A stretch of 64,000 nucleotides of DNA from Anaeromyxobacter diazotrophicus (GTDB lineage Bacteria > Myxococcota > Myxococcia > Myxococcales > Anaeromyxobacteraceae): positions 434,001-498,000 of the forward strand of contig NZ_BJTG01000004.1 in assembly GCF_013340205.1 (NCBI RefSeq). Reading direction: 5' to 3'. Position numbers and translations under genes: made by a program. Each line of letters begins with the position of its first letter. Within the stretch, counting starts at the first letter, position 1. Positions 1-64,000 of the stretch are shown piece by piece. The notes under the pieces are model-generated. The model saw only the letters and a program-made list of their open reading frames with translations, did no database searches and was not told the origin of the DNA.

Positions 1-882
1 CGAGAACCACCCCGGCTTCTGCGCGCCGGTGAGGATGACGTCGAAGTAGTTCTTCCAGCTCGGGTACTCGGGCAGGACGCCGTCGAGGATGAAGCTCATC
101 ACCGCCTCGGTGTAGTCCGCGAACGAGTTGGTGAGGAGGAACAGCTTCTTGCCGCCCGAGCGCAGCTTGTGCAGCGCCGGGCCGAGCTCCAGGTCCTTCA
201 CCAGGAACCGCGGCAGGTCGGCCTTCACGATCTGCTTCAGCGTGTCGTCGCGGTGGACGGTGTCGATCGAGTTGCGGATGTCGTCGTACAGCTTGGCGTA
301 GGGCACGCGCTCGCCGCGCCCCTCCAGGCACTCGATGATCTCGGCGAAGAGGCACGCCTCCGGCAGCGCGAACAGCGTGTCGATCCAGGCGAAGCGCGGC
401 AGCGAGAGGTGGATCTTCTCCTCGCGGTAGAGGCGCTTCACCTCCTCGTAGGGGAGGACGCGCTTGCCGTGGTAGGCCCGGCCGCAGTGGTTGTGCCGGT
501 CCATCTTGAAGATGTTCCCGGCCTGCTTGTCGACCACCAGGCCGCGGATGACGAAGTCCGGATCGTAGGCGAGCCCGGCCAGGACCTCCGGGTAGCCGAG
601 GTGGTCGATCATCCTCCGCGTGGTCATGCGGAAGGCGAGCTCCTCGAGCTGCCGCAGGTGGTACATCGCGAGCGTGTAGTCCATGTCGAAGCCGACCACG
701 TCGATCTTGTCGAGCCGCAGGTTGCGGTTGACGAAGATCTGGCGGGCGAACGGCACCTCGCGGACGGGCAGGCGATGCCGCTCGAGCAGGGCGGTCACCT
801 CCGCGTCGCGGTAGCTGTCGCCCGCGGGCTCGTCGGCTTCCTGGCGGGAGCTTCGATCGAGTCGTCGCATCCCACCGGACAT
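1..882 (-). CDS. HAD-IG family 5'-nucleotidase (3' end cut by window edge)
   Basis: Reading leftwards from an ATG at 882, the protein carries the HAD nucleophile motif FDMDYTLA near residue 55, preceded by a beta-strand rich in hydrophobic residues. Later segments (RFAWIDTLFALPEA, KKLFLLTNS) match the purine-type HAD-IG 5'-nucleotidase family, which dephosphorylates nucleoside monophosphates in the cytoplasm. A second ATG lies at 870, but GGAGGG sits 5-9 bases before 882, so 882 is preferred. The gene is open at position 1, so its C-terminus is missing here. The family call is secure; the preferred nucleotide is not known. Confidence 0.88.
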   Translation of the reverse strand, partial: MSGGMRRLDRSSRQEADEPAGDSYRDAEVTALLERHRLPVREVPFARQIFVNRNLRLDKIDVVGFDMDYTLAMYHLRQLEELAFRMTTRRMIDHLGYPEVLAGLAYDPDFVIRGLVVDKQAGNIFKMDRHNHCGRAYHGKRVLPYEEVKRLYREEKIHLSLPRFAWIDTLFALPEACLFAEIIECLEGRGERVPYAKLYDDIRNSIDTVHRDDTLKQIVKADLPRFLVKDLELGPALHKLRSGGKKLFLLTNSFADYTEAVMSFILDGVLPEYPSWKNYFDVILTGAQKPGWFS

Positions 883-968
883 TAACCCTCCGCGGGCCGG
901 GCCACCATTCCACCGCGGCGGGGGCCACCTTTCTTTACAGGCCCCCGGCGCTCGGGCAGGCTCCCGCC

Positions 969-1184
969 ATGCCGCGCCGGGCCGTGACGACCGGGGAGCT
1001 CCTGGCGCGGATCGCGGCGCTGGAGGAGCGCGTCGCCCGCCTGGAGGCGAAGCGCGCGCCGCCGGGCGACGGACGGGCCTCGTCGCCGCCGCGGCGGACG
1101 GGCCTGCGCTGCCCGGGCTGCGGGCTGCCGTTGAAGAAGCGGCGCGGCCGCTGTGCCGAATGCGGCCGGCCGCTCGAGCCGTGA
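969..1184 (+). CDS. Small coiled-coil / zinc-ribbon protein
   Basis: A 71-residue protein. Residues 8-28 form a short heptad-like helix (ELLARIAALEERVARLEAK). The C-terminal third carries two CxxC knuckles (CPGC and CAEC) separated by about twelve basic residues, the layout of a zinc ribbon. It is divergent from the 5'-nucleotidase and followed by a convergent XRE regulator. Family and role are not recognised. It could be a DNA- or RNA-binding accessory protein, or a non-functional short frame; the paired cysteines favour a real gene. Confidence 0.55.
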   Translation: MPRRAVTTGELLARIAALEERVARLEAKRAPPGDGRASSPPRRTGLRCPGCGLPLKKRRGRCAECGRPLEP

Positions 1185-1204
1185 AGCAGGTCGCTGCGGG
1201 GTCG

Positions 1205-1480
1205 CTACTCCGCGCACAGGTCGCGCGTGGAGACGCCGAGCGCCCGTGCGATCGCGACCACGGTGGTGAACGGAGGGTTGCGCCCGCCGCGCTCGATGAG
1301 GCTGACGTAAGCCACGGAGAGCGCCAGGGAATTCGCGAGCATCTCCTGGGTGAGACCGCGCTGGTGACGGATGGAGCGGACCTTCTCGCCGAGCTTGCGG
1401 AGCACCTCGCGGCGCGGATCGCGCGGGGGCTTCGCCTTGCTCGTCCTTCTGGGAATCCTCGTCTTGAGAGCCGTTTGCAT
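1205..1480 (-). CDS. XRE-family helix-turn-helix regulator
   Basis: A 91-residue protein consisting of a basic N-terminal arm and one Cro/C1-type HTH domain (residues about 25-85). The HTH core LTQEMLANSLALSVAYVSLIERG has the usual Q-x3-A and S-x2-S-x-I-E-x-G spacing of XRE repressors. There is no sensor domain, so it probably acts as a simple DNA-binding repressor or activator. It diverges from the M16 protease operon across about 130 bases, which hold a palindrome at 1502-1518 and an A/T-rich stretch. Control of its own gene or of the protease operon is plausible but not shown. Confidence 0.85.
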   Translation of the reverse strand: MQTALKTRIPRRTSKAKPPRDPRREVLRKLGEKVRSIRHQRGLTQEMLANSLALSVAYVSLIERGGRNPPFTTVVAIARALGVSTRDLCAE

Positions 1481-1501
1481 GACCTCGGGGGTCCCGCGAA
1501 A

Positions 1502-1518
1502 GGACGCGGGGTGCGTCC
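1502..1518. promoter_or_regulatory. Inverted repeat between XRE gene and M16 operon
   Basis: Perfect 6-bp arms GGACGC and GCGTCC around GGGGT. It lies next to TATAAC (1521-1526) and a T-run (1530-1535), the only A/T-rich patch in this divergent region. It is a candidate operator for the XRE regulator; no promoter with good -35 and -10 boxes can be assigned. Confidence 0.35.
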
Positions 1519-1612
1519 CCTATAACTGATTTTTTACATCCTCGCAGCAAGCGGGCGCGCGTTGGACGGCGTCGCGGCCGGCCACTATCTTCCAGCCCGC
1601 GAAAGGAGCCCC

Positions 1613-2896
1613 GTGCCGCGCACGCCAGCAGGCCCCATCCTCGACCTCGATCGCATCGTCGCCCGCCAGCTCCCGAACGGCCTGCGGGTCCGGCTCCTCG
1701 CCGACCCGACCGTGCCGACGGTGAGCTACTACACGTTCTTCCAGGTCGGCTCGCGCAACGAGCGGCTCGGCACGACCGGGATCAGCCACCTGTTCGAGCA
1801 CATGATGTTCAACGGCGCCGCGCGCTACGGGCCGAAGGAGTTCGACCGCGTGCTCGAGTCGCGGGGCGGCAGCTCCAACGCCTACACCTCGAACGACGTC
1901 ACCGCCTACTACGAGGACTTCGCCTCCGACGCGCTCGAGACGGTGGTGGACCTCGAGAGCGACCGCATGCGCTCGCTCGCGCTCACCCCCGAGACGCTGG
2001 AGCAGGAGCGGGAGGTGGTGAAGGAGGAGCGGCGCCTGCGCACCGAGAACTCGGTATTCGGGCTCATGGAGGAGCAGCTCGAGGCGCTGGTCTTCCTGGC
2101 ACACCCCTACCGCTGGCCCGTCATCGGCTGGATGGAGGACATCGAGCGGATCACGCGCGAGGATTGCCAGGAGTTCTTCCGCACCTACTACGCGCCCGAC
2201 AACGCCGCGGTCTACGCGGTGGGCGACCTCGATCCGGACGACACCTACCGCCTCGTGGAGCGCGCCTACGGCGACATCCCGGTCGGCCCGCGGCCGCGCC
2301 CGGTCCCGCAGGGCGAGCCCCCGCAGCGCGGCGAGCGCCGGGCGGTGGTGCGCTACCCGGCCCAGGCCGCGGCGGTGCTGGTGGGCTGGCGCGGCCCGGC
2401 GGCGAAGAGCGCCGACTCGGCGGCGCTGGACGTGCTGCAGGCGGTGCTGGCGGTGGGCGAGTCCTCCCGGCTGCGGCGCCGCCTGGTCGAGCAGGCGGAG
2501 GTGGCGGTGTCGGTCCAGGTCTCCTGGGGCTGGCGCGTCGATCCCGGCGTCTTCCTCGTCTTCGCGGAGCTCGCGCCCGGCGTGCCGGCCGAGCGCGCCG
2601 AGCGGCTCCTCTGGGAGGAGCTCGCGAAGGTGGCGGCGCGCGGCGTCGGCCGGGCCGAGCTCGTCCGGGCGCAGCGTCTCCTGCGCAGCTCGGTCCTGCA
2701 CGAGCTCGCCACCCACAACGGCGTGGCGCACGCGCTCGGCCAGGCCGAGGCGCTGCTCGGCGACTGGCGGGAGGCGGGCCGCGCGCTCGAGCAGTACGCG
2801 GCGGTCGGGACGAAGGACGTGCGGCGCGTCGCCGCCAGCTGGCTCGACCCCGCGCGCCGGTGCGTGGTGACGCTCGAGCCGGAGGGCCGGTCGTGA
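1613..2896 (+). CDS. M16 family zinc protease, catalytic subunit
   Basis: A 427-residue insulinase-type (M16B) peptidase. The inverted zinc motif HLFEH sits in ISHLFEHMMFNG at about residues 57-61, and the third ligand region EREVVKEERR follows some 75 residues later, so the active site is complete. A further in-frame start exists upstream (TTG, 1562). GTG 1613 is chosen because GGAG lies five bases before it, and the intervening codons have no domain. No obvious signal peptide is seen. The stop overlaps the start of the next M16 gene by GTGA, so the two are co-translated, as expected for an active/inactive heterodimer. Confidence 0.93.
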   Translation: MPRTPAGPILDLDRIVARQLPNGLRVRLLADPTVPTVSYYTFFQVGSRNERLGTTGISHLFEHMMFNGAARYGPKEFDRVLESRGGSSNAYTSNDVTAYYEDFASDALETVVDLESDRMRSLALTPETLEQEREVVKEERRLRTENSVFGLMEEQLEALVFLAHPYRWPVIGWMEDIERITREDCQEFFRTYYAPDNAAVYAVGDLDPDDTYRLVERAYGDIPVGPRPRPVPQGEPPQRGERRAVVRYPAQAAAVLVGWRGPAAKSADSAALDVLQAVLAVGESSRLRRRLVEQAEVAVSVQVSWGWRVDPGVFLVFAELAPGVPAERAERLLWEELAKVAARGVGRAELVRAQRLLRSSVLHELATHNGVAHALGQAEALLGDWREAGRALEQYAAVGTKDVRRVAASWLDPARRCVVTLEPEGRS

Positions 2897-4224
2897 GGGC
2901 CCCGGGCGCCGGGCCCATCCCGCTCCCGCCGCTGCACGAGGAGCGGCTCCCCAACGGCGCGACGGTGGTGGTGGCGGAGCGGCCGGGGGTGCCGCTGGTG
3001 GCGGTCCGGCTCGTCGTCGGCGCGGGCGCCGCGCTCGATCCGCCGCGCGGCCACGGCCTCGCCCACCTGGTGGCGCAGGTGGCGCGCCGGGGCACCGCCC
3101 GGCGCACGGGCGAGCAGATCGACGACACCGTCGAGTCGCTCGGCACCGAGCTCGGCGCCGGCGCCGACGAGGACGCCACCTACTTCGGTCTCTCGGCCCC
3201 GGCCGAGTTCCTGCCGCAGCTGCTCGACGTGGTGGTGGACCTCGCCACCCGGCCCACCTTCCCGGCGCGGGAGTGGGAGCGCATCCGCCGGCGGGAGGTG
3301 GCGGGGCTCGCCCACGTGCTCGACGAGCCAGGGGCGGTGGCCGACCGCGCCATGGTCGAGGCGGTCTACCCCGGCCACCCCTACGGCCACCCCACCGACG
3401 GCCGCTCGGCCCACCTGGCCGCGCTCCGCCGCGGCGACGCGGTGGCCTTCCACCGCCGCTGGTTCAACCCGGCCGCCGCCACGCTGGTGGTGGTGGGCGC
3501 GGTCCCGGCCGAGGAGGCGCTGCGCGTCTGCCGGCGCAAGCTCGCCGGCTGGAAGGGCGCCGGGCCGCCCCCGCCGCCGGTGCCGCCGGCGGCGCCGGTG
3601 CCGCGCAGCGTGCTCGTCGTGGACAAGCCGGACCTCACGCAGGCGCAGGTGCGGATCGCCGGCCCGGCCATGGCGCGCGCGACGCCGGACTACTTCCCGG
3701 CCCTGGTGGCGAGCTCGATCTTCGGCGGCGGCTTCACCTCGCGGCTCATGGAGGCCATCCGCGTCAACCGCGGCCTCTCCTACGGGGTGCGGAGCCGCTT
3801 CGCCATGAGCCGCGCCGCCGGGATCTTCTTCATCTCCTCCTTCACCAAGGTCGAGACCACCGGCGAGCTGCTCCAGGTGGCCTTCGACGAGGCGGAGCGC
3901 TTCTGCGACGGCGGCCCCACCGAGGAGGAGCTGGGGCGCGCCCAGAGCTACCTCGCGGGCCTGTACCCGCTCTCGCTCGAGACGCACGACCAGGTGGCGG
4001 AGCGCCTCGCCGACGTGCGGCTCTACGGCGTGCCGCTCGCGGAGGTGACCGACTACCGCGAGCGCGTGCGCGCCGTCCGCGCCGAGGCGTGCCAGGCGCT
4101 GGCGCGGCGGTACTTCCCGCTCCGCGACGGCGCCGTGGTGGTGGTGGGGCCGGCGCGGAAGCTCGCGGCCTCGCTCGAGCGGTTCGGGCCGGTGAAGGTC
4201 GTGCCGGCGCGCCGGGTCCTGTGA
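2893..4224 (+). CDS. M16 family protease, non-catalytic partner
   Basis: A 443-residue protein with the M16 double-domain fold but a broken zinc site: the HxxEH position reads HLVAQ (in GLAHLVAQVARRG). In two-subunit M16B enzymes the partner that lacks zinc contributes an R/Y pair from its C-terminal half. The segment NRGLSYGVRSRF near residue 295 fits that role. Start GTG 2893 overlaps the stop of the catalytic subunit, and its own stop overlaps the next gene. An Ala/Pro-rich linker (about residues 220-235) joins the two half-domains. Substrates are unknown. Confidence 0.92.
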   Translation: MRAPGAGPIPLPPLHEERLPNGATVVVAERPGVPLVAVRLVVGAGAALDPPRGHGLAHLVAQVARRGTARRTGEQIDDTVESLGTELGAGADEDATYFGLSAPAEFLPQLLDVVVDLATRPTFPAREWERIRRREVAGLAHVLDEPGAVADRAMVEAVYPGHPYGHPTDGRSAHLAALRRGDAVAFHRRWFNPAAATLVVVGAVPAEEALRVCRRKLAGWKGAGPPPPPVPPAAPVPRSVLVVDKPDLTQAQVRIAGPAMARATPDYFPALVASSIFGGGFTSRLMEAIRVNRGLSYGVRSRFAMSRAAGIFFISSFTKVETTGELLQVAFDEAERFCDGGPTEEELGRAQSYLAGLYPLSLETHDQVAERLADVRLYGVPLAEVTDYRERVRAVRAEACQALARRYFPLRDGAVVVVGPARKLAASLERFGPVKVVPARRVL

Positions 4225-4919
4225 CGCTCGCGGTCCTGTACCAGGACGAGCACCTCGCCGCGGTCGACAAGCCCGCCGGCCGGCTCGTCATCCCGGGGCG
4301 CGGCGCGCCCGAGCGCACCGTCCAGGCCGAGGCGGAGGAGGCCCTCGGGCGCCTGTGGGTGGTGCACCGGCTCGACCGCGGCACGAGCGGCGTGCTCCTC
4401 TTCGCGCGGAGCGCCGCCGCGCACCGCGCGCTCAACCTCGCCTTCGACCGGCACGAGGTGGAGAAGCGGTACCTGGCGCTCGTGCGCGGCGCGCCGCCGA
4501 CCGAGGCGCGGCTCGACGCGGCCATCGCCCCGGCCCGGCGCGGGCGCATGCGGCCGGCGCGGCCCGGCGAGGAGCGCGGCAAGGCGGCGGTGACCCGGGT
4601 GCGGCTGCTCGAGGCGTTCCCGGCCCGGCCGCCGCTCCCGGCGCTCGCGCTCGTCGAGGCGCGCCCGGAGACCGGCCGCACGCACCAGATCCGCGTGCAC
4701 CTGGCCTGGGCGGGCACCCCGCTGGCGGTGGACCCGGACTACGGCGACGCGGGGCCGCTCACCGGCGAGGGCGGGGCGGTCCTGCTCGCGCGCACGCCGC
4801 TCCACGCCGCCGGGCTGGCGCTCCGCCACCCGATCTCCGGCGCGCCGCTCGCGATCGAGGCCCCGCTGCCCGAGGACCTGGCGCGGACGCTGGCGGCGGC
4901 GGGAGCGACGACGCCCTAG
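4221..4919 (+). CDS. RluA-family pseudouridine synthase
   Basis: A 232-residue RNA-uridine isomerase without an S4 domain. The catalytic motif HRLDRGTSG (Asp nucleophile) is at about residues 50-58, and the family motif RPETGRTHQIRVHLA is near residue 155. Length and architecture match the short RluA/RluC-like enzymes that modify tRNA or rRNA; the exact target base cannot be read. GTG 4221 overlaps the stop of the M16 gene, making it the third gene of that operon. It is followed by a perfect hairpin. Confidence 0.9.
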   Translation: MTLAVLYQDEHLAAVDKPAGRLVIPGRGAPERTVQAEAEEALGRLWVVHRLDRGTSGVLLFARSAAAHRALNLAFDRHEVEKRYLALVRGAPPTEARLDAAIAPARRGRMRPARPGEERGKAAVTRVRLLEAFPARPPLPALALVEARPETGRTHQIRVHLAWAGTPLAVDPDYGDAGPLTGEGGAVLLARTPLHAAGLALRHPISGAPLAIEAPLPEDLARTLAAAGATTP

Positions 4920-4964
4920 GGTGCGACGACGCTGCGGTGCGACGGCGCCGCGGGGTGCGATCCG

Positions 4965-4991
4965 TAGGGCGGGGGCTCGTCCCCCGCCCTA
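4965..4991. terminator. Hairpin between convergent genes
   Basis: Perfect 11-bp stem, TAGGGCGGGGG and CCCCCGCCCTA, with loop CTCGT. It lies between the ends of the plus-strand pseudouridine synthase gene and a minus-strand gene, so it can serve both. There is no T-tract on either side. Three short direct repeats of GGTGCGA lie just upstream (4920-4961). Confidence 0.6.
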
Positions 4992-5014
4992 GGTTCGACG
5001 GGCCCGCGACGCGG

Positions 5015-5437
5015 CTACGCCCGGCCCTGCACGAGCACCTTCACCTCGGCCCGGAAGGTGACCTCCACCTTGCCCGCGTCGCGGACCGCGGAGACCCAGC
5101 CGAGGCCGAAGGTGGGATGCTCGATCACCTGGTCGAGCTGGTAGCTCGCGCGCGGCGAGTAGCGCTGCGCCATGGCGAGGTTCTTTCCGCGCAGCACCTC
5201 GTCGAACGAGATGATGGCGGCGCGCTCCTTCACCGGGCGCGGGGCGGCGCCGGGGCGGCGGGCCGCCGTCCCGTTCGACGCCGCGGGCGGCGCGTCACCG
5301 CGGAAGCGGTGGACGCCGTGGCAAGTGTTGCACTCCACCTTCACCGGCCGGCCTTCGACCATGGCGATGATGGTGTGGGCGAGCGACATCCCGCACTTGG
5401 TACAGAAGCTATCGACCTCTCCGCCGACCTTGAGCAT
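5015..5437 (-). CDS. Zinc-ribbon protein of unknown function with C-terminal HPTFGLG domain
   Basis: A 140-residue protein. Two CxxC pairs (CTKC at 12-15 and CNTCH near 37-41) make an N-terminal zinc ribbon. A Pro/Ala-rich linker follows. The C-terminal 60 residues contain HPTFGLGWVSAVRDAGKVEVTF, a small beta-rich module of the kind seen in conserved hypothetical proteins of this phylum. It faces the pseudouridine synthase and is divergent from alr. No enzymatic residues are visible. A nucleic-acid or regulatory role is likely by fold type, but this is inference. Confidence 0.75.
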   Translation of the reverse strand: MLKVGGEVDSFCTKCGMSLAHTIIAMVEGRPVKVECNTCHGVHRFRGDAPPAASNGTAARRPGAAPRPVKERAAIISFDEVLRGKNLAMAQRYSPRASYQLDQVIEHPTFGLGWVSAVRDAGKVEVTFRAEVKVLVQGRA

Positions 5438-5544
5438 GGGCGGCGCAGTATTACCCCGGTCGCCCGGGCGCGCGCCAGCCCGCCTCCACCGAGCGGCGGC
5501 TCCCCCGCTTGAAAGCGCGTCCCATCCCTGCCACCTTGCGCGCC

Positions 5545-6693
5545 ATGTCCATCCGACCTACCGAGGCGGTGGTCGACCTCGCCGCCGTCGCCGCCAACTA
5601 CCGGCTCGCCGTGGAGATCGGCGGCCGCCCCGCCGTCGGCGTCGTCAAGGCCGACGCCTACGGGCACGGGGCGGTGCCGGTGGCCCGGGCGCTCCGCCAG
5701 GCGGGCGCGCCCATGCTCGCGGTGGCGCTGGTGGAGGAGGGGATCGAGCTGCGCGAGGCCGGGATCGACGGGCCGGTGCTGGTGCTCGGCGCGGCCTACG
5801 GCGAGCGCTACGACCTGCTCGTGAAGCACCAGCTCACGCCGCTCGTCTTCACCCCCGCCCACGTGCAGGCGCTCGCCGCCGCGGCGCGCGCCGCGGGCAC
5901 GCGCGCCAGGGCGCACCTCAAGGTGGACACGGGCATGGGGCGCATCGGCGTCACCCCGGCCGGCCTGCCGGCGGTGGTGGAGGCGCTCCGCGCCGCCCCA
6001 GAGGTCGAGCTGGAGGGGGTGTGCACGCACTTCGCGAGCGCCGATCTGGAGCCGCGCGCCACCACCGAGCGGCAGGTCGCGCTCTTCGGCGAGGTGTCGC
6101 AGGCTTTGGCGCGCGCCGGGCTGCCGCCGCGCTACCACCACCTCGCCAACTCGGCGGGTACGCTCGACTTCCCGGGCGCGCGCCAGGACCTCACCCGGCC
6201 CGGCATCATGCTCTACGGCTACCTGCCGTTCGACCCGGCCGCGCGCATCTCGGAGGTGGCGCGCGCCGCGGCGGCGCGGCTCAGGCCGGCGCTCACCTGG
6301 CGCACCGCCATCACCCACGTGAAGCAGGTCGAGGCCGGGACCGCCATCTCCTACGGCGGCCGCTGGGTGGCGGAGCGCCCGTCGCGCATCGCGACCTTGC
6401 CCCTCGGCTACGCCGACGGCTACGACCGCCGGCTCTCGGGTCGCCCCGGCTTCGGCCGCGCCGAGGTCCTGGTCCGCGGACGGCGCGCGCCCATCGCCGG
6501 CACCATCTGCATGGACATGTGCATGATCGACGTCACCGACGTGCCGGGCGCCGGCGTCGGCGACGAGGTGGTGCTCCTCGGCGAGCAGGGCGGCGCGCGG
6601 GTCGACGCGGACGAGCTGGCCGCCAAGGCGGGCACCATCTCGTACGAGATCCTGTGCGGCGTGGGGCGCCGCGTCCCCCGCAGGTACGTGTGA
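5545..6693 (+). CDS. alr: Alanine racemase
   Basis: Interconverts L- and D-alanine with pyridoxal phosphate, supplying D-Ala for peptidoglycan. The 382-residue protein has the PLP lysine in VVKADAYGHG (about residues 31-40), the TIM-barrel motif KVDTGMGRIG, and the C-domain segment ISYGGRW carrying the second catalytic tyrosine, followed by LPLGYADGY. An in-frame TTG at 5509 is possible, but ATG 5545 gives the normal N-terminus. It is transcribed towards, and ends 52 bases before, the mla-like operon. Confidence 0.95.
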   Translation: MSIRPTEAVVDLAAVAANYRLAVEIGGRPAVGVVKADAYGHGAVPVARALRQAGAPMLAVALVEEGIELREAGIDGPVLVLGAAYGERYDLLVKHQLTPLVFTPAHVQALAAAARAAGTRARAHLKVDTGMGRIGVTPAGLPAVVEALRAAPEVELEGVCTHFASADLEPRATTERQVALFGEVSQALARAGLPPRYHHLANSAGTLDFPGARQDLTRPGIMLYGYLPFDPAARISEVARAAAARLRPALTWRTAITHVKQVEAGTAISYGGRWVAERPSRIATLPLGYADGYDRRLSGRPGFGRAEVLVRGRRAPIAGTICMDMCMIDVTDVPGAGVGDEVVLLGEQGGARVDADELAAKAGTISYEILCGVGRRVPRRYV

Positions 6694-6745
6694 GCCGGGT
6701 GCCGAAAAGGCGCCTCCACCCCCCGACTCCCCCTAGAATGCGCCC

Positions 6746-7504
6746 GTGAATCGGCTACGCGCCTGGGTCGAGGACTTCGGCCGGATGATCCTGTTCGGCG
6801 GCGAGACCCTGGCCTGGGTCTTCCGGCCGCCGTTCCGCCCGGAGCTCATCCTGGCGCAGATGGCGGCCATCGGCGTCGGCTCCGTCTTCATCGTCGGCAC
6901 CACCGGGTTCTTCACCGGCATGGTGTTCGCGCTGCAGGTCACCTACGCCATGGGCCAGTTCGGGGCCGAGGGGTACGTCGGCGGCTCGGTGGGGCTGGCG
7001 CTCTCGCGCGAGCTGGCGCCGGTGCTCACCGCGCTCATGGTGATCGGCCGCTCCGGCAGCGCCATCACCACCGAGCTCGGCACGATGCGCGTCACCGAGC
7101 AGATCGACGCCATGGAGACGATGGCGGTGAACCCGGTGCAGTACCTGGCGGTGCCGCGCCTCCTCGCCGCGCTCTTCATGTTCCCGGCGCTCACCATGCT
7201 CTTCAACTCGCTCGGCTACCTGGGCGGCTACCTCATGGGCGTGTTCGTCTCGAACATCCCGCCCGGCCCCTTCATCGAGCACACCCGCACCATGGTCGAG
7301 ACGCAGGACATCACCCACGGCCTGTTCAAGGCGTTCATCTTCGGCGGGGTGGTGGCGGTCATCACCACCTACCGCGGCTACGCCGCCGAGCCCGCCGCCG
7401 GCTCGCGCGGCGTCGGCGAGGGCACCACCCGCGCGGTGGTGATGAGCTCCATCGCCACCCTGGTCTTCGACTACGTCCTGACGCTCGGGTCGGTGGGGAA
7501 GTGA
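6746..7504 (+). CDS. mlaE: MlaE-type ABC permease
   Basis: Inner-membrane permease of an MCE lipid transporter. The 252-residue sequence has the MlaE/YrbE signature: several hydrophobic helices, SRELAPVLTALMVIGRSGSAITTELGTMRVTEQIDAMETM in the middle (shared by all family members), and a C-terminal helix pair. The start is GTG 6746; the ATG within CCCTAGAATGCGCC just upstream is out of frame. The ATPase follows after 4 bases and the substrate-binding MCE protein 12 bases later. The likely job is phospholipid movement between the two membranes. Confidence 0.93.
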   Translation: MNRLRAWVEDFGRMILFGGETLAWVFRPPFRPELILAQMAAIGVGSVFIVGTTGFFTGMVFALQVTYAMGQFGAEGYVGGSVGLALSRELAPVLTALMVIGRSGSAITTELGTMRVTEQIDAMETMAVNPVQYLAVPRLLAALFMFPALTMLFNSLGYLGGYLMGVFVSNIPPGPFIEHTRTMVETQDITHGLFKAFIFGGVVAVITTYRGYAAEPAAGSRGVGEGTTRAVVMSSIATLVFDYVLTLGSVGK

Positions 7505-7508
7505 CCCG

Positions 7509-8249
7509 GTGATCGCGATCCGAGACCTCCACAAGTCGTTCGGCGATCACAAGGTGCTCGACGGGATCACCATCGACGTCGAGCGCGGGACCACCTTCGT
7601 GGTGCTGGGCGGGTCCGGCTCCGGCAAGACGGTGCTCATGAAGCACGTCATCGGGCTGCTCAAGCCCGACTCCGGGACGGTGCTCGTCGACGGGATCGAG
7701 ATCCCGAAGCTCGAGGGCCGTGAGCTCACCGAGGCGCGCCGCATGTTCGGGATGGTCTTCCAGGGAGCGGCGCTGTTCGACTCGATGACCGTGTACGACA
7801 ACGTCGCCTTCCCGCTGCACGAGCGCCAGCGGGGGATCAAGCCGAGCGAGCTGCGCGAGCGGGTGATCGAGAAGCTCAAGGTCGTCGACCTCGACGAGGA
7901 CGTGCTCACGAAGTTCCCGGCGGAGCTGTCGGGCGGCATGCGCAAGCGCGTGGCGCTGGCCCGGGCGGTGGTCCACGAGCCCAAGGTCGTGCTCTACGAC
8001 GAGCCCACCACCGGCCTCGATCCCATCACCACCGCCTACGTCGACGACATGATCCTCTCGGCCAAGCAGCGGCTCGGGGTGACGAGCATGGTCATCTCCC
8101 ACGACATCGCGAGCGCCTTCAAGGTGGCCGACAGGATGGCGGTGCTCTACGATGGCCACCTCGCCGCGCAGGGCACCCCGGAGGAGGTGCGCCGGAGCGA
8201 TCACCCCTACGTGCAGCACTACCTCTCCATGTGGTTCGAGAAGCAGTAG
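7509..8249 (+). CDS. mlaF: MlaF-type ABC transporter ATPase
   Basis: A 246-residue ATP-binding subunit. Walker A GGSGSGKT at about residues 37-44, Q-loop in VFQGAALFDSMTVYDNV, signature LSGGMRKRVALARA, Walker B VVLYDEPTTGLDP and the switch histidine in VISHD are all present. GMRKR in the signature and the C-terminal phrase HPYVQHYL are typical of the Mla/Ttg2 subgroup rather than of drug exporters. It powers the neighbouring permease. No separate STAS (MlaB) gene is present in this cluster. Confidence 0.95.
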   Translation: MIAIRDLHKSFGDHKVLDGITIDVERGTTFVVLGGSGSGKTVLMKHVIGLLKPDSGTVLVDGIEIPKLEGRELTEARRMFGMVFQGAALFDSMTVYDNVAFPLHERQRGIKPSELRERVIEKLKVVDLDEDVLTKFPAELSGGMRKRVALARAVVHEPKVVLYDEPTTGLDPITTAYVDDMILSAKQRLGVTSMVISHDIASAFKVADRMAVLYDGHLAAQGTPEEVRRSDHPYVQHYLSMWFEKQ

Positions 8250-8261
8250 GCCCCCAACCGA

Positions 8262-9848
8262 ATGACCCGCCCGCTCCTCAACAAGGCCTTCGCCGTAGGG
8301 CTCCTCGTCGCCGTGTGCGGGGTCGCCTTCCTGGTCGCGTTCACCTTCTTCCGGAAGGGCGGCTACTCGGACAAGGACACCTACCGCGTCTTCGCCTTCT
8401 ACGAGGACGCCACCGGCCTCACCTGGAAGAGCCGCGTCCAGATCGCCGGCATCCAGGTGGGCGAGGTGGAGCGGATCACGCTCGACCAGAGCCGGGCGCG
8501 GCTCGACATCCGCATCCGCAAGGACATCGACGTCCACGCGGACGCGTGCCTCACGAAGCGGTTCCCCTCCACGCTGCTCCCCGACGCGCTGCTCGACCTC
8601 GTGCCGGGCACGCCGCGCACCCCGTCGCTCCGGGAGCTCCCCGAGGACCAGCGCGAGATCCGCTGCGCGCTCGAGTCGACGAGCGTCGCGAAGCTCCTCG
8701 ACTCGATGGCGAAGATCGCGACCGACGTCCAGTCGGTCACGCGCGAGCTGAACCAGATGGTGGCGGGCTCGCAGGGCTCGATCCGCAACATCATCGCCAA
8801 CCTGGAGAAGGCGAGCGCCAGCCTCGACGACAGCCTGGCGCAGGGGCACGACAAGATCGCGGCCATCCTCGACAACGCCGAGAGCTTCACCGGCACGCTG
8901 GCCGACGTGGCGCAGGCGGACCAGCAGCGCTACCGCGACATCGCGAAGAACATCGACCAGGCCTCGAAGCGGCTCGACGGGATCCTGGCCAGCGTCCAGC
9001 AGATGGTCGGCAGCGGCGACGAGTCGGGGGACCTGCGCAAGACGGTGGCCGACGCGCGCGAGTCGCTCCAGCACCTCAACAACTCGCTCAAGCAGGTGGA
9101 GAAGGTCGCCACCAACATCGGCGAGGGGAAGGGCGTCGCCGGCAAGCTCCTCAACGACGAGCGGCTGGGGGAGAAGCTGGGCGGGACCATCGAGCAGGTC
9201 TCGGACTACGTCGACAAGCTCGCCAAGCTGCAGATCAAGGTCGACCTGCGCTCGGAGTGGCTGCTCACCCAGAGCGGCGCCAAGACCTACGCCGGCTTCG
9301 CGCTCGTCCCGCGGCCGGACAAGTACTACCTGTTCCAGGTGGTGAGCGACCCCCGCGGCGTCAACACGCAGACCGTGGAGACGGTGGTCAGCCAGACGCC
9401 GGCCGGCACGGCCAGCACCCAGACCACCCGCACCCTCAACCAGCAGACGGTGAGCTTCACGCTCGAGTTCGTGAAGCGCTTCGGGCCGGCCGCCTTCCGC
9501 ATCGGGCTCATCGAGAGCTCGGGCGGCGCCGGCGCCGACCTCTACCTGCTCGACGACCGGCTCAAGCTCTCGGTCGAGGTCTACCAGTTCGCCCGCCCCG
9601 ATCGCCCCACCTTCCCGCGCGCCAAGCTCTGGGCCGACTACACCTTCTTCAAGTACCTCTACGCCACGGTCGGCTCGGACGACTTCCTCAACGCCTGGCG
9701 CGCCGGGCGCTACCCCGGCGGCCCGAAGTTCGCCATCGGCCAGGACGTCTTCTTCGGGGGCGGCATCATGTTCACCGACGACGACCTGAAGACGCTCTTC
9801 GGCGTGGCGGGCAGCAGCCTCTCGAGCGCGGGCACGAGCGCGAAGTAG
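8262..9848 (+). CDS. mlaD: MlaD/MCE-domain protein with long C-terminal extension
   Basis: A 528-residue protein with one N-terminal membrane anchor (about residues 9-31), an MCE domain (about 40-130; motif SRVQIAGIQVGEVERI), a long Ala/Gln-rich helical region (about 145-315, coiled-coil-like) and a C-terminal 200 residues rich in alternating hydrophobic/aromatic strands. Standard MlaD is near 180 residues, so this one is nearly three times longer. The family hexamerises to form a lipid-conducting ring or tube. The extension could span the periplasm and contact the outer membrane, which would fit the lack of mlaC and mlaB here; that part is inference. Confidence 0.9.
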   Translation: MTRPLLNKAFAVGLLVAVCGVAFLVAFTFFRKGGYSDKDTYRVFAFYEDATGLTWKSRVQIAGIQVGEVERITLDQSRARLDIRIRKDIDVHADACLTKRFPSTLLPDALLDLVPGTPRTPSLRELPEDQREIRCALESTSVAKLLDSMAKIATDVQSVTRELNQMVAGSQGSIRNIIANLEKASASLDDSLAQGHDKIAAILDNAESFTGTLADVAQADQQRYRDIAKNIDQASKRLDGILASVQQMVGSGDESGDLRKTVADARESLQHLNNSLKQVEKVATNIGEGKGVAGKLLNDERLGEKLGGTIEQVSDYVDKLAKLQIKVDLRSEWLLTQSGAKTYAGFALVPRPDKYYLFQVVSDPRGVNTQTVETVVSQTPAGTASTQTTRTLNQQTVSFTLEFVKRFGPAAFRIGLIESSGGAGADLYLLDDRLKLSVEVYQFARPDRPTFPRAKLWADYTFFKYLYATVGSDDFLNAWRAGRYPGGPKFAIGQDVFFGGGIMFTDDDLKTLFGVAGSSLSSAGTSAK

Positions 9849-9865
9849 CGCGCGCCCCGGCGCGG

Positions 9866-11164
9866 CTACTCGCCGACCGCCCGCACGAGCTTCGCGCGGG
9901 CGGTGGCGAGGTCGTAGCCGGCGCGCACCTGCTGCGAGCGCGCCGAGGTGAGCGCGGCCTCGGCGTCGGCGAGGTCGACGATGCTGCCGACGCCCGCCTG
10001 GTAACGCCCCTCGGCCAGCTCCAGGTTCTCCTGGGCCTGCGTGACGAGCACCCCGGCCGCGTCGCGGCGCGCGCGCGCCTCGCCCACCGCCAGCGCCGCC
10101 TGCTCGACCTCGGAGCGGACCTGGAGGGCCTCCAGCTCGCGCGCGGCACGCGCCTGCTCGACCGCCCCCCGCTGCTCGTCCACGGCGGCGGCGTCCGAGA
10201 ACCCGTTGAAGAGGTTCCAGGAGAGCGCCGCGCCCACCTGCCAGTTGTGGACGAGCGGGAAGTCGGCCCCGCGCCACCCGTACTGACCGGAGGCGGAGAG
10301 GACCGGGAACCAGGCGGAGCGCGCCGCGGCCAGCGACTGCTCGGCGGCGCCGACGCGCAGGTCGAGCGCGCGCAGCTCCGGGCGCTGGCGGAGCGCGCGC
10401 TCCACCTCGTCGGCCGGGCGCGGATCGGGACCGCCGGGGTCCTCCGGGGCGACCAGGCGGACCGGCCCGAGCGGCTCGCCCACCGCCGCCTCCAGCGCGG
10501 CGCGCGCGGACGCCACCCCGTTGTCGGCCTGGAGCTTGGTGATGCGGGCGTTCGTCAGGTCCACCTGCGCCCGCGTCACGTCGAAGCGGGTGCGCCGGCC
10601 CACCTCCAGCGAGGCCTGCGCGAAGTCGAGGTGCTTCTGCATCTGGCCGATGGTGTCGTCCGCCACCTGCACCAGCGCCTGCGCCGCCAGGGCGGCGAAC
10701 CAGCTCGTGCGCACCTGCAGCTCGACGTCCTGCCGCGCCGCCGCGAGATCGGAGCGCGCCGCCGCCTCGGACGCCCGCGCCGAGCGCACCTGGCCGAGGG
10801 TGCGCCCGAAGTCCCACAGCGGCGCCTGCACGCTGAGCGCGGCGGCGTAGTACGGGCTCGTGGCGTCGGTCTCGGGCAGGGCCACCCGGAACCCGCCGCC
10901 GGACTGCGTGCCGGGGGAGGGGGCGAAGTTGCTCGTCGCCCGCGAGTAGCTGGCGGTCGCGTTCACGTCCGGCAGGAAGCTCCCGAAGACCTCTCTCGCT
11001 CGCGCCTCGGCCTGCGCCGCGACCGCCAGCGCCTGCGCGCTGCGCGGGTGGCTCCGGGCGCGGGCGAGCGCCTCCTCGAGCGTGAGCGTCCCCGGGGCCG
11101 AGGCGGGGAGGGGAGCGGCGGCGGCCGCGCCGAGCGCGGCGGAGAGGAGGAGGGCGAGCGTCAT
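9866..11164 (-). CDS. TolC-family outer-membrane efflux protein
   Basis: A 432-residue protein with a signal peptide (MTLALLLSAALGAAAAAP) and two repeats of the OEP domain. Features include TLTLEEALARARSHPRS, long amphipathic helices rich in Ala/Arg/Glu, and the strand phrases DVNATASYSRA and VLSASGQYGW. ATG 11164 is chosen because it overlaps the permease stop as ATGA and gives the signal peptide; the longer open frame upstream is a shadow of the permease. It would be the outer-membrane duct of the MacA/MacB-like pump encoded upstream. Confidence 0.93.
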   Translation of the reverse strand: MTLALLLSAALGAAAAAPLPASAPGTLTLEEALARARSHPRSAQALAVAAQAEARAREVFGSFLPDVNATASYSRATSNFAPSPGTQSGGGFRVALPETDATSPYYAAALSVQAPLWDFGRTLGQVRSARASEAAARSDLAAARQDVELQVRTSWFAALAAQALVQVADDTIGQMQKHLDFAQASLEVGRRTRFDVTRAQVDLTNARITKLQADNGVASARAALEAAVGEPLGPVRLVAPEDPGGPDPRPADEVERALRQRPELRALDLRVGAAEQSLAAARSAWFPVLSASGQYGWRGADFPLVHNWQVGAALSWNLFNGFSDAAAVDEQRGAVEQARAARELEALQVRSEVEQAALAVGEARARRDAAGVLVTQAQENLELAEGRYQAGVGSIVDLADAEAALTSARSQQVRAGYDLATARAKLVRAVGE

Positions 11165-12387
11165 TCGTACCTGAGCGCGTCGATGGGATCGAGCCGGGAG
11201 GCGCGCAGGGCGGGGTAGAAGCCCGCCACCACGCCCGCCAGGCCGGCGAGGAGCACGGTCCCCGCCATGACCGCCGGGGAGAGGAGCGTCGGCCACTCGG
11301 CCTTCACCGCCATGAGCCAGGAGACGCCGGCGCCGAGGGCGAGGCCGACCAGGCCGCCGATGGCCGCCAGCACCACCGCCTCGATGAGGAACTGGAAGAG
11401 CACGTCGCGCCCGCGCGCCCCGACCGCCATGCGGATCCCGATCTCGCGCGTCCGCTCGGTGACCGACACCAGCATGACGTTCGCGATGCCGATGGCGCCG
11501 ACGAGCAGCGAGATGAGCGCGATGGAGCCGAGCAGCAGGGAGAGGGTGGCGGTCTGCTGGTTGGCGGAGTTCTGGATCTCGGTGAGGTTCCGGATCTGGA
11601 AGTCGGGCTCGGCCGCTTCCGCCAGGCGGTGGCGCTGCTTGAGGAGCGAGGTGACCTCGCGCTGCGCGTCGGCGACGAGCTGCGGGCCGCGGGCCTCGAC
11701 CATGAGCATCCCGACCGCGTCCGACTGCGTCCCCTGGATGCGCCGCACCAGCGTGCTCCAGGGCATGACCACCACGTCGTCCTGATCCTGGCCCCAGCTG
11801 CCCTGGCCCTTCGCCGCCAGGACCCCGACCACCTTGCAGGGCACGTGCTTCACCCGGATCTGCTCGCCCACCGCGTTCGCCTCGCCGAATAGCTTCTCCT
11901 TCACGGTCTGGCCGAGGAGGCACACCTTCGCGCCGGCCGCCTCCTCCTCCCGCCCGAACGGCTCGCCCTGCGCGAGCGGCCACTGGCGCACCGTGAGGTA
12001 GGCGGAGGTGGAGCCCATGATCTGGGTGAACCAGTTCGCGTCGCCGTAGACGACCTGCGCGCCGCTGCGGTTCACCGGGGCCACCGCCGCCACCGCCTGC
12101 GGCAGCTCGCGCTCGATGGCGCGGGCGTCGTCGAGGGTGAGGTTCTGGGTGGCGCCGGCGCCGGTGGCCGCGCCGTGGGTGTTCATCGAGCCCGGGACCA
12201 CCATGAGCAGGTTCGACCCGAGGGAGGCCATCTGCTGGGCCACCTTGGCGCGCGCGCCCTGGCCCAGCGAGACGGTCGAGACCACCGCCGCCACCGCGAT
12301 GACGATGCCGAGCATGGCCAGCGCGGAGCGGAGCTTGTTCTTGCGCAGCGCGCGGAGCGCGGTGCGCAGGGCGGGGAGGAGGATCAC
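11161..12387 (-). CDS. MacB-type ABC permease
   Basis: A 408-residue inner-membrane protein. One N-terminal helix (after RALRKNKLRSALAMLGIVIAVAAVV) is followed by a roughly 230-residue periplasmic domain and three C-terminal helices with the FtsX/MacB signature ERTREIGIRMAVGARGRDVLFQFLIEA. Unlike E. coli MacB, the ATPase is a separate gene, overlapping by ATGA. The pump is the tripartite mechanotransmission type exporting macrolides, peptides, lipids or siderophores; the substrate is unknown here. Confidence 0.93.
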   Translation of the reverse strand: MILLPALRTALRALRKNKLRSALAMLGIVIAVAAVVSTVSLGQGARAKVAQQMASLGSNLLMVVPGSMNTHGAATGAGATQNLTLDDARAIERELPQAVAAVAPVNRSGAQVVYGDANWFTQIMGSTSAYLTVRQWPLAQGEPFGREEEAAGAKVCLLGQTVKEKLFGEANAVGEQIRVKHVPCKVVGVLAAKGQGSWGQDQDDVVVMPWSTLVRRIQGTQSDAVGMLMVEARGPQLVADAQREVTSLLKQRHRLAEAAEPDFQIRNLTEIQNSANQQTATLSLLLGSIALISLLVGAIGIANVMLVSVTERTREIGIRMAVGARGRDVLFQFLIEAVVLAAIGGLVGLALGAGVSWLMAVKAEWPTLLSPAVMAGTVLLAGLAGVVAGFYPALRASRLDPIDALRYE

Positions 12388-13145
12388 GGCCCGGTCCCCT
12401 CCCGCGCCGCCAGCCGCCGGCTGGCCACCGGCTCGTCCGAGAGGACGCGCCCGTCGCGGAAGACGACGGTCCGGCGGGCGTGCTGGGCGATGTCGGGCTC
12501 GTGGGTGACGAGGAGCACGGTGAGCCCCTCGTCGTTCAACTCCTGGAAGAGCCGCATCACCTCGAGGCTGGTGGCCGAGTCGAGGTTCCCGGTCGGCTCG
12601 TCGGCGAGGAGCAGCCGGGGCCGGTTGACGAGCGCCCGGGCGATGGCGACGCGCTGCTGCTGGCCGCCGGAGAGCTGGGCCGGCGCGTGGTCGAGCCGGC
12701 CAGCCAGCCCCACCCGCTCGAGCGCCTCGACGGCGCGGCGGCGGCGCTCGGCGGCGGAGGTGCCCTGGTAGACCATGGGCAGCTCGACGTTCTCGAGCGC
12801 GCTCGTGCGCGGGAGGAGGTTGAAGCCCTGGAACACGAAGCCGAGCGCGCGGCCCCGCGCCCGCGCCAGCGCGTCGCGCGAGAGGCGGCTCACCTCCTCG
12901 CCGTCGAGCTGGTAGCTGCCGGCGGTGGGCCGGTCGAGGCAGCCGACCACGTTCATGAAGGTGCTCTTGCCCGAGCCGGAGGCCCCCATGATGGCCACGA
13001 ACTCGCCCGGGAACAGGTCGAGCGAGACGCCCTTCAGCGCCTGCACGCTCACGTCGCCCATGCGGTAGGTCTTCTCGATCTCGCGGGCGCGCACCACCGG
13101 GGCCGCCGCCGGGGCGCGGAGCCGCTCCGGGCTAGAAGAGGCCAC
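12384..13145 (-). CDS. MacB-type (LolD-like) ABC ATPase
   Basis: A 253-residue ATPase of the MacB/LolD subgroup. Walker [10 protein letters not shown], then [15 protein letters not shown], signature [15 protein letters not shown], Walker [14 protein letters not shown] and H-loop VTHEPD. The open frame begins at 13172, but GTG 13145 is preferred: it follows an AGGGGGGG purine run, overlaps the adaptor gene by only 14 bases, and starts a normal-length protein. It drives the overlapping downstream permease. Confidence 0.93.
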
Positions 13146-14358
13146 GGCGCGGCCCCCCCTGCGGCGGCCCACCGGCGCCGCTCCCGTCGCCCGTCACCAC
13201 CTCGTCTCCTTCCTCGAGGCCGGAGAGGAGCTCGGTCTGGCGGCCGTCGGAGATGCCGAGCTCGACCTCGGCCGGGGCGAGCTGGCCGCCGCGCAGCTGG
13301 TAGACCCGGCCGCGCCGCACCCCCTTCCGCGGGGCGCCGTCGGCGCTCGCGGTGCGCTCCACGCGGCCCGCCCCGGCGCCGGCGCCCGGCCGGCCCTCGC
13401 CGCCGGGCCGGGCGGAGCCGGGGTCGCCGGCTGGACGGAAGCGCAGCGCGGCGTTCGGGACGCGCAGCGCCTCCGGCACCTGCTTCGTCACGATGGTCAC
13501 CGAGGCGGTCATCCCCTGGCGCAGCTTCCGCTCCGGGTTCGGCGCGTCGATGACCGCGGCGTAGGTGACGACGTTCTGGATGGTGCTGGGGGCCTGGCGC
13601 ACCTCGCGGATCTTCCCCTCGAACTGCTCGCCCGGGAACGCGTCCACGGTGAACCGGGCGGCGAGCCCCTCCTTCACCTTCCCCACGTCCGCCTCGTCGA
13701 CGTTGGCCAGGATCTGCATCCGCGTCAGGTCGTTCGCGATGAGGAAGAGGGTGGGAGCCTGCAGGCTCGCGGCCACCGTCTGGCCCACGTCGACGCTGCG
13801 CGAGATGACGATGCCGTCGATCGGGCTGCGGATGCGGCAGAGCTGGACGTTGGTGAGCGCCGTGTCGCGGTCGGCGCGTGCCTGGAGCACCCGCGCCGCC
13901 GCGCCCTGCAGCGCCGCCTCGGCGCCCTCGCGCGCCGCCAGCGCCGCGTCCACGTCCGCCGCCGCGATGAGGTTGCGCTTCTGCAGCTCGAGGCTGCGGC
14001 GCTCGGTCCGCTGCGCGTCGGCGAGCGCCGCCTTCGCCTTGGCCACGTCCGCCTCGGCCGCGGCCAGCCCCGCCACCGCCCGCTCCAGCGCGGCCTGGAA
14101 CAGGCGCGGGTCGATCTCCGCCACCACCTGGTCCTTCTTCACCGGGGTGTTGAAGTCGGCGTACAGCTTCGAGATGGTCCCGGACACCTGCGAGCCGACG
14201 TTGACGGTCACCACCGCCGAGACGTCGCCGGTGGCCGAGACCACCTCGGCGACGCCCCCGCGGGTGACGCGGTCGGTGCGGTAGGCGGGGTGGGGGCGGC
14301 TGCCGCAGGCGGCCAGGGCGAGGGGGAGGGCGTAGGCGGCGAGGTGGAGTGCGCGCAT
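13132..14358 (-). CDS. MacA/HlyD-type periplasmic adaptor lipoprotein
   Basis: A 408-residue membrane-fusion protein. The N-terminus ends in the lipobox LAAC at residues 15-18, so it is probably a lipoprotein. A barrel-sandwich segment ([26 protein letters not shown]), a long helical hairpin (about 85-160), the lipoyl second half ([20 protein letters not shown]) and a beta-barrel domain follow. A Gly/Ala/Pro-rich stretch near 320-350 is an insertion compared with E. coli MacA. First gene of the four-gene efflux operon, divergent from the thioredoxin-like gene. Confidence 0.93.
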
Positions 14359-14453
14359 GGGAGCGGCGCCATCCTAGCGCCGCGCCCCGGGGAGGGGCCC
14401 GCCGGTAACAGTTCTTCACACGCGGCGCCCCCGGCGAATCCTCCCGGCCCGGA

Positions 14454-14459
14454 TATACT
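14454..14459 (+). promoter_or_regulatory. -10 box, TlpA-like gene
   Basis: TATACT lies ten bases before ATG 14469 in a GC-rich divergent region. No convincing -35 is seen, and the leader would be very short. Confidence 0.4.
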
Positions 14460-14468
14460 CCAACGCAC

Positions 14469-14996
14469 ATGAACCGCTGGCTGAAGCTCGTCCTCCTCGC
14501 CCTCGCCGTCGTCCTCGCGTTCGAGCTCGTCGTGCACCGCGCCCGCCGCCTGCGCGGGGTGCCCTCCGGCGTCGCCGCCCCGGGCTTCACGCTGCCCGCC
14601 GCCGACGGCGCCCAGGTCTCGCTGGAGGGGCTGCGCGGCAAGGTGGTGGCGCTGAACTTCTGGGCCACCTGGTGCGGCCCGTGCCGGGAGGAGATCCCGG
14701 AGCTGGCGCGCGTCTACACCGCGCGGCAGGGCCGCTGCTTCGAGATGCTGGGGGTGGCGGAGGAGTCGGGCGCGCACGGCGAGGTGACGGCCACCGCCCG
14801 GAAGCTCGGCATCAACTACCCGGTGCTGTTCGACGACGACGCCAAGGTGGGCGACGCCTTCCACATCCCCGGCTACCCGCGCACGTACCTCATCGACGTG
14901 GACGGGCGCATCCGCAAGGTGTTCGAGGGCCAGCTCGCGGAGGGGGAGCTCGACCGCGCCCTCGCCCCGCTGCTCGCCGAGTGCCCGCGAGCCTGA
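14469..14996 (+). CDS. TlpA/ResA-like thiol-disulfide oxidoreductase
   Basis: A 175-residue thioredoxin-fold protein with an N-terminal membrane anchor (about residues 5-20). The redox motif is [15 protein letters not shown] (Cys pair near residues 68-71), and the cis-proline region GYPRTYLID is present. Membrane-tethered TlpA/ResA proteins reduce periplasmic disulfides, for example in c-type cytochrome maturation, which suits an organism with multihaem cytochromes. The specific partner is not evident. The yacG gene follows after 7 bases. Confidence 0.9.
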
Positions 14997-15003
14997 GGCG
15001 CGC

Positions 15004-15210
15004 GTGACCGCGACGAAGACCTGCGCCATCTGCGGCAAGCCGGTCCCTCCGCGGCCGGAGAACCGCTCCTATCCGTTCTGCTCCGACCGCTGCCGGCTCA
15101 TCGACCTCTCGAAGTGGCTCGGCGAGGAGTACCGCATCCCCGGCCCGCGCGCCGGCGACGGCGCGGACCAGCCGCCCGCGCCCGGCGCCGAGGAGGACGA
15201 GCCCTCGTGA
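15004..15210 (+). CDS. yacG: DNA gyrase inhibitor YacG
   Basis: A 68-residue zinc-finger protein. The four zinc ligands are CAICGKPV and FCSDRCRLIDLSKWLGEEYRIP, exactly the YacG pattern. YacG binds GyrB and blocks DNA binding by gyrase. The C-terminal tail is acidic and Pro/Ala-rich. Start GTG 15004; its stop overlaps the GTG of the next gene. Confidence 0.92.
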   Translation: MTATKTCAICGKPVPPRPENRSYPFCSDRCRLIDLSKWLGEEYRIPGPRAGDGADQPPAPGAEEDEPS

Positions 15211-16160
15211 CCGCGCCCGCCCGCCCGCTCCTCTACCTCGTGCGCGCCTTGCCCGGGGCCGAGCTGGCGCCGCTGCGCGCGAGCTTCGAGGTGCGGGGAG
15301 GCGAGCCGCACCCGCCCGCCCGCGACCGGCTCCTCGCGGAGGCGCGCGAGGCGGCCGCGCTGGTGGTCACCTACCTCGACCGCGTCGACGCGGCGCTCCT
15401 CGAGGCGCTGCCCCGGCTGCGGCACGTCGCCTCTTACGGCGTCGGCCTGAACCACGTGGACCTCGCCGCCTGCCGCGCCCGCGGCGTGGTGGTCACGAAC
15501 ACGCCCGACGTCGTGACCGACGCGACCGCCGACCTGACGCTCGCCCTCCTGCTGGCCGCCGCGCGCCGCGTGGCCGAGGGCGACCGGGTGGTCCGCGCCG
15601 GCGGCTGGACCACGGTCGACCCGGGCTGGATGCTCGGCACCGAGGTCACCGGCAAGACGCTCGGGATCGTGGGGTTCGGGCGCATCGGGCAGGCGGTCGC
15701 CCGCCGCGCGGCCGGGTTCTCCCTGCGGATCCTGTACGCGGCGCCGCGCGAGGTGGCGTTCCCCGGCGCGGAGCGCGTCGAGCTCGACGCGCTGCTGGCG
15801 CGGAGCGACTTCGTCTCCCTGAACGTGCCGCTCACCCCGGGCACCGAGAACCTCCTCTCGCGCGAGCGCCTCTTCGCCATGAAGCGAGGGGCGATCCTCG
15901 TGAACACCGCCCGCGGCGCGGTGGTCGACGAGGCCGCGCTGGCGGAGGCGCTGGCGAGCGGGCACCTCGCCGCCGCCGGCCTCGACGTCTTCCGAGACGA
16001 GCCGCGCGTCCCCCAGGCCCTGCTCGCCCGCGAGAACGCCGTGCTCACGCCGCACCTCGGCTCCGGCACCCGCGAGACGCGCGCCGCCATGACGCGGATG
16101 GTGCTCGCCGACGTCCTCCGGGTCGGGCGCGGCGAGGCGCCGCTCCACCCGGTCCCCTGA
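15207..16160 (+). CDS. D-2-hydroxyacid dehydrogenase (NAD(P)-dependent)
   Basis: A 317-residue oxidoreductase of the PGDH/glyoxylate reductase superfamily. Nucleotide motif GIVGFGRIGQAVARR (about residues 152-166). The catalytic triad is visible: Arg in VNTARGAVVDE, Glu in DVFRDEP and His in TPHLGSGT. It reduces 2-oxoacids or oxidises D-2-hydroxyacids. It is too short for SerA with an ACT domain, so a glyoxylate/hydroxypyruvate-type enzyme is likelier. GTG 15207 overlaps the yacG stop. Confidence 0.9.
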   Translation: MTAPARPLLYLVRALPGAELAPLRASFEVRGGEPHPPARDRLLAEAREAAALVVTYLDRVDAALLEALPRLRHVASYGVGLNHVDLAACRARGVVVTNTPDVVTDATADLTLALLLAAARRVAEGDRVVRAGGWTTVDPGWMLGTEVTGKTLGIVGFGRIGQAVARRAAGFSLRILYAAPREVAFPGAERVELDALLARSDFVSLNVPLTPGTENLLSRERLFAMKRGAILVNTARGAVVDEAALAEALASGHLAAAGLDVFRDEPRVPQALLARENAVLTPHLGSGTRETRAAMTRMVLADVLRVGRGEAPLHPVP

Positions 16161-16233
16161 CGGCCGGGCGGCGCCCCGGCGCGGAACCCGGGCGGGCTTC
16201 CGTGGTATACGTGCGCGCCGCCGCTCCGCCGCC

Positions 16234-16959
16234 ATGGGCCTCGTCGACCTTCACTGCCACCTGCTCTGGGACCTCGACGACGGCTGCCGCACGGCCGAGG
16301 AGACGCTGGAGGCGGCCCGCGCGCTCTCGGCCGTCGGCTACGCCGAGATCGCGGCCACGCCGCACGTCCAGGCGCGCTACAGCGGCGGCGACGAGCGGCT
16401 CGTGGCGGCGCGGCTGGCCGAGGCGCGCGCGCTGCTGCTCCGGGAGGGGGTCGAGATCGCGCTTCACGGCGGGGGCGAGAACGTGCTCGACGAGGCATAC
16501 CTGGAGCGCGCCGGCCGGGGCGAGGGGCGCCCGCTCGGCGGTCACCCGCGCTGGGCGCTGGTCGAGGTGCCGTTCCAGGCCGACGTCCCGGACCTGGCGG
16601 CGCTCGTGGCCCGCGCCCTCGCCACGGGGACGGCGCCCATCCTGGCGCACCCGGAGCGCTGCGTCGCCTTCATGCAGCCCGGGCGCGCGGCGGAGGTGGT
16701 CCGGCTCGGCGGGGCGCTGCAGCTCAACCTGGGCGCCCTGACCGGGCGCCACGGCCGCGTGGCGCAGGCGTTCGCCGAGCGGTTCCTGGGCGAGGGCCTC
16801 TACGCCGTGGCGGGCACCGACCTGCACGCGCCGGAGGCCGCCGACGAGTGGGTGGGCGAGGCGCTCGAGGCGCTCGCGGTCCGCGCCGGCGCGCGCGAGC
16901 TGCGGCGGTTGTGCGAACTGAACCCGCGGCGGGTGCTGGCGGGCGAGGAGCTCACATGA
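16234..16959 (+). CDS. CpsB/YwqE-like PHP-domain phosphatase
   Basis: A 241-residue metal-dependent hydrolase. The PHP ligand motifs are DLHCHLLWDLDDG at the N-terminus, ATPHV near residue 47, AHPERC near 145 and GTDLHAP near 191. This set matches the CpsB/Wzb-like tyrosine phosphatases that dephosphorylate polysaccharide-export kinases. No kinase gene is adjacent, so the substrate is unproven. Its stop overlaps the ATG of the following membrane protein, which suggests a joint envelope role. Confidence 0.85.
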   Translation: MGLVDLHCHLLWDLDDGCRTAEETLEAARALSAVGYAEIAATPHVQARYSGGDERLVAARLAEARALLLREGVEIALHGGGENVLDEAYLERAGRGEGRPLGGHPRWALVEVPFQADVPDLAALVARALATGTAPILAHPERCVAFMQPGRAAEVVRLGGALQLNLGALTGRHGRVAQAFAERFLGEGLYAVAGTDLHAPEAADEWVGEALEALAVRAGARELRRLCELNPRRVLAGEELT

Positions 16960-18026
16960 AGCGACTCCTGCAGACGCTGGGCGGGCTGGCCATCTCGGCG
17001 GCCGCGCTGGGGCTCACGCTCCGCGGCAAGCACCTCGACCGGATCTGGGCCGAGATGCTGCACGCCGACTACCGCTGGCTCTGGCCGTACCTCGCCATCC
17101 TCCTGCTCATCCACCTCGTCCGGACGGTGCGCTGGGGCATCCTGCTCGAGCCGGTCGCGAAGGTGCCGTTCTCGAAGCTCAACGCGACCGCGGCGGTCGG
17201 CTTCATGGCGCTCGTGATCCTGCCGTTCCGGCTGGGCGAGTTCGCGCGGCCCTACCTGGTGGCGGAGCGGCCGCGCATCCGCGTCTCGGCGGCGCTCTCC
17301 TCGGTGGTGGTGGAGCGGGTGGCGGACGGCCTCTTCACCGCCGCCCTGCTCGTGCTGACGCTCCTGGCGGTGCCCGAGGGCACCCCCGGCCTGCACGCCT
17401 TCCGCCTGGCGGGGGTGGTGGTCTTCGGTGCCTTCGGGGCGCTGCTCGCGTTCCTCGTCCTCGCCTACCGGAACCGCCCGCGCGCGGTGCGGCTCACCCA
17501 CCGCCTCATCGACCCGGTGTCGCCGCGCGCGGCGGAGCGCGTCTCGGGGATGATGGACGCCTTCATCCACGGGCTCAGGCTCGTGCCGTCGCGCCGGAAG
17601 GTGGCGCTCTTCTTCCTGCTCACGTTCGTCTACTGGGCGGTGAACGGCTGGGGCATCCAGCTCTTCGCGCGGAGCTTCGGCTTCGACCTGCGCCTGCTCG
17701 ACGCCTACACCGTGCTGGGGGTGCTGGTGGTCGGCATCATGATCCCGGCCGGCCCGGGCATGGTGGGGACGTTCCAGGCGGCGGTGGCGGGCGGGCTGTC
17801 GCTCTTCGCCCCCGGAGCGGGTGAGCGCGCCTTCGCCTTCGCGAACGTGCTGTGGCTCGTGCAGCTCGCGCAGCAGGTGGCGCTGGGGGTGGCCTTCCTC
17901 TTCTCGCGCCACATCCAGCTCGCGCGCATCCTGCAGGCGCCGCGCGAGGTCGAGGACGAGCTCGAGGCGGAGGAGGGCGACTACCAGCGGGAGGAGGACG
18001 CCCGGACGTCGCGCGCCGCGCCCTAG
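16956..18026 (+). CDS. Flippase-like membrane protein (LPG synthase TM-region family, UPF0104)
   Basis: A 356-residue polytopic protein with about eight hydrophobic helices. Family landmarks are RWGILLEPV, the LPFRLGEFARPYLVAER segment near residue 90, and PAGPGMVGTFQAAVAGG near residue 265. This family comprises the membrane half of MprF and stand-alone relatives thought to move lipid-linked molecules. There is no aminoacyl-transferase domain. The C-terminus is highly acidic. ATG 16956 overlaps the PHP-phosphatase stop. Confidence 0.88.
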   Translation: MKRLLQTLGGLAISAAALGLTLRGKHLDRIWAEMLHADYRWLWPYLAILLLIHLVRTVRWGILLEPVAKVPFSKLNATAAVGFMALVILPFRLGEFARPYLVAERPRIRVSAALSSVVVERVADGLFTAALLVLTLLAVPEGTPGLHAFRLAGVVVFGAFGALLAFLVLAYRNRPRAVRLTHRLIDPVSPRAAERVSGMMDAFIHGLRLVPSRRKVALFFLLTFVYWAVNGWGIQLFARSFGFDLRLLDAYTVLGVLVVGIMIPAGPGMVGTFQAAVAGGLSLFAPGAGERAFAFANVLWLVQLAQQVALGVAFLFSRHIQLARILQAPREVEDELEAEEGDYQREEDARTSRAAP

Positions 18027-18031
18027 GTGCG

Positions 18032-18187
18032 CTAGGCGGCCTCGCGCTCGGCGGCGGCGCGCGCCGCCTCGTCGAGCGCCGGCTGCACCTCGCCCAGGAA
18101 CCAGGCGTCGAGCAGCTCGTCCAGCTCCTTCACCAGGTCGTCGAGCTCGAGCTCGTCGGTGAGGTCGGGGATCGCGGGCGTCGTCAT
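18032..18187 (-). CDS. Very small acidic protein, second of a coupled pair
   Basis: A 51-residue acidic protein (DLTDELELDDLVKELDELLDAWF, then an Ala/Glu-rich helix); most residues could form one amphipathic helix. Its ATG shares a base with the TGA of the upstream small gene (TGATG), and GAGGAGG lies just before it inside that gene. This tight coupling and the good ribosome site argue for real expression. No family is recognised. An antitoxin-like or antagonist protein wrapping its basic-tailed partner is one idea, not shown. Confidence 0.6.
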   Translation of the reverse strand: MTTPAIPDLTDELELDDLVKELDELLDAWFLGEVQPALDEAARAAAEREAA

Positions 18188-18372
18188 CACAGCTCCTCCT
18201 CGAACCACCGCCGGAGCGCCTCGCGGATGCGGCGCGACGCGGGGTTCAGGACGTGCGGCGTGGGGCGGGGCAGCTCGGCGTGGTCCTGGAGGGGCAGCTC
18301 CCGCGGCGTGAACTCCGCGGTGCGCGTCGAGACCGACGGCCTCGATTGCTCGGCGACCTGCGTGCCACCCAT
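18187..18372 (-). CDS. Small protein, first of a coupled pair under a palindromic operator
   Basis: A 61-residue protein: polar, Pro-rich N-terminal two-thirds and a charged C-terminal helix (ASRRIREALRRWFEEEL). AGGAGG stands six bases before ATG 18372. A sigma-70-like promoter and a 22-bp palindrome lie directly upstream, so expression is probably repressed until an inducer or condition appears. It overlaps the second small gene by one base. No known domain is recognised, and no modifying enzymes sit nearby that would support a peptide natural product. Confidence 0.62.
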   Translation of the reverse strand: MGGTQVAEQSRPSVSTRTAEFTPRELPLQDHAELPRPTPHVLNPASRRIREALRRWFEEEL

Positions 18373-18388
18373 CCCGCCACCCTCCTGC

Positions 18389-18410
18389 CCGATATCGCGT
18401 GCGATATCGG
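18389..18410. promoter_or_regulatory. 22-bp palindromic operator
   Basis: Perfect 10-bp arms CCGATATCGC and GCGATATCGG around GT. It covers the expected transcription start of the two small genes, as a repressor site would. It is one of the most A/T-rich and most symmetrical elements in the window. The cognate regulator is not obvious among neighbours. Confidence 0.7.
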
Positions 18411-18414
18411 AGCC

Positions 18415-18442
18415 GGTGTAGCACGGGTCCCTGACGCGTCAA
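18415..18442 (-). promoter_or_regulatory. Promoter of the small-gene pair
   Basis: On the minus strand TTGACG (18442-18437) is followed 16 bases later by TACACC (18420-18415). The start point would fall at about 18408, inside the palindrome. The -35 matches consensus well and the -10 moderately. Confidence 0.55.
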
Positions 18443-18563
18443 GAAATCGGCCGGCCGCCCTCGCCGCCGGGGCGGGGCGAGGGCGGCCGGGAAGAGGCCG
18501 GGGCTGGCGCCGGCGGTCAGCGCCGCGCCGGGCTTCACTCGGCGGACGCCAGGCGCCGCGCGC

Positions 18564-19316
18564 TCACCGATTGCCGCCCGCGACCTGGAGCGTCTCGCCC
18601 GTGATCCACCCGGAGTCGTCCGACGCCAGGAAGACCGCGACCGGGCCCATGTCCTTGGGCTGCCCGATCCGTCCGAGCGGGGTCTCGGCCTCGACCTTCT
18701 TCCGGAACTCGCCCTGGTCGAAGCCCGCGGCGCGGACGCCCTCCGTCTCGACCATGCCAGGGTTGAGCGCGTTCACGCGGATCTTCCGCGGCCCGAGCTC
18801 CGTCGCGAGCACCCGCGTGACCGCGTCGACCGCCGCCTTGGTCGCGCTGTACACGGACGTGTTGGCCAGGGCCGTGCTGCCGGCGACCGAGCCGATGTTG
18901 ATGACGCTGCCGCCTTCCGGAGAGAAGTGCTTCACCGCCTCCCGCGTGCTGAGGAGGAGGCCGAGGACGTTCACGTCGAAGTGCTTGTGAAAGTGCTCGG
19001 TCGTCACGTCCTCGAGCCCCGCGAACTCGTAGACGCCGGCGTTGTTGACGAGGACGTCGACGCGGCCGAACGCGCGCTTCGCCTCCGCGAAGAGCCGCTG
19101 GATGTCCTCGAGCTTCGCCACGTTCGCCTGCACCGCGAGGCCCTGGCCCCCGTTGCGGACGATCTCGGCGACGACCCGCTCGGCGCCGGCCCGATCGGTG
19201 GCGTAGTCGACGACGACGGCGGCGCCCTCGGCCGCGAGGTGCCCGGCGATGGCCGCACCGATCCCCTTGGACGCTCCGGTGACGACCGCGACCTTCCCCT
19301 TCAGCTTCTGCGACAT
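18564..19316 (-). CDS. SDR-family NAD(P)-dependent oxidoreductase
   Basis: A 250-residue classical short-chain dehydrogenase. Cofactor motif TGASKGIG at about residues 13-20, NNAG near 90, catalytic Ser in NIGSVAGS and YSATK near 155-159. It resembles FabG/glucose-dehydrogenase-like enzymes, but its position opposite a TetR regulator suggests an inducible stress or detoxification enzyme rather than fatty-acid synthesis. ATG 19316 follows AAGGAG; the longer frame upstream runs through the operator and is not used. Confidence 0.9.
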   Translation of the reverse strand: MSQKLKGKVAVVTGASKGIGAAIAGHLAAEGAAVVVDYATDRAGAERVVAEIVRNGGQGLAVQANVAKLEDIQRLFAEAKRAFGRVDVLVNNAGVYEFAGLEDVTTEHFHKHFDVNVLGLLLSTREAVKHFSPEGGSVINIGSVAGSTALANTSVYSATKAAVDAVTRVLATELGPRKIRVNALNPGMVETEGVRAAGFDQGEFRKKVEAETPLGRIGQPKDMGPVAVFLASDDSGWITGETLQVAGGNR

Positions 19317-19337
19317 GTCGTGCTCCTTGGTGATGTT

Positions 19338-19355
19338 GTGTACCGCCCGGTACAC
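19338..19355. promoter_or_regulatory. TetR-type operator 1
   Basis: Perfect palindrome GTGTACCG-CC-CGGTACAC in the region between the SDR and TetR genes, 22 bases before the SDR start. The inner half-sites TGTACC and GGTACA are 4 bases apart, the same spacing as site 2. Confidence 0.7.
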
Positions 19356-19391
19356 GTAAGGAGCGGGCTCCCCGCGGCGCAAGCGAATTGC

Positions 19392-19411
19392 TGTACCCTT
19401 AGGTATATAAT
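19392..19411 (+). promoter_or_regulatory. TetR-type operator 2 overlapping a -10 box
   Basis: TGTACC-CTTA-GGTATA (19392-19407) repeats the half-sites of operator 1 with one mismatch and identical 4-base spacing. It overlaps a perfect TATAAT (19406-19411) for the TetR gene, indicating autoregulation. A good -35 is not visible. Confidence 0.62.
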
Positions 19412-19431
19412 CCCCGGAGGAGGACCGCCGG

Positions 19432-20019
19432 ATGGCACGCCCGCGCATGTTCGACGTGGATGAGGCCCTGGATCGCGCGCTGCGCGTGTTCTGGCGGAAG
19501 GGCTACGAGGGGACCTCGCTCGCGGACCTCACGAAGGTCATGCGGATCAACCGGCCGAGCCTGTACGCGGCGTTCGGCAACAAGGAAGGGCTCTTCCGCA
19601 GGGCGCTCGACCGCTACGCCGAGGGCCCGGCGGCCTTCGCGCGCGAAGCGCTCGCCGCGCCGACGGCCCGCGCCGTGGTGGAGCGCCTCTGGAGCGGGAC
19701 CATCGATCAGCTGACCGATCCTCGCACGCCGCGCGGCTGCCTCCTGGTGCAGGGGGCGCTGGCCTGCGGGGACGCGGCCGAGTCCATCCGGCGGGAGCTC
19801 GCGGCCCGCCGGTCGGCGGGCGTGGCGGCGCTGCGCGAGCGGTTCGAGCGCGCCGTGGCCGAGGGGGATCTGCCCGCCGGCGCGGATCCCGAAGACCTCG
19901 CCCGCTTCGTCGCCGCGGTCACCCACGGCATGTCGGTCCAGGCCGCCGGCGGCGCGGGCCGCGACGAGCTCGAGCGCGTGGTGCGGATGGCGCTCCGAGC
20001 GTGGCCGGCGCCGGGGTGA
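19432..20019 (+). CDS. TetR/AcrR-family transcriptional repressor
   Basis: A 195-residue regulator. The N-terminal HTH (about residues 20-50) has the family phrase GTSLADLTKVMRINRPSLYAAFGNKEGLF, and the remainder is an all-helical ligand-binding domain. The PRGCLLVQGALACGD segment is typical of the subgroup that controls divergent oxidoreductase genes. GGAGGAGG precedes ATG 19432. The two operators between it and the SDR gene support joint repression of both; the inducer is unknown. Confidence 0.9.
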   Translation: MARPRMFDVDEALDRALRVFWRKGYEGTSLADLTKVMRINRPSLYAAFGNKEGLFRRALDRYAEGPAAFAREALAAPTARAVVERLWSGTIDQLTDPRTPRGCLLVQGALACGDAAESIRRELAARRSAGVAALRERFERAVAEGDLPAGADPEDLARFVAAVTHGMSVQAAGGAGRDELERVVRMALRAWPAPG

Positions 20020-20104
20020 AGCCGAAACGGACAAGCCGGCCGGCCAGTTCCTGTCGGTGTACGATGACGTGACCTGAAGTCATATCCCGCAGAAGAGGCG
20101 GACG

Positions 20105-20452
20105 ATGAGAGCACTCCTCACTTCGCTACTCTTGACCAGCCCTGGCGTCGTCCTTGCGGCACACCCGGACTGCACTGGAGTGGAGCGTTGGCCAGCCAGC
20201 ATGGCCTTCGTTCACCTGAAGAACGCGGGGATGACGGACAACGAACGTCTCGATGTCAGCAAGACACGCGTCGCTCGCGTCGCTTCCGAGAAGATCGGGA
20301 AGGACCTGTACCGACAGGTTCACAAGGTGCGCTTCACCGAGAAGTCCGGCTCGACCATCGATGTCATCACGGCGAGCGATGGTTCGAGCCAAGAGTGCTC
20401 GATCGGCGGCGTCGAGGTCTACGTGATCGCTCGCCAGCTTGGCCCGAACTGA
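20105..20452 (+). CDS. Small secreted protein, unknown, atypical composition
   Basis: A 115-residue protein with a signal peptide (MRALLTSLLLTSPGVVLAA). The mature part holds two cysteines (one in HPDCTGVERW, one in SSQECSIGGVEVYV) that could form a disulfide, and a beta-rich C-terminal half. Codons use A and T in third positions far more than neighbouring genes do, pointing to recent acquisition. It lies on the 3' side of a tRNA gene. Family and role are not recognised. Confidence 0.6.
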   Translation: MRALLTSLLLTSPGVVLAAHPDCTGVERWPASMAFVHLKNAGMTDNERLDVSKTRVARVASEKIGKDLYRQVHKVRFTEKSGSTIDVITASDGSSQECSIGGVEVYVIARQLGPN

Positions 20453-20576
20453 ACGCGCAACCCGTCGGTGCTCGGGCGGTACGGCAAGACTCGTCGAAAC
20501 CGAGCAAGCCTCGGTCCCCTCGAGGCTCATCCGAGGCAGATCGTCAGGGATTTCGGAGGCGTTACAGCGGAAGTGT

Positions 20577-20653
20577 TGGTGGTGAGGGGGAGAATCGAAC
20601 TCCCGACCTAGGGATTATGAGACCCTCGCTCTAGCCGACTGAGCTACCTCACC
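20577..20653 (-). tRNA. tRNA-Met (anticodon CAT)
   Basis: Minus-strand cloverleaf with acceptor stem GGTGAGG/CCTCACC, D arm GCTC...GAGC, anticodon loop CTCATAA, T arm GGGAG-TTCGATT-CTCCC and an encoded CCA (20577-20579). The anticodon stem has a U-U at its last pair. CAT could also mark tRNA-Ile2, but the acceptor stem lacks the C4-G69/C5-G68 pairs recognised by TilS, and it is not initiator-like. Elongator Met is preferred. Confidence 0.85.
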
Positions 20654-20780
20654 GGGACCGCCGGAGCGGCGGTTTATAGGTCGCCGCGCCGGGGCTGTCA
20701 ACGCAGGGAGTGACCGCAGCCTGCGCTCCCCGGCGCGTTCGCCTACACTACCCGGGCTCGCTTCGAGCAGGAGGTGACGC

Positions 20781-22550
<1,770 letters not shown>

Positions 22551-22666
22551 GTCAGCCGCCCGCCCGCCCGTCCGCGTGGCCTCGACGGGTTGCGGCGCGG
22601 CGCCGCGCTCGCCATCTCTTCCGAGCCCGGCTCCGCCCGGGCACACCGAAGGAAGGGAGCTCCACC

Positions 22667-22870
22667 ATGACCCAGCTGTTCCGCGCCCTCTCGGCGCTCG
22701 CGCTGCTCGCCGTCGCGGCGCCGGCGCTGCCGTGCGGCGACAAGCAGACGAGCGCGTCCAACGAGCCGAGCGCCTCGGCGCAGAAGAAGCAGGCGGTCGC
22801 GAAGTCGGACGCCGCGAAGAAGGCCTCCGCCAAGGAGAAGGCGGCGCAGGCGAAGACCGCGACGAACTAG
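22667..22870 (+). CDS. Small secreted Ala/Lys-rich protein
   Basis: A 67-residue protein. Residues 1-20 are a clear signal sequence (ALSALALLAVAAPALP), followed by Cys at about 23 and a low-complexity Lys/Ala/Ser tail predicted to be disordered or helical. The residue before Cys is Pro, so a lipobox is doubtful. A GGAAGGGAG site precedes ATG 22667. No family is recognised. Basic tails like this are common in small periplasmic or polysaccharide-binding proteins of this phylum, but a function cannot be assigned. Confidence 0.6.
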   Translation: MTQLFRALSALALLAVAAPALPCGDKQTSASNEPSASAQKKQAVAKSDAAKKASAKEKAAQAKTATN

Positions 22871-22885
22871 GACCCAGCGCGGGGC

Positions 22886-23161
22886 TCAGCGCGGCGGCGC
22901 GCCGCGCTGGCCCCCGGCGGGCTCGTCGTCGCCGCTCTCGTCGACGAGCCCGAGGTGCTGCAGGAGCTCGAGCTGTTGCAGCTCGTCGAGGTGATCGATC
23001 ACCTCCTGGTCGGGATCCGGCGCCTGGCCGCCGTCCTGCCCGCCGCCGTCTGCGGCGCCGGGGCCGCCGTCCCGAGCGCCGCCGGGCTCTCCGGGCGCGG
23101 CCCGCGCCAGGGCGGTCAGCGCCGAGAGCGCGGCCGCCACCAGCGCCGCGCGGCCCCGCAT
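22886..23161 (-). CDS. Small secreted acidic protein, last gene of ECF operon
   Basis: A 91-residue protein with a signal peptide (about residues 1-21), a Gly/Asp-rich linker and the segment DQEVIDHLDELQQLELLQHLGLVDE, a single acidic helix. Its ATG shares a base with the stop of the beta-barrel gene (TGATG). The phrase VxxHLDELE also occurs at the end of the anti-sigma factor in the same operon, hinting at a shared binding surface. No known family. Confidence 0.62.
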   Translation of the reverse strand: MRGRAALVAAALSALTALARAAPGEPGGARDGGPGAADGGGQDGGQAPDPDQEVIDHLDELQQLELLQHLGLVDESGDDEPAGGQRGAPPR

Positions 23162-24786
23162 CAGAACGCCACCACGTCGCACCCGACCACCACCTTGGTG
23201 ATGGTCGCGCGGCCGGCGAAGAAGTCGCCCGGGAAGAGCGCGTCCGCCTCGGCCAGGAGCGTCAGCCAGCCGGCCGGCGACCAGGTGAGCTCCAGGTCCG
23301 CCTCCGGCCCGTACACGCGGCCGCCGAAGGGCCCCGCCACCGGGGCAACGAGGTAAGCCGCGCGCGCGTCGACCCCGAAGGCCGGCGCGGGCTCCCAGGA
23401 CGCGTTGAGCCCGGGGGCGATCACCCCGCGCGCGTTGACCCCGGGCGCCGTCGCCTGGCGCGCGGCGAAGGTCTCCGCCACGCCGCCGTTGAAGAAGATG
23501 TTGGTGTCGGTGATGAACGGCGCGACGCCCAGGAACCCGCCGTACCGCGCCGGCTCGCCGAGGCGCGCCTTCTCGGCGGGCGGCGCGTCGCCGGAGAGGT
23601 AGAGGAAGAAGCCGCCGAAGCGCCAGGCGTCGCCGACCGGCGCGGCGACGCGCAGGTGCGCCAGCTGGCCGAAGAGCGCGTTCGTCCGGTACCGGGTGGC
23701 GGTCCGCACCAGGGTCGGCGAGAGCTCGGTGAGCGTGACGTCGGGGATGGTGAGCTGCCCGAAGGCGAGCGCCGCCGTCCAGTCGAGCTTGACGCGCCCG
23801 AGCGACAGGCTCCCGCTCGTCCCGGCCCACCCCACGTCGGCGTCGCCGGTGAAGGGACGGTCGAGCTGCAGCGCCACGAGCCGGCTCTCGTACGCGAACG
23901 CCGGCGTGCCGGGCGCGAGGCCGGCGAGCCGCACCGCGCCCGGCTCGGAGAGGCTGCCCCGGAACAGCTCCACGAGCTCGCTCGAGCGGTCCCGGAAGAA
24001 GGCGGCGAAGAGGCCGGCGTGCTCGAAGAGCGACGGCAGGTAGTCGGCGCGCACCGCGAGGAGGGCCGAGCTCCAGCCGGCGCCGGACGGGAGGTCGCGC
24101 GAGGGGTAGAAGAGCGACGCCCCGAGCTCCCACGACGGCCCGAGCGCGCCGAGGTCGAAGGTGGCCTCGGCGCCGGTGCCCCAGTCGTCGTGGACGAACC
24201 CGTCGGCGACGGTGAAGCGCTTGCGGCCCACGCGGACGAGCGCGAAGTCGTTCCGGCCCAGGACCGCGCCCACCCAGGCCTGCCGCAGGAGGAGCGTCCC
24301 CCGGAGCTCGTCCTCGAACGGTCGGCCGTTCGAGGCGAGCTGCGCCGGCATGAGCCGCACCTCGTCGAGGGCGAACGCCGGCAGCCGGCCGTTCACGAAA
24401 ACGTTGCACTTGCCGCTGCCGCGCTGGGCGAGGCCGGTGGGGGAGGAGGCGAGGGTGGCGAAGCACACCTCGGCGCGGGCCGGGAACGCCTGCCCGCGCA
24501 GCTCGCCGGTGTCGGCCTGGAGGGCCCAGCGGAGCGCGCCCTGGCGCCCCTCGGCGCCGGCCGAGACGAGCGCGGAGGGGTAGGCGTCCGAGCCCTGCGG
24601 CCGCAGGTAGGGGCCGGCGGCGAAGGCCTGCCGCGCGGGGTCGAAGAGGAGCGACGGGCTCGGCAGGTTCTCGCGGTCGGTGTAGCGGCCGTGCAGGACG
24701 AGCGAGAAGCGCAGGTCGCCGTCGTCGGCGCGGGCGCCGGCGGCCGAGACGAGCAGCGACAGGACCGCGACGGCGGTGGCGCGCAC
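23161..24786 (-). CDS. Predicted outer-membrane beta-barrel protein
   Basis: A 541-residue protein with a signal peptide (cleavage after AGARA, about residue 20). Alternating hydrophobic/polar strands bounded by aromatic residues run to a C-terminal phrase ending in Phe (VVVGCDVVAF), the usual barrel-insertion signal. Aromatic-girdle segments such as WELGASLFYPSRDLP and GGFFLYLSGD recur. Two cysteines near residues 108 and 126 could form an extracellular disulfide. No porin family is recognised. It follows DUF3106 and the ECF pair, so it is probably part of an envelope-stress or surface regulon. Confidence 0.8.
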   Translation of the reverse strand: MRATAVAVLSLLVSAAGARADDGDLRFSLVLHGRYTDRENLPSPSLLFDPARQAFAAGPYLRPQGSDAYPSALVSAGAEGRQGALRWALQADTGELRGQAFPARAEVCFATLASSPTGLAQRGSGKCNVFVNGRLPAFALDEVRLMPAQLASNGRPFEDELRGTLLLRQAWVGAVLGRNDFALVRVGRKRFTVADGFVHDDWGTGAEATFDLGALGPSWELGASLFYPSRDLPSGAGWSSALLAVRADYLPSLFEHAGLFAAFFRDRSSELVELFRGSLSEPGAVRLAGLAPGTPAFAYESRLVALQLDRPFTGDADVGWAGTSGSLSLGRVKLDWTAALAFGQLTIPDVTLTELSPTLVRTATRYRTNALFGQLAHLRVAAPVGDAWRFGGFFLYLSGDAPPAEKARLGEPARYGGFLGVAPFITDTNIFFNGGVAETFAARQATAPGVNARGVIAPGLNASWEPAPAFGVDARAAYLVAPVAGPFGGRVYGPEADLELTWSPAGWLTLLAEADALFPGDFFAGRATITKVVVGCDVVAF

Positions 24787-24813
24787 GCGCAGGATTGTAG
24801 CCCGGGCACGGCT

Positions 24814-25326
24814 TCAGCGGCGGAGGCGCTCGCGCCGCTCCTGCCGCCACCGCTCGCGGGCGGTCTCGCGCTCCGCCGGCGACATGTCGCGCCACCGGCG
24901 CAGGTTGTCGAGGTAGCGCGCCCGCTCCTGGGGCGGCGCCCGCAGGATCTCCTGGAAGGCGGCGCGCAGTTGCGCGCGCCGCTCGGGCGGCAGCTCGCGC
25001 CAGCGCGCGAAGCGCTGCAGGATGGCCTGGCGCTCCTGCGGCGGCAGCGCCTGGAAGGCGCGCCAGCGGCGCTCGACCTCGGCCCGCCGCTCCGGCGGCA
25101 GCGCGCGGAGCCGCTCGAGCCGCAGCTCGAGCCGGGCCTTCTCGTCGTCGGGCAGCCCCTTCCACTGCTCGTACCGCTCGCGCAGCGCCTGCTTCTCCGC
25201 CGGCGAGAGCTGCTCCCAGCGGGCGCGGGCGTCCCCGCCCGCGGAGGGGGCCGCCTGCGCCAGCGTGCGCGCCGGGCCGGCGAGGCTCGCGGCCAGCGCG
25301 AGCGCCGCGAGGAGGCGCGCGCTCAC
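24814..25326 (-). CDS. DUF3106 protein
   Basis: A 170-residue secreted protein. After a signal peptide (about residues 1-24) come five or more repeats of the pattern W-x2-LPPE+R-x3-(L/R)R, the hallmark of DUF3106. The repeats are Arg/Glu-rich helices, and the C-terminus is very basic. Proteins of this type are often encoded after an ECF sigma and anti-sigma pair and may sense or scaffold in the periplasm; the mechanism is unknown. GTG 25326 overlaps the anti-sigma stop. Confidence 0.82.
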   Translation of the reverse strand: MSARLLAALALAASLAGPARTLAQAAPSAGGDARARWEQLSPAEKQALRERYEQWKGLPDDEKARLELRLERLRALPPERRAEVERRWRAFQALPPQERQAILQRFARWRELPPERRAQLRAAFQEILRAPPQERARYLDNLRRWRDMSPAERETARERWRQERRERLRR

Positions 25327-25793
25327 GGCCGGCCCTCCAGCTCGTCGAGGTGCGCCACCACCTCGGCGTCCTCGCTCGTCTCGACCGCGCCGACGCTCGC
25401 CACCACCTCGTAGCTCTCGAGGAGGTCGAGGTGCTCGGCCAGCGCGCGCTCGTGGCTGCGCTGCCGGCTGGTCGTGACCACGAGCAGGGTCGCCGCGGCC
25501 GCGGTGGCGAGCGCGGGCGCCGCCCAGCGCCAGGTGAGCCAGTCGCGCAGGCCGGGGCGCGCGCCGCGGGCGCCGCGCTCGGCGGCGAGCCGCGCGTAGA
25601 AGCGCTGCTCGAAGGCGGCGGAGGGAGCCGGGGCGGCGGGCAGGCGCGCCAGCGCGGCGAGCGCGCCCGCGAGCCGGTCGCGCGCGGCCCGGCACTCGCC
25701 GCACGCGGCGAGGTGCGCCTCGACCGCCGCGCGCTCCGCCGGCGCGAGGGCGCCGTCGAGGTAGGCGGTGAGCTCGTCCAGGGCGTGCTTCAC
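25323..25793 (-). CDS. Anti-sigma factor with zf-HC2 domain
   Basis: A 156-residue membrane protein. The N-terminal anti-sigma zinc finger is visible as EAHLAACGECRAARDRL (His-x3-Cys-x2-Cys), followed by a linker, one transmembrane helix (about residues 90-106) and a roughly 50-residue periplasmic tail ending VVAHLDELEGRP. It would hold the ECF sigma factor from the overlapping upstream gene inactive until an envelope signal arrives. Its start overlaps the sigma stop. Confidence 0.88.
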   Translation of the reverse strand: MKHALDELTAYLDGALAPAERAAVEAHLAACGECRAARDRLAGALAALARLPAAPAPSAAFEQRFYARLAAERGARGARPGLRDWLTWRWAAPALATAAAATLLVVTTSRQRSHERALAEHLDLLESYEVVASVGAVETSEDAEVVAHLDELEGRP

Positions 25794-26386
25794 GGCGCGA
25801 CCTCCTCGGCCGAGGTGTAGGGCGCCAGCGCCGCGGCGGCGGCCACCGTGGCGCGGTGCACCAGGGACTTCACGGCCGGGACGGTGGTCTCGAGCACCGC
25901 CGCGACCTCCTCGTACGGCATCCCTTCGAGCCGCCCCAGCACGAAGGCGGCGCGCTGCTTCTCCGGCAGGCGGGCCAGGAGCAGGTCGACGGCGCGGCCC
26001 AGCGCCCGCCCGGCGGCGTCCTCCTCGGGGGTCGCGGCGACGCCCGGCAGCGCGTCGGGATCGACCGGCTCCAGCGCCCCCTCCCCGCCGTCCTGCACCG
26101 CGCGCCGCCCCGCGTACTCGCCCCGGCGGAGCTCGTTCAGGCAGTGGTTCGAGGCGATCCGGTAGAGGAACGTCTTGAAGCGCGCCGTCGGCTGGTAGCG
26201 CGCCGCGTTGCGGTGGACCTTGAGGAAGACGTCCTGCGCCAGCTCCTCGGCGCGGGCCTGGTCACGGACGAAGTGGTGGCAGAAGGAGACCATGGGGCGC
26301 GCGTACTTCTCGAAGAGGCTCCGGAAGGCCCGCTCGTCGCCGCCCTGGAACGCCACCATGAGCGCGGCGTCGGGGTCCGAGGCCAT
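25790..26386 (-). CDS. ECF-type RNA polymerase sigma factor
   Basis: A 198-residue group IV sigma factor. Region 2 (DERAFRSLFEKYARPMVSFCHHFVRDQARAEELAQDVFLKV, about 16-60) and region 4 (LARLPEKQRAAFVLGRLEGMPYEEVAAVLETTVPAVKSLVHRA, about 138-180) are clear. A Pro/Gly-rich 40-residue linker separates them. First gene of a five-gene operon with anti-sigma, DUF3106, beta-barrel and small secreted protein. The promoter it recognises cannot be identified from one site. Confidence 0.93.
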   Translation of the reverse strand: MASDPDAALMVAFQGGDERAFRSLFEKYARPMVSFCHHFVRDQARAEELAQDVFLKVHRNAARYQPTARFKTFLYRIASNHCLNELRRGEYAGRRAVQDGGEGALEPVDPDALPGVAATPEEDAAGRALGRAVDLLLARLPEKQRAAFVLGRLEGMPYEEVAAVLETTVPAVKSLVHRATVAAAAALAPYTSAEEVAP

Positions 26387-26429
26387 TCGGATCCTCTAAC
26401 ACGGCCGCGGCCCGCAGGTTGCGCCGAAC

Positions 26430-26449
26430 CCCCCGCGCCGGCGCGGGGG
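26430..26449. repeat. GC-rich palindrome before ECF operon
   Basis: A 20-bp perfect palindrome (CCCCCGCGCC and GGCGCGGGGG). It lies between the sigma-factor start and the terminator of the next gene. It may be an operator or a secondary hairpin of that terminator. Confidence 0.4.
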
Positions 26450-26460
26450 CGCCAAAGACG

Positions 26461-26493
26461 CGCGCGCCCCCGGGGAGACCCCGGGGGCGCGCG
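26461..26493 (-). terminator. Strong hairpin terminator
   Basis: Perfect 15-bp stem, CGCGCGCCCCCGGGG at 26461-26475 and its complement at 26479-26493, with a 3-base loop. On the minus strand it is followed by GTCTTTGG. It lies 22 bases after the lipoprotein gene stop and isolates that gene from the ECF operon. Confidence 0.8.
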
Positions 26494-26515
26494 GTGCCGC
26501 GGGAGCTCGGCTCGG

Positions 26516-27697
26516 CTACGGGTGGAGCGGGTAGGGGACGCCGTCGGAGTAAGAGGCCGGCCAGTCCTTGAAGTCGTTCGCCGCGTCGGCGAGGTCGGGG
26601 ACTGCGCCGAAGAGGGGATCGCACGGCTGCGCGCCCGCCGCGGCCGACCAGCTCTTCACCGTCGTGCCGTCCGCCGCCTCCGCCTTCATGAGCCACAGGC
26701 CCTCGGCCTCGGTCTGCCCCTCGACCGCGCCCAGGTGGCAGGTGACGGCCACCACGCGGTCGACCGGCAGGGCGAGCTGACCGCCCGTCATGAGCGCGTC
26801 GGAGCGGCCGTGGACCGAGCCGTCGGACGCCTTGAACCAGCGCGTCACGAGCTGGGCGTCGGCGGCCACGAGGCTCGGGTTGGCGGGGCAGGCGAAGACC
26901 ATCTGATCCTGGAGCTTGAGGCTGCCGCCGGTGCCCGGCTGGCGGAAGAAGACGTACGAGCCGCTGCGCGGGGCGGAGAGCGCCGCCATGAGCGTCGTCG
27001 AGTTGTCGAGCCAGGCGGGATCGAGCTCCCACTTCACGTCCTTCGCGACCACCGTCAGGGTGCGCGCGGTGGCTTCCGTGTCGAACTGCACGTCGAGGGT
27101 ACCCTGCGCGACCTGCTCGGCCGGGAAGCCGGCGTGGAGCGCGGCGAAGTCGAGGTGGAAGGTGCCCTTGCCCTGGTGCGGGCCGGTGGTGCCGCTGCGG
27201 TCGATCTGGCCGGTCATGGCCACCGGCAAGGGGCTCGTCCCGGCGGCGCCGACGTCGAGCTCCCAGGTGTAGACGCTGCCCGAGACGAAGGTCACCGTGA
27301 ACTTGCGGTCGATGCCGTTCGCGACCGTCTCCCAGGTGGCGGAGGTGTTGGTCTGGTTCACCTGGCCGGTGGCCAGCACCGCCTCGACGTGCCGCAGGAC
27401 CTTGTAGATGTGCCGGTTCACCCGCTCCACCACCTCGCGCTGGCGCATGAAGAGGTGCGGGTGGCAGGTGCCGTCCTCGACGACCGGCGTGGTCGTCATG
27501 AGGGCGGTGGGGCTCGCCGTCGCGAGGGCCGTGCCGGTGGTGTCGCCCGAGACCTGGTCCAGGGAGAGCGCGGCGTAGGTCGGCGCGGCCGCGGTGAGCG
27601 CGGCCTGGCTGCCGCCGGTGGTCGGGTTGTCGTTGGCGCCGCCGCAAGCCAGGGCGGCGGCGAGCGGGGCGGCGAGGAGTGCGTGGCGCAGCTGCAT
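26516..27697 (-). CDS. Secreted lipoprotein of unknown function
   Basis: A 393-residue protein. Residues 1-18 end in lipobox ALAC followed by GG, so it is probably lipidated. A Thr/Ala-rich linker follows, then a roughly 330-residue globular region rich in beta-strands with two or three cysteines (GTCHPHLF, FACPAN, AQPCDPLFG). No known domain is recognised. ATG 27697 is chosen because GGAGG lies just before it; the longer frame adds residues without sense. It is a single-gene unit with a leader hairpin and its own terminator. Confidence 0.78.
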   Translation of the reverse strand: MQLRHALLAAPLAAALACGGANDNPTTGGSQAALTAAAPTYAALSLDQVSGDTTGTALATASPTALMTTTPVVEDGTCHPHLFMRQREVVERVNRHIYKVLRHVEAVLATGQVNQTNTSATWETVANGIDRKFTVTFVSGSVYTWELDVGAAGTSPLPVAMTGQIDRSGTTGPHQGKGTFHLDFAALHAGFPAEQVAQGTLDVQFDTEATARTLTVVAKDVKWELDPAWLDNSTTLMAALSAPRSGSYVFFRQPGTGGSLKLQDQMVFACPANPSLVAADAQLVTRWFKASDGSVHGRSDALMTGGQLALPVDRVVAVTCHLGAVEGQTEAEGLWLMKAEAADGTTVKSWSAAAGAQPCDPLFGAVPDLADAANDFKDWPASYSDGVPYPLHP

Positions 27698-27726
27698 GGT
27701 GACCTCCGGTCGGATGGTGTCGGTTC

Positions 27727-27755
27727 GGCAGCGAGCGCTTGTCGTGCTCGCTGCC
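27727..27755 (-). promoter_or_regulatory. Inverted repeat in leader of lipoprotein gene
   Basis: Perfect 10-bp arms GGCAGCGAGC and GCTCGCTGCC with a 9-base loop, 30 bases before the lipoprotein ATG. It may be an operator, a leader hairpin, or the terminator of the gene ending at 27825. There is no T-tract. Confidence 0.45.
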
Positions 27756-27824
27756 ACCCGTCGAACCCGGGAGGCCGGCGGAGGTTGCGGTGAACCGCTG
27801 GGGGCGGCTCCGGCCGCCGCCCCA

Positions 27825-29087
27825 TCACGAGGCGGGACGCGGCTCCAGCGCCGCCCTCGCGTAGCTCCGGGTGGCCGCGCCGCAGTCGCGGAGGAGGTCC
27901 GCCAGCACCGCCTCGAGCGCCGCGCGCCGGGCCGGCGGCGCGCCCGGCGCGAGCGCCGCCTCCAGCGCCGCGGCGGTGCGGGCCGCCTTGCCGTTCGCCA
28001 CCGCCGAGAGGCGCGCCCGCGGCGCGGCGTCGTCGTAGGGCCCGAGCGCCGCGTCGCGCGAGCGGTCGCGGAGGGCGGCCAGCAGCGGGTCGGCGCCGTC
28101 GCCGGCCGCGAGCGCGCGCCAGACCCCCTCGCCCTGCTCCGCCTCGAGCGCCAGGTGGAGGTCGCTCAGCCGCTCCAGCCGGCGCTGCCGGGGGCCGTGC
28201 ACGCCCGCCGCGTCGAGCGCGCTCACCGCCGCGAGCTCCAGCGCGCTCGTCCCGGGCGAGACGGTCGCGTGGTAGGGCTGCGTCAGGTCCTGCGCGTAGT
28301 GGAGCCCGAAGCCCAGGAAGCGCCACCCCCAGTAGGCGTGGCCGCGCGCGAAGGCGAACCGCGCCAGCGACGCGAAGGCGTGGAGCCGCACCTCCGGGAA
28401 GGTGCGGGCCAGCGCGGGCGCGAGCAGGGTGAGGAGCCGCGCCTCGTGGAAGAAGCCCATGTGGAAGGGCGCCTGGGTGGCGAAGGGGAGGCGGGGATCG
28501 CCGAAGGGCGCCTTGCCGTAGCCGTAGCGCGCGCCGAAGGGCGTGCCGCTGTCCTCGAACAGGCCCACGTCGAGGCCGTGGTCGGGCTCGTCGCTGGCGC
28601 TCGCGACCACCTCCAGCGGGGGGACGGGCTCGCCCGCGCGGAGGGCGCGAAACACGAGGCGCCCGGGATGGGGCGGGGTGGGCAGGGTCCCGACGCTCGG
28701 CCAGGCGAGCTCCGGGCGGCCGCCTCCCGCCTGGCCGGGGAGCTCCTGCACGTGGGGGGTGAGCGGCAGGGCGGGGTTCACGCGCAGCGCCTCGAGGAAG
28801 CGCACCCGCGCCGTGGCCGGGTCGCCGCGCGGGTCGAAGCGGAGCGCCTCCGGGCGCGGCGGGTACCGCGGCACGTGGGCGCGCGCCCAGGCCTCCTCCG
28901 CCTCGAGCAGCGCCGCCAGCCCCTCGCCCTCGGCGGCCAGGAACGCCTCCACCGGCTCCGCGACCGTCGGTGCGGCCGCCGCGACGGCCGGCTCGCCGGA
29001 GAGGGCGGCCCAGGTCAGGGCGGCGTGCCCGTCCCAGGCGCGGGCCAGGGCGGGGAGGGCGAGGAGCAGGGCGAGGGCGAAGGGCAT
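27825..29087 (-). CDS. Zinc phospholipase C / P1-nuclease-like secreted protein
   Basis: A 420-residue protein with a signal peptide ending ALARA; the mature chain begins WDGH. In zinc-dependent phospholipase C and S1/P1 nuclease the N-terminal Trp and a nearby His bind zinc, followed by H-x3-D-x5-H and H-x3-(E/D). All these elements can be read here: Trp18/His21, His263-Asp267-His273 in [12 protein letters not shown], and His311-Glu315 in DLHLALE. Overall similarity outside the motifs looks low, so the class is inferred from the ligands. It is divergent from the B12-subunit gene. It could cleave phospholipids or nucleic acid outside the cytoplasm. Confidence 0.65.
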
Positions 29088-29173
29088 GGGCGGCCGGGGG
29101 CGCTCGGTTTCGCGAGGCGGGCGGGCGGCATGTAGTACAATCGCGTTCGCCCCCTCGCGCAACGGAGAACCCC

Positions 29174-29593
29174 ATGGCCACCCCGCAGCGGAAGCTCCGC
29201 ATCATCGTCGCCAAGCCCGGGCTCGACGGCCACGATCGCGGTGCCAAGATCATCGCCCGCGCCCTCCGCGATGCCGGCTTCGAGGTCATCTACACCGGCC
29301 TGCACCAGACGCCCGAGATGATCGTCGCGACCGCGCTGCAGGAGGACGTCGACGCCGTCGGCATGTCCATCATGTCGGGCGCCCACATGACGCTCTTCCC
29401 GGCGGTGGTGGACCTCCTGCGCGAGAAGGGCGCGGGCGAGGTGGTGGTCTTCGGGGGCGGGATCATCCCGCAGGACGACGTGCCCCGGCTGAAGGAGAAG
29501 GGCGTCTCCGAGGTGTTCCTGCCCGGCGCCTCCACCCAGGTCATCATCGACTGGATCCGCGAGCACATCCGGCCCCGCGCCGAGGCGGCCTGA
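29174..29593 (+). CDS. icmB: B12-binding subunit of acyl-CoA mutase
   Basis: A 139-residue cobalamin-binding protein. The base-off motif D18-x-H20-x2-G23 sits in [10 protein letters not shown], and the conserved loops SIMSGAH and FGGGIIP follow. This is the small subunit of split mutases; no catalytic barrel is present. The only large subunit in the window is the isobutyryl-CoA-type protein at 20781, so they probably pair, although the genes are 6.6 kb apart. HMG-CoA lyase and enoyl-CoA hydratase genes follow, which suits branched-chain amino acid catabolism. Confidence 0.9.
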
Positions 29594-29653
29594 CCGCGCC
29601 GGACCTCTCGCCCCGCGCGGCGGGCGGCGCGCCGCGGGCTTAAGGGAGTGAGC

Positions 29654-30598
29654 ATGCCGACGCGCGTCACCGTCTACGAGGTCGGCCCGCGCGACGGGCT
29701 GCAGAACGAGGCGCGGGTCGTCCCCACGCCGGAGAAGCTCCGCCTGCTGCGGCTCCTGGCCGACGCCGGGCTGCCGCGGATCGAGGCGACGAGCTTCGTC
29801 TCCCCGAAGTGGATCCCGGCGCTGGCGGACGCCGGCGACGTGGTCGCCGCGCTGCCCCCCCGCGGCGGGCTCCGCTACCTCGTGCTGGTGCCGAACGCGA
29901 AGGGCCTCGAGCGGCTCCTCGCGGCGCGCGCCGCGGCCGGGCCGGGCGCCGCGCCGGTGGACGCGGCGGTGTTCATGTCCGCCTCCGAGTCGCACAACCA
30001 GAAGAACATCCACAAGAGCCTCGCCGAGACCTACGCCGCCTTCGAGGAGGTGGTGCCGCCCGCGCTCGCGAAGGGACTGCGGGTGCGGGGCTACGTCTCG
30101 ACGGCGTTCGGCTGCCCGTACGAGGGCGCGGTGGCGCCGGAGCGCGTGGTGGAGGTGACCGAGCGCCTGCTCGCGCTCGGGTGCTACCAGGTGTCGCTCG
30201 GCGACACGATCGGGGTCGGCACGCCCAACCAGGCGCGGCGCCTGCTCGAGCTCGCCCTCGCCCGCGCCCGACCGGAGCAGCTCGCGCTCCACATGCACGA
30301 TACCCGCGGCACCGCGCTCGCGAACGTGCTCGTCGGCCTCGAGGCCGGGCTCACCACCTTCGACGCCTCGGTGGGCGGGCTCGGCGGGTGCCCGTACGCG
30401 CCGGGCGCGGCCGGCAACCTCGCCACCGAGGACCTCGTCTACATGCTGCACGGCATGGGCTACGAGACCGGCGTCGACTGGCCGCTCCTCATCGCCGCGG
30501 GGGAGCTGGCGCAGCGGCTGGTGGGGCGGCCGCTGCCCGGGAAGGCGCTGCAGGCGGAGCTGGCGTCGCGCACCCTCCTCGCTGGAAAGGAAGGCTGA
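29654..30598 (+). CDS. Hydroxymethylglutaryl-CoA lyase
   Basis: Cleaves HMG-CoA to acetoacetate and acetyl-CoA, the last step of leucine breakdown. The 314-residue TIM-barrel shows EVGPRDGLQNE (catalytic Arg/Asp), SFVSPKWIP, the metal ligands in LHMHDTRG, and the signature loop GGLGGCPYAPGAAGN with the active-site Cys. GTG 29648 overlaps the ribosome site AAGGGAG, so ATG 29654 is preferred. The hydratase gene follows after one base. Confidence 0.93.
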   Translation: MPTRVTVYEVGPRDGLQNEARVVPTPEKLRLLRLLADAGLPRIEATSFVSPKWIPALADAGDVVAALPPRGGLRYLVLVPNAKGLERLLAARAAAGPGAAPVDAAVFMSASESHNQKNIHKSLAETYAAFEEVVPPALAKGLRVRGYVSTAFGCPYEGAVAPERVVEVTERLLALGCYQVSLGDTIGVGTPNQARRLLELALARARPEQLALHMHDTRGTALANVLVGLEAGLTTFDASVGGLGGCPYAPGAAGNLATEDLVYMLHGMGYETGVDWPLLIAAGELAQRLVGRPLPGKALQAELASRTLLAGKEG

Positions 30599-30599
30599 G

Positions 30600-31376
30600 A
30601 TGGCCGAGTGGCTCGTCGAGGACCGCGGCGCGATCGAGGTCTGGACCATCGACGGCGCCGCGCGGCGGAACTCCATCACGCGCGCCATGCTCCAGGGGCT
30701 CCACGCCGAGCTGGCGCGCGTCGCGGCCCGCCGCGAGGTGCGGTGCGTCGTCGTGACCGGGGGAGGGGACCGCGCCTTCTGCGCCGGCGCGGACCTGAAG
30801 GAGCGGGCGCGCATGAGCGAGGAGGAGGTGCACGCCTTCCACCGCGAGCTGCGCGAGGGCCTCCTCGGCTTCGAGGCGTCACCCAAGGTGTTCCTGGCGG
30901 CGTTGAACGGCTTCGCGCTCGGCGGCGGGTTCGAGCTCGCGCTCGCCTGCGACCTGCGCGTCATGTCCAGCTCGGCCGAGCTGGGTCTGCCAGAGGTGGG
31001 GCTCGGCATCATCCCCGGCGGCGGCGGCACGCAGCGGCTCGCGCGCGCGGTGGGCGTGGCGCGGGCGAAGGACCTCGTCCTGACCGCGCGCCGGCTGGGC
31101 GCGGCCGAGGCGCTCGCGTACGGCGTCGTCACCCGGGTCGCGCCGCCGGAGCGGCTGCGCGAGGCGGCGCTGGAGATGGCGGCCGAGGTGGCGCGCAACG
31201 CGCCGGTCTCGCTGCGGCAGGCGAAGCGCGCCATCGACGGCGGCCTGCACCTGCCGCTCGCGGACGCGCTCGACCTGGAGCACCAGCTGTACCAGGACTG
31301 CCTCGGCACGAAGGACCGGCTGGAGGCGCTGGCGGCGTTCGCCGAGAAGCGGCGGCCGGTGTTCACGGGGGAGTGA
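30600..31376 (+). CDS. Enoyl-CoA hydratase, probably methylglutaconyl-CoA hydratase
   Basis: A 258-residue crotonase. The oxyanion-hole segments are AFCAGADLKERA and NGFALGGGFELALACD, and both catalytic acids are present in PEVGLGIIPGGGGTQRL. It follows HMG-CoA lyase by one base, and methylglutaconyl-CoA hydratase makes the substrate of that lyase, so this role is likely. The specificity itself cannot be read. The C-terminus KRRPVFTGE is typical of this subgroup. Confidence 0.9.
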   Translation: MAEWLVEDRGAIEVWTIDGAARRNSITRAMLQGLHAELARVAARREVRCVVVTGGGDRAFCAGADLKERARMSEEEVHAFHRELREGLLGFEASPKVFLAALNGFALGGGFELALACDLRVMSSSAELGLPEVGLGIIPGGGGTQRLARAVGVARAKDLVLTARRLGAAEALAYGVVTRVAPPERLREAALEMAAEVARNAPVSLRQAKRAIDGGLHLPLADALDLEHQLYQDCLGTKDRLEALAAFAEKRRPVFTGE

Positions 31377-31419
31377 GCGCTTCGGGGGGCGCGAGCTTCG
31401 GCCGACGGCGGTGAGGGTG

Positions 31420-31515
31420 GCGCGGGTGCCGGGCGCGGGTGCCGGACATGGGCGCGGCGCGGGGCGCGGGGGGCGCGGGTGCCGGACATCGTAGGGCGCG
31501 GGTGCCGGACATCGT
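31420..31515. repeat. Left repeat cluster flanking RAYT gene
   Basis: Four direct copies of a unit whose full form is GCGCGGGTGCCGGACATCGT: 31420-31432 (cut short), 31433-31450, 31473-31492 and 31496-31515. The core GGTGCCGGAC is the reverse complement of the core in the right cluster. Two copies of ATCGTCAGCC (31511-31520, 31522-31531) end the block. Confidence 0.8.
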
Positions 31516-31567
31516 CAGCCCATCGTCAGCCCCGACCTGGCGCGCCGCTTGCTCTCGCTGGCTCGCA

Positions 31568-32233
31568 GTGTCCCGGATCCCACGCCGCCTCCTGGTCGAG
31601 GAGAACTCCACCAACCACTGCACGTGGCGGAGCCACGGCTTCAGTCTCGTGCTCGATTGCGACGAGGCCTGCGAGAAGTTCCTCGCACTCGTCCGGAAGT
31701 ACAAAGAGAAGTTCGGAATCCAGATCCTCTCTTACTGCCTCATGGGTACCCACCCGCACGTCATGTGCACGGCCACCCGCGGGCAGCGCGCCTTCAGCGA
31801 CTTCTGGAAGCTCGTCAACTGGGGGTTCGCCCGCTGGTACAATCGGCGGACCAAGGGCCGCGGGCAGGTCGTCATGGAGCGCCTACGTTCCCCGCTCATC
31901 CAGGACGGCCGCCATCAGCTCGAGGTCATGCGCTACGGCGACCTCAACCCGGTGCGGGCCAAGCTGACCCGCTCGGCCGCTGCCTGGAAGTGGTCCAGCC
32001 ACCGGCACTATGCCTACGGCGAGCCGAACGATCTCATCACCGACGCGCCGGAGTACCTGGCGCTCGGCGCGACCGGGCCGCAGCGCCGCAAGAACTACCT
32101 GCACCTCTTCGCGCAGCGCTTTCTGAAGCCGCTGCTGGTTCGCCGCTCCGACCTGGTCGAGGCGCCGTTCGTCGGCGAGGCCTCGTGGCTCGCCCGGCGG
32201 CTCCTCGCCTGCGGGCTCTCGCCGCCAGGCTGA
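31568..32233 (+). CDS. REP-associated tyrosine transposase (RAYT, Y1/IS200-like family)
   Basis: A single-strand DNA transposase-like protein of about 221 residues. The metal-binding His-x-His is in YCLMGTHPHVMC, and the RYGDLNPVRAKL segment, where the Y1 nucleophile lies, is followed by AAWKWSSHRHYAYG, all typical of RAYTs. The open frame extends up to 31439 but would run through the repeats. GTG 31568, just before RIPRRLLVEEN, gives a normal domain start; no strong ribosome site is seen for either. Clusters of a shared repeat lie on both sides in opposite orientation, as expected when such proteins spread REP elements. Confidence 0.82.
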   Translation: MSRIPRRLLVEENSTNHCTWRSHGFSLVLDCDEACEKFLALVRKYKEKFGIQILSYCLMGTHPHVMCTATRGQRAFSDFWKLVNWGFARWYNRRTKGRGQVVMERLRSPLIQDGRHQLEVMRYGDLNPVRAKLTRSAAAWKWSSHRHYAYGEPNDLITDAPEYLALGATGPQRRKNYLHLFAQRFLKPLLVRRSDLVEAPFVGEASWLARRLLACGLSPPG

Positions 32234-32464
32234 CGAGCTCGACGTCCGCCTGAGCGGTGCGGTGCAGCGTCGGGCTGGCTGCTGCTGGCCTGGCTTTGTC
32301 CGAGCGTCGTCCTAGCCTTCGCGCGCCACTCCTTCTGCGCGCGCCCTCGGCCGGACGAGCCTCTCTCTCCGCTTTCTGACGGCTGGTCGCTAGCCGTTCG
32401 CCCGGACATCGGCTCTCCGCGAGTTCCGGGGCCACTGGCGTTCCCCAATCCCCCTGTTTCATTG

Positions 32465-32524
32465 AAAGGTTCTCGTCCGGCACCGAAGCCCGAAGCAAAG
32501 GTTCTCGTCCGGCACCGAAGCCCG
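32465..32524. repeat. Right repeat cluster flanking RAYT gene
   Basis: Two identical 28-bp copies at 32465-32492 and 32497-32524, separated by 4 bases. Each contains GGTTCTCGTCCGGCACCGAA. The core GTCCGGCACC is inverted relative to the left cluster. Confidence 0.82.
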
Positions 32525-32566
32525 CCCGCCCCAGCCGCGCACCCTCGCTCGCCCGTGTGTTGCATA

Positions 32567-32588
32567 CCGTGTAGGCGCTGTTACACGG
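32567..32588 (+). promoter_or_regulatory. Inverted repeat before response-regulator gene
   Basis: 7-bp arms CCGTGTA and TACACGG with 8 bases between, ending 5 bases before ATG 32594. TTGCAT (32560-32565) lies at its left edge as a possible -35. It could be an operator. Confidence 0.4.
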
Positions 32589-32593
32589 GCCGG

Positions 32594-32977
32594 ATGCAAC
32601 GAGTTCTCGTCGTGGACGACGACGCGGCCATCCGCGAGTGCATCGCGGAGCTGCTGTCGACGGAGGGGTTCGACGTCCGGGAGGCGCGCGACGGCCGCGA
32701 GGGGCTTCGCGCCCTCGACGCGGCACAGCCCGGCGTCGTGGTGCTGGACCTCATGATGCCCGTCATGAGCGGGTGGGAGTTCCTGGAGGCGAAGAAGCAG
32801 CGCCGACCGGCGGTCGCGAACATCCCGGTGATCGTGGTAACCGCGAGCGACAGGCCGGGCGTCGAGACGGAGCGCGTCCTGCGCAAGCCGTTCGACCTGG
32901 AGGCGCTCCTCGCCGCCGTGGAGGAGCTCACCGGCCGGGCCCCACCGCCGCCGCCGGGCGGCGCCGCCGCCGCGTGA
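32594..32977 (+). CDS. Single-domain response regulator
   Basis: A 127-residue CheY-like receiver with no output domain. The acidic pocket VVDDD (residues about 6-10), phosphoacceptor Asp in VVLDLMMPVMSG, Thr in VVTAS and Lys in LRKPFD are all present, so it should be phosphorylatable. A Pro/Gly/Ala-rich tail follows. No histidine kinase is adjacent. ATG 32594 begins exactly at the domain; the longer frame would start inside the repeats. Confidence 0.9.
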   Translation: MQRVLVVDDDAAIRECIAELLSTEGFDVREARDGREGLRALDAAQPGVVVLDLMMPVMSGWEFLEAKKQRRPAVANIPVIVVTASDRPGVETERVLRKPFDLEALLAAVEELTGRAPPPPPGGAAAA

Positions 32978-33101
32978 GCACGCCTCCAGCCCTCGCCTGG
33001 CGCGGCGCAGCCGGCCCCGGCCAGCCGCCGCCGCGGGACGGACCCGCGCAGCAGAGGGTGATCGCGCGCGAGGTCCTGGGGTAGGCTGCGCCTCAGCCCC
33101 C

Positions 33102-34121
33102 ATGACCTCCATCGCCGACCGCGTCCTCCAGGGAGACGTCCGCGCCGCCGCGCGGCTCATGCGCGACCTCGACGACGCCGTGCCGTCGGCGCGCGCCGCG
33201 CTGCAGGAGCTCTTCCCGCGCACCGGCCGCGCCTTCGTGGTGGGCCTCACCGGCGCCCCCGGGGCCGGCAAGTCCTCGCTCACCGACCGGCTGGTCGCTC
33301 ACCACCGCGCCGCCGGCAAGACGGTGGGGGTGGTGGCGGTCGACCCGACCAGCCCGTACACCGGCGGCGCCATCCTGGGCGACCGCATCCGAATGCAGGA
33401 CCACGCGCTCGACCCGGGCGTCTTCATCCGCTCCATGGCCACCCGCGGCAACCTGGGCGGCCTCTCGCGCGCCACCGCCGGCGTGGTGGCCGTGATGGAC
33501 GCCATGGGCAAGGACGTGGTGGTGGTCGAGACGGTCGGCGTGGGCCAGGACGAGATCGAGGTCGCGGCGCTGGCGCACACGGTGGTGGTGGTGGCGGTGC
33601 CGGGGCTCGGCGACGACGTGCAGGCCATCAAGGCGGGCGTGCTCGAGATCGCCGACGTCTTCGCGGTCAACAAGGCCGACCGGGAGGGCGCCGACCGCAC
33701 CGTGCGCGACCTGCAGCAGATGCTCGAGCTGCGCCGGCAGACCGCGACCCGCCCCGGCCTGGAGCACGACGCCGCGCACGAGCTGCGCGGGTCGCCCGCC
33801 TGGAGCCCAGACGATCCCGCCTTCTGGGAGCCGCCGATCGTGAAGACGGTGGCGGTCCGGGACGAGGGGGTGGGGGACCTCCTCGCCGCCATCGAGCGCC
33901 ACCGCCAGCACCTCGAGGCCACCGGCCAGCGCCGGGCGCGCGAGGTGGCCCGGGCCCGCGCCGCGTTCCTGGCCCTGCTCCGCGACCGGCTTCTCGCCGG
34001 CGCGCTCGAGCGGCTGGCGGCCGAGGAGGGTCACCTCGACGCCCTCGCCGCCCGCATCGCCGACCACGTCGAGGACCCGTTCCGCCTCGCGGACGAGCTT
34101 GCCGCGCGCCTGGGCGCGTGA
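33102..34121 (+). CDS. meaB: MeaB/ArgK-type GTPase, B12 mutase chaperone
   Basis: A 339-residue G3E-family GTPase. P-loop GAPGAGKSS near residues 51-59, VDPTSPYTGGAILGDRIRM, ETVGVGQDE and the base-recognition NKAD are all present. MeaB gates cofactor loading and protects adenosylcobalamin-dependent acyl-CoA mutases; here the likely client is the split isobutyryl-CoA-type mutase. It is not adjacent to the mutase genes. Its stop overlaps the GTG of the RNase III gene. Confidence 0.93.
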   Translation: MTSIADRVLQGDVRAAARLMRDLDDAVPSARAALQELFPRTGRAFVVGLTGAPGAGKSSLTDRLVAHHRAAGKTVGVVAVDPTSPYTGGAILGDRIRMQDHALDPGVFIRSMATRGNLGGLSRATAGVVAVMDAMGKDVVVVETVGVGQDEIEVAALAHTVVVVAVPGLGDDVQAIKAGVLEIADVFAVNKADREGADRTVRDLQQMLELRRQTATRPGLEHDAAHELRGSPAWSPDDPAFWEPPIVKTVAVRDEGVGDLLAAIERHRQHLEATGQRRAREVARARAAFLALLRDRLLAGALERLAAEEGHLDALAARIADHVEDPFRLADELAARLGA

Positions 34122-35236
34122 AAGAGATGCCGCACGCCATGGAGCCTCCCTCGCCGACCCCACCCGGCCACCCCGCCCGCGATCCCGCCGTCGAGGCGCT
34201 CGAAGCGCGCCTGGGTCAGACCTTCCAGCGGCCGGACGTCGCCCTCGCCGCCATCACCCACAAGTCGTTCGTGAACGAGCACCGCGGCGACGGGCTGGCC
34301 GACAACGAGCGGCTGGAGTTCCTGGGCGACGCCGTCCTCGATCTCGCCGTCTCGCACCGGCTCATGGAGCGCTTCCCCGCCGCGCGCGAGGGCGAGCTCT
34401 CCAAGATCCGCGCGGCGGTGGTGGACGAGGCGGGGCTCGCGCGCATCGCGCGGGCGCTCGACCTCGGGCCGCTGCTGCGCCTCGGCCGCGGCGAGGAGCT
34501 GACCGGAGGCCGCGAGAAGAGCTCGCTCCTCGCCGACGCCATGGAGGCGGTGGTCGCCGCCCTCTACCTGGGGGGCGGGCTCGAGCCGGTGCTGGCCCTG
34601 CTCGACCGCTTCCTCGGCGAGGCCTTCGCCCGCGCCGCCGCCGGCACGCTCGACCGCGACTACAAGACGCAGCTGCAGGAGCTCGCCCAGAGCCGCGTCC
34701 GCGCCTCGCCCCGCTACCGGGTGGTGGCCGAGCACGGCCCCGATCACTCGAAGGTGTTCGACGTGGAGGCCGAGCTCAAGGGCGAGGTCGTCGGCCGCGG
34801 CACCGGCCGCTCCAAGAAGGACGCGGAGCAGGCGGCCGCGAAGCTGGCCCTCGAGGCGCTCAGCGCGCGCGCCGCGGAGGTGCCGGCGGCGATGCCAGCT
34901 GCGGAGCCCGCCCCCCTGGAGAGCTCTCCCCCCGCGACGCCGAGCGAGGGAGCACGTGCGCCGGGCGAGCCCGCGCCGCTCGCCGCCGCGCCCGCCGAAC
35001 GCGACGAATCCCCGGCCGCGGCCACCCTCCCGCTCCCCCCGCCGGCGGCCGAGACCAAAGTTCCGGAGGCCGCGCCCCCGCTCGCCCCGCCCGGCCGCGC
35101 GGAGAAGCGGACCACCGCGCCCCGCAAGCCGCGGCCCAAGAAGGCGGCGCCCGCGCGCGCAGCGGGGCGCAAGCCGGCCGCGACCGTGCGTAAAGCGGCG
35201 CGCAAGGCGGCGCCGCCGCGCAAGGCCCGCAGCTGA
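34118..35236 (+). CDS. rnc: Ribonuclease III with long basic C-terminal tail
   Basis: Double-strand RNA endonuclease. RNase III domain with NERLEFLGDAVLDL (about residues 62-75) and the second acidic pair in DAMEAVVAALYLGG; double-stranded RNA-binding domain at about 180-250 ending in SKKDAEQAAAKLALEAL. The protein is 372 residues, roughly 130 longer than usual: the extra tail is Pro/Ala-rich, then Lys/Arg/Ala/Pro-rich like histone H1. Possible starts are GTG 34118 (overlapping the MeaB stop), ATG 34127 and ATG 34139; none has a strong ribosome site. Confidence 0.92.
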   Translation: MKEMPHAMEPPSPTPPGHPARDPAVEALEARLGQTFQRPDVALAAITHKSFVNEHRGDGLADNERLEFLGDAVLDLAVSHRLMERFPAAREGELSKIRAAVVDEAGLARIARALDLGPLLRLGRGEELTGGREKSSLLADAMEAVVAALYLGGGLEPVLALLDRFLGEAFARAAAGTLDRDYKTQLQELAQSRVRASPRYRVVAEHGPDHSKVFDVEAELKGEVVGRGTGRSKKDAEQAAAKLALEALSARAAEVPAAMPAAEPAPLESSPPATPSEGARAPGEPAPLAAAPAERDESPAAATLPLPPPAAETKVPEAAPPLAPPGRAEKRTTAPRKPRPKKAAPARAAGRKPAATVRKAARKAAPPRKARS

Positions 35237-35283
35237 CGAGCATTTCGTTGCGACCGCGCCGCCCGGTCGCTAGCATGCCGCGC

Positions 35284-35952
35284 ATGACGAGACCCGCCCT
35301 GCTCGCGCTCGCCCTGTGCCTCGCGCCCGCTCTCGCGCCCGCGCAGACGCCGCCCGAGGCGCCCAAGCCCGCGCCCGCCAAGAAGGCGGCCCCCAAGGCC
35401 GCCGCGCCCAAGGAGCTCTACGCCACCTTCGTCACCAGCCAGGGCAAGATCGGCGTCCGGCTCTTCCCGGAGCAGAAGCCCAACGCGGTGAAGAACTTCG
35501 TCGACCTGGCCGAGGGCAAGAAGGCCTGGACCGACCCGCGCACCGGCCAGCGGGTGCAGAAGCCGCTCTACGACGGGACCGTGTTCCACCGCGTCATCCC
35601 CGGGTTCATGATCCAGGGCGGCGACCCGCTCGGCCTCGGCGTCGGCGGCCCCGGCTACGCCATCCCCGACGAGCTCGAGGCGAGCGAGCACTTCTTCGAC
35701 CAGCCGTGCCAGCTCGCCTACGCGAACTCCGGCCCGAACTCCAACGGCTCGCAGTTCTTCATCACCGAGGTGCCGACGCTGCACCTCAACCCCGTCAAGT
35801 GCGACCGCAGCCCCTCCGGCCTGTGCGGCTACGTCCGCTTCGGCGAGGGCGTGTGCGGCTGCGACCTGGTGGGCAAGATCGCCCGCCTCGGCAACAGCAA
35901 GACGACGCTCGAGAAGGTCGTCATCTCGAAGACGAAGCCCACCTGCCAGTGA
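35284..35952 (+). CDS. Secreted cyclophilin-type peptidyl-prolyl isomerase
   Basis: A 222-residue periplasmic proline isomerase. Signal peptide (about residues 1-21), Ala/Pro/Lys linker, then the cyclophilin domain with active-site FHRVIPGFMIQGGD and GSQFFIT. Near the end, a Cys-rich insertion (from NPVKCDRS through VCGCDL) holds four cysteines; further cysteines lie in QPCQ and near the C-terminus, so disulfides are likely. ATG 35284 gives the cleanest signal peptide; ATG 35275 is also possible. A cytoplasmic paralogue follows at once. Confidence 0.9.
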   Translation: MTRPALLALALCLAPALAPAQTPPEAPKPAPAKKAAPKAAAPKELYATFVTSQGKIGVRLFPEQKPNAVKNFVDLAEGKKAWTDPRTGQRVQKPLYDGTVFHRVIPGFMIQGGDPLGLGVGGPGYAIPDELEASEHFFDQPCQLAYANSGPNSNGSQFFITEVPTLHLNPVKCDRSPSGLCGYVRFGEGVCGCDLVGKIARLGNSKTTLEKVVISKTKPTCQ

Positions 35953-35966
35953 CCCCGGAGCCGCCC

Positions 35967-36473
35967 ATGGCCGATCCCATCTACGCGACGTTCAAGACCT
36001 CCGCCGGTGACCTGGTGGTGAAGCTCCTGCCCGAGAAGGCGCCCCAGACCGTGGAGAACTTCCTCGGCCTGGTCGAGGGCACGAAGGAGTGGACCGACCC
36101 CACCTCGAACCAGAAGGTGAAGCGGCCGCTCTACGACGGCACCGTGTTCCACCGCGTCATCCCGGACTTCATGATCCAGGGCGGCGACCCGCTCGGCACC
36201 GGCTACGGCGGCCCCGGCTTCCGCTTCGGGGACGAGATCGGCCCCGACAACAAGTTCGACAAGCCGGGCCTGCTCGCCATGGCGAACGCCGGGCCGAACA
36301 CGAACGGCTCGCAGTTCTTCATCACGGAGGTCCCGACCCCGCACCTCAACCGCGGCCACACCATCTTCGGCGAGGTGGTGAAGGGCTTCGAGCTCGTCCC
36401 CAAGATCGCGCGCGGCGGCAACGGCAAGACGAAGCTCGAGAAGATCACGATCACGCGCGGCGCGCAGCCTTAA
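35967..36473 (+). CDS. Cytoplasmic cyclophilin-type peptidyl-prolyl isomerase
   Basis: A 168-residue cyclophilin without a signal peptide. FHRVIPDFMIQGGD, NAGPNTNGSQFFIT and HTIFGEVVKG make the standard active site. It is clearly a paralogue of the preceding secreted enzyme but lacks the Cys insertion. CGGAG precedes ATG 35967. The era gene starts at the base after its stop, so the two are translated together. Confidence 0.93.
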   Translation: MADPIYATFKTSAGDLVVKLLPEKAPQTVENFLGLVEGTKEWTDPTSNQKVKRPLYDGTVFHRVIPDFMIQGGDPLGTGYGGPGFRFGDEIGPDNKFDKPGLLAMANAGPNTNGSQFFITEVPTPHLNRGHTIFGEVVKGFELVPKIARGGNGKTKLEKITITRGAQP

Positions 36474-37415
36474 GTGGGACCTCCCACCCCGACCGCCGCG
36501 GCCTTCCGCGCCGGCTTCGTCGCGATCCTCGGCCGCCCCAACGTCGGGAAGTCGACGCTGCTCAACCGCGTGCTGCGCGAGAAGATCGCGATCGTCTCGC
36601 CGCGGCCGCAGACCACCCGCACCCGCATCCTCGGGGTGTGGAACGGCCCCGGCGCGCAGCTCGCCTTCTTCGACACGCCCGGGCTCCACCGCGCCGAGGG
36701 GCCCCTCAACCGCCGCATGGTCGAGGTGGGGCTCAGCACCCTCTCCGAGGTGGACGTCGCGCTCCTGCTGGTCGAGGCGGGCACCGGGCCGGAGGGCCGG
36801 GTGGAGGTGGGCGAGGCGACCCGCTGGATCATCGAGGAGGTGAAGCGCAGCGGGAAGCCGGCCGTGCTCGGCATCTCCAAGATCGACCGCGCCCCCAAGG
36901 AGGCGATCCTCCCGGTCATCGCCGCCTATCGCGAGCTGCACGCCTGGACCGAGGTGGTGCCCTTCTCGGCGCTGCGCGACGAGAACGTCGACGACCTCCT
37001 CCGCACGCTGGCGCGCCTCGTCCCCGAGGCCGAGCAGCCGCTCTTCCCGCCGGACGTGCTGACCGACCAGGCGGAGCGCCAGCTCGCGGCGGAGTACGTG
37101 CGCGAGCAGGTCATGCTGCAGACGCGGCAGGAGATCCCGTACGCGGCCGCGGTGGCGGTGGAGGCGTTCGACGAGACCGAGCGGGAGAAGGGGCGCCACG
37201 GCCTGGTCCGCGTCGCCGCCACCATCTACGTCGAGCGCGAGAGCCAGAAGGGCATCGTCATCGGCAAGCGCGGCGCCCTGCTGAAGGAGATCGGCACCGC
37301 CGCCCGCACCGGGCTGGAGCGCCTGCTCGGCTGCAAGGTCTTCCTCGAGCTGCACGTGAAGGTGGACGAGCGCTGGAGCGAGCGCGAGGACGCGCTGCGG
37401 AAGCACGGGCTTTAG
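36474..37415 (+). CDS. era: GTPase Era
   Basis: Ribosome-assembly GTPase that binds 16S rRNA. The 313-residue protein has G1 GRPNVGKST, G2/G3 QTTRTRILG and DTPGLH, G4 SKID and a C-terminal KH domain with KGIVIGKRGALLKEIG near residue 262. Era normally neighbours rnc, as here two genes upstream. Start GTG 36474 follows the preceding stop directly. Confidence 0.95.
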   Translation: MGPPTPTAAAFRAGFVAILGRPNVGKSTLLNRVLREKIAIVSPRPQTTRTRILGVWNGPGAQLAFFDTPGLHRAEGPLNRRMVEVGLSTLSEVDVALLLVEAGTGPEGRVEVGEATRWIIEEVKRSGKPAVLGISKIDRAPKEAILPVIAAYRELHAWTEVVPFSALRDENVDDLLRTLARLVPEAEQPLFPPDVLTDQAERQLAAEYVREQVMLQTRQEIPYAAAVAVEAFDETEREKGRHGLVRVAATIYVERESQKGIVIGKRGALLKEIGTAARTGLERLLGCKVFLELHVKVDERWSEREDALRKHGL

Positions 37416-37436
37416 CGTCCGTGTTACAAGCCCTCC

Positions 37437-38837
37437 GTGCCCCGTCCTCTCGTCGCCCTCGTCGGGCGCCCCAACGTCGGCAAGTCGACGCTCTTCAACC
37501 GCCTCGCGGGCCGGCGGCTCGCCATCGTGGAGGACGTCCCCGGCGTCACCCGCGACCGCAACTACGCCGACGCGGAGTGGGACGGGCGCGAGTTCTCGGT
37601 GGTCGACACCGGCGGCTTCGAGCCGGACGCGGGCGGCGGCGAGCCCCTCAACGCGCTCGTGCAGCGCCAGGCACAGCTCGCGGTCGAGGAGGCCGCGGCG
37701 GTGGTGCTGGTCGTGGACGGGCGCGAGGGGCTGACCAGCGTCGACCAGGCGGTGGCGGACCTGCTCCGCCGCTCCGGCAAGCCGCTGTTCGTCGCCGTGA
37801 ACAAGGTCGACGCCGCCCGGCACGAGGGCGACCTCCCCATCGCCGAGTTCCACCGGCTCGGGCTGGGCGAGGTCTTCCCGGTCTCCGCCGAGCACGCGCG
37901 CGGCGTCTCGGAGCTGGCCGAGGCCGTCCTCCAGCGCCTCGCCGTCCCGCGCGCCCCGCCGCCGCCCGAGGCGGCCGAGGAGCTGCCCGAGGAGGGCGCG
38001 GACGCGCCGAGGGGCCCCATCCGCCTGGCGATCGTCGGCCGGCCCAACGTCGGCAAGAGCACCTTCGTGAACGCGCTCCTCGGCCAGGAGCGGTTCGTCG
38101 TCTCCGACGTGCCCGGCACCACCCGGGACGCCATCGACTCGGCGGTCGAGCACAAGGGCCAGCAGTTCATCGTCACCGACACCGCCGGCATCCGGCGCAA
38201 GAGCGGGGTGGCCCAGAAGGTCGAGGCCTACTCGGTGCTGCGCGCCATGCGCTGCATCGACGAGTCGGAGGTGGTGGCCTGCCTGCTCGACGCCGGCGAG
38301 GCGGGCGTGGAGCAGGACGCGCGCCTGCTGGGGATGGTGGCGGAGAAGGGCCGGGCGCTGGTGGTGGTGGTGAACAAGTGGGACCTGGGCGAGCAGGGCG
38401 GGGCGACCCAGGCCTGGTACCGCGACGAGCTCGCGAAGCGGCTGCCCTTCGTCGCCTGGGCGCCGATGATCTTCACCTCCGGCCGCACCGGGAAGGGCGT
38501 CGCGAAGGTGCTCGACACCGCGGCGCGCCTCATGGAGCAGTACCGCGCCCGTTTCCCCACCCACGCCATGAACGAGCTCCTGGAGCGCATCCAGGTCAGC
38601 CACCCCGCGCCGCTGGTGCGCGGGCGCCGGGTGAAGCTCTACTACGTCGCCCAGGTCGCCTACGCGCCGCCGACGTTCGTCATCCAGTGCAACCGGCCCG
38701 AGTCGGTGAACGAGCACTACCAGCGCTACGTCGAGAACCGGTTCCGCGAGGCGTTCGGGCTCGAGGTCCCGCTGCGGCTCGTCTACAAGGAGCGCCAGCG
38801 GCGCAGCCGGCCACCGCCCGGGGCGAAGAAGGCTTGA
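37437..38837 (+). CDS. der: GTPase Der (EngA)
   Basis: Tandem-GTPase factor for 50S ribosome assembly. G-domain 1 begins VALVGRPNVGKSTLFN and G-domain 2 near residue 197 with AIVGRPNVGKSTFVN; both have DT(G/A)G and NK.D motifs (NKVD, NKWD). The KH-like C-domain ends in KERQRRSRPPPGAKKA. Total 466 residues, normal for Der. Start GTG 37437. Confidence 0.96.
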   Translation: MPRPLVALVGRPNVGKSTLFNRLAGRRLAIVEDVPGVTRDRNYADAEWDGREFSVVDTGGFEPDAGGGEPLNALVQRQAQLAVEEAAAVVLVVDGREGLTSVDQAVADLLRRSGKPLFVAVNKVDAARHEGDLPIAEFHRLGLGEVFPVSAEHARGVSELAEAVLQRLAVPRAPPPPEAAEELPEEGADAPRGPIRLAIVGRPNVGKSTFVNALLGQERFVVSDVPGTTRDAIDSAVEHKGQQFIVTDTAGIRRKSGVAQKVEAYSVLRAMRCIDESEVVACLLDAGEAGVEQDARLLGMVAEKGRALVVVVNKWDLGEQGGATQAWYRDELAKRLPFVAWAPMIFTSGRTGKGVAKVLDTAARLMEQYRARFPTHAMNELLERIQVSHPAPLVRGRRVKLYYVAQVAYAPPTFVIQCNRPESVNEHYQRYVENRFREAFGLEVPLRLVYKERQRRSRPPPGAKKA

Positions 38838-38900
38838 CCGGGCGCGCCGGCGCCGCCTACATTGCGCCGGATTTCCAAGCATTTCCTGCCGAGAGGCCCC

Positions 38901-39617
38901 ATGTCCAAGACCGCCCACCACGAGCTCACCCGCAAGGAGATGAAGGGCCCGGACAAGTTCCAGGTGGCCGCCACCGAGGCGACGCGCTGGGCGTCGCAGC
39001 GGCGCCGCCAGATCCTCCTCGCGGGCGTCGCGGCCTTCGCCGTGCTCGCTCTGGTGATCGCCTTCTCCGCCTACCTCGACAGCCAGCGCACCGCCGCCGG
39101 CAGCCTGCTCTACCGCGCCATCGACGTGGCGAGCGGCGAGGTCTCCTCCATCCCGCTGCCCGGCGTCGCCCGCACGTACAAGACGAACGAGGAGAAGCAG
39201 CGGGCGGTGCTGGAGGCGGCCGGCCAGGTGCGGGCGCGCCACGGCGCGAGCCGCGCCGCCGCCACCGCCGCGCTGCTCGAGGGCGACGCCCAGCTCGCGC
39301 TCGGCGCGTGGGACCCGGCGATCGCCGCGTACCAGACCTTCCTCGACAAGGCGCCCGCCGACGACGCCCTGCGCTTCGGCGGGCTCGACGGGCTGGCGCG
39401 CGCGCAGGAGGGCAAGGGGGACCTCGCCGCGGCCGCCGCCACCTACGAGAAGGCGACCCAGATCGACTTCTTCAAGGACCGCGCGACGCTGGAGCGCGCC
39501 CGGGTGCTCGTGAAGGCCGGCAAGAAGGACGAGGCGCAGAAGGCGCTCGAGGCCCTCCCCAAGGACTCCCCGCTCGCGGTCGAGGCGCAGGAGCGCCTGG
39601 CGCGGCTGGGCCGCTGA
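38901..39617 (+). CDS. YfgM-like TPR membrane protein
   Basis: A 238-residue inner-membrane protein. A cytoplasmic basic N-terminus, one membrane helix (about residues 42-62) and a periplasmic helical region with TPR-like repeats (from about residue 125: LLEGDAQLALGAWDPAIAAYQTFLDKAP). YfgM proteins work with the SecYEG-associated chaperone network, and the gene typically sits between der-type GTPases and bamB, as here. ATG 38901 marks the natural N-terminus. Confidence 0.83.
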   Translation: MSKTAHHELTRKEMKGPDKFQVAATEATRWASQRRRQILLAGVAAFAVLALVIAFSAYLDSQRTAAGSLLYRAIDVASGEVSSIPLPGVARTYKTNEEKQRAVLEAAGQVRARHGASRAAATAALLEGDAQLALGAWDPAIAAYQTFLDKAPADDALRFGGLDGLARAQEGKGDLAAAAATYEKATQIDFFKDRATLERARVLVKAGKKDEAQKALEALPKDSPLAVEAQERLARLGR

Positions 39618-40696
39618 TGAGCCTCCTCGCGCTGGTCCTGGCGGCGCAGGCGAGCGTCGCGACCCAGCTGCCGCCTGCGCCGGTCCGCCTGTGGACCGTG
39701 CGCTGGCAGAAGCAGCTCGTCGAGCCGGTGTCGCTCGAGTGGAAGGCCCGCGAGAGCGGCGGCCCCGCGGTCGACGCCACCACCGGGCGGCTCGTGGTCG
39801 GGACCCGCGACGGCTGGCTGCGCGCCTACTCGGCCGAGGGCGAGCTCGCCTGGGAGCTGCGGGCCGGCGGCCGGTTCGAGGCGCCGCCGCGCATCGAGGG
39901 CGACGCGGTCTACGCCGGCTCGAGCGACGGCTTCCTCTACGCGGTCGACCTCGGCTCGGGACAGCTCCGCTGGAAGTACGACGCGCAGGAGGAGGTGGGG
40001 ACGACGCCGGCGGTCGCGGCCGGGCTCGTCGTCGCCATGACCCTGCAGGACACGCTCGTCGCGGTGGACGCGAAGACCGGCGCCTGGCGCTGGCATCACC
40101 GCCGGGAGCAGCGCGAGGGCTTCACCATCCACGGCGCCGCCGCGCCGGTGGTGGCGGGCCCGGTCGTGTACGGCGCCTGGTCCGACGGCCACGTCGCCGC
40201 GCTCGACCTCCTCACCGGGACGGTGCAGTGGGAGCGCCTCGTCGCGCCGAAGGGCGACTTCACCGACGTGGACGCGCTGCGGGTGCAGGGCGGCCGGCTC
40301 TTCGCCGCCGCCTACTCGGGCGCGGTCTACGCCCTCGACGCCAAGACCGGCCAGCAGGCGTGGGAGGTGAAGACGCCCGCCCCGAGCCGGCTGGCGCTCG
40401 GCGCGGGGCTGCTCGTCGCGGTCACGAACACCCAGGTGCTGGGCATCGCGCCGGCGGACGGCGCGGTCCGCTGGACGCTGCCGCTCGACGGCGCCCCGGC
40501 GGGCGAGCCGGTGGTGCTGAACGGGCGCGCCGCGGTGCCGAACGGCGGCGGGCTGCTCTGGATCGACACGCGGCAGGGGCGCGTGCTGCGCGTGTTCGAC
40601 CCGGGGACGGGCGTCTCGGCCTCGCCGGGGTGGGTGGGCTCGCGCCTGTACGTGCTCTCCAACGGCGGCGATCTCCTGGCGCTGGACCTGTCGTGA
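39617..40696 (+). CDS. BamB-like PQQ-repeat beta-propeller
   Basis: A 359-residue exported protein. The signal-like N-terminus (MSLLALVLAAQASVA) is followed by repeating propeller blades with the PQQ motif, for example GxLYAVDLGSGQLRWKY and VYALDAKTGQQAWEV. By fold and by its place after a YfgM-like gene, it may be the BamB-type accessory of the outer-membrane assembly machine. There is no lipobox Cys, a difference from E. coli BamB. ATG 39617 overlaps the previous stop as TGATG. Confidence 0.83.
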   Translation: MSLLALVLAAQASVATQLPPAPVRLWTVRWQKQLVEPVSLEWKARESGGPAVDATTGRLVVGTRDGWLRAYSAEGELAWELRAGGRFEAPPRIEGDAVYAGSSDGFLYAVDLGSGQLRWKYDAQEEVGTTPAVAAGLVVAMTLQDTLVAVDAKTGAWRWHHRREQREGFTIHGAAAPVVAGPVVYGAWSDGHVAALDLLTGTVQWERLVAPKGDFTDVDALRVQGGRLFAAAYSGAVYALDAKTGQQAWEVKTPAPSRLALGAGLLVAVTNTQVLGIAPADGAVRWTLPLDGAPAGEPVVLNGRAAVPNGGGLLWIDTRQGRVLRVFDPGTGVSASPGWVGSRLYVLSNGGDLLALDLS

Positions 40697-41088
40697 GCCT
40701 GCGGCGCGTGCGGGTGGTGGCGGCGGTCATCCGCCGCGGCCGCGAGCTCCTCGTCTCGCGCAGGCTCGAGGGCGCGGAGCGCGGGGGCCTGTGGGAGTTC
40801 CCGGGCGGCAAGGTGGAGCCGGGCGAGTCGGAGCCGGACGCGCTCCGGCGGGAGATCGCGGAGGAGCTCGGCTGCGAGCTCGAGGTCGGCGAGCTCGTGC
40901 TGCGCCACCACCACCGCTACCCCGATCTCGAGGTGGAGCTCGCCTTCTATGCCTGCGCGCTCCCGGCCGGCGTCGAGCCGCGCCCGCTGGGGGTAGCCGC
41001 GATCGAGTGGGCCGAGGAGGGCACCCTCGCGACCCGCCCGTTCTGCGAGGCGGACGTGCCCGTCCTGCCGCTCCTGGAGCGGGCATGA
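40693..41088 (+). CDS. MutT-type Nudix hydrolase
   Basis: A 131-residue pyrophosphohydrolase. The Nudix box GGKVEPGESEPDALRREIAEEL is complete, and the N-terminal VAAVIRRGRELLVSRR with WEFPGGK is typical of 8-oxo-dGTP diphosphatases, which remove oxidised nucleotides before they cause mutations. GTG 40693 overlaps the preceding stop, and its own stop overlaps the next gene. Confidence 0.9.
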   Translation: MSLRRVRVVAAVIRRGRELLVSRRLEGAERGGLWEFPGGKVEPGESEPDALRREIAEELGCELEVGELVLRHHHRYPDLEVELAFYACALPAGVEPRPLGVAAIEWAEEGTLATRPFCEADVPVLPLLERA

Positions 41089-41468
41089 GCCGCCGGACGC
41101 TCCGCGGGGCCGGCGCGGCGCTCCTCCTCGGGGCCTGCCTCAGCCCGCTGCGCGTGCCCTCGCCGCCGGGCGATCCGGCCGAGCGCCGCCGGGCCGAGGT
41201 CGACGCCTGCCGGCGCGGCGCGCTGCCGGCCTGGCTCGACGACGCGGCGCTCTCCGCCGCCGCCCAGGTCGACCGGGGCGAGGCGCAGGCGGGCGCGCTC
41301 AACGACAGCTTCCTCGGCGACAGCGCCGCGGTCATGGCGCGGCCGCCGCCCGCCTCCTTCGCCGGCGCCGGCTCGCGCGCCGCCGCCGTCCTGGAAGGCC
41401 GGCGCGCGTTCGAGGAGCAGTGCCTGGCGCTGCGGTCGGCCGGGCGCGAGCTCGTGCCGCGGCGCTGA
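41085..41468 (+). CDS. Small lipoprotein, unknown
   Basis: A 127-residue protein with lipobox LLGAC (Cys at about 18) after a basic, hydrophobic signal. The mature part is helical and Ala/Arg-rich, with a second and third cysteine (VDACRRG, EEQCLAL) that may pair. It overlaps the Nudix gene by ATGA. No family is recognised. Confidence 0.72.
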   Translation: MSRRTLRGAGAALLLGACLSPLRVPSPPGDPAERRRAEVDACRRGALPAWLDDAALSAAAQVDRGEAQAGALNDSFLGDSAAVMARPPPASFAGAGSRAAAVLEGRRAFEEQCLALRSAGRELVPRR

Positions 41469-41488
41469 CGAGCGGCCGCGCCGCCCGG

Positions 41489-42115
41489 CTAGCGCCGCGA
41501 GCCGCGCTTCTTCCGCGGCGGAGGGGCGGGCCGCTCGCCGCTCGTCTTGAGCTGGAGCGCCAGCGGCGCGAAGGCGTGGCCGTCCGCACCGTGCAGCTCG
41601 CGCGTCACCGCGCCGTCGAGGTGGAGCGTGTAGCGCGAGCCCGGCCGCAGCGGCTCGTCCGGCGCGAGCCGATACCGGCTCGTGCCCTCGCCGAGCTCGG
41701 TGGTGCCGGTCGACGCCACCATCGCGTCCACCTCGTCGCGCAGCGAGAGCCGGCCGTCCGCGAGGTGCACCGCCACCTCGAGCTCGAAGGTCGCGCCCGG
41801 GTCGAGGAGCGTTGCGCCCTCCCGCGCGAGCGGCGTCACCTGGCTCCCCACGTGCGCCAGCGCGGCCGTGACCGGCAGCGCGGCCGGGGCGGCCGGAGCC
41901 GCAGGTGCGGGTGCGGGTGCGGGTGCGGAGTCGGCCGGGCTCCCGGCGTCGGCCGCGAACTCGGCCGACTCCCCCGGAGGTGGAGGCGCCGCGCCGCCGC
42001 CGTCCGCGCCCTCGGCGGCGGGCGGCGAGGCGTCGGGCAGCGGGGGAGGAGTCGCCGGACGGGTACAGGCGAGGGCGAGCGCGACCCCCGCCGCGAAGGC
42101 GGCGTTCTTGTTCAC
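41489..42115 (-). CDS. Lipoprotein with Pro/Ala-rich linker, unknown
   Basis: A 208-residue protein. Signal with lipobox ALAC, a long Pro/Ala/Asp-rich linker (about residues 20-80), then a beta-rich globular domain (from LPVTAALAHVGSQ to LALQLKTSG) resembling immunoglobulin-like Big domains. The C-terminus is Lys/Arg-rich. Start GTG 42115. It converges with the preceding operon. Surface or periplasmic location is inferred; function is unknown. Confidence 0.75.
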   Translation of the reverse strand: MNKNAAFAAGVALALACTRPATPPPLPDASPPAAEGADGGGAAPPPPGESAEFAADAGSPADSAPAPAPAPAAPAAPAALPVTAALAHVGSQVTPLAREGATLLDPGATFELEVAVHLADGRLSLRDEVDAMVASTGTTELGEGTSRYRLAPDEPLRPGSRYTLHLDGAVTRELHGADGHAFAPLALQLKTSGERPAPPPRKKRGSRR

Positions 42116-42142
42116 GGAATGCAAGCTAGCACGGCCGCGCCT

Positions 42143-42208
42143 CCAGCTCGTCCGGCACCGGGGCCCAGCTCGTCCGGCACCGGGGCGCAGCTCGCCCCGC
42201 ACCGCGGT
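42143..42208. repeat. Third cluster of the RAYT-type repeat
   Basis: Two identical 22-bp units back to back (42143-42164 and 42165-42186), each containing CAGCTCGTCCGGCACCGGGG, and a decayed third (42187-42208). The core GTCCGGCACC is the one found around the RAYT gene 10 kb away. Confidence 0.75.
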
Positions 42209-42333
42209 CGGCCTGCGGCAGATCGACGCGCCAGCGAGCGCTTTGTTGTACCCAAAGTGTATGACCCCCTAACATGGCTACCGCCGGGTCAGGCCCGACC
42301 GGGATCAACGTCCTTTACACAGGAGCTTTCCAC

Positions 42334-43554
42334 GTGAACCAGAACGACCGCCGTGAAATCCAGAAGCCGGCCGTCACCCGGCGCGATTTCTTCAAGACCG
42401 CCGCGGTGAGCGCCGGAGCGATGGCGGTGGCTGGCCTCGCGGTCAAGGTCGAGGCCGCCGAGGCCGCCGGGCCGGCCGCGGCCCCCGCCGCCGCCGCGGG
42501 CGCGCCCGCCGCCGCGGCGCCCGGCGGCAAGACGCTGCCGGAGGTCATGAAGGCCGCCCGCGAGAAGCTCTACCCGAAGTGCCGCGTCTGCCCGGAGTGC
42601 GACGGCCAGGCCTGCTCGGGCGAGGTCCCGGGCATGGGGGGCATCGGGACCGGCAAGGCCTTCCGGAACAACCTCGAGGCGCTGGCGTCGTACGGCCTCG
42701 CCATGAAGACCTTCCACGACGTCAAGAAGCCCGACACCTCGATCACGCTCTTCGGCGAGAAGCTGTCGATGCCCATCCTCTCCGCCATCACGGGCGGCGT
42801 GACCTACAACATGGGCCTCAAGGGCAAGGTCACCGAGGAGGAGTACATGGAGGGCGTCATCGGCGGCTGCATCGCCGCCGGCACCCTCGGGTTCGCGGCC
42901 GACGGCATCGAGGACCCGGTCACGACCTACGCCACCCGGCTCGCGGTCATCAAGAAGTTCGGCGGCAAGGGCCTCGCCCAGGTGAAGCCGCGCGCGCAGG
43001 TGGACATCATCGAGCGCATGCACATGGTGGAGGCCTCCGGGGCGAAGGCGATCTTCATCGACATCGACTCGGCCGGCCGGGCCGCTCGCTGCAAGCCGCC
43101 GCAGATCGTCGAGCCGAAGACCCCGGCGCAGCTGCGCGAGCTCGTCAAGGCGACGAAGCTCCCGTTCGTCATCAAGGGCGTCATGACCCCGGAGGAGGCG
43201 CAGCTCGCCGTCGACGTCGGCGCGGCCGGCATCGTGGTGTCGAACCACGGCGGGCGCGTGCTCGACCACACCCCCGGCACGGCCAAGGTGCTGCCGGCCA
43301 TCGCCAAGGCGGTGAAGGGGCGCACGCTCGTCTTCGCCGACGGCGGCGTCCGCTACGGCTCCGACGTGCTGAAGCTGCTCGCGCTGGGCGCGAACGCGGT
43401 GCTGGTGGGCCGGCCGGTGCTGCGCGGCTCGGTCGGCGGCGGCGCCGAGGGCGTGAAGCTGGTGCTCGAGAAGATGCGCTCCGAGCTCGTGGACGCCATG
43501 GTGCTGACCGGCACGGCGAGCGTGAAGAAGGTCAGCCGCAGCATCCTGGCGTGA
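42334..43554 (+). CDS. Tat-exported FMN-dependent hydroxyacid oxidase-like protein with four-Cys motif
   Basis: A 406-residue protein. TRRDFFK with twin Arg at 16-17 and the hydrophobic stretch after it form a Tat signal, so the folded protein with cofactor goes to the periplasm. An Ala/Pro linker is followed by Cys83-x2-Cys86-x2-Cys89-x4-Cys94 and the FMN barrel of the lactate/glycolate oxidase superfamily, with Lys in VIKGVMT and the His/Arg pair in SNHGGRVLDHTPGTA. The Tyr expected in classical family members after the second strand is replaced (QVKPRAQ), so the substrate is uncertain. GTG 42334 with AGGAG upstream is preferred to ATG 42274. The triheme protein follows. Confidence 0.83.
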   Translation: MNQNDRREIQKPAVTRRDFFKTAAVSAGAMAVAGLAVKVEAAEAAGPAAAPAAAAGAPAAAAPGGKTLPEVMKAAREKLYPKCRVCPECDGQACSGEVPGMGGIGTGKAFRNNLEALASYGLAMKTFHDVKKPDTSITLFGEKLSMPILSAITGGVTYNMGLKGKVTEEEYMEGVIGGCIAAGTLGFAADGIEDPVTTYATRLAVIKKFGGKGLAQVKPRAQVDIIERMHMVEASGAKAIFIDIDSAGRAARCKPPQIVEPKTPAQLRELVKATKLPFVIKGVMTPEEAQLAVDVGAAGIVVSNHGGRVLDHTPGTAKVLPAIAKAVKGRTLVFADGGVRYGSDVLKLLALGANAVLVGRPVLRGSVGGGAEGVKLVLEKMRSELVDAMVLTGTASVKKVSRSILA

Positions 43555-43568
43555 GGGAGCCCTCGCCC

Positions 43569-44573
43569 ATGAAGAAGCTCATGCTGGGCCTGGCCGCGCT
43601 GGCGGCCGCGCTGGCGGGCCCCGCCGGCGCCACGCCGGATGGCAAGGCGCTCCTGTACGGCGGGGCGGGCCAGGGGAAGGTCATCTTCGACGGGCGGCTG
43701 CACGCGTCGAGGGGGTACGCGTGCAAGAGCTGCCACGCCGACCTGTTCCCGGCCCGGAAGCAGGCGCTCATCTCGATGGATGATCACGGCAACGGCACGA
43801 AGTGCTTCGCCTGCCATGACGGCCGGACCGCCTCCTTCGACTGCCAGTCGTGCCACCGCGATCCGGCCGCGGCGGCGAAGCAGCCGCCGGTCCGCATCCA
43901 CGGCGCCGCCAGCGTCTTCGACAGCGTGGTGAGCCCGTACCGCTCGGCCGTCGAGAAGGCGACCGGGATCAGCCTGGCGGTCGACAAGAACAACGCCGGG
44001 AAAGGGATGAAGGAGCTGGCCGAGGGCAAGTGCGACCTCGCCATGGTGTCCGCCTCGCTGGAGGCGAGCCTCGCGGCCGCCAGGTCCGCCGGGCTGCAGC
44101 AGGCGCCCGCCGACCTGCGCATGCACCTCATCGCCACCTCCGAGGTGGTGTTCGTGGTGCACCCGTCCAACCCGGTGAAGACCCTGAGCTGGGAGCAGCT
44201 GAAGGACATCCACACCGGCAAGGTCGCGAGCTGGAAGGAGCTCGGCGGCAAGGATCAGCCCATCGCCGTCTACACCGACGCCGCGGCCAGCGCGACGCGC
44301 GGGCTGGTGAAGCAGGTGGTGATGGGGAACGCCGACTACGCCCCGGCGGCCAGGGCGGTCGGGTTCGTGAAGGAGGTCAACGACCGCGTGGCCCAGGACG
44401 AGGCCGGCGTCGGCGCGCTCGGGCTCGAGTTCGCGGACCCGAAGCAGGTCGCGATCGTGCAGACGAAGAAGGTGGAGCGGCCGCTCGCCTTCGTGACGAT
44501 CGGCGCTCCGAGCGAGCAGGTGCAGCGGGTCATCGACGCCTTCCGCGCCGAGGCGAAGGCCCGGGCCAAATAG
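43569..44573 (+). CDS. Triheme cytochrome fused to phosphate-binding-type PBP domain
   Basis: A 334-residue periplasmic protein. Signal peptide (1-21); three CxxCH sites at Cys52-His56, Cys79-His83 and Cys92-His96, with spare histidines (45, 73) that could be distal ligands, resembling a c7-type triheme unit. From about residue 105 to the end the chain is a PstS-like periplasmic binding protein (HGAASVFDSVVSPY, SWEQLKDIHTGKVASWKELGG). This fusion is unusual. The gene lies 14 bases after the Tat-exported flavoprotein and is probably its electron acceptor or sensor; the ligand is unknown. Confidence 0.87.
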   Translation: MKKLMLGLAALAAALAGPAGATPDGKALLYGGAGQGKVIFDGRLHASRGYACKSCHADLFPARKQALISMDDHGNGTKCFACHDGRTASFDCQSCHRDPAAAAKQPPVRIHGAASVFDSVVSPYRSAVEKATGISLAVDKNNAGKGMKELAEGKCDLAMVSASLEASLAAARSAGLQQAPADLRMHLIATSEVVFVVHPSNPVKTLSWEQLKDIHTGKVASWKELGGKDQPIAVYTDAAASATRGLVKQVVMGNADYAPAARAVGFVKEVNDRVAQDEAGVGALGLEFADPKQVAIVQTKKVERPLAFVTIGAPSEQVQRVIDAFRAEAKARAK

Positions 44574-44700
44574 CCGTCGGGCTGGGCCGGGCGCGATTCC
44601 CGATCGCGCCCGGCCCAGCGCCGCCTCGAGCGCCGGGCGCGGTAGGGAATCCACCTACCCCTCGAGCTGAATACGGGCCGGCCCGGCGCGTCTGCCGGGC

Positions 44701-45108
44701 ATGACCGCCACGACCCCGAGAGCGCTCCTCCTCCACGGCGACCGCCGTACCCGCCAGCTGCTGCGCCGCGGCCTCGCCTGCCACGGCTTCGAGGTCCTGA
44801 CGGCCGCCGACGGCGAGCGCGGCCTGACCGTGCTCCTCGACGAGCTCCTCGACCTCGACGTGCTGGTGCTCGACGCCGACCTGCCGCGCCGCGACGGGTG
44901 GTCGCTCCTGCGCCTCATCCGCTCGGCGGGCGGGGAGCGCGACCTGCGGGTGGTGGTGGTCGGGCGCGGCCTCGACCCGGCGCGCTGCGCCCAGCTGCGC
45001 TGGCTGGGCGCGGACGCCGCGCTCGACCTGGCGCAGGGCGCCGAGCGGATCGCCGACGCCGCGGAGGGCACGGCGGTCCCGAGCTGGCCGGCGCTCGCCT
45101 GCGCCTGA
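44701..45108 (+). CDS. Degenerate response-regulator receiver domain
   Basis: A 135-residue CheY fold. The phosphoacceptor-like Asp is in VLVLDADLPRRDGW, but the acidic pair is changed (LLLHGDRR instead of VDDD), the Thr/Ser position reads VVVGRG, and the conserved Lys is absent (DAALDLAQG). Phosphorylation-dependent switching is therefore doubtful; it may be a pseudo-receiver used for protein binding. It stands alone after the triheme gene with 127 bases between. Confidence 0.78.
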   Translation: MTATTPRALLLHGDRRTRQLLRRGLACHGFEVLTAADGERGLTVLLDELLDLDVLVLDADLPRRDGWSLLRLIRSAGGERDLRVVVVGRGLDPARCAQLRWLGADAALDLAQGAERIADAAEGTAVPSWPALACA

Positions 45109-45120
45109 GGCGGGGCGCGG

Positions 45121-46455
<1,335 letters not shown>

Positions 46456-46632
46456 CTCGAGGGACTCCTGCGGCGCCGGGCGCGCGGCGAGCCGGCGCGG
46501 GGGCGATGCTGTGGGGGCGGGGGCCGTCTCCCGCCAGCGGGGGCGCGTTCGCGCCGGAGGCCGGGGGGAGCTGTAGCCTGCGCCGCCGCTGCCGGCGCGG
46601 GCCTGCGCGTCCCGGAGCGGGACGGCCGCGCA

Positions 46633-46661
46633 GGTATAGCGGCTCGCGCCGAGCGATGCAA
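46633..46661 (-). promoter_or_regulatory. Candidate promoter of DEAD-box helicase
   Basis: TTGCAT (46661-46656), 17-base spacer, TATACC (46638-46633) on the minus strand. The start point near 46627 gives a leader of about 170 bases, a length often seen for helicase genes. Confidence 0.45.
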
Positions 46662-46708
46662 GGCGCGCGCCGGGCGCCCGCCCGCCCGCGCCATCGCGCG
46701 AGCGCCGA

Positions 46709-48328
46709 TCAGGCCTCGCCGGCGGGACCCGCCGGCGCGCCGGCCTGCCGCGCGCCCGGCGGCGCGGGCGGCGGGAGCGCGGCGATCTCCTCGTCGAGCT
46801 TCCGGATGAGCTCGCGCGAGTAGGGGCCGAGGTGCAGGTAGAGGGCGGCGAAGGAGAGGACGATCTTGAGCGCGGCCGGGTTGTGGGTGAGGGCGTCGGC
46901 GACCGTCCGCCACCACTCGCCGCGGACCGCCCGGTCGCGCACCCCCTGCAGCCAGAGCATCCCGAAGAAGCCGCGCAGGTCCCGCAGCACGTTGCGCACG
47001 GAGGGGCGCACCGACTGGGCCGACCGGTCGAGCTCGCGTCCGACGCGCCGCGCGCGGGCGAAGAACGCCGCCGGCGCGTAGACGCGCGCGAGGACCTCGC
47101 GGTAGTCCCGCAGCACCTCGCGGCGCGGGCGCAGCGTGGTGAAGTTGAGGCCCGAGGTGCACTGATCGGCGTCCTCGGCCTCGTAGACCACCTCCGCGCC
47201 GAGCCGGCCCTCCGCCGCCAGCCGCCGGGCGAGCTGGGTGCCGCGGAGCGCGAAGAGCAGGCCCACCATGCAGACGGGGATGCCGGCCGCCTCGATGCAG
47301 CCGACCATGGCGTCCGCCACGCCCGCGCCCTCCGCGTCGAAGCCGACGATGAACCCGGCGTTCACGAACAGCCCGGCGCCGTGGATGGCGCGCACGCTGG
47401 CGGCGATGTCGCGGCGGAGGTTCTGGCGCTTGTTCGAGGCGAGCAGCGCCGCCGGGTCGGGGGTCTCGATCCCGACGAAGACCGCGAAGAAGTTGGCGTC
47501 GCGCAGGAGCGCGAGCAGCTCCGGGTCGCTGCCGAGGTCGAGGCTCGCCTCGGTGGTGAACTCGAAGGGGCGCCGCCGCGCGCGGGTCCAGGCGGCGAGC
47601 TCCTTCAGGAACGGCTTCACCGCCTTGCGCTGCCCGATGAGGTTGTCGTCCACGAAGTCGACGTGGCCGCGGTAGCCGAGCGCGCGCAGCGCGTCGAGCT
47701 CGCGGAGGAGCTGGGCGGTGCCCTTGGTGCGCGGCGCGCGCCCGTTCAGCTCGATGACGTTGCAGAACTCGCAGCCGAAGGGGCAGCCGCGCGAGAACTG
47801 GACGCCGACGTGCAGGTAGTGCTCGAGCTTGAGCAGGTCGAAGCGCGGGACCGGCGAGCGCGCGAGGTCGGGGAAGCGCGTGGCGGTGAACGTCCCCGAG
47901 GTCGCGCCCGCGCGCCAGGCGGCGACGAAGTCGGCCAGGATCTCCTCGGCCTCGCCGAGCACGCGGAAGTCCGCCGCGCCGTAGGCGTCGGGGACGCAGG
48001 TCGGGTCGGGGCCGCCCACCACCACCGGCTTCCCGTGCGCGTGCGCGCGCTCGACGAGCGCGAGCACGTCCTTCCGCTGGGGCAGCATGCCGCCCGTCAG
48101 GACCACGTCCGCCCAGCGCAGGTCCTCGTCGCGGAGCTCCTCGACGTTGCGGTCGACGAGGCGGAGCTCCCACTCGGCCGGCAGCAGCGCGGCCACGGTG
48201 ATGATCCCGAGCGGCGCGGCCGAGTACCGCGCGCCGAGGAGCTCGCAGGTGCGCCGGTAGTTCCAGAAGGAGGTCCCGGCGAAGCGGGGAGAGACGAGGA
48301 GGGCCCTGCACCCCGGTGGCCGGATCAT
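46709..48328 (-). CDS. B12-binding radical SAM protein with DUF4070
   Basis: A 539-residue enzyme. The N-terminal Rossmann-like B12 domain (about residues 1-140) contains APLGIITVAALLPAEWELRLVDRN. The radical SAM core has the 4Fe-4S motif CPFGCEFC near residue 186, followed by DDNLIGQR. The C-terminal part from about 380 is DUF4070-like. The class performs methyl transfers or rearrangements on unactivated carbons; the hopanoid C-2 methylase HpnP has the same layout and similar N-terminal phrases. No hopanoid genes are adjacent, so the substrate is left open. Confidence 0.85.
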   Translation of the reverse strand: MIRPPGCRALLVSPRFAGTSFWNYRRTCELLGARYSAAPLGIITVAALLPAEWELRLVDRNVEELRDEDLRWADVVLTGGMLPQRKDVLALVERAHAHGKPVVVGGPDPTCVPDAYGAADFRVLGEAEEILADFVAAWRAGATSGTFTATRFPDLARSPVPRFDLLKLEHYLHVGVQFSRGCPFGCEFCNVIELNGRAPRTKGTAQLLRELDALRALGYRGHVDFVDDNLIGQRKAVKPFLKELAAWTRARRRPFEFTTEASLDLGSDPELLALLRDANFFAVFVGIETPDPAALLASNKRQNLRRDIAASVRAIHGAGLFVNAGFIVGFDAEGAGVADAMVGCIEAAGIPVCMVGLLFALRGTQLARRLAAEGRLGAEVVYEAEDADQCTSGLNFTTLRPRREVLRDYREVLARVYAPAAFFARARRVGRELDRSAQSVRPSVRNVLRDLRGFFGMLWLQGVRDRAVRGEWWRTVADALTHNPAALKIVLSFAALYLHLGPYSRELIRKLDEEIAALPPPAPPGARQAGAPAGPAGEA

Positions 48329-48423
48329 GACCGAAGGTACCGCTACGGCGCCGAGAGCGCGAGGCCCCCGTGCTCACGGCGGCGCGGGCAGGGCGACGCA
48401 CGTACCGGTCAGGGACGAACTCC

Positions 48424-48948
48424 TCAGACCCAGCCGAGGGCGCCGGCCAGCGCGCCGAGGGCCATGAGCCACAGGATGTGGAGGCGGGTGCGCCAGACGG
48501 CGAGCGCCGCCGCGGCCGCGAGGGCGATGGGGCGCCAGCCCGGCAGCTCCGACGCGATGATCCAGCTCGTGGCCGCCAGGAGCGCGATGGTGACGGGGGC
48601 CATGCCCGCCTTGAACGCGAGCACCGCGCGGTGATGCTGGCGGGCGTGCCCCCAGCGCCCGACCGCGACGGCGAGCATCGACGAGGGCGCCAGCACCGCC
48701 AGTTGCGCGCAGACCGCGCCGGCGAGCCCCGCGGCCTGGAACCCCAGCAGCGCGACGTACAGCGTGTTCGGACCCGGCGCGGCCTGGGCGATGGCGATGG
48801 ACGAGGCGAACTGCGCGTCGTCGAGGAGCGCCAGCCGGCCGACGACCAGCCGGTGCAGATCGGGCGCGATGGCGAGCGCGCCGCCCACCTGCAGCAGCGA
48901 GAGCAGGAGGACCTGGCCCAGCAAGACCGCCCAGCCCAGGGTGCTCAT
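48424..48948 (-). CDS. ChrA-type chromate transporter, second half
   Basis: A 174-residue membrane protein with five or six hydrophobic helices. It carries the CHR-domain phrase QVGGALAIAPDLHRLVV and the diagnostic APGPN. Together with the upstream gene it forms a split, two-gene ChrA of the short-chain type that exports chromate. Its ATG overlaps the stop of the first half as ATGA. Confidence 0.88.
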   Translation of the reverse strand: MSTLGWAVLLGQVLLLSLLQVGGALAIAPDLHRLVVGRLALLDDAQFASSIAIAQAAPGPNTLYVALLGFQAAGLAGAVCAQLAVLAPSSMLAVAVGRWGHARQHHRAVLAFKAGMAPVTIALLAATSWIIASELPGWRPIALAAAAALAVWRTRLHILWLMALGALAGALGWV

Positions 48949-49532
48949 CGGCCGCCGCCGACGCGTCGCCAGGCCAGCCCGAACGCCGCTGGCGCGACCG
49001 CGAGCAGGGTCCAGCCGAGCGGCAAGCGCAGGAGCCCCACCAGCGCGAACGACCCGGCGCCGAAGGCGACGCACGCCGGGAGCCCGAGCGGATTGCCGCG
49101 GAGCGACGCCCCGAGCTTCAGCGCGGTCCCGGCGATGAGGCCCGCCGACACCGCGCCCATCCCGCGGAGCGCGCCCGCGACCTCGGGGACCGACGCCCAG
49201 CGCGCGTACACGGCCACCAGCGAGAGCACGATCGCGAAGGGCACCGCGAGGAGGCCGCCGAGCGCCGCCAGCGCGCCGCGCCAGCCGAAGAACCGATCGC
49301 CCAGCATGAGCGCGACGTTGCAGACGTTCGGGCCCGGGAGCACCTGGCCGATCGACAAGAGCTCGACGAACTCCGCGCGGCTCAGCCAGCGCTTGTCCTC
49401 GCAGAGCACGCGCTGCGCCACCACGATCACGCCGCCGAAGCCCTGCAGGGCGAGGATCGTGAAGGCGACGAACAGCGCGCGCGGCGAGCCGGGGGCCTGC
49501 GCGGCCGGGGGGCGGTGACCGTCGCTCGTCAT
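48945..49532 (-). CDS. ChrA-type chromate transporter, first half
   Basis: A 195-residue membrane protein. It has the N-terminal CHR-domain pattern FGGVIVVAQRVLCEDKRWLS and LPGPN. Paired short CHR proteins insert with opposite topology to form one transporter. ATG 49532 is the only start that leaves the cytoplasmic N-terminus intact. It lies 157 bases after a MerR regulator gene; a -35-like box with a dyad precedes it. Confidence 0.88.
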   Translation of the reverse strand: MTSDGHRPPAAQAPGSPRALFVAFTILALQGFGGVIVVAQRVLCEDKRWLSRAEFVELLSIGQVLPGPNVCNVALMLGDRFFGWRGALAALGGLLAVPFAIVLSLVAVYARWASVPEVAGALRGMGAVSAGLIAGTALKLGASLRGNPLGLPACVAFGAGSFALVGLLRLPLGWTLLAVAPAAFGLAWRRVGGGR

Positions 49533-49640
49533 CCCGGCCAGGCTATCCGCCTGCGGTCCGGCGCGGAACCGCGAATCGTGGCGCCGCCGGGCGCGGCCGC
49601 GCCCAGCGCAAGGCTCCTGCACCTGCCCACCGTGAGTCTG

Positions 49641-49659
49641 ATAATGGAGATTATGTCAA
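49641..49659 (-). promoter_or_regulatory. -35 box and dyad before chrA pair
   Basis: On the minus strand TTGACA (49659-49654) abuts the inverted repeat ATAAT-CTCC-ATTAT (49654-49641). It is an A/T island in a very GC-rich background. No good -10 is found at 17 or 19 bases. Confidence 0.45.
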
Positions 49660-49689
49660 CTAGGCCCGGGACCGGGGGCGCCCGGGTTC

Positions 49690-50256
49690 TCACCGTTCCG
49701 GCGCGTCCTTCGCGCGGCCGGCAGGTCCCGCGGCGGCGGCCGCCGGGTCGTCCACGCCCGGGGTCGTCTCCTGCTCCGCCGCCTCGTGCCGGCACAGCCC
49801 GTTGCGCGCCAGCACCTTCACGATCCGCATCGAGCCGAGGCTGTCTCCGACCGCGCACGGGCACCGCTCGGTGTCCTGGCACGTGAGCCGGGTCTGGATG
49901 GCGTTGAGCGCCTCGGTCAGCTCGCGCTTCACGCGCCGGAGCCGGTCGAGCCGCCGCTGCGCTTGCTCGATGTGCGAGACGAGCACGTGCTCGAAGCGCG
50001 CGGCGAACTCGGCGGCGGTCGCGCAGCCCGCGCGCAGGTCCAGCACCGCGCGGATCTCGGACAGCGGCAGTCCGAGCTCGCGCAGGTCGGCGATGAGGCG
50101 CAGCTTCTCCAGGTCCTGGGCCGTGTACCGGCGGTGACCGCCCTCGCTCACCTCGGCGGGCCGGAGCAGCCCTTGCTCCTCGTAGAAGCGGATGGTCCGG
50201 ACGGTGTTACCCGTCGCCCGCGCCAGATCGCCCGACGAAAACTCCGCCGTATCCAC
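49690..50256 (-). CDS. MerR-family metal-responsive regulator
   Basis: A 188-residue activator. Winged HTH at the N-terminus (FSSGDLARATGNTVRTIRFYEEQGLLRP), a dimer helix starting LRAGCATAAEF whose Cys matches the metal ligand of ZntR/CueR-type proteins, and further cysteines in TCQDTERCPCAVG and GLCRHE. Metal or oxyanion sensing is therefore likely. It precedes the split chromate transporter in the same direction and has a -35 plus dyad upstream of its own start. Confidence 0.88.
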   Translation of the reverse strand: MDTAEFSSGDLARATGNTVRTIRFYEEQGLLRPAEVSEGGHRRYTAQDLEKLRLIADLRELGLPLSEIRAVLDLRAGCATAAEFAARFEHVLVSHIEQAQRRLDRLRRVKRELTEALNAIQTRLTCQDTERCPCAVGDSLGSMRIVKVLARNGLCRHEAAEQETTPGVDDPAAAAAGPAGRAKDAPER

Positions 50257-50284
50257 GAGCCGTCCCGCCCTTTCCGCTCACGGA

Positions 50285-50311
50285 CCTAACGAGTCGACGT
50301 CAGGCTGTCAA
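50285..50311 (-). promoter_or_regulatory. -35 box and dyad before MerR gene
   Basis: TTGACA (50311-50306) is followed after one base by a dyad, CCTGACG-tcgact-CGTTAGG (50304-50285), with one mismatch between arms. A dyad in the spacer just after the -35 is the usual MerR arrangement. The -10 is weak. Confidence 0.5.
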
Positions 50312-50337
50312 CGCGACGGGCGCCACGGCTGCGGGCG

Positions 50338-51117
50338 CTAGGCCCCCTTGAACGCGGCGGGCCGCTTCTCCAGGAAGGCGCGCATCCCCTCGCGCGCGTC
50401 CTCCGTGGCGAACGTCCCCGAGAACGCCTGCCGCTCCAGCTCGTTCGCGACCGGCAGCGCCACGTCGGCACCCGCCACCACCGCCCGCTTCGCCTGGGCC
50501 ACCGCCAGCGGGCCGCGGCTCGCGATCTTCCGCGCCTGCTCCTTCACGAACGGGAGGAGCCGGTCGGCGGGCAGGACGTCCAGCACGAGGCCCATCTCCT
50601 TCGCCCGCGCCGCGTCGTAGTGGTCGCCGGTCATGATCATCTCGAGCGCGCGCATGGCGCCCACCCGCCGGGCCAGCCGCTGCGTGCCGCCGAACCCCGG
50701 GATGATGCCCAGGTTCACCTCCGGCTGCCCGAAGCGCGCCCGCTCGCCGGCGTAGACGAGGTCGCAGGCGAGCGCCACCTCGCAGCCGCCGCCGAGCGCG
50801 AAGCCGTTCACGGCGGCCAGCACCGGCACCGGGAGCGCCTCGAGGCGCGCCAGCACGCCGTGCGCGCGCTCCGCGAAGCGCCGCGCGGCGGCGGGCGTCA
50901 TCTGCGCCATGGCGGCGATGTCGGCCCCGGCCACGAACGCCTTCTCGCCGGCGCCGGTGAGCACGAGCGCCCGCGCCGCCCCGGCCTCCACCTCGGCCAC
51001 GACCTGCCCCAGCTCCTCGATGGTCTGCGCGTCGAGCGCGTTCAGCACCTTGGGCCGGTTGAAGGTGGCGAGCCCGACCCCGTCCTCGACCTGCCACAGG
51101 AGGTTCTGCAGCGCCAT
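50338..51117 (-). CDS. Enoyl-CoA hydratase (crotonase)
   Basis: A 259-residue crotonase. AFVAGADIAAMA and NGFALGGGCEVALACD form the oxyanion hole, and both glutamates are present (GGCEVA and QPEVNLGIIPG). With the 3-hydroxybutyryl-CoA dehydrogenase immediately upstream it catalyses crotonyl-CoA to 3-hydroxybutyryl-CoA to acetoacetyl-CoA in butyrate-type beta-oxidation or its reverse. The C-terminus EKRPAAFKGA is typical of short-chain enzymes. Confidence 0.92.
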   Translation of the reverse strand: MALQNLLWQVEDGVGLATFNRPKVLNALDAQTIEELGQVVAEVEAGAARALVLTGAGEKAFVAGADIAAMAQMTPAAARRFAERAHGVLARLEALPVPVLAAVNGFALGGGCEVALACDLVYAGERARFGQPEVNLGIIPGFGGTQRLARRVGAMRALEMIMTGDHYDAARAKEMGLVLDVLPADRLLPFVKEQARKIASRGPLAVAQAKRAVVAGADVALPVANELERQAFSGTFATEDAREGMRAFLEKRPAAFKGA

Positions 51118-51147
51118 GGCGTTGCCTTTCCGCCGCCCGCGGCGGCG

Positions 51148-51999
<852 letters not shown>

Positions 52000-52089
52000 G
52001 CGTGCGCCTCCCGTCCCGCCAGGTGTAGGAGAGCCCCGCAGCCTTGTCAACGCGCCCCGCGGAGGGGGCGCGGCCCCTCCCCCGCCGGC

Positions 52090-52422
52090 TCAGGAGGCGG
52101 GGATGACGACGGTTCCGCTCTCGCTGACGGTGAAGCTGCGCTCGAGCTCCCGCGGCGCCCCCGGACCGAGCAGGCGGAGCCGGGCCCGGTACGCGCCGTC
52201 CGGCAGGCGCACGCGGTGGCTGGCCTGGCCGTCCGGGCCCACCCGCAGCTCGGCCCGGCGGACCACCTCGGCCTCCCCGCGCACGAGCTCCACCTCGAGC
52301 CCCGTCGCGCCGCTCCCGGCCACGCCGTAGACCAGCGTCACCTCCCGGGGGTTGGCCCGGAAGAGGAACAGGCCCAGCGCCACCGCGCCGCCGAGCAGGA
52401 CGAGCCGCGCGGCGGCCTTCAC
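52090..52422 (-). CDS. Small membrane-anchored protein, unknown
   Basis: A 110-residue protein with an N-terminal hydrophobic anchor (about residues 6-21) and a beta-strand-rich periplasmic domain (EVTLVYGVAGSGATGLEVELV, YRARLRLLGPGA). GTG 52422 overlaps the stop of the upstream gene as GTGA. The sequence is well ordered and not low-complexity, which supports a real gene; no family is recognised. Confidence 0.68.
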   Translation of the reverse strand: MKAAARLVLLGGAVALGLFLFRANPREVTLVYGVAGSGATGLEVELVRGEAEVVRRAELRVGPDGQASHRVRLPDGAYRARLRLLGPGAPRELERSFTVSESGTVVIPAS

Positions 52423-52892
52423 TCCTCGCCCTGCTCCCCGCCGTGCTCCTCGCCGCGGCGTCGCGGCGCGACGCGCGGCTTCACGCTCGCGACCTTCACG
52501 TGGGGCTCAACCTTGCCGTGGCGATCCGGCTTGAGGCGGATCTCGGCGTGCACCTCGATCGACATCGAGGTGACGAGGCGCAGGAACTCGCGCCGCAGCG
52601 CCTCGGACTCGAAGAACTTCCGGACCTCCTCGCTCACCACCCGGACGATCTCGTCCTTGGCGCTGCCCGCCTGGCCGGCGATGTAGCCGACGATCTCCTT
52701 CGGCAGCTTCCAGTCCCGGGCGACCTTGCGCGCGCCCTCCTCGGTGAGGAAGACGGCTCCGAGGCCGGTCAGCACCGCCTTGCGCACCGTGTCGGTGAAG
52801 GCGCGGCGCGAGCCGCCGTCGCCCGCCTCTCCGGCCGCGGCGGCGTCGGGCGCCTCGGGCAGGTCCTCGTCGTCTTCGGGGCCGGGCGCCAT
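52419..52892 (-). CDS. Conserved-type hypothetical, helical
   Basis: A 157-residue protein. An acidic N-terminus, then helices (KAVLTGLGAVFLTEEGARKVARDWKLP, KDEIVRVVSEEVRKFFES) reminiscent of phasin-like or scaffold proteins, then a basic tail. It lies 16 bases after the Mrp gene and overlaps the next small gene. The function is not recognised; co-translation suggests a shared role with the anchored protein. Confidence 0.72.
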   Translation of the reverse strand: MAPGPEDDEDLPEAPDAAAAGEAGDGGSRRAFTDTVRKAVLTGLGAVFLTEEGARKVARDWKLPKEIVGYIAGQAGSAKDEIVRVVSEEVRKFFESEALRREFLRLVTSMSIEVHAEIRLKPDRHGKVEPHVKVASVKPRVAPRRRGEEHGGEQGEE

Positions 52893-52908
52893 GGTCGCGA
52901 GACCTCTC

Positions 52909-53994
52909 TCAGGCGCGCGGCTGCGCGCCCAGCACGGGGAGCTTGGGCGCCTTCAGGTTCTGCACCGAGATGGCGCCCGCCACCTGCTGCGCCGCCGCGA
53001 AGAACGCCTTCGCCTGCGGCCCGTCGGGCTGGCCGGCGGCGATGGGCACGCCCTGGTCGCCGCCCTCGCGCACCGCCAGGTCGAGCGGGATCTCGCCCAG
53101 GAAGCGCATGCCCAGCTTGTCCGCCGCGGCGCGGACCCCGCCGTGGTCGAAGATGGCGGTCTCCTGCCGGCAGTGCGGGCAGACGAAGGTGGACATGTTC
53201 TCGACGATGCCGAGGACCGGGATGCTCACCTTGTCGAACATGAGCTTGGCGCGGATGACGTCGGCGAGCGCCACGTCCTGCGGGGTGGAGACCAGCACCA
53301 CGCCCGCCGCGCGGACGTTCTGCGCGAGCGTGAGCGGCACGTCGCCCGTGCCGGGCGGCAGGTCGAGCACGAGGTAGTCGAGCTCGCCCCAGTTCACGTC
53401 CCGGAGCAGCTGCAGGAGGGCGCCGGTCACCATCGGCCCGCGCCACACCAGCGCCTGGTCCGGGTCGATGAGGTAGCCGATCGACATGGTCTTGAGGCCG
53501 TGCGCGACGATGGGCTCGAGCCGCTTGCCGTCCTTCGAGTTGGGGCGCGAGGTGGTGCCGGTCATGACGGGCAGCGAGGGCCCGTAGATGTCCGCGTCGA
53601 GGATGCCGACCTGGGCCCCCATGCGCGCCAGCGAGACCGCCAGGTTGAGCGCCACCGTGCTCTTCCCGACGCCGCCCTTGCCGGCGCCCACGAGCACGAT
53701 GTTCTTCACTCCGGGGGTGAGCGCCGCCTCGGCGACGCCGGGCGCCGAGCGCACCCGCGCGCCCCAGGAGAGCTCGACGCGCGTCGCGCCGACCTGGCGC
53801 AGCGCCGCCTCGACGTCCTTCGCGATGGTGTCCTTCAGCGGGCAGGCCGGGGTGGTGAGCTCCACCTGGAGCGACACCGCCGTCCCCTCGATCTTCAGGT
53901 CCTTCACCATCCCCAGGGTCACCAGGTCGCGGCGGAGCTCGGGGTCTTGCACCTTCTTCAGCGCTTCCAGGGCGGTCTTCGGGTCGAGGGCCAT
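52909..53994 (-). CDS. Mrp/ApbC-family Fe-S cluster carrier ATPase
   Basis: A 361-residue P-loop NTPase. An N-terminal FeS-assembly (MIP18-like) domain (about residues 1-90) is followed by the deviant Walker A GKGGVGKST, DADIYGPSLP and the cluster-binding CPHC in STFVCPHCRQE. It transfers Fe-S clusters to target proteins. ATG 53994 gives the usual N-terminus. It lies 58 bases downstream of rtcA. Confidence 0.93.
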   Translation of the reverse strand: MALDPKTALEALKKVQDPELRRDLVTLGMVKDLKIEGTAVSLQVELTTPACPLKDTIAKDVEAALRQVGATRVELSWGARVRSAPGVAEAALTPGVKNIVLVGAGKGGVGKSTVALNLAVSLARMGAQVGILDADIYGPSLPVMTGTTSRPNSKDGKRLEPIVAHGLKTMSIGYLIDPDQALVWRGPMVTGALLQLLRDVNWGELDYLVLDLPPGTGDVPLTLAQNVRAAGVVLVSTPQDVALADVIRAKLMFDKVSIPVLGIVENMSTFVCPHCRQETAIFDHGGVRAAADKLGMRFLGEIPLDLAVREGGDQGVPIAAGQPDGPQAKAFFAAAQQVAGAISVQNLKAPKLPVLGAQPRA

Positions 53995-54052
53995 GTGGGG
54001 ACGCTTATAGCGGGAGCCCCCTCCCCTTTCCACCTCCCGGCGCGGCGGCGGC

Positions 54053-55171
54053 TCAGCTCGCGGGCGAGAGCGGCAGCACCTCGACGCCGCCGCCGGGCGG
54101 CTCGATGCGGACCTCGCCCTCCTCGCCCTCCCGGCCGAACACCGCGGCCTCCACCTCGAGGAACCGCCTCACGACCTCCACGGTGGTGAGCAGGTGCTGG
54201 GTGACCTCGGAGACCGTGTAGCGGGTGGCGGGGACGATCCCGGGCGGCGGCGGGACGAGCCCGGCCGCGACCAGCGCCGCCGGCAGCACGAGCTGGTCGC
54301 CGAGGTGCGGGTCCACCGCCGCGCCCGCCTCGAGGAAGCGCGCGCAGGCCGCCACCACCTCGTCGGCGGCGCGGTCGGGGGTGTCGCCGCGGTCGCCGAG
54401 CGCGCCGAAGCCGGCCCGCGCGCGCTCGAAGTGCGCCACGAGCAGGAGGTGGCTCCCCGCCGAGCGGCGCGCCGGCACCGGGACCCGCGTCGCGTCCGCC
54501 GCCACGCCGATGTCGCGCAGCCGCCGCAAGGCGCGCTCGGCGAGGCGCTCGGCGGTCGCGAAGGGCTGCCCCGCCACCATCGCCACCACCTCGACCTCGT
54601 CGAGGGTGCCGCGGTGGCGGAGGTCGAGCGGCGGCATGGGGTGGGCGGGCTCGACCACCGCCGCCATCTCGCCCTCCCCCTCCGGATAAAAGCCGGCCGC
54701 CTGCAGCGACAGGTCGAAGCGGAAGCCGAGCCGCGCCACCGCCGGCGCCCACACCAGCGCCAGGTCGTGGAAGGTGGGGCTGTGCTGCTGGTGGGTGCCG
54801 CCGCGCAGCGTGAGGTGCGACCTGCCGCCGGCGAGCGCGAGCGGCCAGCAGACGGTCTGGAAGAGGAGCGGCGCCGAGCCGGCGGTCCCGAGGTCGAGCA
54901 CGTGCTCGCCGGGGGCGGCGCGGGCGGTGGGCCGGAAGGCGATGCGCGCCGAGCCGACCTCCGCCCCCTCCACCTCGGCGCCGCACAGCTGCGCCGTCGC
55001 CAGCGCGGCCGCCCGGTGCTGCGGGCGCAGGCCGGGCTTGAGCCGGTTCGCCCGCACCCGCTCGATCGAGAACGGCCTGCCGGTGATGGCGGAGAGCGCG
55101 AGGGCGGTGCGGAGGATCTGTCCGCCGCCCTCCCCGGCGCTCCCGTCGAGCACGATGTGGGGCTCGGGCAT
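54053..55171 (-). CDS. rtcA: RNA 3'-terminal phosphate cyclase
   Basis: Converts RNA 3'-phosphate ends to 2',3'-cyclic phosphate with ATP. The 372-residue protein begins with the family phrase LDGSAGEGGGQILRTALALSAITGRPF; GGTHQQHSPT is conserved, and the adenylated histidine lies in PHLGDQLVLPAAL near residue 285. No RtcB ligase or RtcR regulator is adjacent, unlike the E. coli operon. A TATAGC box (55189-55184) lies upstream as a likely -10. Confidence 0.92.
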   Translation of the reverse strand: MPEPHIVLDGSAGEGGGQILRTALALSAITGRPFSIERVRANRLKPGLRPQHRAAALATAQLCGAEVEGAEVGSARIAFRPTARAAPGEHVLDLGTAGSAPLLFQTVCWPLALAGGRSHLTLRGGTHQQHSPTFHDLALVWAPAVARLGFRFDLSLQAAGFYPEGEGEMAAVVEPAHPMPPLDLRHRGTLDEVEVVAMVAGQPFATAERLAERALRRLRDIGVAADATRVPVPARRSAGSHLLLVAHFERARAGFGALGDRGDTPDRAADEVVAACARFLEAGAAVDPHLGDQLVLPAALVAAGLVPPPPGIVPATRYTVSEVTQHLLTTVEVVRRFLEVEAAVFGREGEEGEVRIEPPGGGVEVLPLSPAS

Positions 55172-55239
55172 CGGGCGGAGCGTGCTATATCGCGCCCGCC
55201 GGCTCAACCTCCGTGTGTAGCCCATCGGGGCCTGTCCAA

Positions 55240-56484
55240 ATGACCGCCGCCCTCGTCGTGTTCGGCGCGACCTACCTGGCCATCGCCGCCGGGCGCGTCC
55301 CGTACCTATCGCTCGACCGGCCGTCCGCGGCGCTCCTCGGCGCGGTGCTCATGGTGGCGGCCGGCGTGCTCACCCCGGCGCAGGCGGGCGCGGCCGTGAA
55401 CGGCGACACGCTCGGCCTGCTCCTCGGGATGATGATGCTCGCCGCCTACCTGACCGAGGCGGGCTTCTTCCGATGGGCGAGCTGGAAGGTCGTCACCTCG
55501 GTCCGGACGCCGCGGGCGCTGCTGTGGGGCCTCGTCCTGGCCGCGGGCGGCCTCTCCGCCTTCCTCGTCAACGACACGGTGTGCCTGATGATGACGCCGC
55601 TCGTCCTGCGCATCGTCGACGACGCGGAGCTGCCACCCATCCCGTTCCTGCTGGCGGTCGCCTTCGGCTCCAATGCCGGGTCCGTCGCCACCCTGACCGG
55701 CAACCCGCAGAACATGATCGTCGGGACGCTCTCCGGGATCTCCTACGCGCGCTTCGCGGCGGCGCTGGCGCTGCCGGCCGCGGCCTCGCTCGTCGCCGTC
55801 GCCCTGCTCCTCGAGCGGATGTTCCGCGCCGAGCTCCCGCGCCGCCCGCTGGCCGCCGCCGGGCGCCTCGCGCGGCCCGCGCTCGACGGACCCTTGCTCG
55901 CGAAGGCGCTCGGCGCCACCGCGCTCGTGCTGGCGGGGTTCCTCGCCGGGCTGCCGCTCGCGTGGACGGCGCTGGCGGGCGCCGCGCTCTGCACCGCGGT
56001 GGGGGGCCGGGCGCCGCGTGAGGCGCTCATGCGCGTCGACTGGCCCCTGCTCGTCTTCTTCGCCGGCCTGTTCGTGGTGGTCGCCGGCGTCGGGCGCTCC
56101 GGCGCCGCCGACCGGATGCACGAGGGCATCGCGCCCCTCCTCGGCGCCGGCGCGGCGCGGCAGACGGTCGTCTTCTCGCTCTTCTCGGTGGCCGCCTCGC
56201 AGGTGGTCTCCAACGTGCCCTTCGTGCTCCTCGCCGGGCACTGGATCCCTCGCATGGCCGAGCCCGCGCTCCTGTGGCTCGCGACGGCGCTCGCCTCCAC
56301 CCTGGCCGGAAACCTGACGGTGGTCGGCTCGGTCGCGAACCTCATCGTGCTCGAGCTGGCGGGCGACCGCGGCCGGATCGGGTTCTGGCGGTTCCTGCGC
56401 TACGGCTCGGCCGTCACCGCGGTCACCCTCGCGATTTCTCTCGGGATTCTGCTCGGCGAGCGCGCGCTCGGCTGGACGGGGTGA
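55240..56484 (+). CDS. SLC13/ArsB-type anion or ion transporter
   Basis: A 414-residue membrane protein with about eleven helices. Landmarks are FLVNDTVCLMMTPLVL and FGSNAGSVATLTGNPQNMIVG, the paired motifs of the ion-transporter superfamily (ArsB/CitM/NhaD-like). The substrate may be arsenite, a carboxylate, sulfate or a cation. GTG 55213 is possible; ATG 55240 begins just before the first helix. It is divergent from rtcA. Confidence 0.87.
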   Translation: MTAALVVFGATYLAIAAGRVPYLSLDRPSAALLGAVLMVAAGVLTPAQAGAAVNGDTLGLLLGMMMLAAYLTEAGFFRWASWKVVTSVRTPRALLWGLVLAAGGLSAFLVNDTVCLMMTPLVLRIVDDAELPPIPFLLAVAFGSNAGSVATLTGNPQNMIVGTLSGISYARFAAALALPAAASLVAVALLLERMFRAELPRRPLAAAGRLARPALDGPLLAKALGATALVLAGFLAGLPLAWTALAGAALCTAVGGRAPREALMRVDWPLLVFFAGLFVVVAGVGRSGAADRMHEGIAPLLGAGAARQTVVFSLFSVAASQVVSNVPFVLLAGHWIPRMAEPALLWLATALASTLAGNLTVVGSVANLIVLELAGDRGRIGFWRFLRYGSAVTAVTLAISLGILLGERALGWTG

Positions 56485-56591
56485 TCCCCGCGGCGAAATA
56501 CGGGGGGAAAGCGGCCGTACGACCTTGCATGATCGGCGTGATGGCGCTCGGCACGTGCGACGGGGCCATCCCCGCGGAGGGGTGGCGGACG

Positions 56592-57179
56592 GTGAGGGAG
56601 GAGCCGGTCGAGCTGACCTTGGTCCGGCAGGCCGTGCGCGGCGACCGCGCGGCCTTCGCGCGCCTCGTCGACCTCTACCAGCGCGCGGTGTTCGGGCTGT
56701 GCTGCCGCCTGGTGCAGGACCGGGAGGAGGCGCGCGACGCCGCGCAGGAGACCTTCGTGCGCGCCTACGCGGCCCTCGCCACCTACGACGCCGCGAACCC
56801 CTTCGGCCCCTGGCTCCTCCGCATCGCCCGGAATCACTGCATCGACCTCGTCCGCCGCCGGCTCCCGCCGGCGCGCCGGCTGGAGCTCGACGCGCCCGTC
56901 GGCGGTGGGCGCGAGGACGGGTCCGAGCTCCCCGACGCCGCCGTCCGGCCCGCCGACGAGCAGCTGGTGGAGGCGCAGCAGGCGAGCGCGGTGGGGGCGG
57001 CGGTGGCGGCGCTGCCCCACAACTACCGCGAGGTGATCCACCTCTTCCACGTCGAGCACATGAGCTACAAGGAGATCGCGGCCACGCTGGAGGTGCCCAT
57101 CGGCACCGTCATGACCTGGCTGCACCGGGCCCGCGCCAGGCTGCGGGAGCGGATGGCGGAGGAGGAGCGGGAGCCATGA
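56592..57179 (+). CDS. ECF-type RNA polymerase sigma factor
   Basis: A 195-residue RpoE-like sigma factor. Region 2 (AAFARLVDLYQRAVFGLCCRLVQDREEARDAAQETFVRAYAAL) and region 4 (ALPHNYREVIHLFHVEHMSYKEIAATLEVPIGTVMTWLHRARARL) are complete. The frame is open from 56274, and ATGs at 56529 and 56541 are possible. GTG 56592 is chosen because GGAGGGG lies about ten bases before and the length is normal. The stop overlaps the anti-sigma start. Confidence 0.93.
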   Translation: MREEPVELTLVRQAVRGDRAAFARLVDLYQRAVFGLCCRLVQDREEARDAAQETFVRAYAALATYDAANPFGPWLLRIARNHCIDLVRRRLPPARRLELDAPVGGGREDGSELPDAAVRPADEQLVEAQQASAVGAAVAALPHNYREVIHLFHVEHMSYKEIAATLEVPIGTVMTWLHRARARLRERMAEEEREP

Positions 57180-57688
57180 CGAGCCACCTCACCGACGAGC
57201 TGGCGCAGGCCTACGTGGACCGCGCGCTCCCGGACGCCGAGCGTGCGCGCTGCGCCGAGCACCTCGCGGCCTGCCAGGACTGCGGCCTCGTGGTCGAGTC
57301 GTACCGCGCGCTCGCGGCGGCGCTCGACGGGCTCGACGCGCCGGCGCCGCCGGCCGGCTTCACCGCCGGCGTGATGGCCCGCATCGACCTCACGCAGCGC
57401 GAGCGCGCCTTCGACCGGCGGCTGGCGCTCGGCATCCTCGGCGTCGCCACCTGCCTCGCGCTGGCCCTGTTCGCGCTGGCGGGGAGCGCCGGCTGGGCGC
57501 CGGTCCTGTCGGGCGCCACCGAAGCGTTCGCCCGCGCCGCCCGCGCTGCCGCGGTGACCGCCGACGTGGCGGCGCCGCTCCTGCGGGCGCTCCGGCTGCA
57601 GATCGCGCTCGGCTGCGCCGCGCTGGCCCTGCCGCTCCTCCTCGCCCTGTCGCGCCTCGTGCCGCGCACCGCCGCGGCGCCCGCCTGA
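57176..57688 (+). CDS. Anti-sigma factor with zf-HC2 domain
   Basis: A 170-residue membrane protein. Zinc finger EHLAACQDCGL (His-x3-Cys-x2-Cys) near residues 30-37, then two strongly hydrophobic stretches near 85-103 and 141-158. It should tether the overlapping ECF sigma factor to the membrane. The STN/beta-helix protein encoded next may be the signal receiver or the regulated target. Confidence 0.87.
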   Translation: MTSHLTDELAQAYVDRALPDAERARCAEHLAACQDCGLVVESYRALAAALDGLDAPAPPAGFTAGVMARIDLTQRERAFDRRLALGILGVATCLALALFALAGSAGWAPVLSGATEAFARAARAAAVTADVAAPLLRALRLQIALGCAALALPLLLALSRLVPRTAAAPA

Positions 57689-57706
57689 GCGGCGCCCGAG
57701 AATCCC

Positions 57707-59446
57707 ATGCTCCTCCCGACGCTGCTCGCCCTCCTCCTCGCCGCCCCGCCCCCGCCCCGGCCGCCGGCGCCACCGCCCGCGCCGCGCGAGGCGCCCGCGC
57801 AGGCCGGCGCCAGGCGGCTCGGCGCGTGGCCCGCGCACCCGAGCGGGAAGACCGTCACGCTCGAGGACGAGAGCGTCACGCTCGACGACGCGCTGGCGAA
57901 GATCGCGGAGGCAGCCGGCTGGAGCCTCGTCGCCCACACCGGCAGCCTGGGCGAGCGCGAGCTGCGGCTCACCCTGCGCCGGGTCCCGGTGGAGGAGGCG
58001 CTCGACGCCGTGCTGGAGGGGACGCCGCTCGCCGCCACCCGCCGCGGCGAGGTCGTCACGGTCGCGCCCGGCCGCGCCGGGCCGGCCGACGTGCCGGTCC
58101 TCTCCGGGTTCGAGAAGCCCACCGGGAAGCGCTTCACCGGCGACTTCGCCGAGGCGCCGGTGGGCGAGGCGCTCACCAAGGTCGCGGACGCCGGCGGGCT
58201 CTCGCTGGTGCTGCCGCCCGGGCTCCGCGGCGCGGTGAACGGCCACTTCCGCGAGGCGCCCGTCGAGGACGCGCTGCGGGCGCTGCTCGCCCAGGCCGGC
58301 CTCACCGCCCGCCGCGAGGGGGGCATCCTCACCGTCGCGCGCCAGAGCGGGCCGAGCCTCGTCATCCAGGGCGGGAAGCGCGGCTTCACGTTCCACTACG
58401 ACACGGACGAGGCCGACCCGGGGGCCGACGCGCAGCGCTCCCTGCGCGACGCCCAGCGCGCCGAGCGGGACGCCCGGCGCGAGGCCAAGCGCGCCCAGCG
58501 CGAGGCCCGCCGGGCCGCGGGCAAGGGCGGCAACGCGCAGGTGACGCGCGGAGACAAGGTGGTCGGCGCCGGCGAGCGCGCGGGGCAGGTGGTGGTGCTC
58601 ACCGGCAACGTGCGCCTCGACGAGGGCGCGAGCGCCGAGCAGGTGGTGGCGGTGCTCGGCTCGGTGGAGCTCGCCCCGGGCGCCAGCGTGGACGGCGAGG
58701 TGGTGGCGGTCGGCGGCGACATCCACGTGTCCCCGGGCGCGCGCATCGCCGGCGAGGCGGTCTCGGTCGGCGGCCGGATCGTGATCGACCCCTCCGGCGC
58801 CGTCGAGGGGGAGCAGGTGAGCCTCGACGTGCCGGGGCTGGGCGGCGCGCTGGCGCTCCTGGGCGCCCGCACGCCGGGGTTCGGACCGCGGACCCCGCTG
58901 CTCGGCCTCGCGCACGCGCTGGTCCAGTTCGCCGTCTTCTTCGGGCTCGGGCTCCTCCTGCTGGTGGTGTTCCCGCGGCGGGTCGAGGCGCTGACCGGCT
59001 CGGTGTCGCAGGCGCCGCTGAAGGCGGTGCTGACCGGCATCCTCGGCACGCTGGCGCTGCCGGTGGTCGCGCTCCTCCTCGTCGCCACCATCGTCGGGAT
59101 CCCGCTCGTGGCGGTGCTGGTGCTGGGCGTGCTGGTGGCGGCGGTGATGGGCTACACCGCGCTCGCGCTCCACCTCGGCCGGCTGGTGCCGTTCCACTTC
59201 GAGCGCGGCGCGCCCATCCTGCAGCTCGCCATCGGCACGGCGGTGCTGGTGGCGATCGGGCAGCTCCCGGTCCTGGGCGCCCTGGCGTGGCTCGCGGCCT
59301 GGCTGCTCGTCTTCGGGATCGTGCTCCGCACGCGCTTCGGGCGGCCGCCCACGGCGGCCCCGCCGCCTGTCTACGGCACCACCGCCCCGCCCCCGCCCTC
59401 TCCTCCCCCCGCGCCGCCTCCGGCGACCGGGACCGAGGGCCGCTGA
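57707..59446 (+). CDS. Membrane protein with two STN-like domains, coiled coil and polymer-forming beta-helix
   Basis: A 579-residue protein. Signal peptide and Pro-rich linker (1-45); two short beta-alpha-beta domains of the secretin/TonB N-terminal (STN) type at about 47-110 and 140-215; an Arg/Ala-rich coiled coil (about 245-270); a bactofilin-like beta-helix of hexapeptide turns (about 280-370, e.g. GSVELAPGASVDGEVVAVGGD); then four membrane helices (about 400-545) and a Pro-rich tail. This domain order is uncommon. As third gene after sigma and anti-sigma, it probably takes part in sensing or reinforcing the envelope. Confidence 0.82.
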   Translation: MLLPTLLALLLAAPPPPRPPAPPPAPREAPAQAGARRLGAWPAHPSGKTVTLEDESVTLDDALAKIAEAAGWSLVAHTGSLGERELRLTLRRVPVEEALDAVLEGTPLAATRRGEVVTVAPGRAGPADVPVLSGFEKPTGKRFTGDFAEAPVGEALTKVADAGGLSLVLPPGLRGAVNGHFREAPVEDALRALLAQAGLTARREGGILTVARQSGPSLVIQGGKRGFTFHYDTDEADPGADAQRSLRDAQRAERDARREAKRAQREARRAAGKGGNAQVTRGDKVVGAGERAGQVVVLTGNVRLDEGASAEQVVAVLGSVELAPGASVDGEVVAVGGDIHVSPGARIAGEAVSVGGRIVIDPSGAVEGEQVSLDVPGLGGALALLGARTPGFGPRTPLLGLAHALVQFAVFFGLGLLLLVVFPRRVEALTGSVSQAPLKAVLTGILGTLALPVVALLLVATIVGIPLVAVLVLGVLVAAVMGYTALALHLGRLVPFHFERGAPILQLAIGTAVLVAIGQLPVLGALAWLAAWLLVFGIVLRTRFGRPPTAAPPPVYGTTAPPPPSPPPAPPPATGTEGR

Positions 59447-59450
59447 GCCG

Positions 59451-60368
59451 CTAGCGCGGACGGCGGCGGGGCGGCGGGCGGGCGGCGCCCTTCGGCGCCT
59501 GGCCCTTCGCCTGACCCTTCGGCGCCTGACCCTTCGGCGCCGGCGCCGCGGCCCCGGGCGCCGGCGGCGGTCCGTGGCCGTGGCGGCGCGCGGCCCGCGG
59601 GAGCGGCCGGCGCTGCACCTGGGACGGCTCTCCGGCGACGCCGCCGTCGAGGCCGACCGACCGCCGCATGGCCGACAGCTCCTCCGCCTCGAGCGGGCGG
59701 AAGCGGCCGGGCCGGAGCCCCTGCACCGAGACGCCGCCGAACTCCGGGCGGAAGAGGCGCAACACTTGAAGTCCGACCGCCTCGCACAGCCGCTTCACGA
59801 GGTGGTAGCGCCCCTCCCCCACCACGATGCGGATCCAGGTGTTCTTCTCGGCCTGCTCGTGGACGCCGACCTCGAGCGCCTTGGCCGGGCCGTCCTCCAG
59901 CCTGAGCCCCGCCTTCATGCGCTCGAGCTGCTCCGGCGCGGGCTCGCCCTTCACCTTGGCCAGGTAGACGCGCTGGTGGCCGTAGCGCGGGTGCGCCAGC
60001 CGGTTCGCCAGCTCGCCGTCGGTGGTGAAGAGCACCGCCCCCTCGGCGTCGTAGTCGAGCCGGCCCACCGGGAAGACGCGCGCCTTCACGCCCGCGAGGT
60101 AGGAGGCGGCGGTCGGGCGCCCCTCCGGATCGGAGAGCGTCGTCACGCAGCCGGAGGGCTTGTAGAGGAGCAGGTACTGGTGCTCCTCGGGCGCGGAGAC
60201 GAGCTTGCCGTCGACGGCGACCAGGTCCTTCGCCGGGTCGACCTTGGTGCCGAGCTCGGTCACGCGCTGCGAGTTCACCGTGACCCGCCCGGCCGAGATG
60301 ATCTCCTCCGCCTTGCGCCGCGAGGCGACCCCGGCGGAGGCGAGGAACTTCTGCAGGCGCTCGGTCAT
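59451..60368 (-). CDS. rluB: 23S rRNA pseudouridine synthase, RluB-like
   Basis: A 305-residue RsuA/RluB-family enzyme. An S4 RNA-binding domain (RLQKFLASAGVASRRKAEEII) and the catalytic Asp in VGRLDYDAEGAVLFT are present. The final 70 residues are a low-complexity Arg/Pro/Gln tail with repeats of APKGQ. Fourth gene of the trpS-scpA-scpB-rluB cluster; its start overlaps the scpB stop. It ends four bases from the convergent STN/beta-helix gene. Confidence 0.93.
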   Translation of the reverse strand: MTERLQKFLASAGVASRRKAEEIISAGRVTVNSQRVTELGTKVDPAKDLVAVDGKLVSAPEEHQYLLLYKPSGCVTTLSDPEGRPTAASYLAGVKARVFPVGRLDYDAEGAVLFTTDGELANRLAHPRYGHQRVYLAKVKGEPAPEQLERMKAGLRLEDGPAKALEVGVHEQAEKNTWIRIVVGEGRYHLVKRLCEAVGLQVLRLFRPEFGGVSVQGLRPGRFRPLEAEELSAMRRSVGLDGGVAGEPSQVQRRPLPRAARRHGHGPPPAPGAAAPAPKGQAPKGQAKGQAPKGAARPPPRRRPR

Positions 60369-61474
60369 GAGATCTCGCCCTTCGACTCCGCATCATCCGC
60401 GGTCGGGGTCGCGGTCGGGGGCTCCGTCGAGGTCGACGTCGACGTTTCGTTCGCGGTCGGGGTCGCGGTCGCCGTCGCGGTTTCGATCGCGGTCGCTGTC
60501 GCTGTCGAGGTCGCTGTCGGGGTCGAGGTCGAGGTCACGGCCTCCGACACCTCCGCCTGCGGCTGCTTCGGCTCGAGCGCCTCCTGCGCCGCGCGCGTCT
60601 TCTCGTCCGCCGTCTCGATGGCGCGCTCCAGCTCCGCCAGGGCCGCCTCGCCCTCGGCCTGCTTCGCCTCCATCGCGGCGCGCAGGTTGGGGTCGGCGAG
60701 CTCGGCCACGAGCCCCTCCAGCTTCGGGCCCTCCTCCGGCGGCGCCTCCTTCTCCACGATGTCGCGGTGCTCCTCGGACAGCTCGTGGAACTCGCGCAGC
60801 GTCGGCAGCGAGGCGAGGTCCTTGAGGGCGAAGAACTCGAGGAACTCGCGGGTGGTGCCGTACAGCATGGGCCGCCCCGGCTCCTCCTTCTTGCCCAGGA
60901 TCTTGATGAGCTTGCGCTCGAGCAGCGCCTTCACCACCGCGCCGCAGTCCACGCCGCGGATCTCCTCGATCTCGGGGCGGGTCACCGGCTGGCGGTAGGC
61001 GATGATGGCGAGCGTCTCGAGCGCGGCGCGGGTGAGGCGCTGCGGCTTCACGCGCAGGAAGCGGCGGGCGAAGTCGGAGAGGTCGGGCGCGCTGCGGAAC
61101 TGCCAGCCCCCCGCCACCTCGTGCAGCACGATCCCGCACACGCCGTCGCGGTAGTGCCCGGCGAGCTTGTCGAGCGCCTTCTGCACCACCGGCACCTCGA
61201 GGCCGCTCGCGGCGCGTACCTCCTCCGGGGTGAGCGGCTTCTCGGCCAGGAAGAGCAGCGCCTCCACCACGGCGCGGACGCGCTCGGCGGGGAGCTTCTT
61301 GGCCTTGGCCGCCAGCTTGTCGAAGGGCTCCTCCTTCTCCCCCTCGTGCACCTCGATGTCGGCCGGCTCCACCTCGTCGAGCGCGGGATCGCCCTTGGCG
61401 TCCTCGGCCGCCTGGAGCGCGTCGAGCTCCGCCGTGGAGACCGTGGCGGCGGGATCCTTCGTCTCTTCGGTCAC
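60365..61474 (-). CDS. scpB: Segregation and condensation protein ScpB with Thr/Ser/Ala tail
   Basis: Winged-helix kleisin partner of the SMC condensin. Core at about residues 58-230 (RVRAVVEALLFLAEKPLTPEEVRAAS; LTRAALETLAIIAYRQPVTRPEIEEIRGVD). The total is 369 residues against roughly 180-220 for most ScpB proteins: the acidic N-terminal arm and a C-terminal Thr/Ser/Ala-rich tail are extra. The tail is encoded by a simple-sequence repeat. The start overlaps the scpA stop. Confidence 0.93.
   Translation of the reverse strand: MTEETKDPAATVSTAELDALQAAEDAKGDPALDEVEPADIEVHEGEKEEPFDKLAAKAKKLPAERVRAVVEALLFLAEKPLTPEEVRAASGLEVPVVQKALDKLAGHYRDGVCGIVLHEVAGGWQFRSAPDLSDFARRFLRVKPQRLTRAALETLAIIAYRQPVTRPEIEEIRGVDCGAVVKALLERKLIKILGKKEEPGRPMLYGTTREFLEFFALKDLASLPTLREFHELSEEHRDIVEKEAPPEEGPKLEGLVAELADPNLRAAMEAKQAEGEAALAELERAIETADEKTRAAQEALEPKQPQAEVSEAVTSTSTPTATSTATATAIETATATATPTANETSTSTSTEPPTATPTADDAESKGEIS
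60398..60545. repeat. Imperfect hexanucleotide repeat in scpB
   Basis: About 150 bases of degenerate hexamer units such as GGTCGG, GGTCGC and GGTCGA on the plus strand. They encode Thr/Ser/Ala/Glu runs in the ScpB tail. The array stays in frame because the unit is a multiple of three. Confidence 0.75.
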
Positions 61475-62376
61475 CGGTAATCCTCCGTGGCCGCGACCGG
61501 TCCCTCGCCGAGGGTCGCCTTGGCCTCGACCACGATCTCCGCGCCCGCGCCCGCCTCGTCGGCCGACGCCTGGTAGATGCGGATGAGCTTCAGCTTCGCC
61601 ATCTCGAGCAGCGCCAGGAAGGTGGCGAGCACCGTCCCCCGCGTCGGCCGCTCCTCCCCGCCCCCGAGCAGCTCCTCGAACGACACCCGCCGCCGCAGGC
61701 GCAGCACCTCGGCCACGCGCGAGATGGCGTCGGTGATGGAGAGCCGGTCGGTCACCACCTCGTGGCCGAAGCCGGGCTTGGCGTGCGCGAGCGCGCGGTC
61801 GAGCGCCTCGATGAGCTTGAACACCGAGACGTCGGCCAGGCCCTCCGGCCCCTCCGGCGCCTGCACCGGCGGCGCGCGCACCTGGCGCGCGAAGACGTCG
61901 CGGTCGAGCAGGTCGTGCTGGGCGAGGTCCTCCGCCGCCGCCTTGTACTTCTGGTACTCGAGCAGCCGCCGCACCAGCTCCGCCCGCGGATCGACCCCGG
62001 CCGCCTCGTCCGCCGGCGCGTCCTCGGCCACCTCGGTGCGCGGCAGGAGCAGCTTGCTCTTCATGAGGATGAGCTGCGCCGCCATGTGCAGGAACTCGCC
62101 CGCGATGTCGATGTCGAGCTGCCGCATCGCCTCGAGCGTCGCCAGGTAACCCTCGGTGATGCGGGCGATGGGGATGTCGAACAGATCGAGCTGGTGCTCC
62201 TTCACCAGGTGGAGGAGCAGGTCGAGCGGGCCCTCGAACGGGGGCTGCCCGTCCTTCACCGAGGGCAGCGTGACGCGGAAGGCGTCGAGCGCGGCGCGGC
62301 CGGGCGCGCCCTCGCCCTCGCCCTCGGCGGCGTGATCGCCCGGGGCGACCGCCTGCTGTGCCGGCGCCTTCGACAT
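61471..62376 (-). CDS. scpA: Segregation and condensation protein ScpA
   Basis: Kleisin subunit bridging the SMC heads. The 301-residue protein has FEGPLDLLLHLVKEHQLDLFDIPIARIT near residue 42, the family hallmark, and a C-terminal winged helix (RGTVLATFLALLEMAKLKLIRIYQ). The acidic N-terminal arm is typical of this phylum. It overlaps scpB by ATGA-like coupling. Confidence 0.95.
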   Translation of the reverse strand: MSKAPAQQAVAPGDHAAEGEGEGAPGRAALDAFRVTLPSVKDGQPPFEGPLDLLLHLVKEHQLDLFDIPIARITEGYLATLEAMRQLDIDIAGEFLHMAAQLILMKSKLLLPRTEVAEDAPADEAAGVDPRAELVRRLLEYQKYKAAAEDLAQHDLLDRDVFARQVRAPPVQAPEGPEGLADVSVFKLIEALDRALAHAKPGFGHEVVTDRLSITDAISRVAEVLRLRRRVSFEELLGGGEERPTRGTVLATFLALLEMAKLKLIRIYQASADEAGAGAEIVVEAKATLGEGPVAATEDYR

Positions 62377-62398
62377 CCCGCTCCCGCGCGCCGCCCGC

Positions 62399-63382
62399 CT
62401 ACAGCTTCATCGCGGCGCGGACCTCTTCCATGGTGCGCGCCGCGGCCGCCCGCGCCTTGCGGGTCCCGAGCTGCACCAGCTCCTCGACCTCCTGCGGGCG
62501 GGCCAGCAGCGCCTCGCGCCGCTCGCGCAGCGCGTCCTGCGCCGGCCCCAGCGTCTCGAGCAGCCGCTTCTTGCAGTCGACGCAGCCGATCCCGGCCGAG
62601 CGGCAGCCCGCGTACATCCAGGCGATGGTCTCGGGGGTCGAGTAGACCTTGTGCAGGAAGCCGATGCCGCAGACGTCGGGCTCGCCCGGGTCGGTGCGGC
62701 GCTTGCGGGCCGGGTCGGTCGCCATCGGCATGATCTTCTTCGCCGTCTCCTCGGCCGACTCGCCGAGGTGGATGGCGTTGCCGTAGCTCTTCGACATCTT
62801 CCGGCCGTCGGTGCCCAGGATCTTGGGCGCGCTGGTGAGCAGCGGCGCCGGCTCGGGGAACACCTGCCCGTAGTGGAAGTTGAAGCGCCGCGCGATCTCG
62901 CGCGCGAGCTCGAGGTGCGTCACCTGGTCGGCGCCCACCGGGACGCGGGTGGCCTTGTACAGGATGATGTCGGCCGTCATCAGCACCGGGTAGCCGAGGA
63001 AGCCGTAGAGGGCGAGGTCGCGGTCGGTGATGTTCTCCCGCATCTCCTTGTAGGTGGGCGAGCGCTCGAGCCACCCCAGCGGCGTGATCATGCCGAGCAG
63101 GAGGAAGAGCTCCGCGTGCTCCTTCACCTGGCTCTGGACGAAGAGCGTGGCCTTCTGGGGGTCGATGCCGGCGGCGAGGAAGTCGACGAACATCTCGCGC
63201 TCGGCCTGCTTGATCGACTCGGTCTGGTGGTAGCTCGTGGTGAGCGCGTGCCAGTCGGCGCTGAAGAAGAAGCAGGTGGCCTCGTCCTGCAGCCGCACCC
63301 AGTTCGCGAGCGCGCCGTGGAGGTGGCCGAGGTGGAGGCGCCCGGTGGGGCGCATGCCTGAGACGACGATGGGCTTGGTCAT
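62399..63382 (-). CDS. trpS: Tryptophanyl-tRNA synthetase
   Basis: Charges tRNA-Trp. The 327-residue class I synthetase has the HIGH-type motif RLHLGHLHG at about residues 14-22, GADQ near 145 and KMSKSYGN near 192. Four cysteines near the end of the catalytic region (VCGIGF, AGCRSAGIGCVDCKK) may bind a metal cluster, as in some bacterial TrpRS. ATG 63382 begins the conserved KPIVVSGMRPTG. It sits 17 bases after the site-2 protease gene. Confidence 0.95.
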   Translation of the reverse strand: MTKPIVVSGMRPTGRLHLGHLHGALANWVRLQDEATCFFFSADWHALTTSYHQTESIKQAEREMFVDFLAAGIDPQKATLFVQSQVKEHAELFLLLGMITPLGWLERSPTYKEMRENITDRDLALYGFLGYPVLMTADIILYKATRVPVGADQVTHLELAREIARRFNFHYGQVFPEPAPLLTSAPKILGTDGRKMSKSYGNAIHLGESAEETAKKIMPMATDPARKRRTDPGEPDVCGIGFLHKVYSTPETIAWMYAGCRSAGIGCVDCKKRLLETLGPAQDALRERREALLARPQEVEELVQLGTRKARAAAARTMEEVRAAMKL

Positions 63383-63399
63383 GGTGGGATGAGCCCTCG

Positions 63400-64000
63400 C
63401 TACGCGCCCGCGACCGCGCCGAGCAGCCGGTTGAGGAGCCCGTACACGGCCCCCATCGGCCCGGCCATGATGTACCGGGCGCCGATGAAGACGGCGATGA
63501 GCACGAACGGGGCGAAGCGCGTGAAGCTCTCCCACGCGCCGCGGAACCGCAGCGGCAGCATGCCCTCCAGCACGCGGCTGCCGTCGAGCGGCGGGACGGG
63601 GATCATGTTGAAGATGGCCAGCGCGACGTTCAGCTGGATCATCATCCCGAGGAGCTCGCCGGTGCCGGAGCCGCGCGAGATGGCCTCCGGGTAGTACCGG
63701 TAGCCGAGCCCCATCACGACGGTGCAGAGGACGGCCAGCGCGACGTTCGAGAGCGGCCCGGCGGCGGCGGTGAGCATGGTGCCGGTGCTCATCCGGATGC
63801 TCCGGCGGAACCGCGCCGGGTTGATGGGGACGGGCTTCGCCCAGCCGAACGGGATCCCGAGCAGCGGCAGGAGCAGCGTGCCGATGGGGTCGATGTGCGC
63901 CAGGGGGTTGAGCGTGAGGCGGCCCGACCGCTCGGCCGTGTCGTCGCCGAGCTTCCAGGCCGACCAGGCGTGCGCGAACTCGTGCACGGACAAGGAGAGG
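63400..64000 (-). CDS. Site-2 protease family (M50) membrane peptidase, N-terminus outside window
   Basis: At least 200 residues of a polytopic zinc metalloprotease. HEFAHAW at the very start of the visible part is the catalytic HExxH, and [16 protein letters not shown] carries the third ligand Asp. Homologues of this compact type cleave within membranes; the substrate is unknown. The frame is open at position 64000, so the true start and the first helix are outside the window. It precedes trpS in the same direction. Confidence 0.9.

Follow-up and report, generated by a model that had tools for sequence, protein, structure and literature searches.

Two tiny overlapping genes, P1 and P2, on the minus strand of the DNA analyzed here (the window, 64,000 nucleotides of Anaeromyxobacter diazotrophicus) constitute, as judged from comparisons of sequences, a real and vertically inherited operon of soil myxobacteria. 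P1 represents an apparently undescribed conserved family of myxobacterial microproteins, found in two families with a different partner in each; searches of the literature returned no description of either the P1–P2 pair or the operon of P1 with a ribbon-helix-helix (RHH) protein presented below. We regard as evenly balanced the chances that P1–P2 is a regulatory microprotein operon repressed through the box CGATATCG, with P2 binding the helix of P1.

The P1 and P2 genes and their products

The features of the locus, in window coordinates, are the following:

16956–18026, plus strand: convergent LPG_synthase_TM (flippase-like) membrane gene (Pfam PF03706, E 2e-40), outside the operon
18032–18187, minus strand: P2, open reading frame of 51 amino acids, ATG start at 18187, TAG stop
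18187–18372, minus strand: P1, open reading frame of 61 amino acids, ATG start at 18372, TGA stop
18193–18199, minus strand: P2 Shine–Dalgarno GGAGGAG, 5 nt 5′ of the ATG, within the coding end of P1
18380–18386, minus strand: P1 Shine–Dalgarno AGGAGGG, 7 nt 5′ of the ATG, read from the sequence
18389–18410, no strand: perfect palindrome CCGATATCGC-GT-GCGATATCGG (10 + 2 + 10), with two CGATATCG boxes 12 bp apart
18415–18420, minus strand: −10 element TACACC, with TAC at a fixed distance from TTG in 9/9 loci
18437–18442, minus strand: −35 element TTGACG, with TTG kept in 9/9 P1 leaders
18451–18490, minus strand: hairpin with perfect 15-bp arms, an inverted repeat that separates the P1 promoter from the SDR gene upstream

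Both the stop of P1 and the start of P2 use the A at 18187 (TGATG), an overlap of one base. The original description of 61- and 51-codon genes with one base in common, each with a strong ribosome site, is thereby confirmed. In the window, GC3 is 0.97 for P1 and 1.00 for P2. Between pairs of close species, dN/dS ranges from 0.04 to 0.25 for P1 and from 0.04 to 0.62 for P2; for P2 of the window against Anaeromyxobacter, it exceeds 1 near saturation, and the divergence is fast. Measured by these ratios, selection on P1 is stronger than on P2. With low dN/dS and GC3 near 1, both genes therefore behave as translated genes under selection. DNA of 75% G+C contains many short frames, and either gene could in principle be no more than a frame open by chance, or encode a leader peptide only; with low dN/dS, amino acids conserved between families, GC3 near 1, and the start/stop overlap retained, such an origin is highly improbable. 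Conservation of both frames in relatives, which had been proposed as a check, is indeed observed at the amino-acid level.

Homologs of P1 and P2 occur, with their order kept, in all eight near-complete Anaeromyxobacter genomes (the named species being A. oryzae, A. terrae, A. soli, and A. oryzisoli). The Anaeromyxobacter genome without the pair is 66% complete. In G001, a genome of the same genus, P1, P2, and also the flippase-like gene are missing, and the absence of the pair there is probably a gap.

In P1, a conserved STRTxEFxPRELPL motif is followed by a Pro-rich linker and a C-terminal helix, RIREALRRWFEEEL. The alignment of the family (A3) retains a TRT..P..L motif and a C-terminal I(K/R)(D/E)A(L/I)xRW(L/F)xxE(L/M). 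P1 as a whole is about neutral (pI 6.7), with a C-terminal amphipathic helix of mixed charge; the "basic-amphipathic end" described originally is thus borne out only in part. The other product was said to be very acidic, and P2 is so (charge about −12.5, pI 4.1). AF2 models, made from five sequences and for single chains, show P1 as mostly disordered with a confident C-terminal helix (44–60) and P2 as one long helix (15–50). Searches of Pfam and NCBIfam (E up to 10) and of PADLOC (E up to 1) placed neither protein in a family, and the other libraries gave nothing significant for either. A weak PHROG match of P2 to the tail of a "DNA binding protein" (E 0.0014) was set aside, as acidic helices yield such matches.

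Promoter, palindrome, and the CGATATCG box

In the window, 16 bp separate the −35 and −10 elements. The nine P1 leaders share the pattern TTGnnn-N16-TACnnn, with 22 bases from TTG to TAC in every case and between 52 and 70 from TTG to the ATG. The constancy of the first distance and the variability of the second therefore support a real promoter. The hexamers and spacing of the TTGACG/TACACC promoter, as first proposed, are thus conserved in relatives, although a consensus sigma-70 scan at a strict threshold does not call it.

The palindrome lies over the predicted start point, as had been claimed for a perfect 10+10-bp element. Its 18-base core has no second match with up to two mismatches in its own 4.83-Mb genome; the whole palindrome is the sole match in the window at up to three mismatches, with none in 100 shuffles. 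The 64 kb contain 14 perfect 10+10 inverted repeats (some of them nested) versus 4.5 in simulations; the palindrome of the P1 leader is the only one of them with at least eight A/T bases. A+T content and position over the predicted start point distinguish it, not its perfection.

In the leaders of Anaeromyxobacter (8/8), a single CGATATCG box occurs 11–12 bases 5′ of the ATG and is fused to the ribosome site, as CGATATCGGAGGA. Since the relatives have one box and the window two, the conserved element is the 8-bp CGATATCG and the long palindrome a local doubling. Conservation of the palindrome in relatives, proposed as another check, is therefore borne out for the half-box and not for the full element. 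A doubled CGATATCG resembling that of the window, with the boxes 15 bp apart, occurs also in A. oryzae (L275:701-723, or G022:C1:3948741-3948763).

The hairpin at 18451–18490 is probably the end of the upstream SDR transcript; a strict terminator scan does not call it. A search with Rfam found nothing besides the tRNA. A tRNA-Met(CAT) gene is present upstream of the operon (window 20577–20653). Near-identical tRNA genes are found at the P1–P2 locus in A. oryzae and, in genera without P1 and P2, directly behind the flippase-like gene.

Distribution of P1 and P2 and the exchange of partners

Profiles of P1 built from alignments A1 and A3 were searched against 195 genomes of the phylum (E ≤ 0.001). 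They match 58 of them: 47 Myxococcaceae, 9 Anaeromyxobacteraceae, and 2 weak others. P1 is present in one copy per genome, in most Myxococcaceae at the same chromosomal spot, and the LPG_synthase_TM gene adjoins it in 36/38 loci of both families. With P1 and the convergent gene at one place in two families, common descent is the simplest reading. No copies of P1 were found in collections of plasmids and phages.

In the Myxococcaceae, P1 lies at or beside the stop of a gene for an RHH_3-domain protein (Pfam E 2e-19) in all 30 loci read. P1 is thus older than the P1–P2 pair, because in that family it is translationally coupled, as second gene, behind the RHH protein instead. A TTGAC promoter-like stretch precedes the RHH–P1 operon in the 21 Myxococcaceae loci with upstream DNA read (L115–L135), and these contain a conserved inverted repeat of the type ACAGGC-N8-GCCTGT, before the ribosome site and some 300 bases 5′ of the P1 start. 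P2 is confined to three genera of the family (g1, g2, and g4). In the sister genus g2, a P2-like gene occurs alone at the place of P1–P2, with a similar promoter; in genera g3, g5, and g6, the flippase-like gene is present and both P1 and P2 are absent.

These observations bear on the toxin–antitoxin system suggested originally. The locus does have the overlapping small genes and the operator over the promoter of type II systems. RHH-antitoxin type II operons (RelBE, VapBC, ParDE) likewise combine small overlapping genes with an operator that is palindromic and placed at the start point; in the RHH–P1 operon of Myxococcaceae, the first gene also encodes an RHH protein. Unlike them, P1–P2 has neither toxin family nor mobility, its synteny is fixed, and its partners are separable. 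No known toxin or antitoxin family was matched by P1 or P2 in Pfam, NCBIfam, or PADLOC. Pairing is not obligate, with P1 occurring without P2 in Myxococcaceae and P2 without P1 in g2. The distribution is not that of a mobile, patchy, or multi-copy element (single copy, 36/38 with the same neighbor, none on plasmids or phages). Fixed synteny, the lack of plasmid or phage copies, and the exchange of partners thus argue against a mobile toxin–antitoxin system, and in its original form that interpretation finds no support in a single-copy, vertical locus without family match and with each gene found without the other.

A fixed module of toxin–antitoxin type, in which the toxin P1 is neutralized by the RHH protein in Myxococcaceae or by P2 in Anaeromyxobacteraceae with exchange of the antitoxin, would agree with the overlapping genes, the tiny proteins, the palindromic operator over the start point, and the acidity of P2, as well as with weak RelB/VapB-like antitoxin matches of the RHH partner (below the cut-off). 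We consider such a module unlikely: P1 has no toxin fold or family and is mostly disordered in the AF2 model, it is single-copy with synteny fixed in two families and no plasmid or phage copies, and P2 persists without it. An anti-repressor or stress-peptide role, also envisaged originally, is possible for P1, coupled as it is to an RHH DNA-binding protein in Myxococcaceae.

RHH proteins, a proposed mechanism, and wider CGATATCG sites

The DNA sites of RHH proteins are short palindromes or direct repeats (PMC7156744). P1 could itself belong to these DNA-binding proteins as a diverged member and autoregulate the operon through CGATATCG, with P2 an acidic DNA-mimic antagonist, and the C-terminal RIKDALLRWLEEE does resemble the second helix of RHH proteins, next to whose gene P1 lies in Myxococcaceae. 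This is very doubtful, however, because a profile comparison with hhalign aligns 14 columns with a probability of 0.3%; the AF2 model has neither the strand nor the first helix, although it was made from five sequences and as a monomer, whereas RHH strands form in dimers. Pfam gives no RHH match for P1. The assignment of P1 to the RHH (MetJ/Arc/CopG) proteins was set aside, a look-alike helix being its sole support against a negative profile comparison; P2 was rejected as an RHH protein or as a relative of P1 on negative comparisons.

Among the systems that come close are the small RHH proteins CdbA/CdbB of Myxococcus xanthus, or MXAN_4361/4362 (PMC7156744). Like the RHH partner of P1, these are encoded in a small operon, and their DNA sites are direct repeats (PMC7156744); profiles of P1 and P2, by contrast, do not place them with the RHH proteins. 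The identification of the RHH partner as CdbA or CdbB was not adopted, since it has no sequence match in the PDB despite the published crystal structure of CdbA. No second RHH gene is present in the RHH–P1 operons read.

A second RHH_3 protein of the family, whose own promoter has a conserved GTATCGGGTGGTAGCG direct repeat, might instead control P1–P2. Its promoter is conserved in 22 genomes, and with the matrix derived from it, the P1 leader scores second among 127,966 window positions, while in two of three g2 genomes the P2 promoter comes first. In the Anaeromyxobacter leaders tested, however, there is no clear gain over column-shuffled matrices (0.08–0.62), and the operator matrix of Myxococcaceae has no match to the window; we therefore hold this control to be improbable. 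Two narrower proposals were rejected: that CGATATCG serves the second RHH gene as its operator (the boxes nearby are Asp–Ile codons), and that the RHH-promoter matrix accounts for the box (it fits the window and, of three g2 genomes, two, and is unconvincing for the Anaeromyxobacter leaders). The promoter of the second RHH_3 gene, GGTATCGGGTGGTAGCGTGTAGG (L159–L180), is in itself very strongly conserved in the genomes of the family that were read (22/22). It contains direct repeats of 6 bp at a distance of 10 bp, a pattern that looks like autoregulation by the RHH protein.

In the regulatory microprotein operon that we favor, a DNA-binding protein that recognizes CGATATCG would control the single promoter (TTGnnn-16-TACnnn). 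With the box at the start point and the ribosome site, the bound protein would block initiation; its release would allow the coupled output of P1 and P2 through the stop–start overlap. P1 would act as a small adaptor, its disordered N-terminal motif contacting a third partner and its C-terminal amphipathic helix packing against the acidic P2 helix or, in Myxococcaceae, against the RHH protein. P2 would then hold or titrate P1, and the RHH protein of Myxococcaceae would combine the roles of repressor and partner. Sequence itself establishes the genes, the selection on them, their synteny, the conservation of promoter and box, and the exchange of partners; repression, contact between P1 and P2, and the adaptor role are what we infer. 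In size, predicted order, conserved short motifs, and coupled expression, P1 and P2 are like the general class of regulatory microproteins with a disordered tail and one helix; in sequence, they are related to no named family.

The box CGATATCG occurs 20–38 times per genome of 4.8–6.7 Mb (dinucleotide expectation, 0.35 per 64 kb). The counts about equal the dinucleotide prediction, and abundance was rejected as evidence for a regulon. Anaeromyxobacter G004 has 34 sites, and at 13 loci besides P1–P2 the box is aligned with one in G022. About four of these 13 are within genes; others are intergenic, some inside a TTGACC-17-TA promoter. Shared sites are thus partly codons, and several are in core promoters. 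TTGAC occurs within 30 bases of the box in 8/68 cases versus 2% at random places of the same loci; as orthologous pairs are among the eight, about five cases are independent. The promoter-associated shared boxes are at:

G004, L234, L236, L238, L239, L245, L246: near position 700 (1029 in L239)
G022, L262, L261, L292, L288, L283, L282: near position 700

Neighbors of shared boxes include genes for a UvrD-type helicase, a class II ribonucleotide reductase, an N6/N4 DNA methylase, and a Clp_N protein, and further PrmA, DUF507, an M48 peptidase, and a HATPase_c protein. In L292 (690–720), upstream of the UvrD-type helicase gene, the box is lengthened into a palindrome that is perfect over 18 bp, GCAGGCGATATCGCCTGC, and lies between TTGACC and TAG elements. 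The shared boxes possibly mark a stress regulon; with CGATATCG not over-abundant and some shared sites being codons, the regulon is a lead only. A broader picture, in which P1 is a core myxobacterial adaptor with exchanged partner (RHH repressor versus P2) and the operon is part of a CGATATCG regulon that extends to genes for the maintenance of DNA and proteins (UvrD-type helicase, class II ribonucleotide reductase, DNA methylase, Clp_N, M48 peptidase, HATPase_c), is doubtful and is put forward tentatively.

With P1, an apparently undescribed and vertically conserved microprotein family joins a well-studied bacterial group. The locus also illustrates that a layout of toxin–antitoxin type need not mean a toxin–antitoxin system. 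For those working on Myxococcus, the testable gene is the small one behind the RHH protein, facing the flippase-like gene. The box CGATATCG, with sites common to two species, is a candidate promoter element and may provide a handle for finding the regulator.
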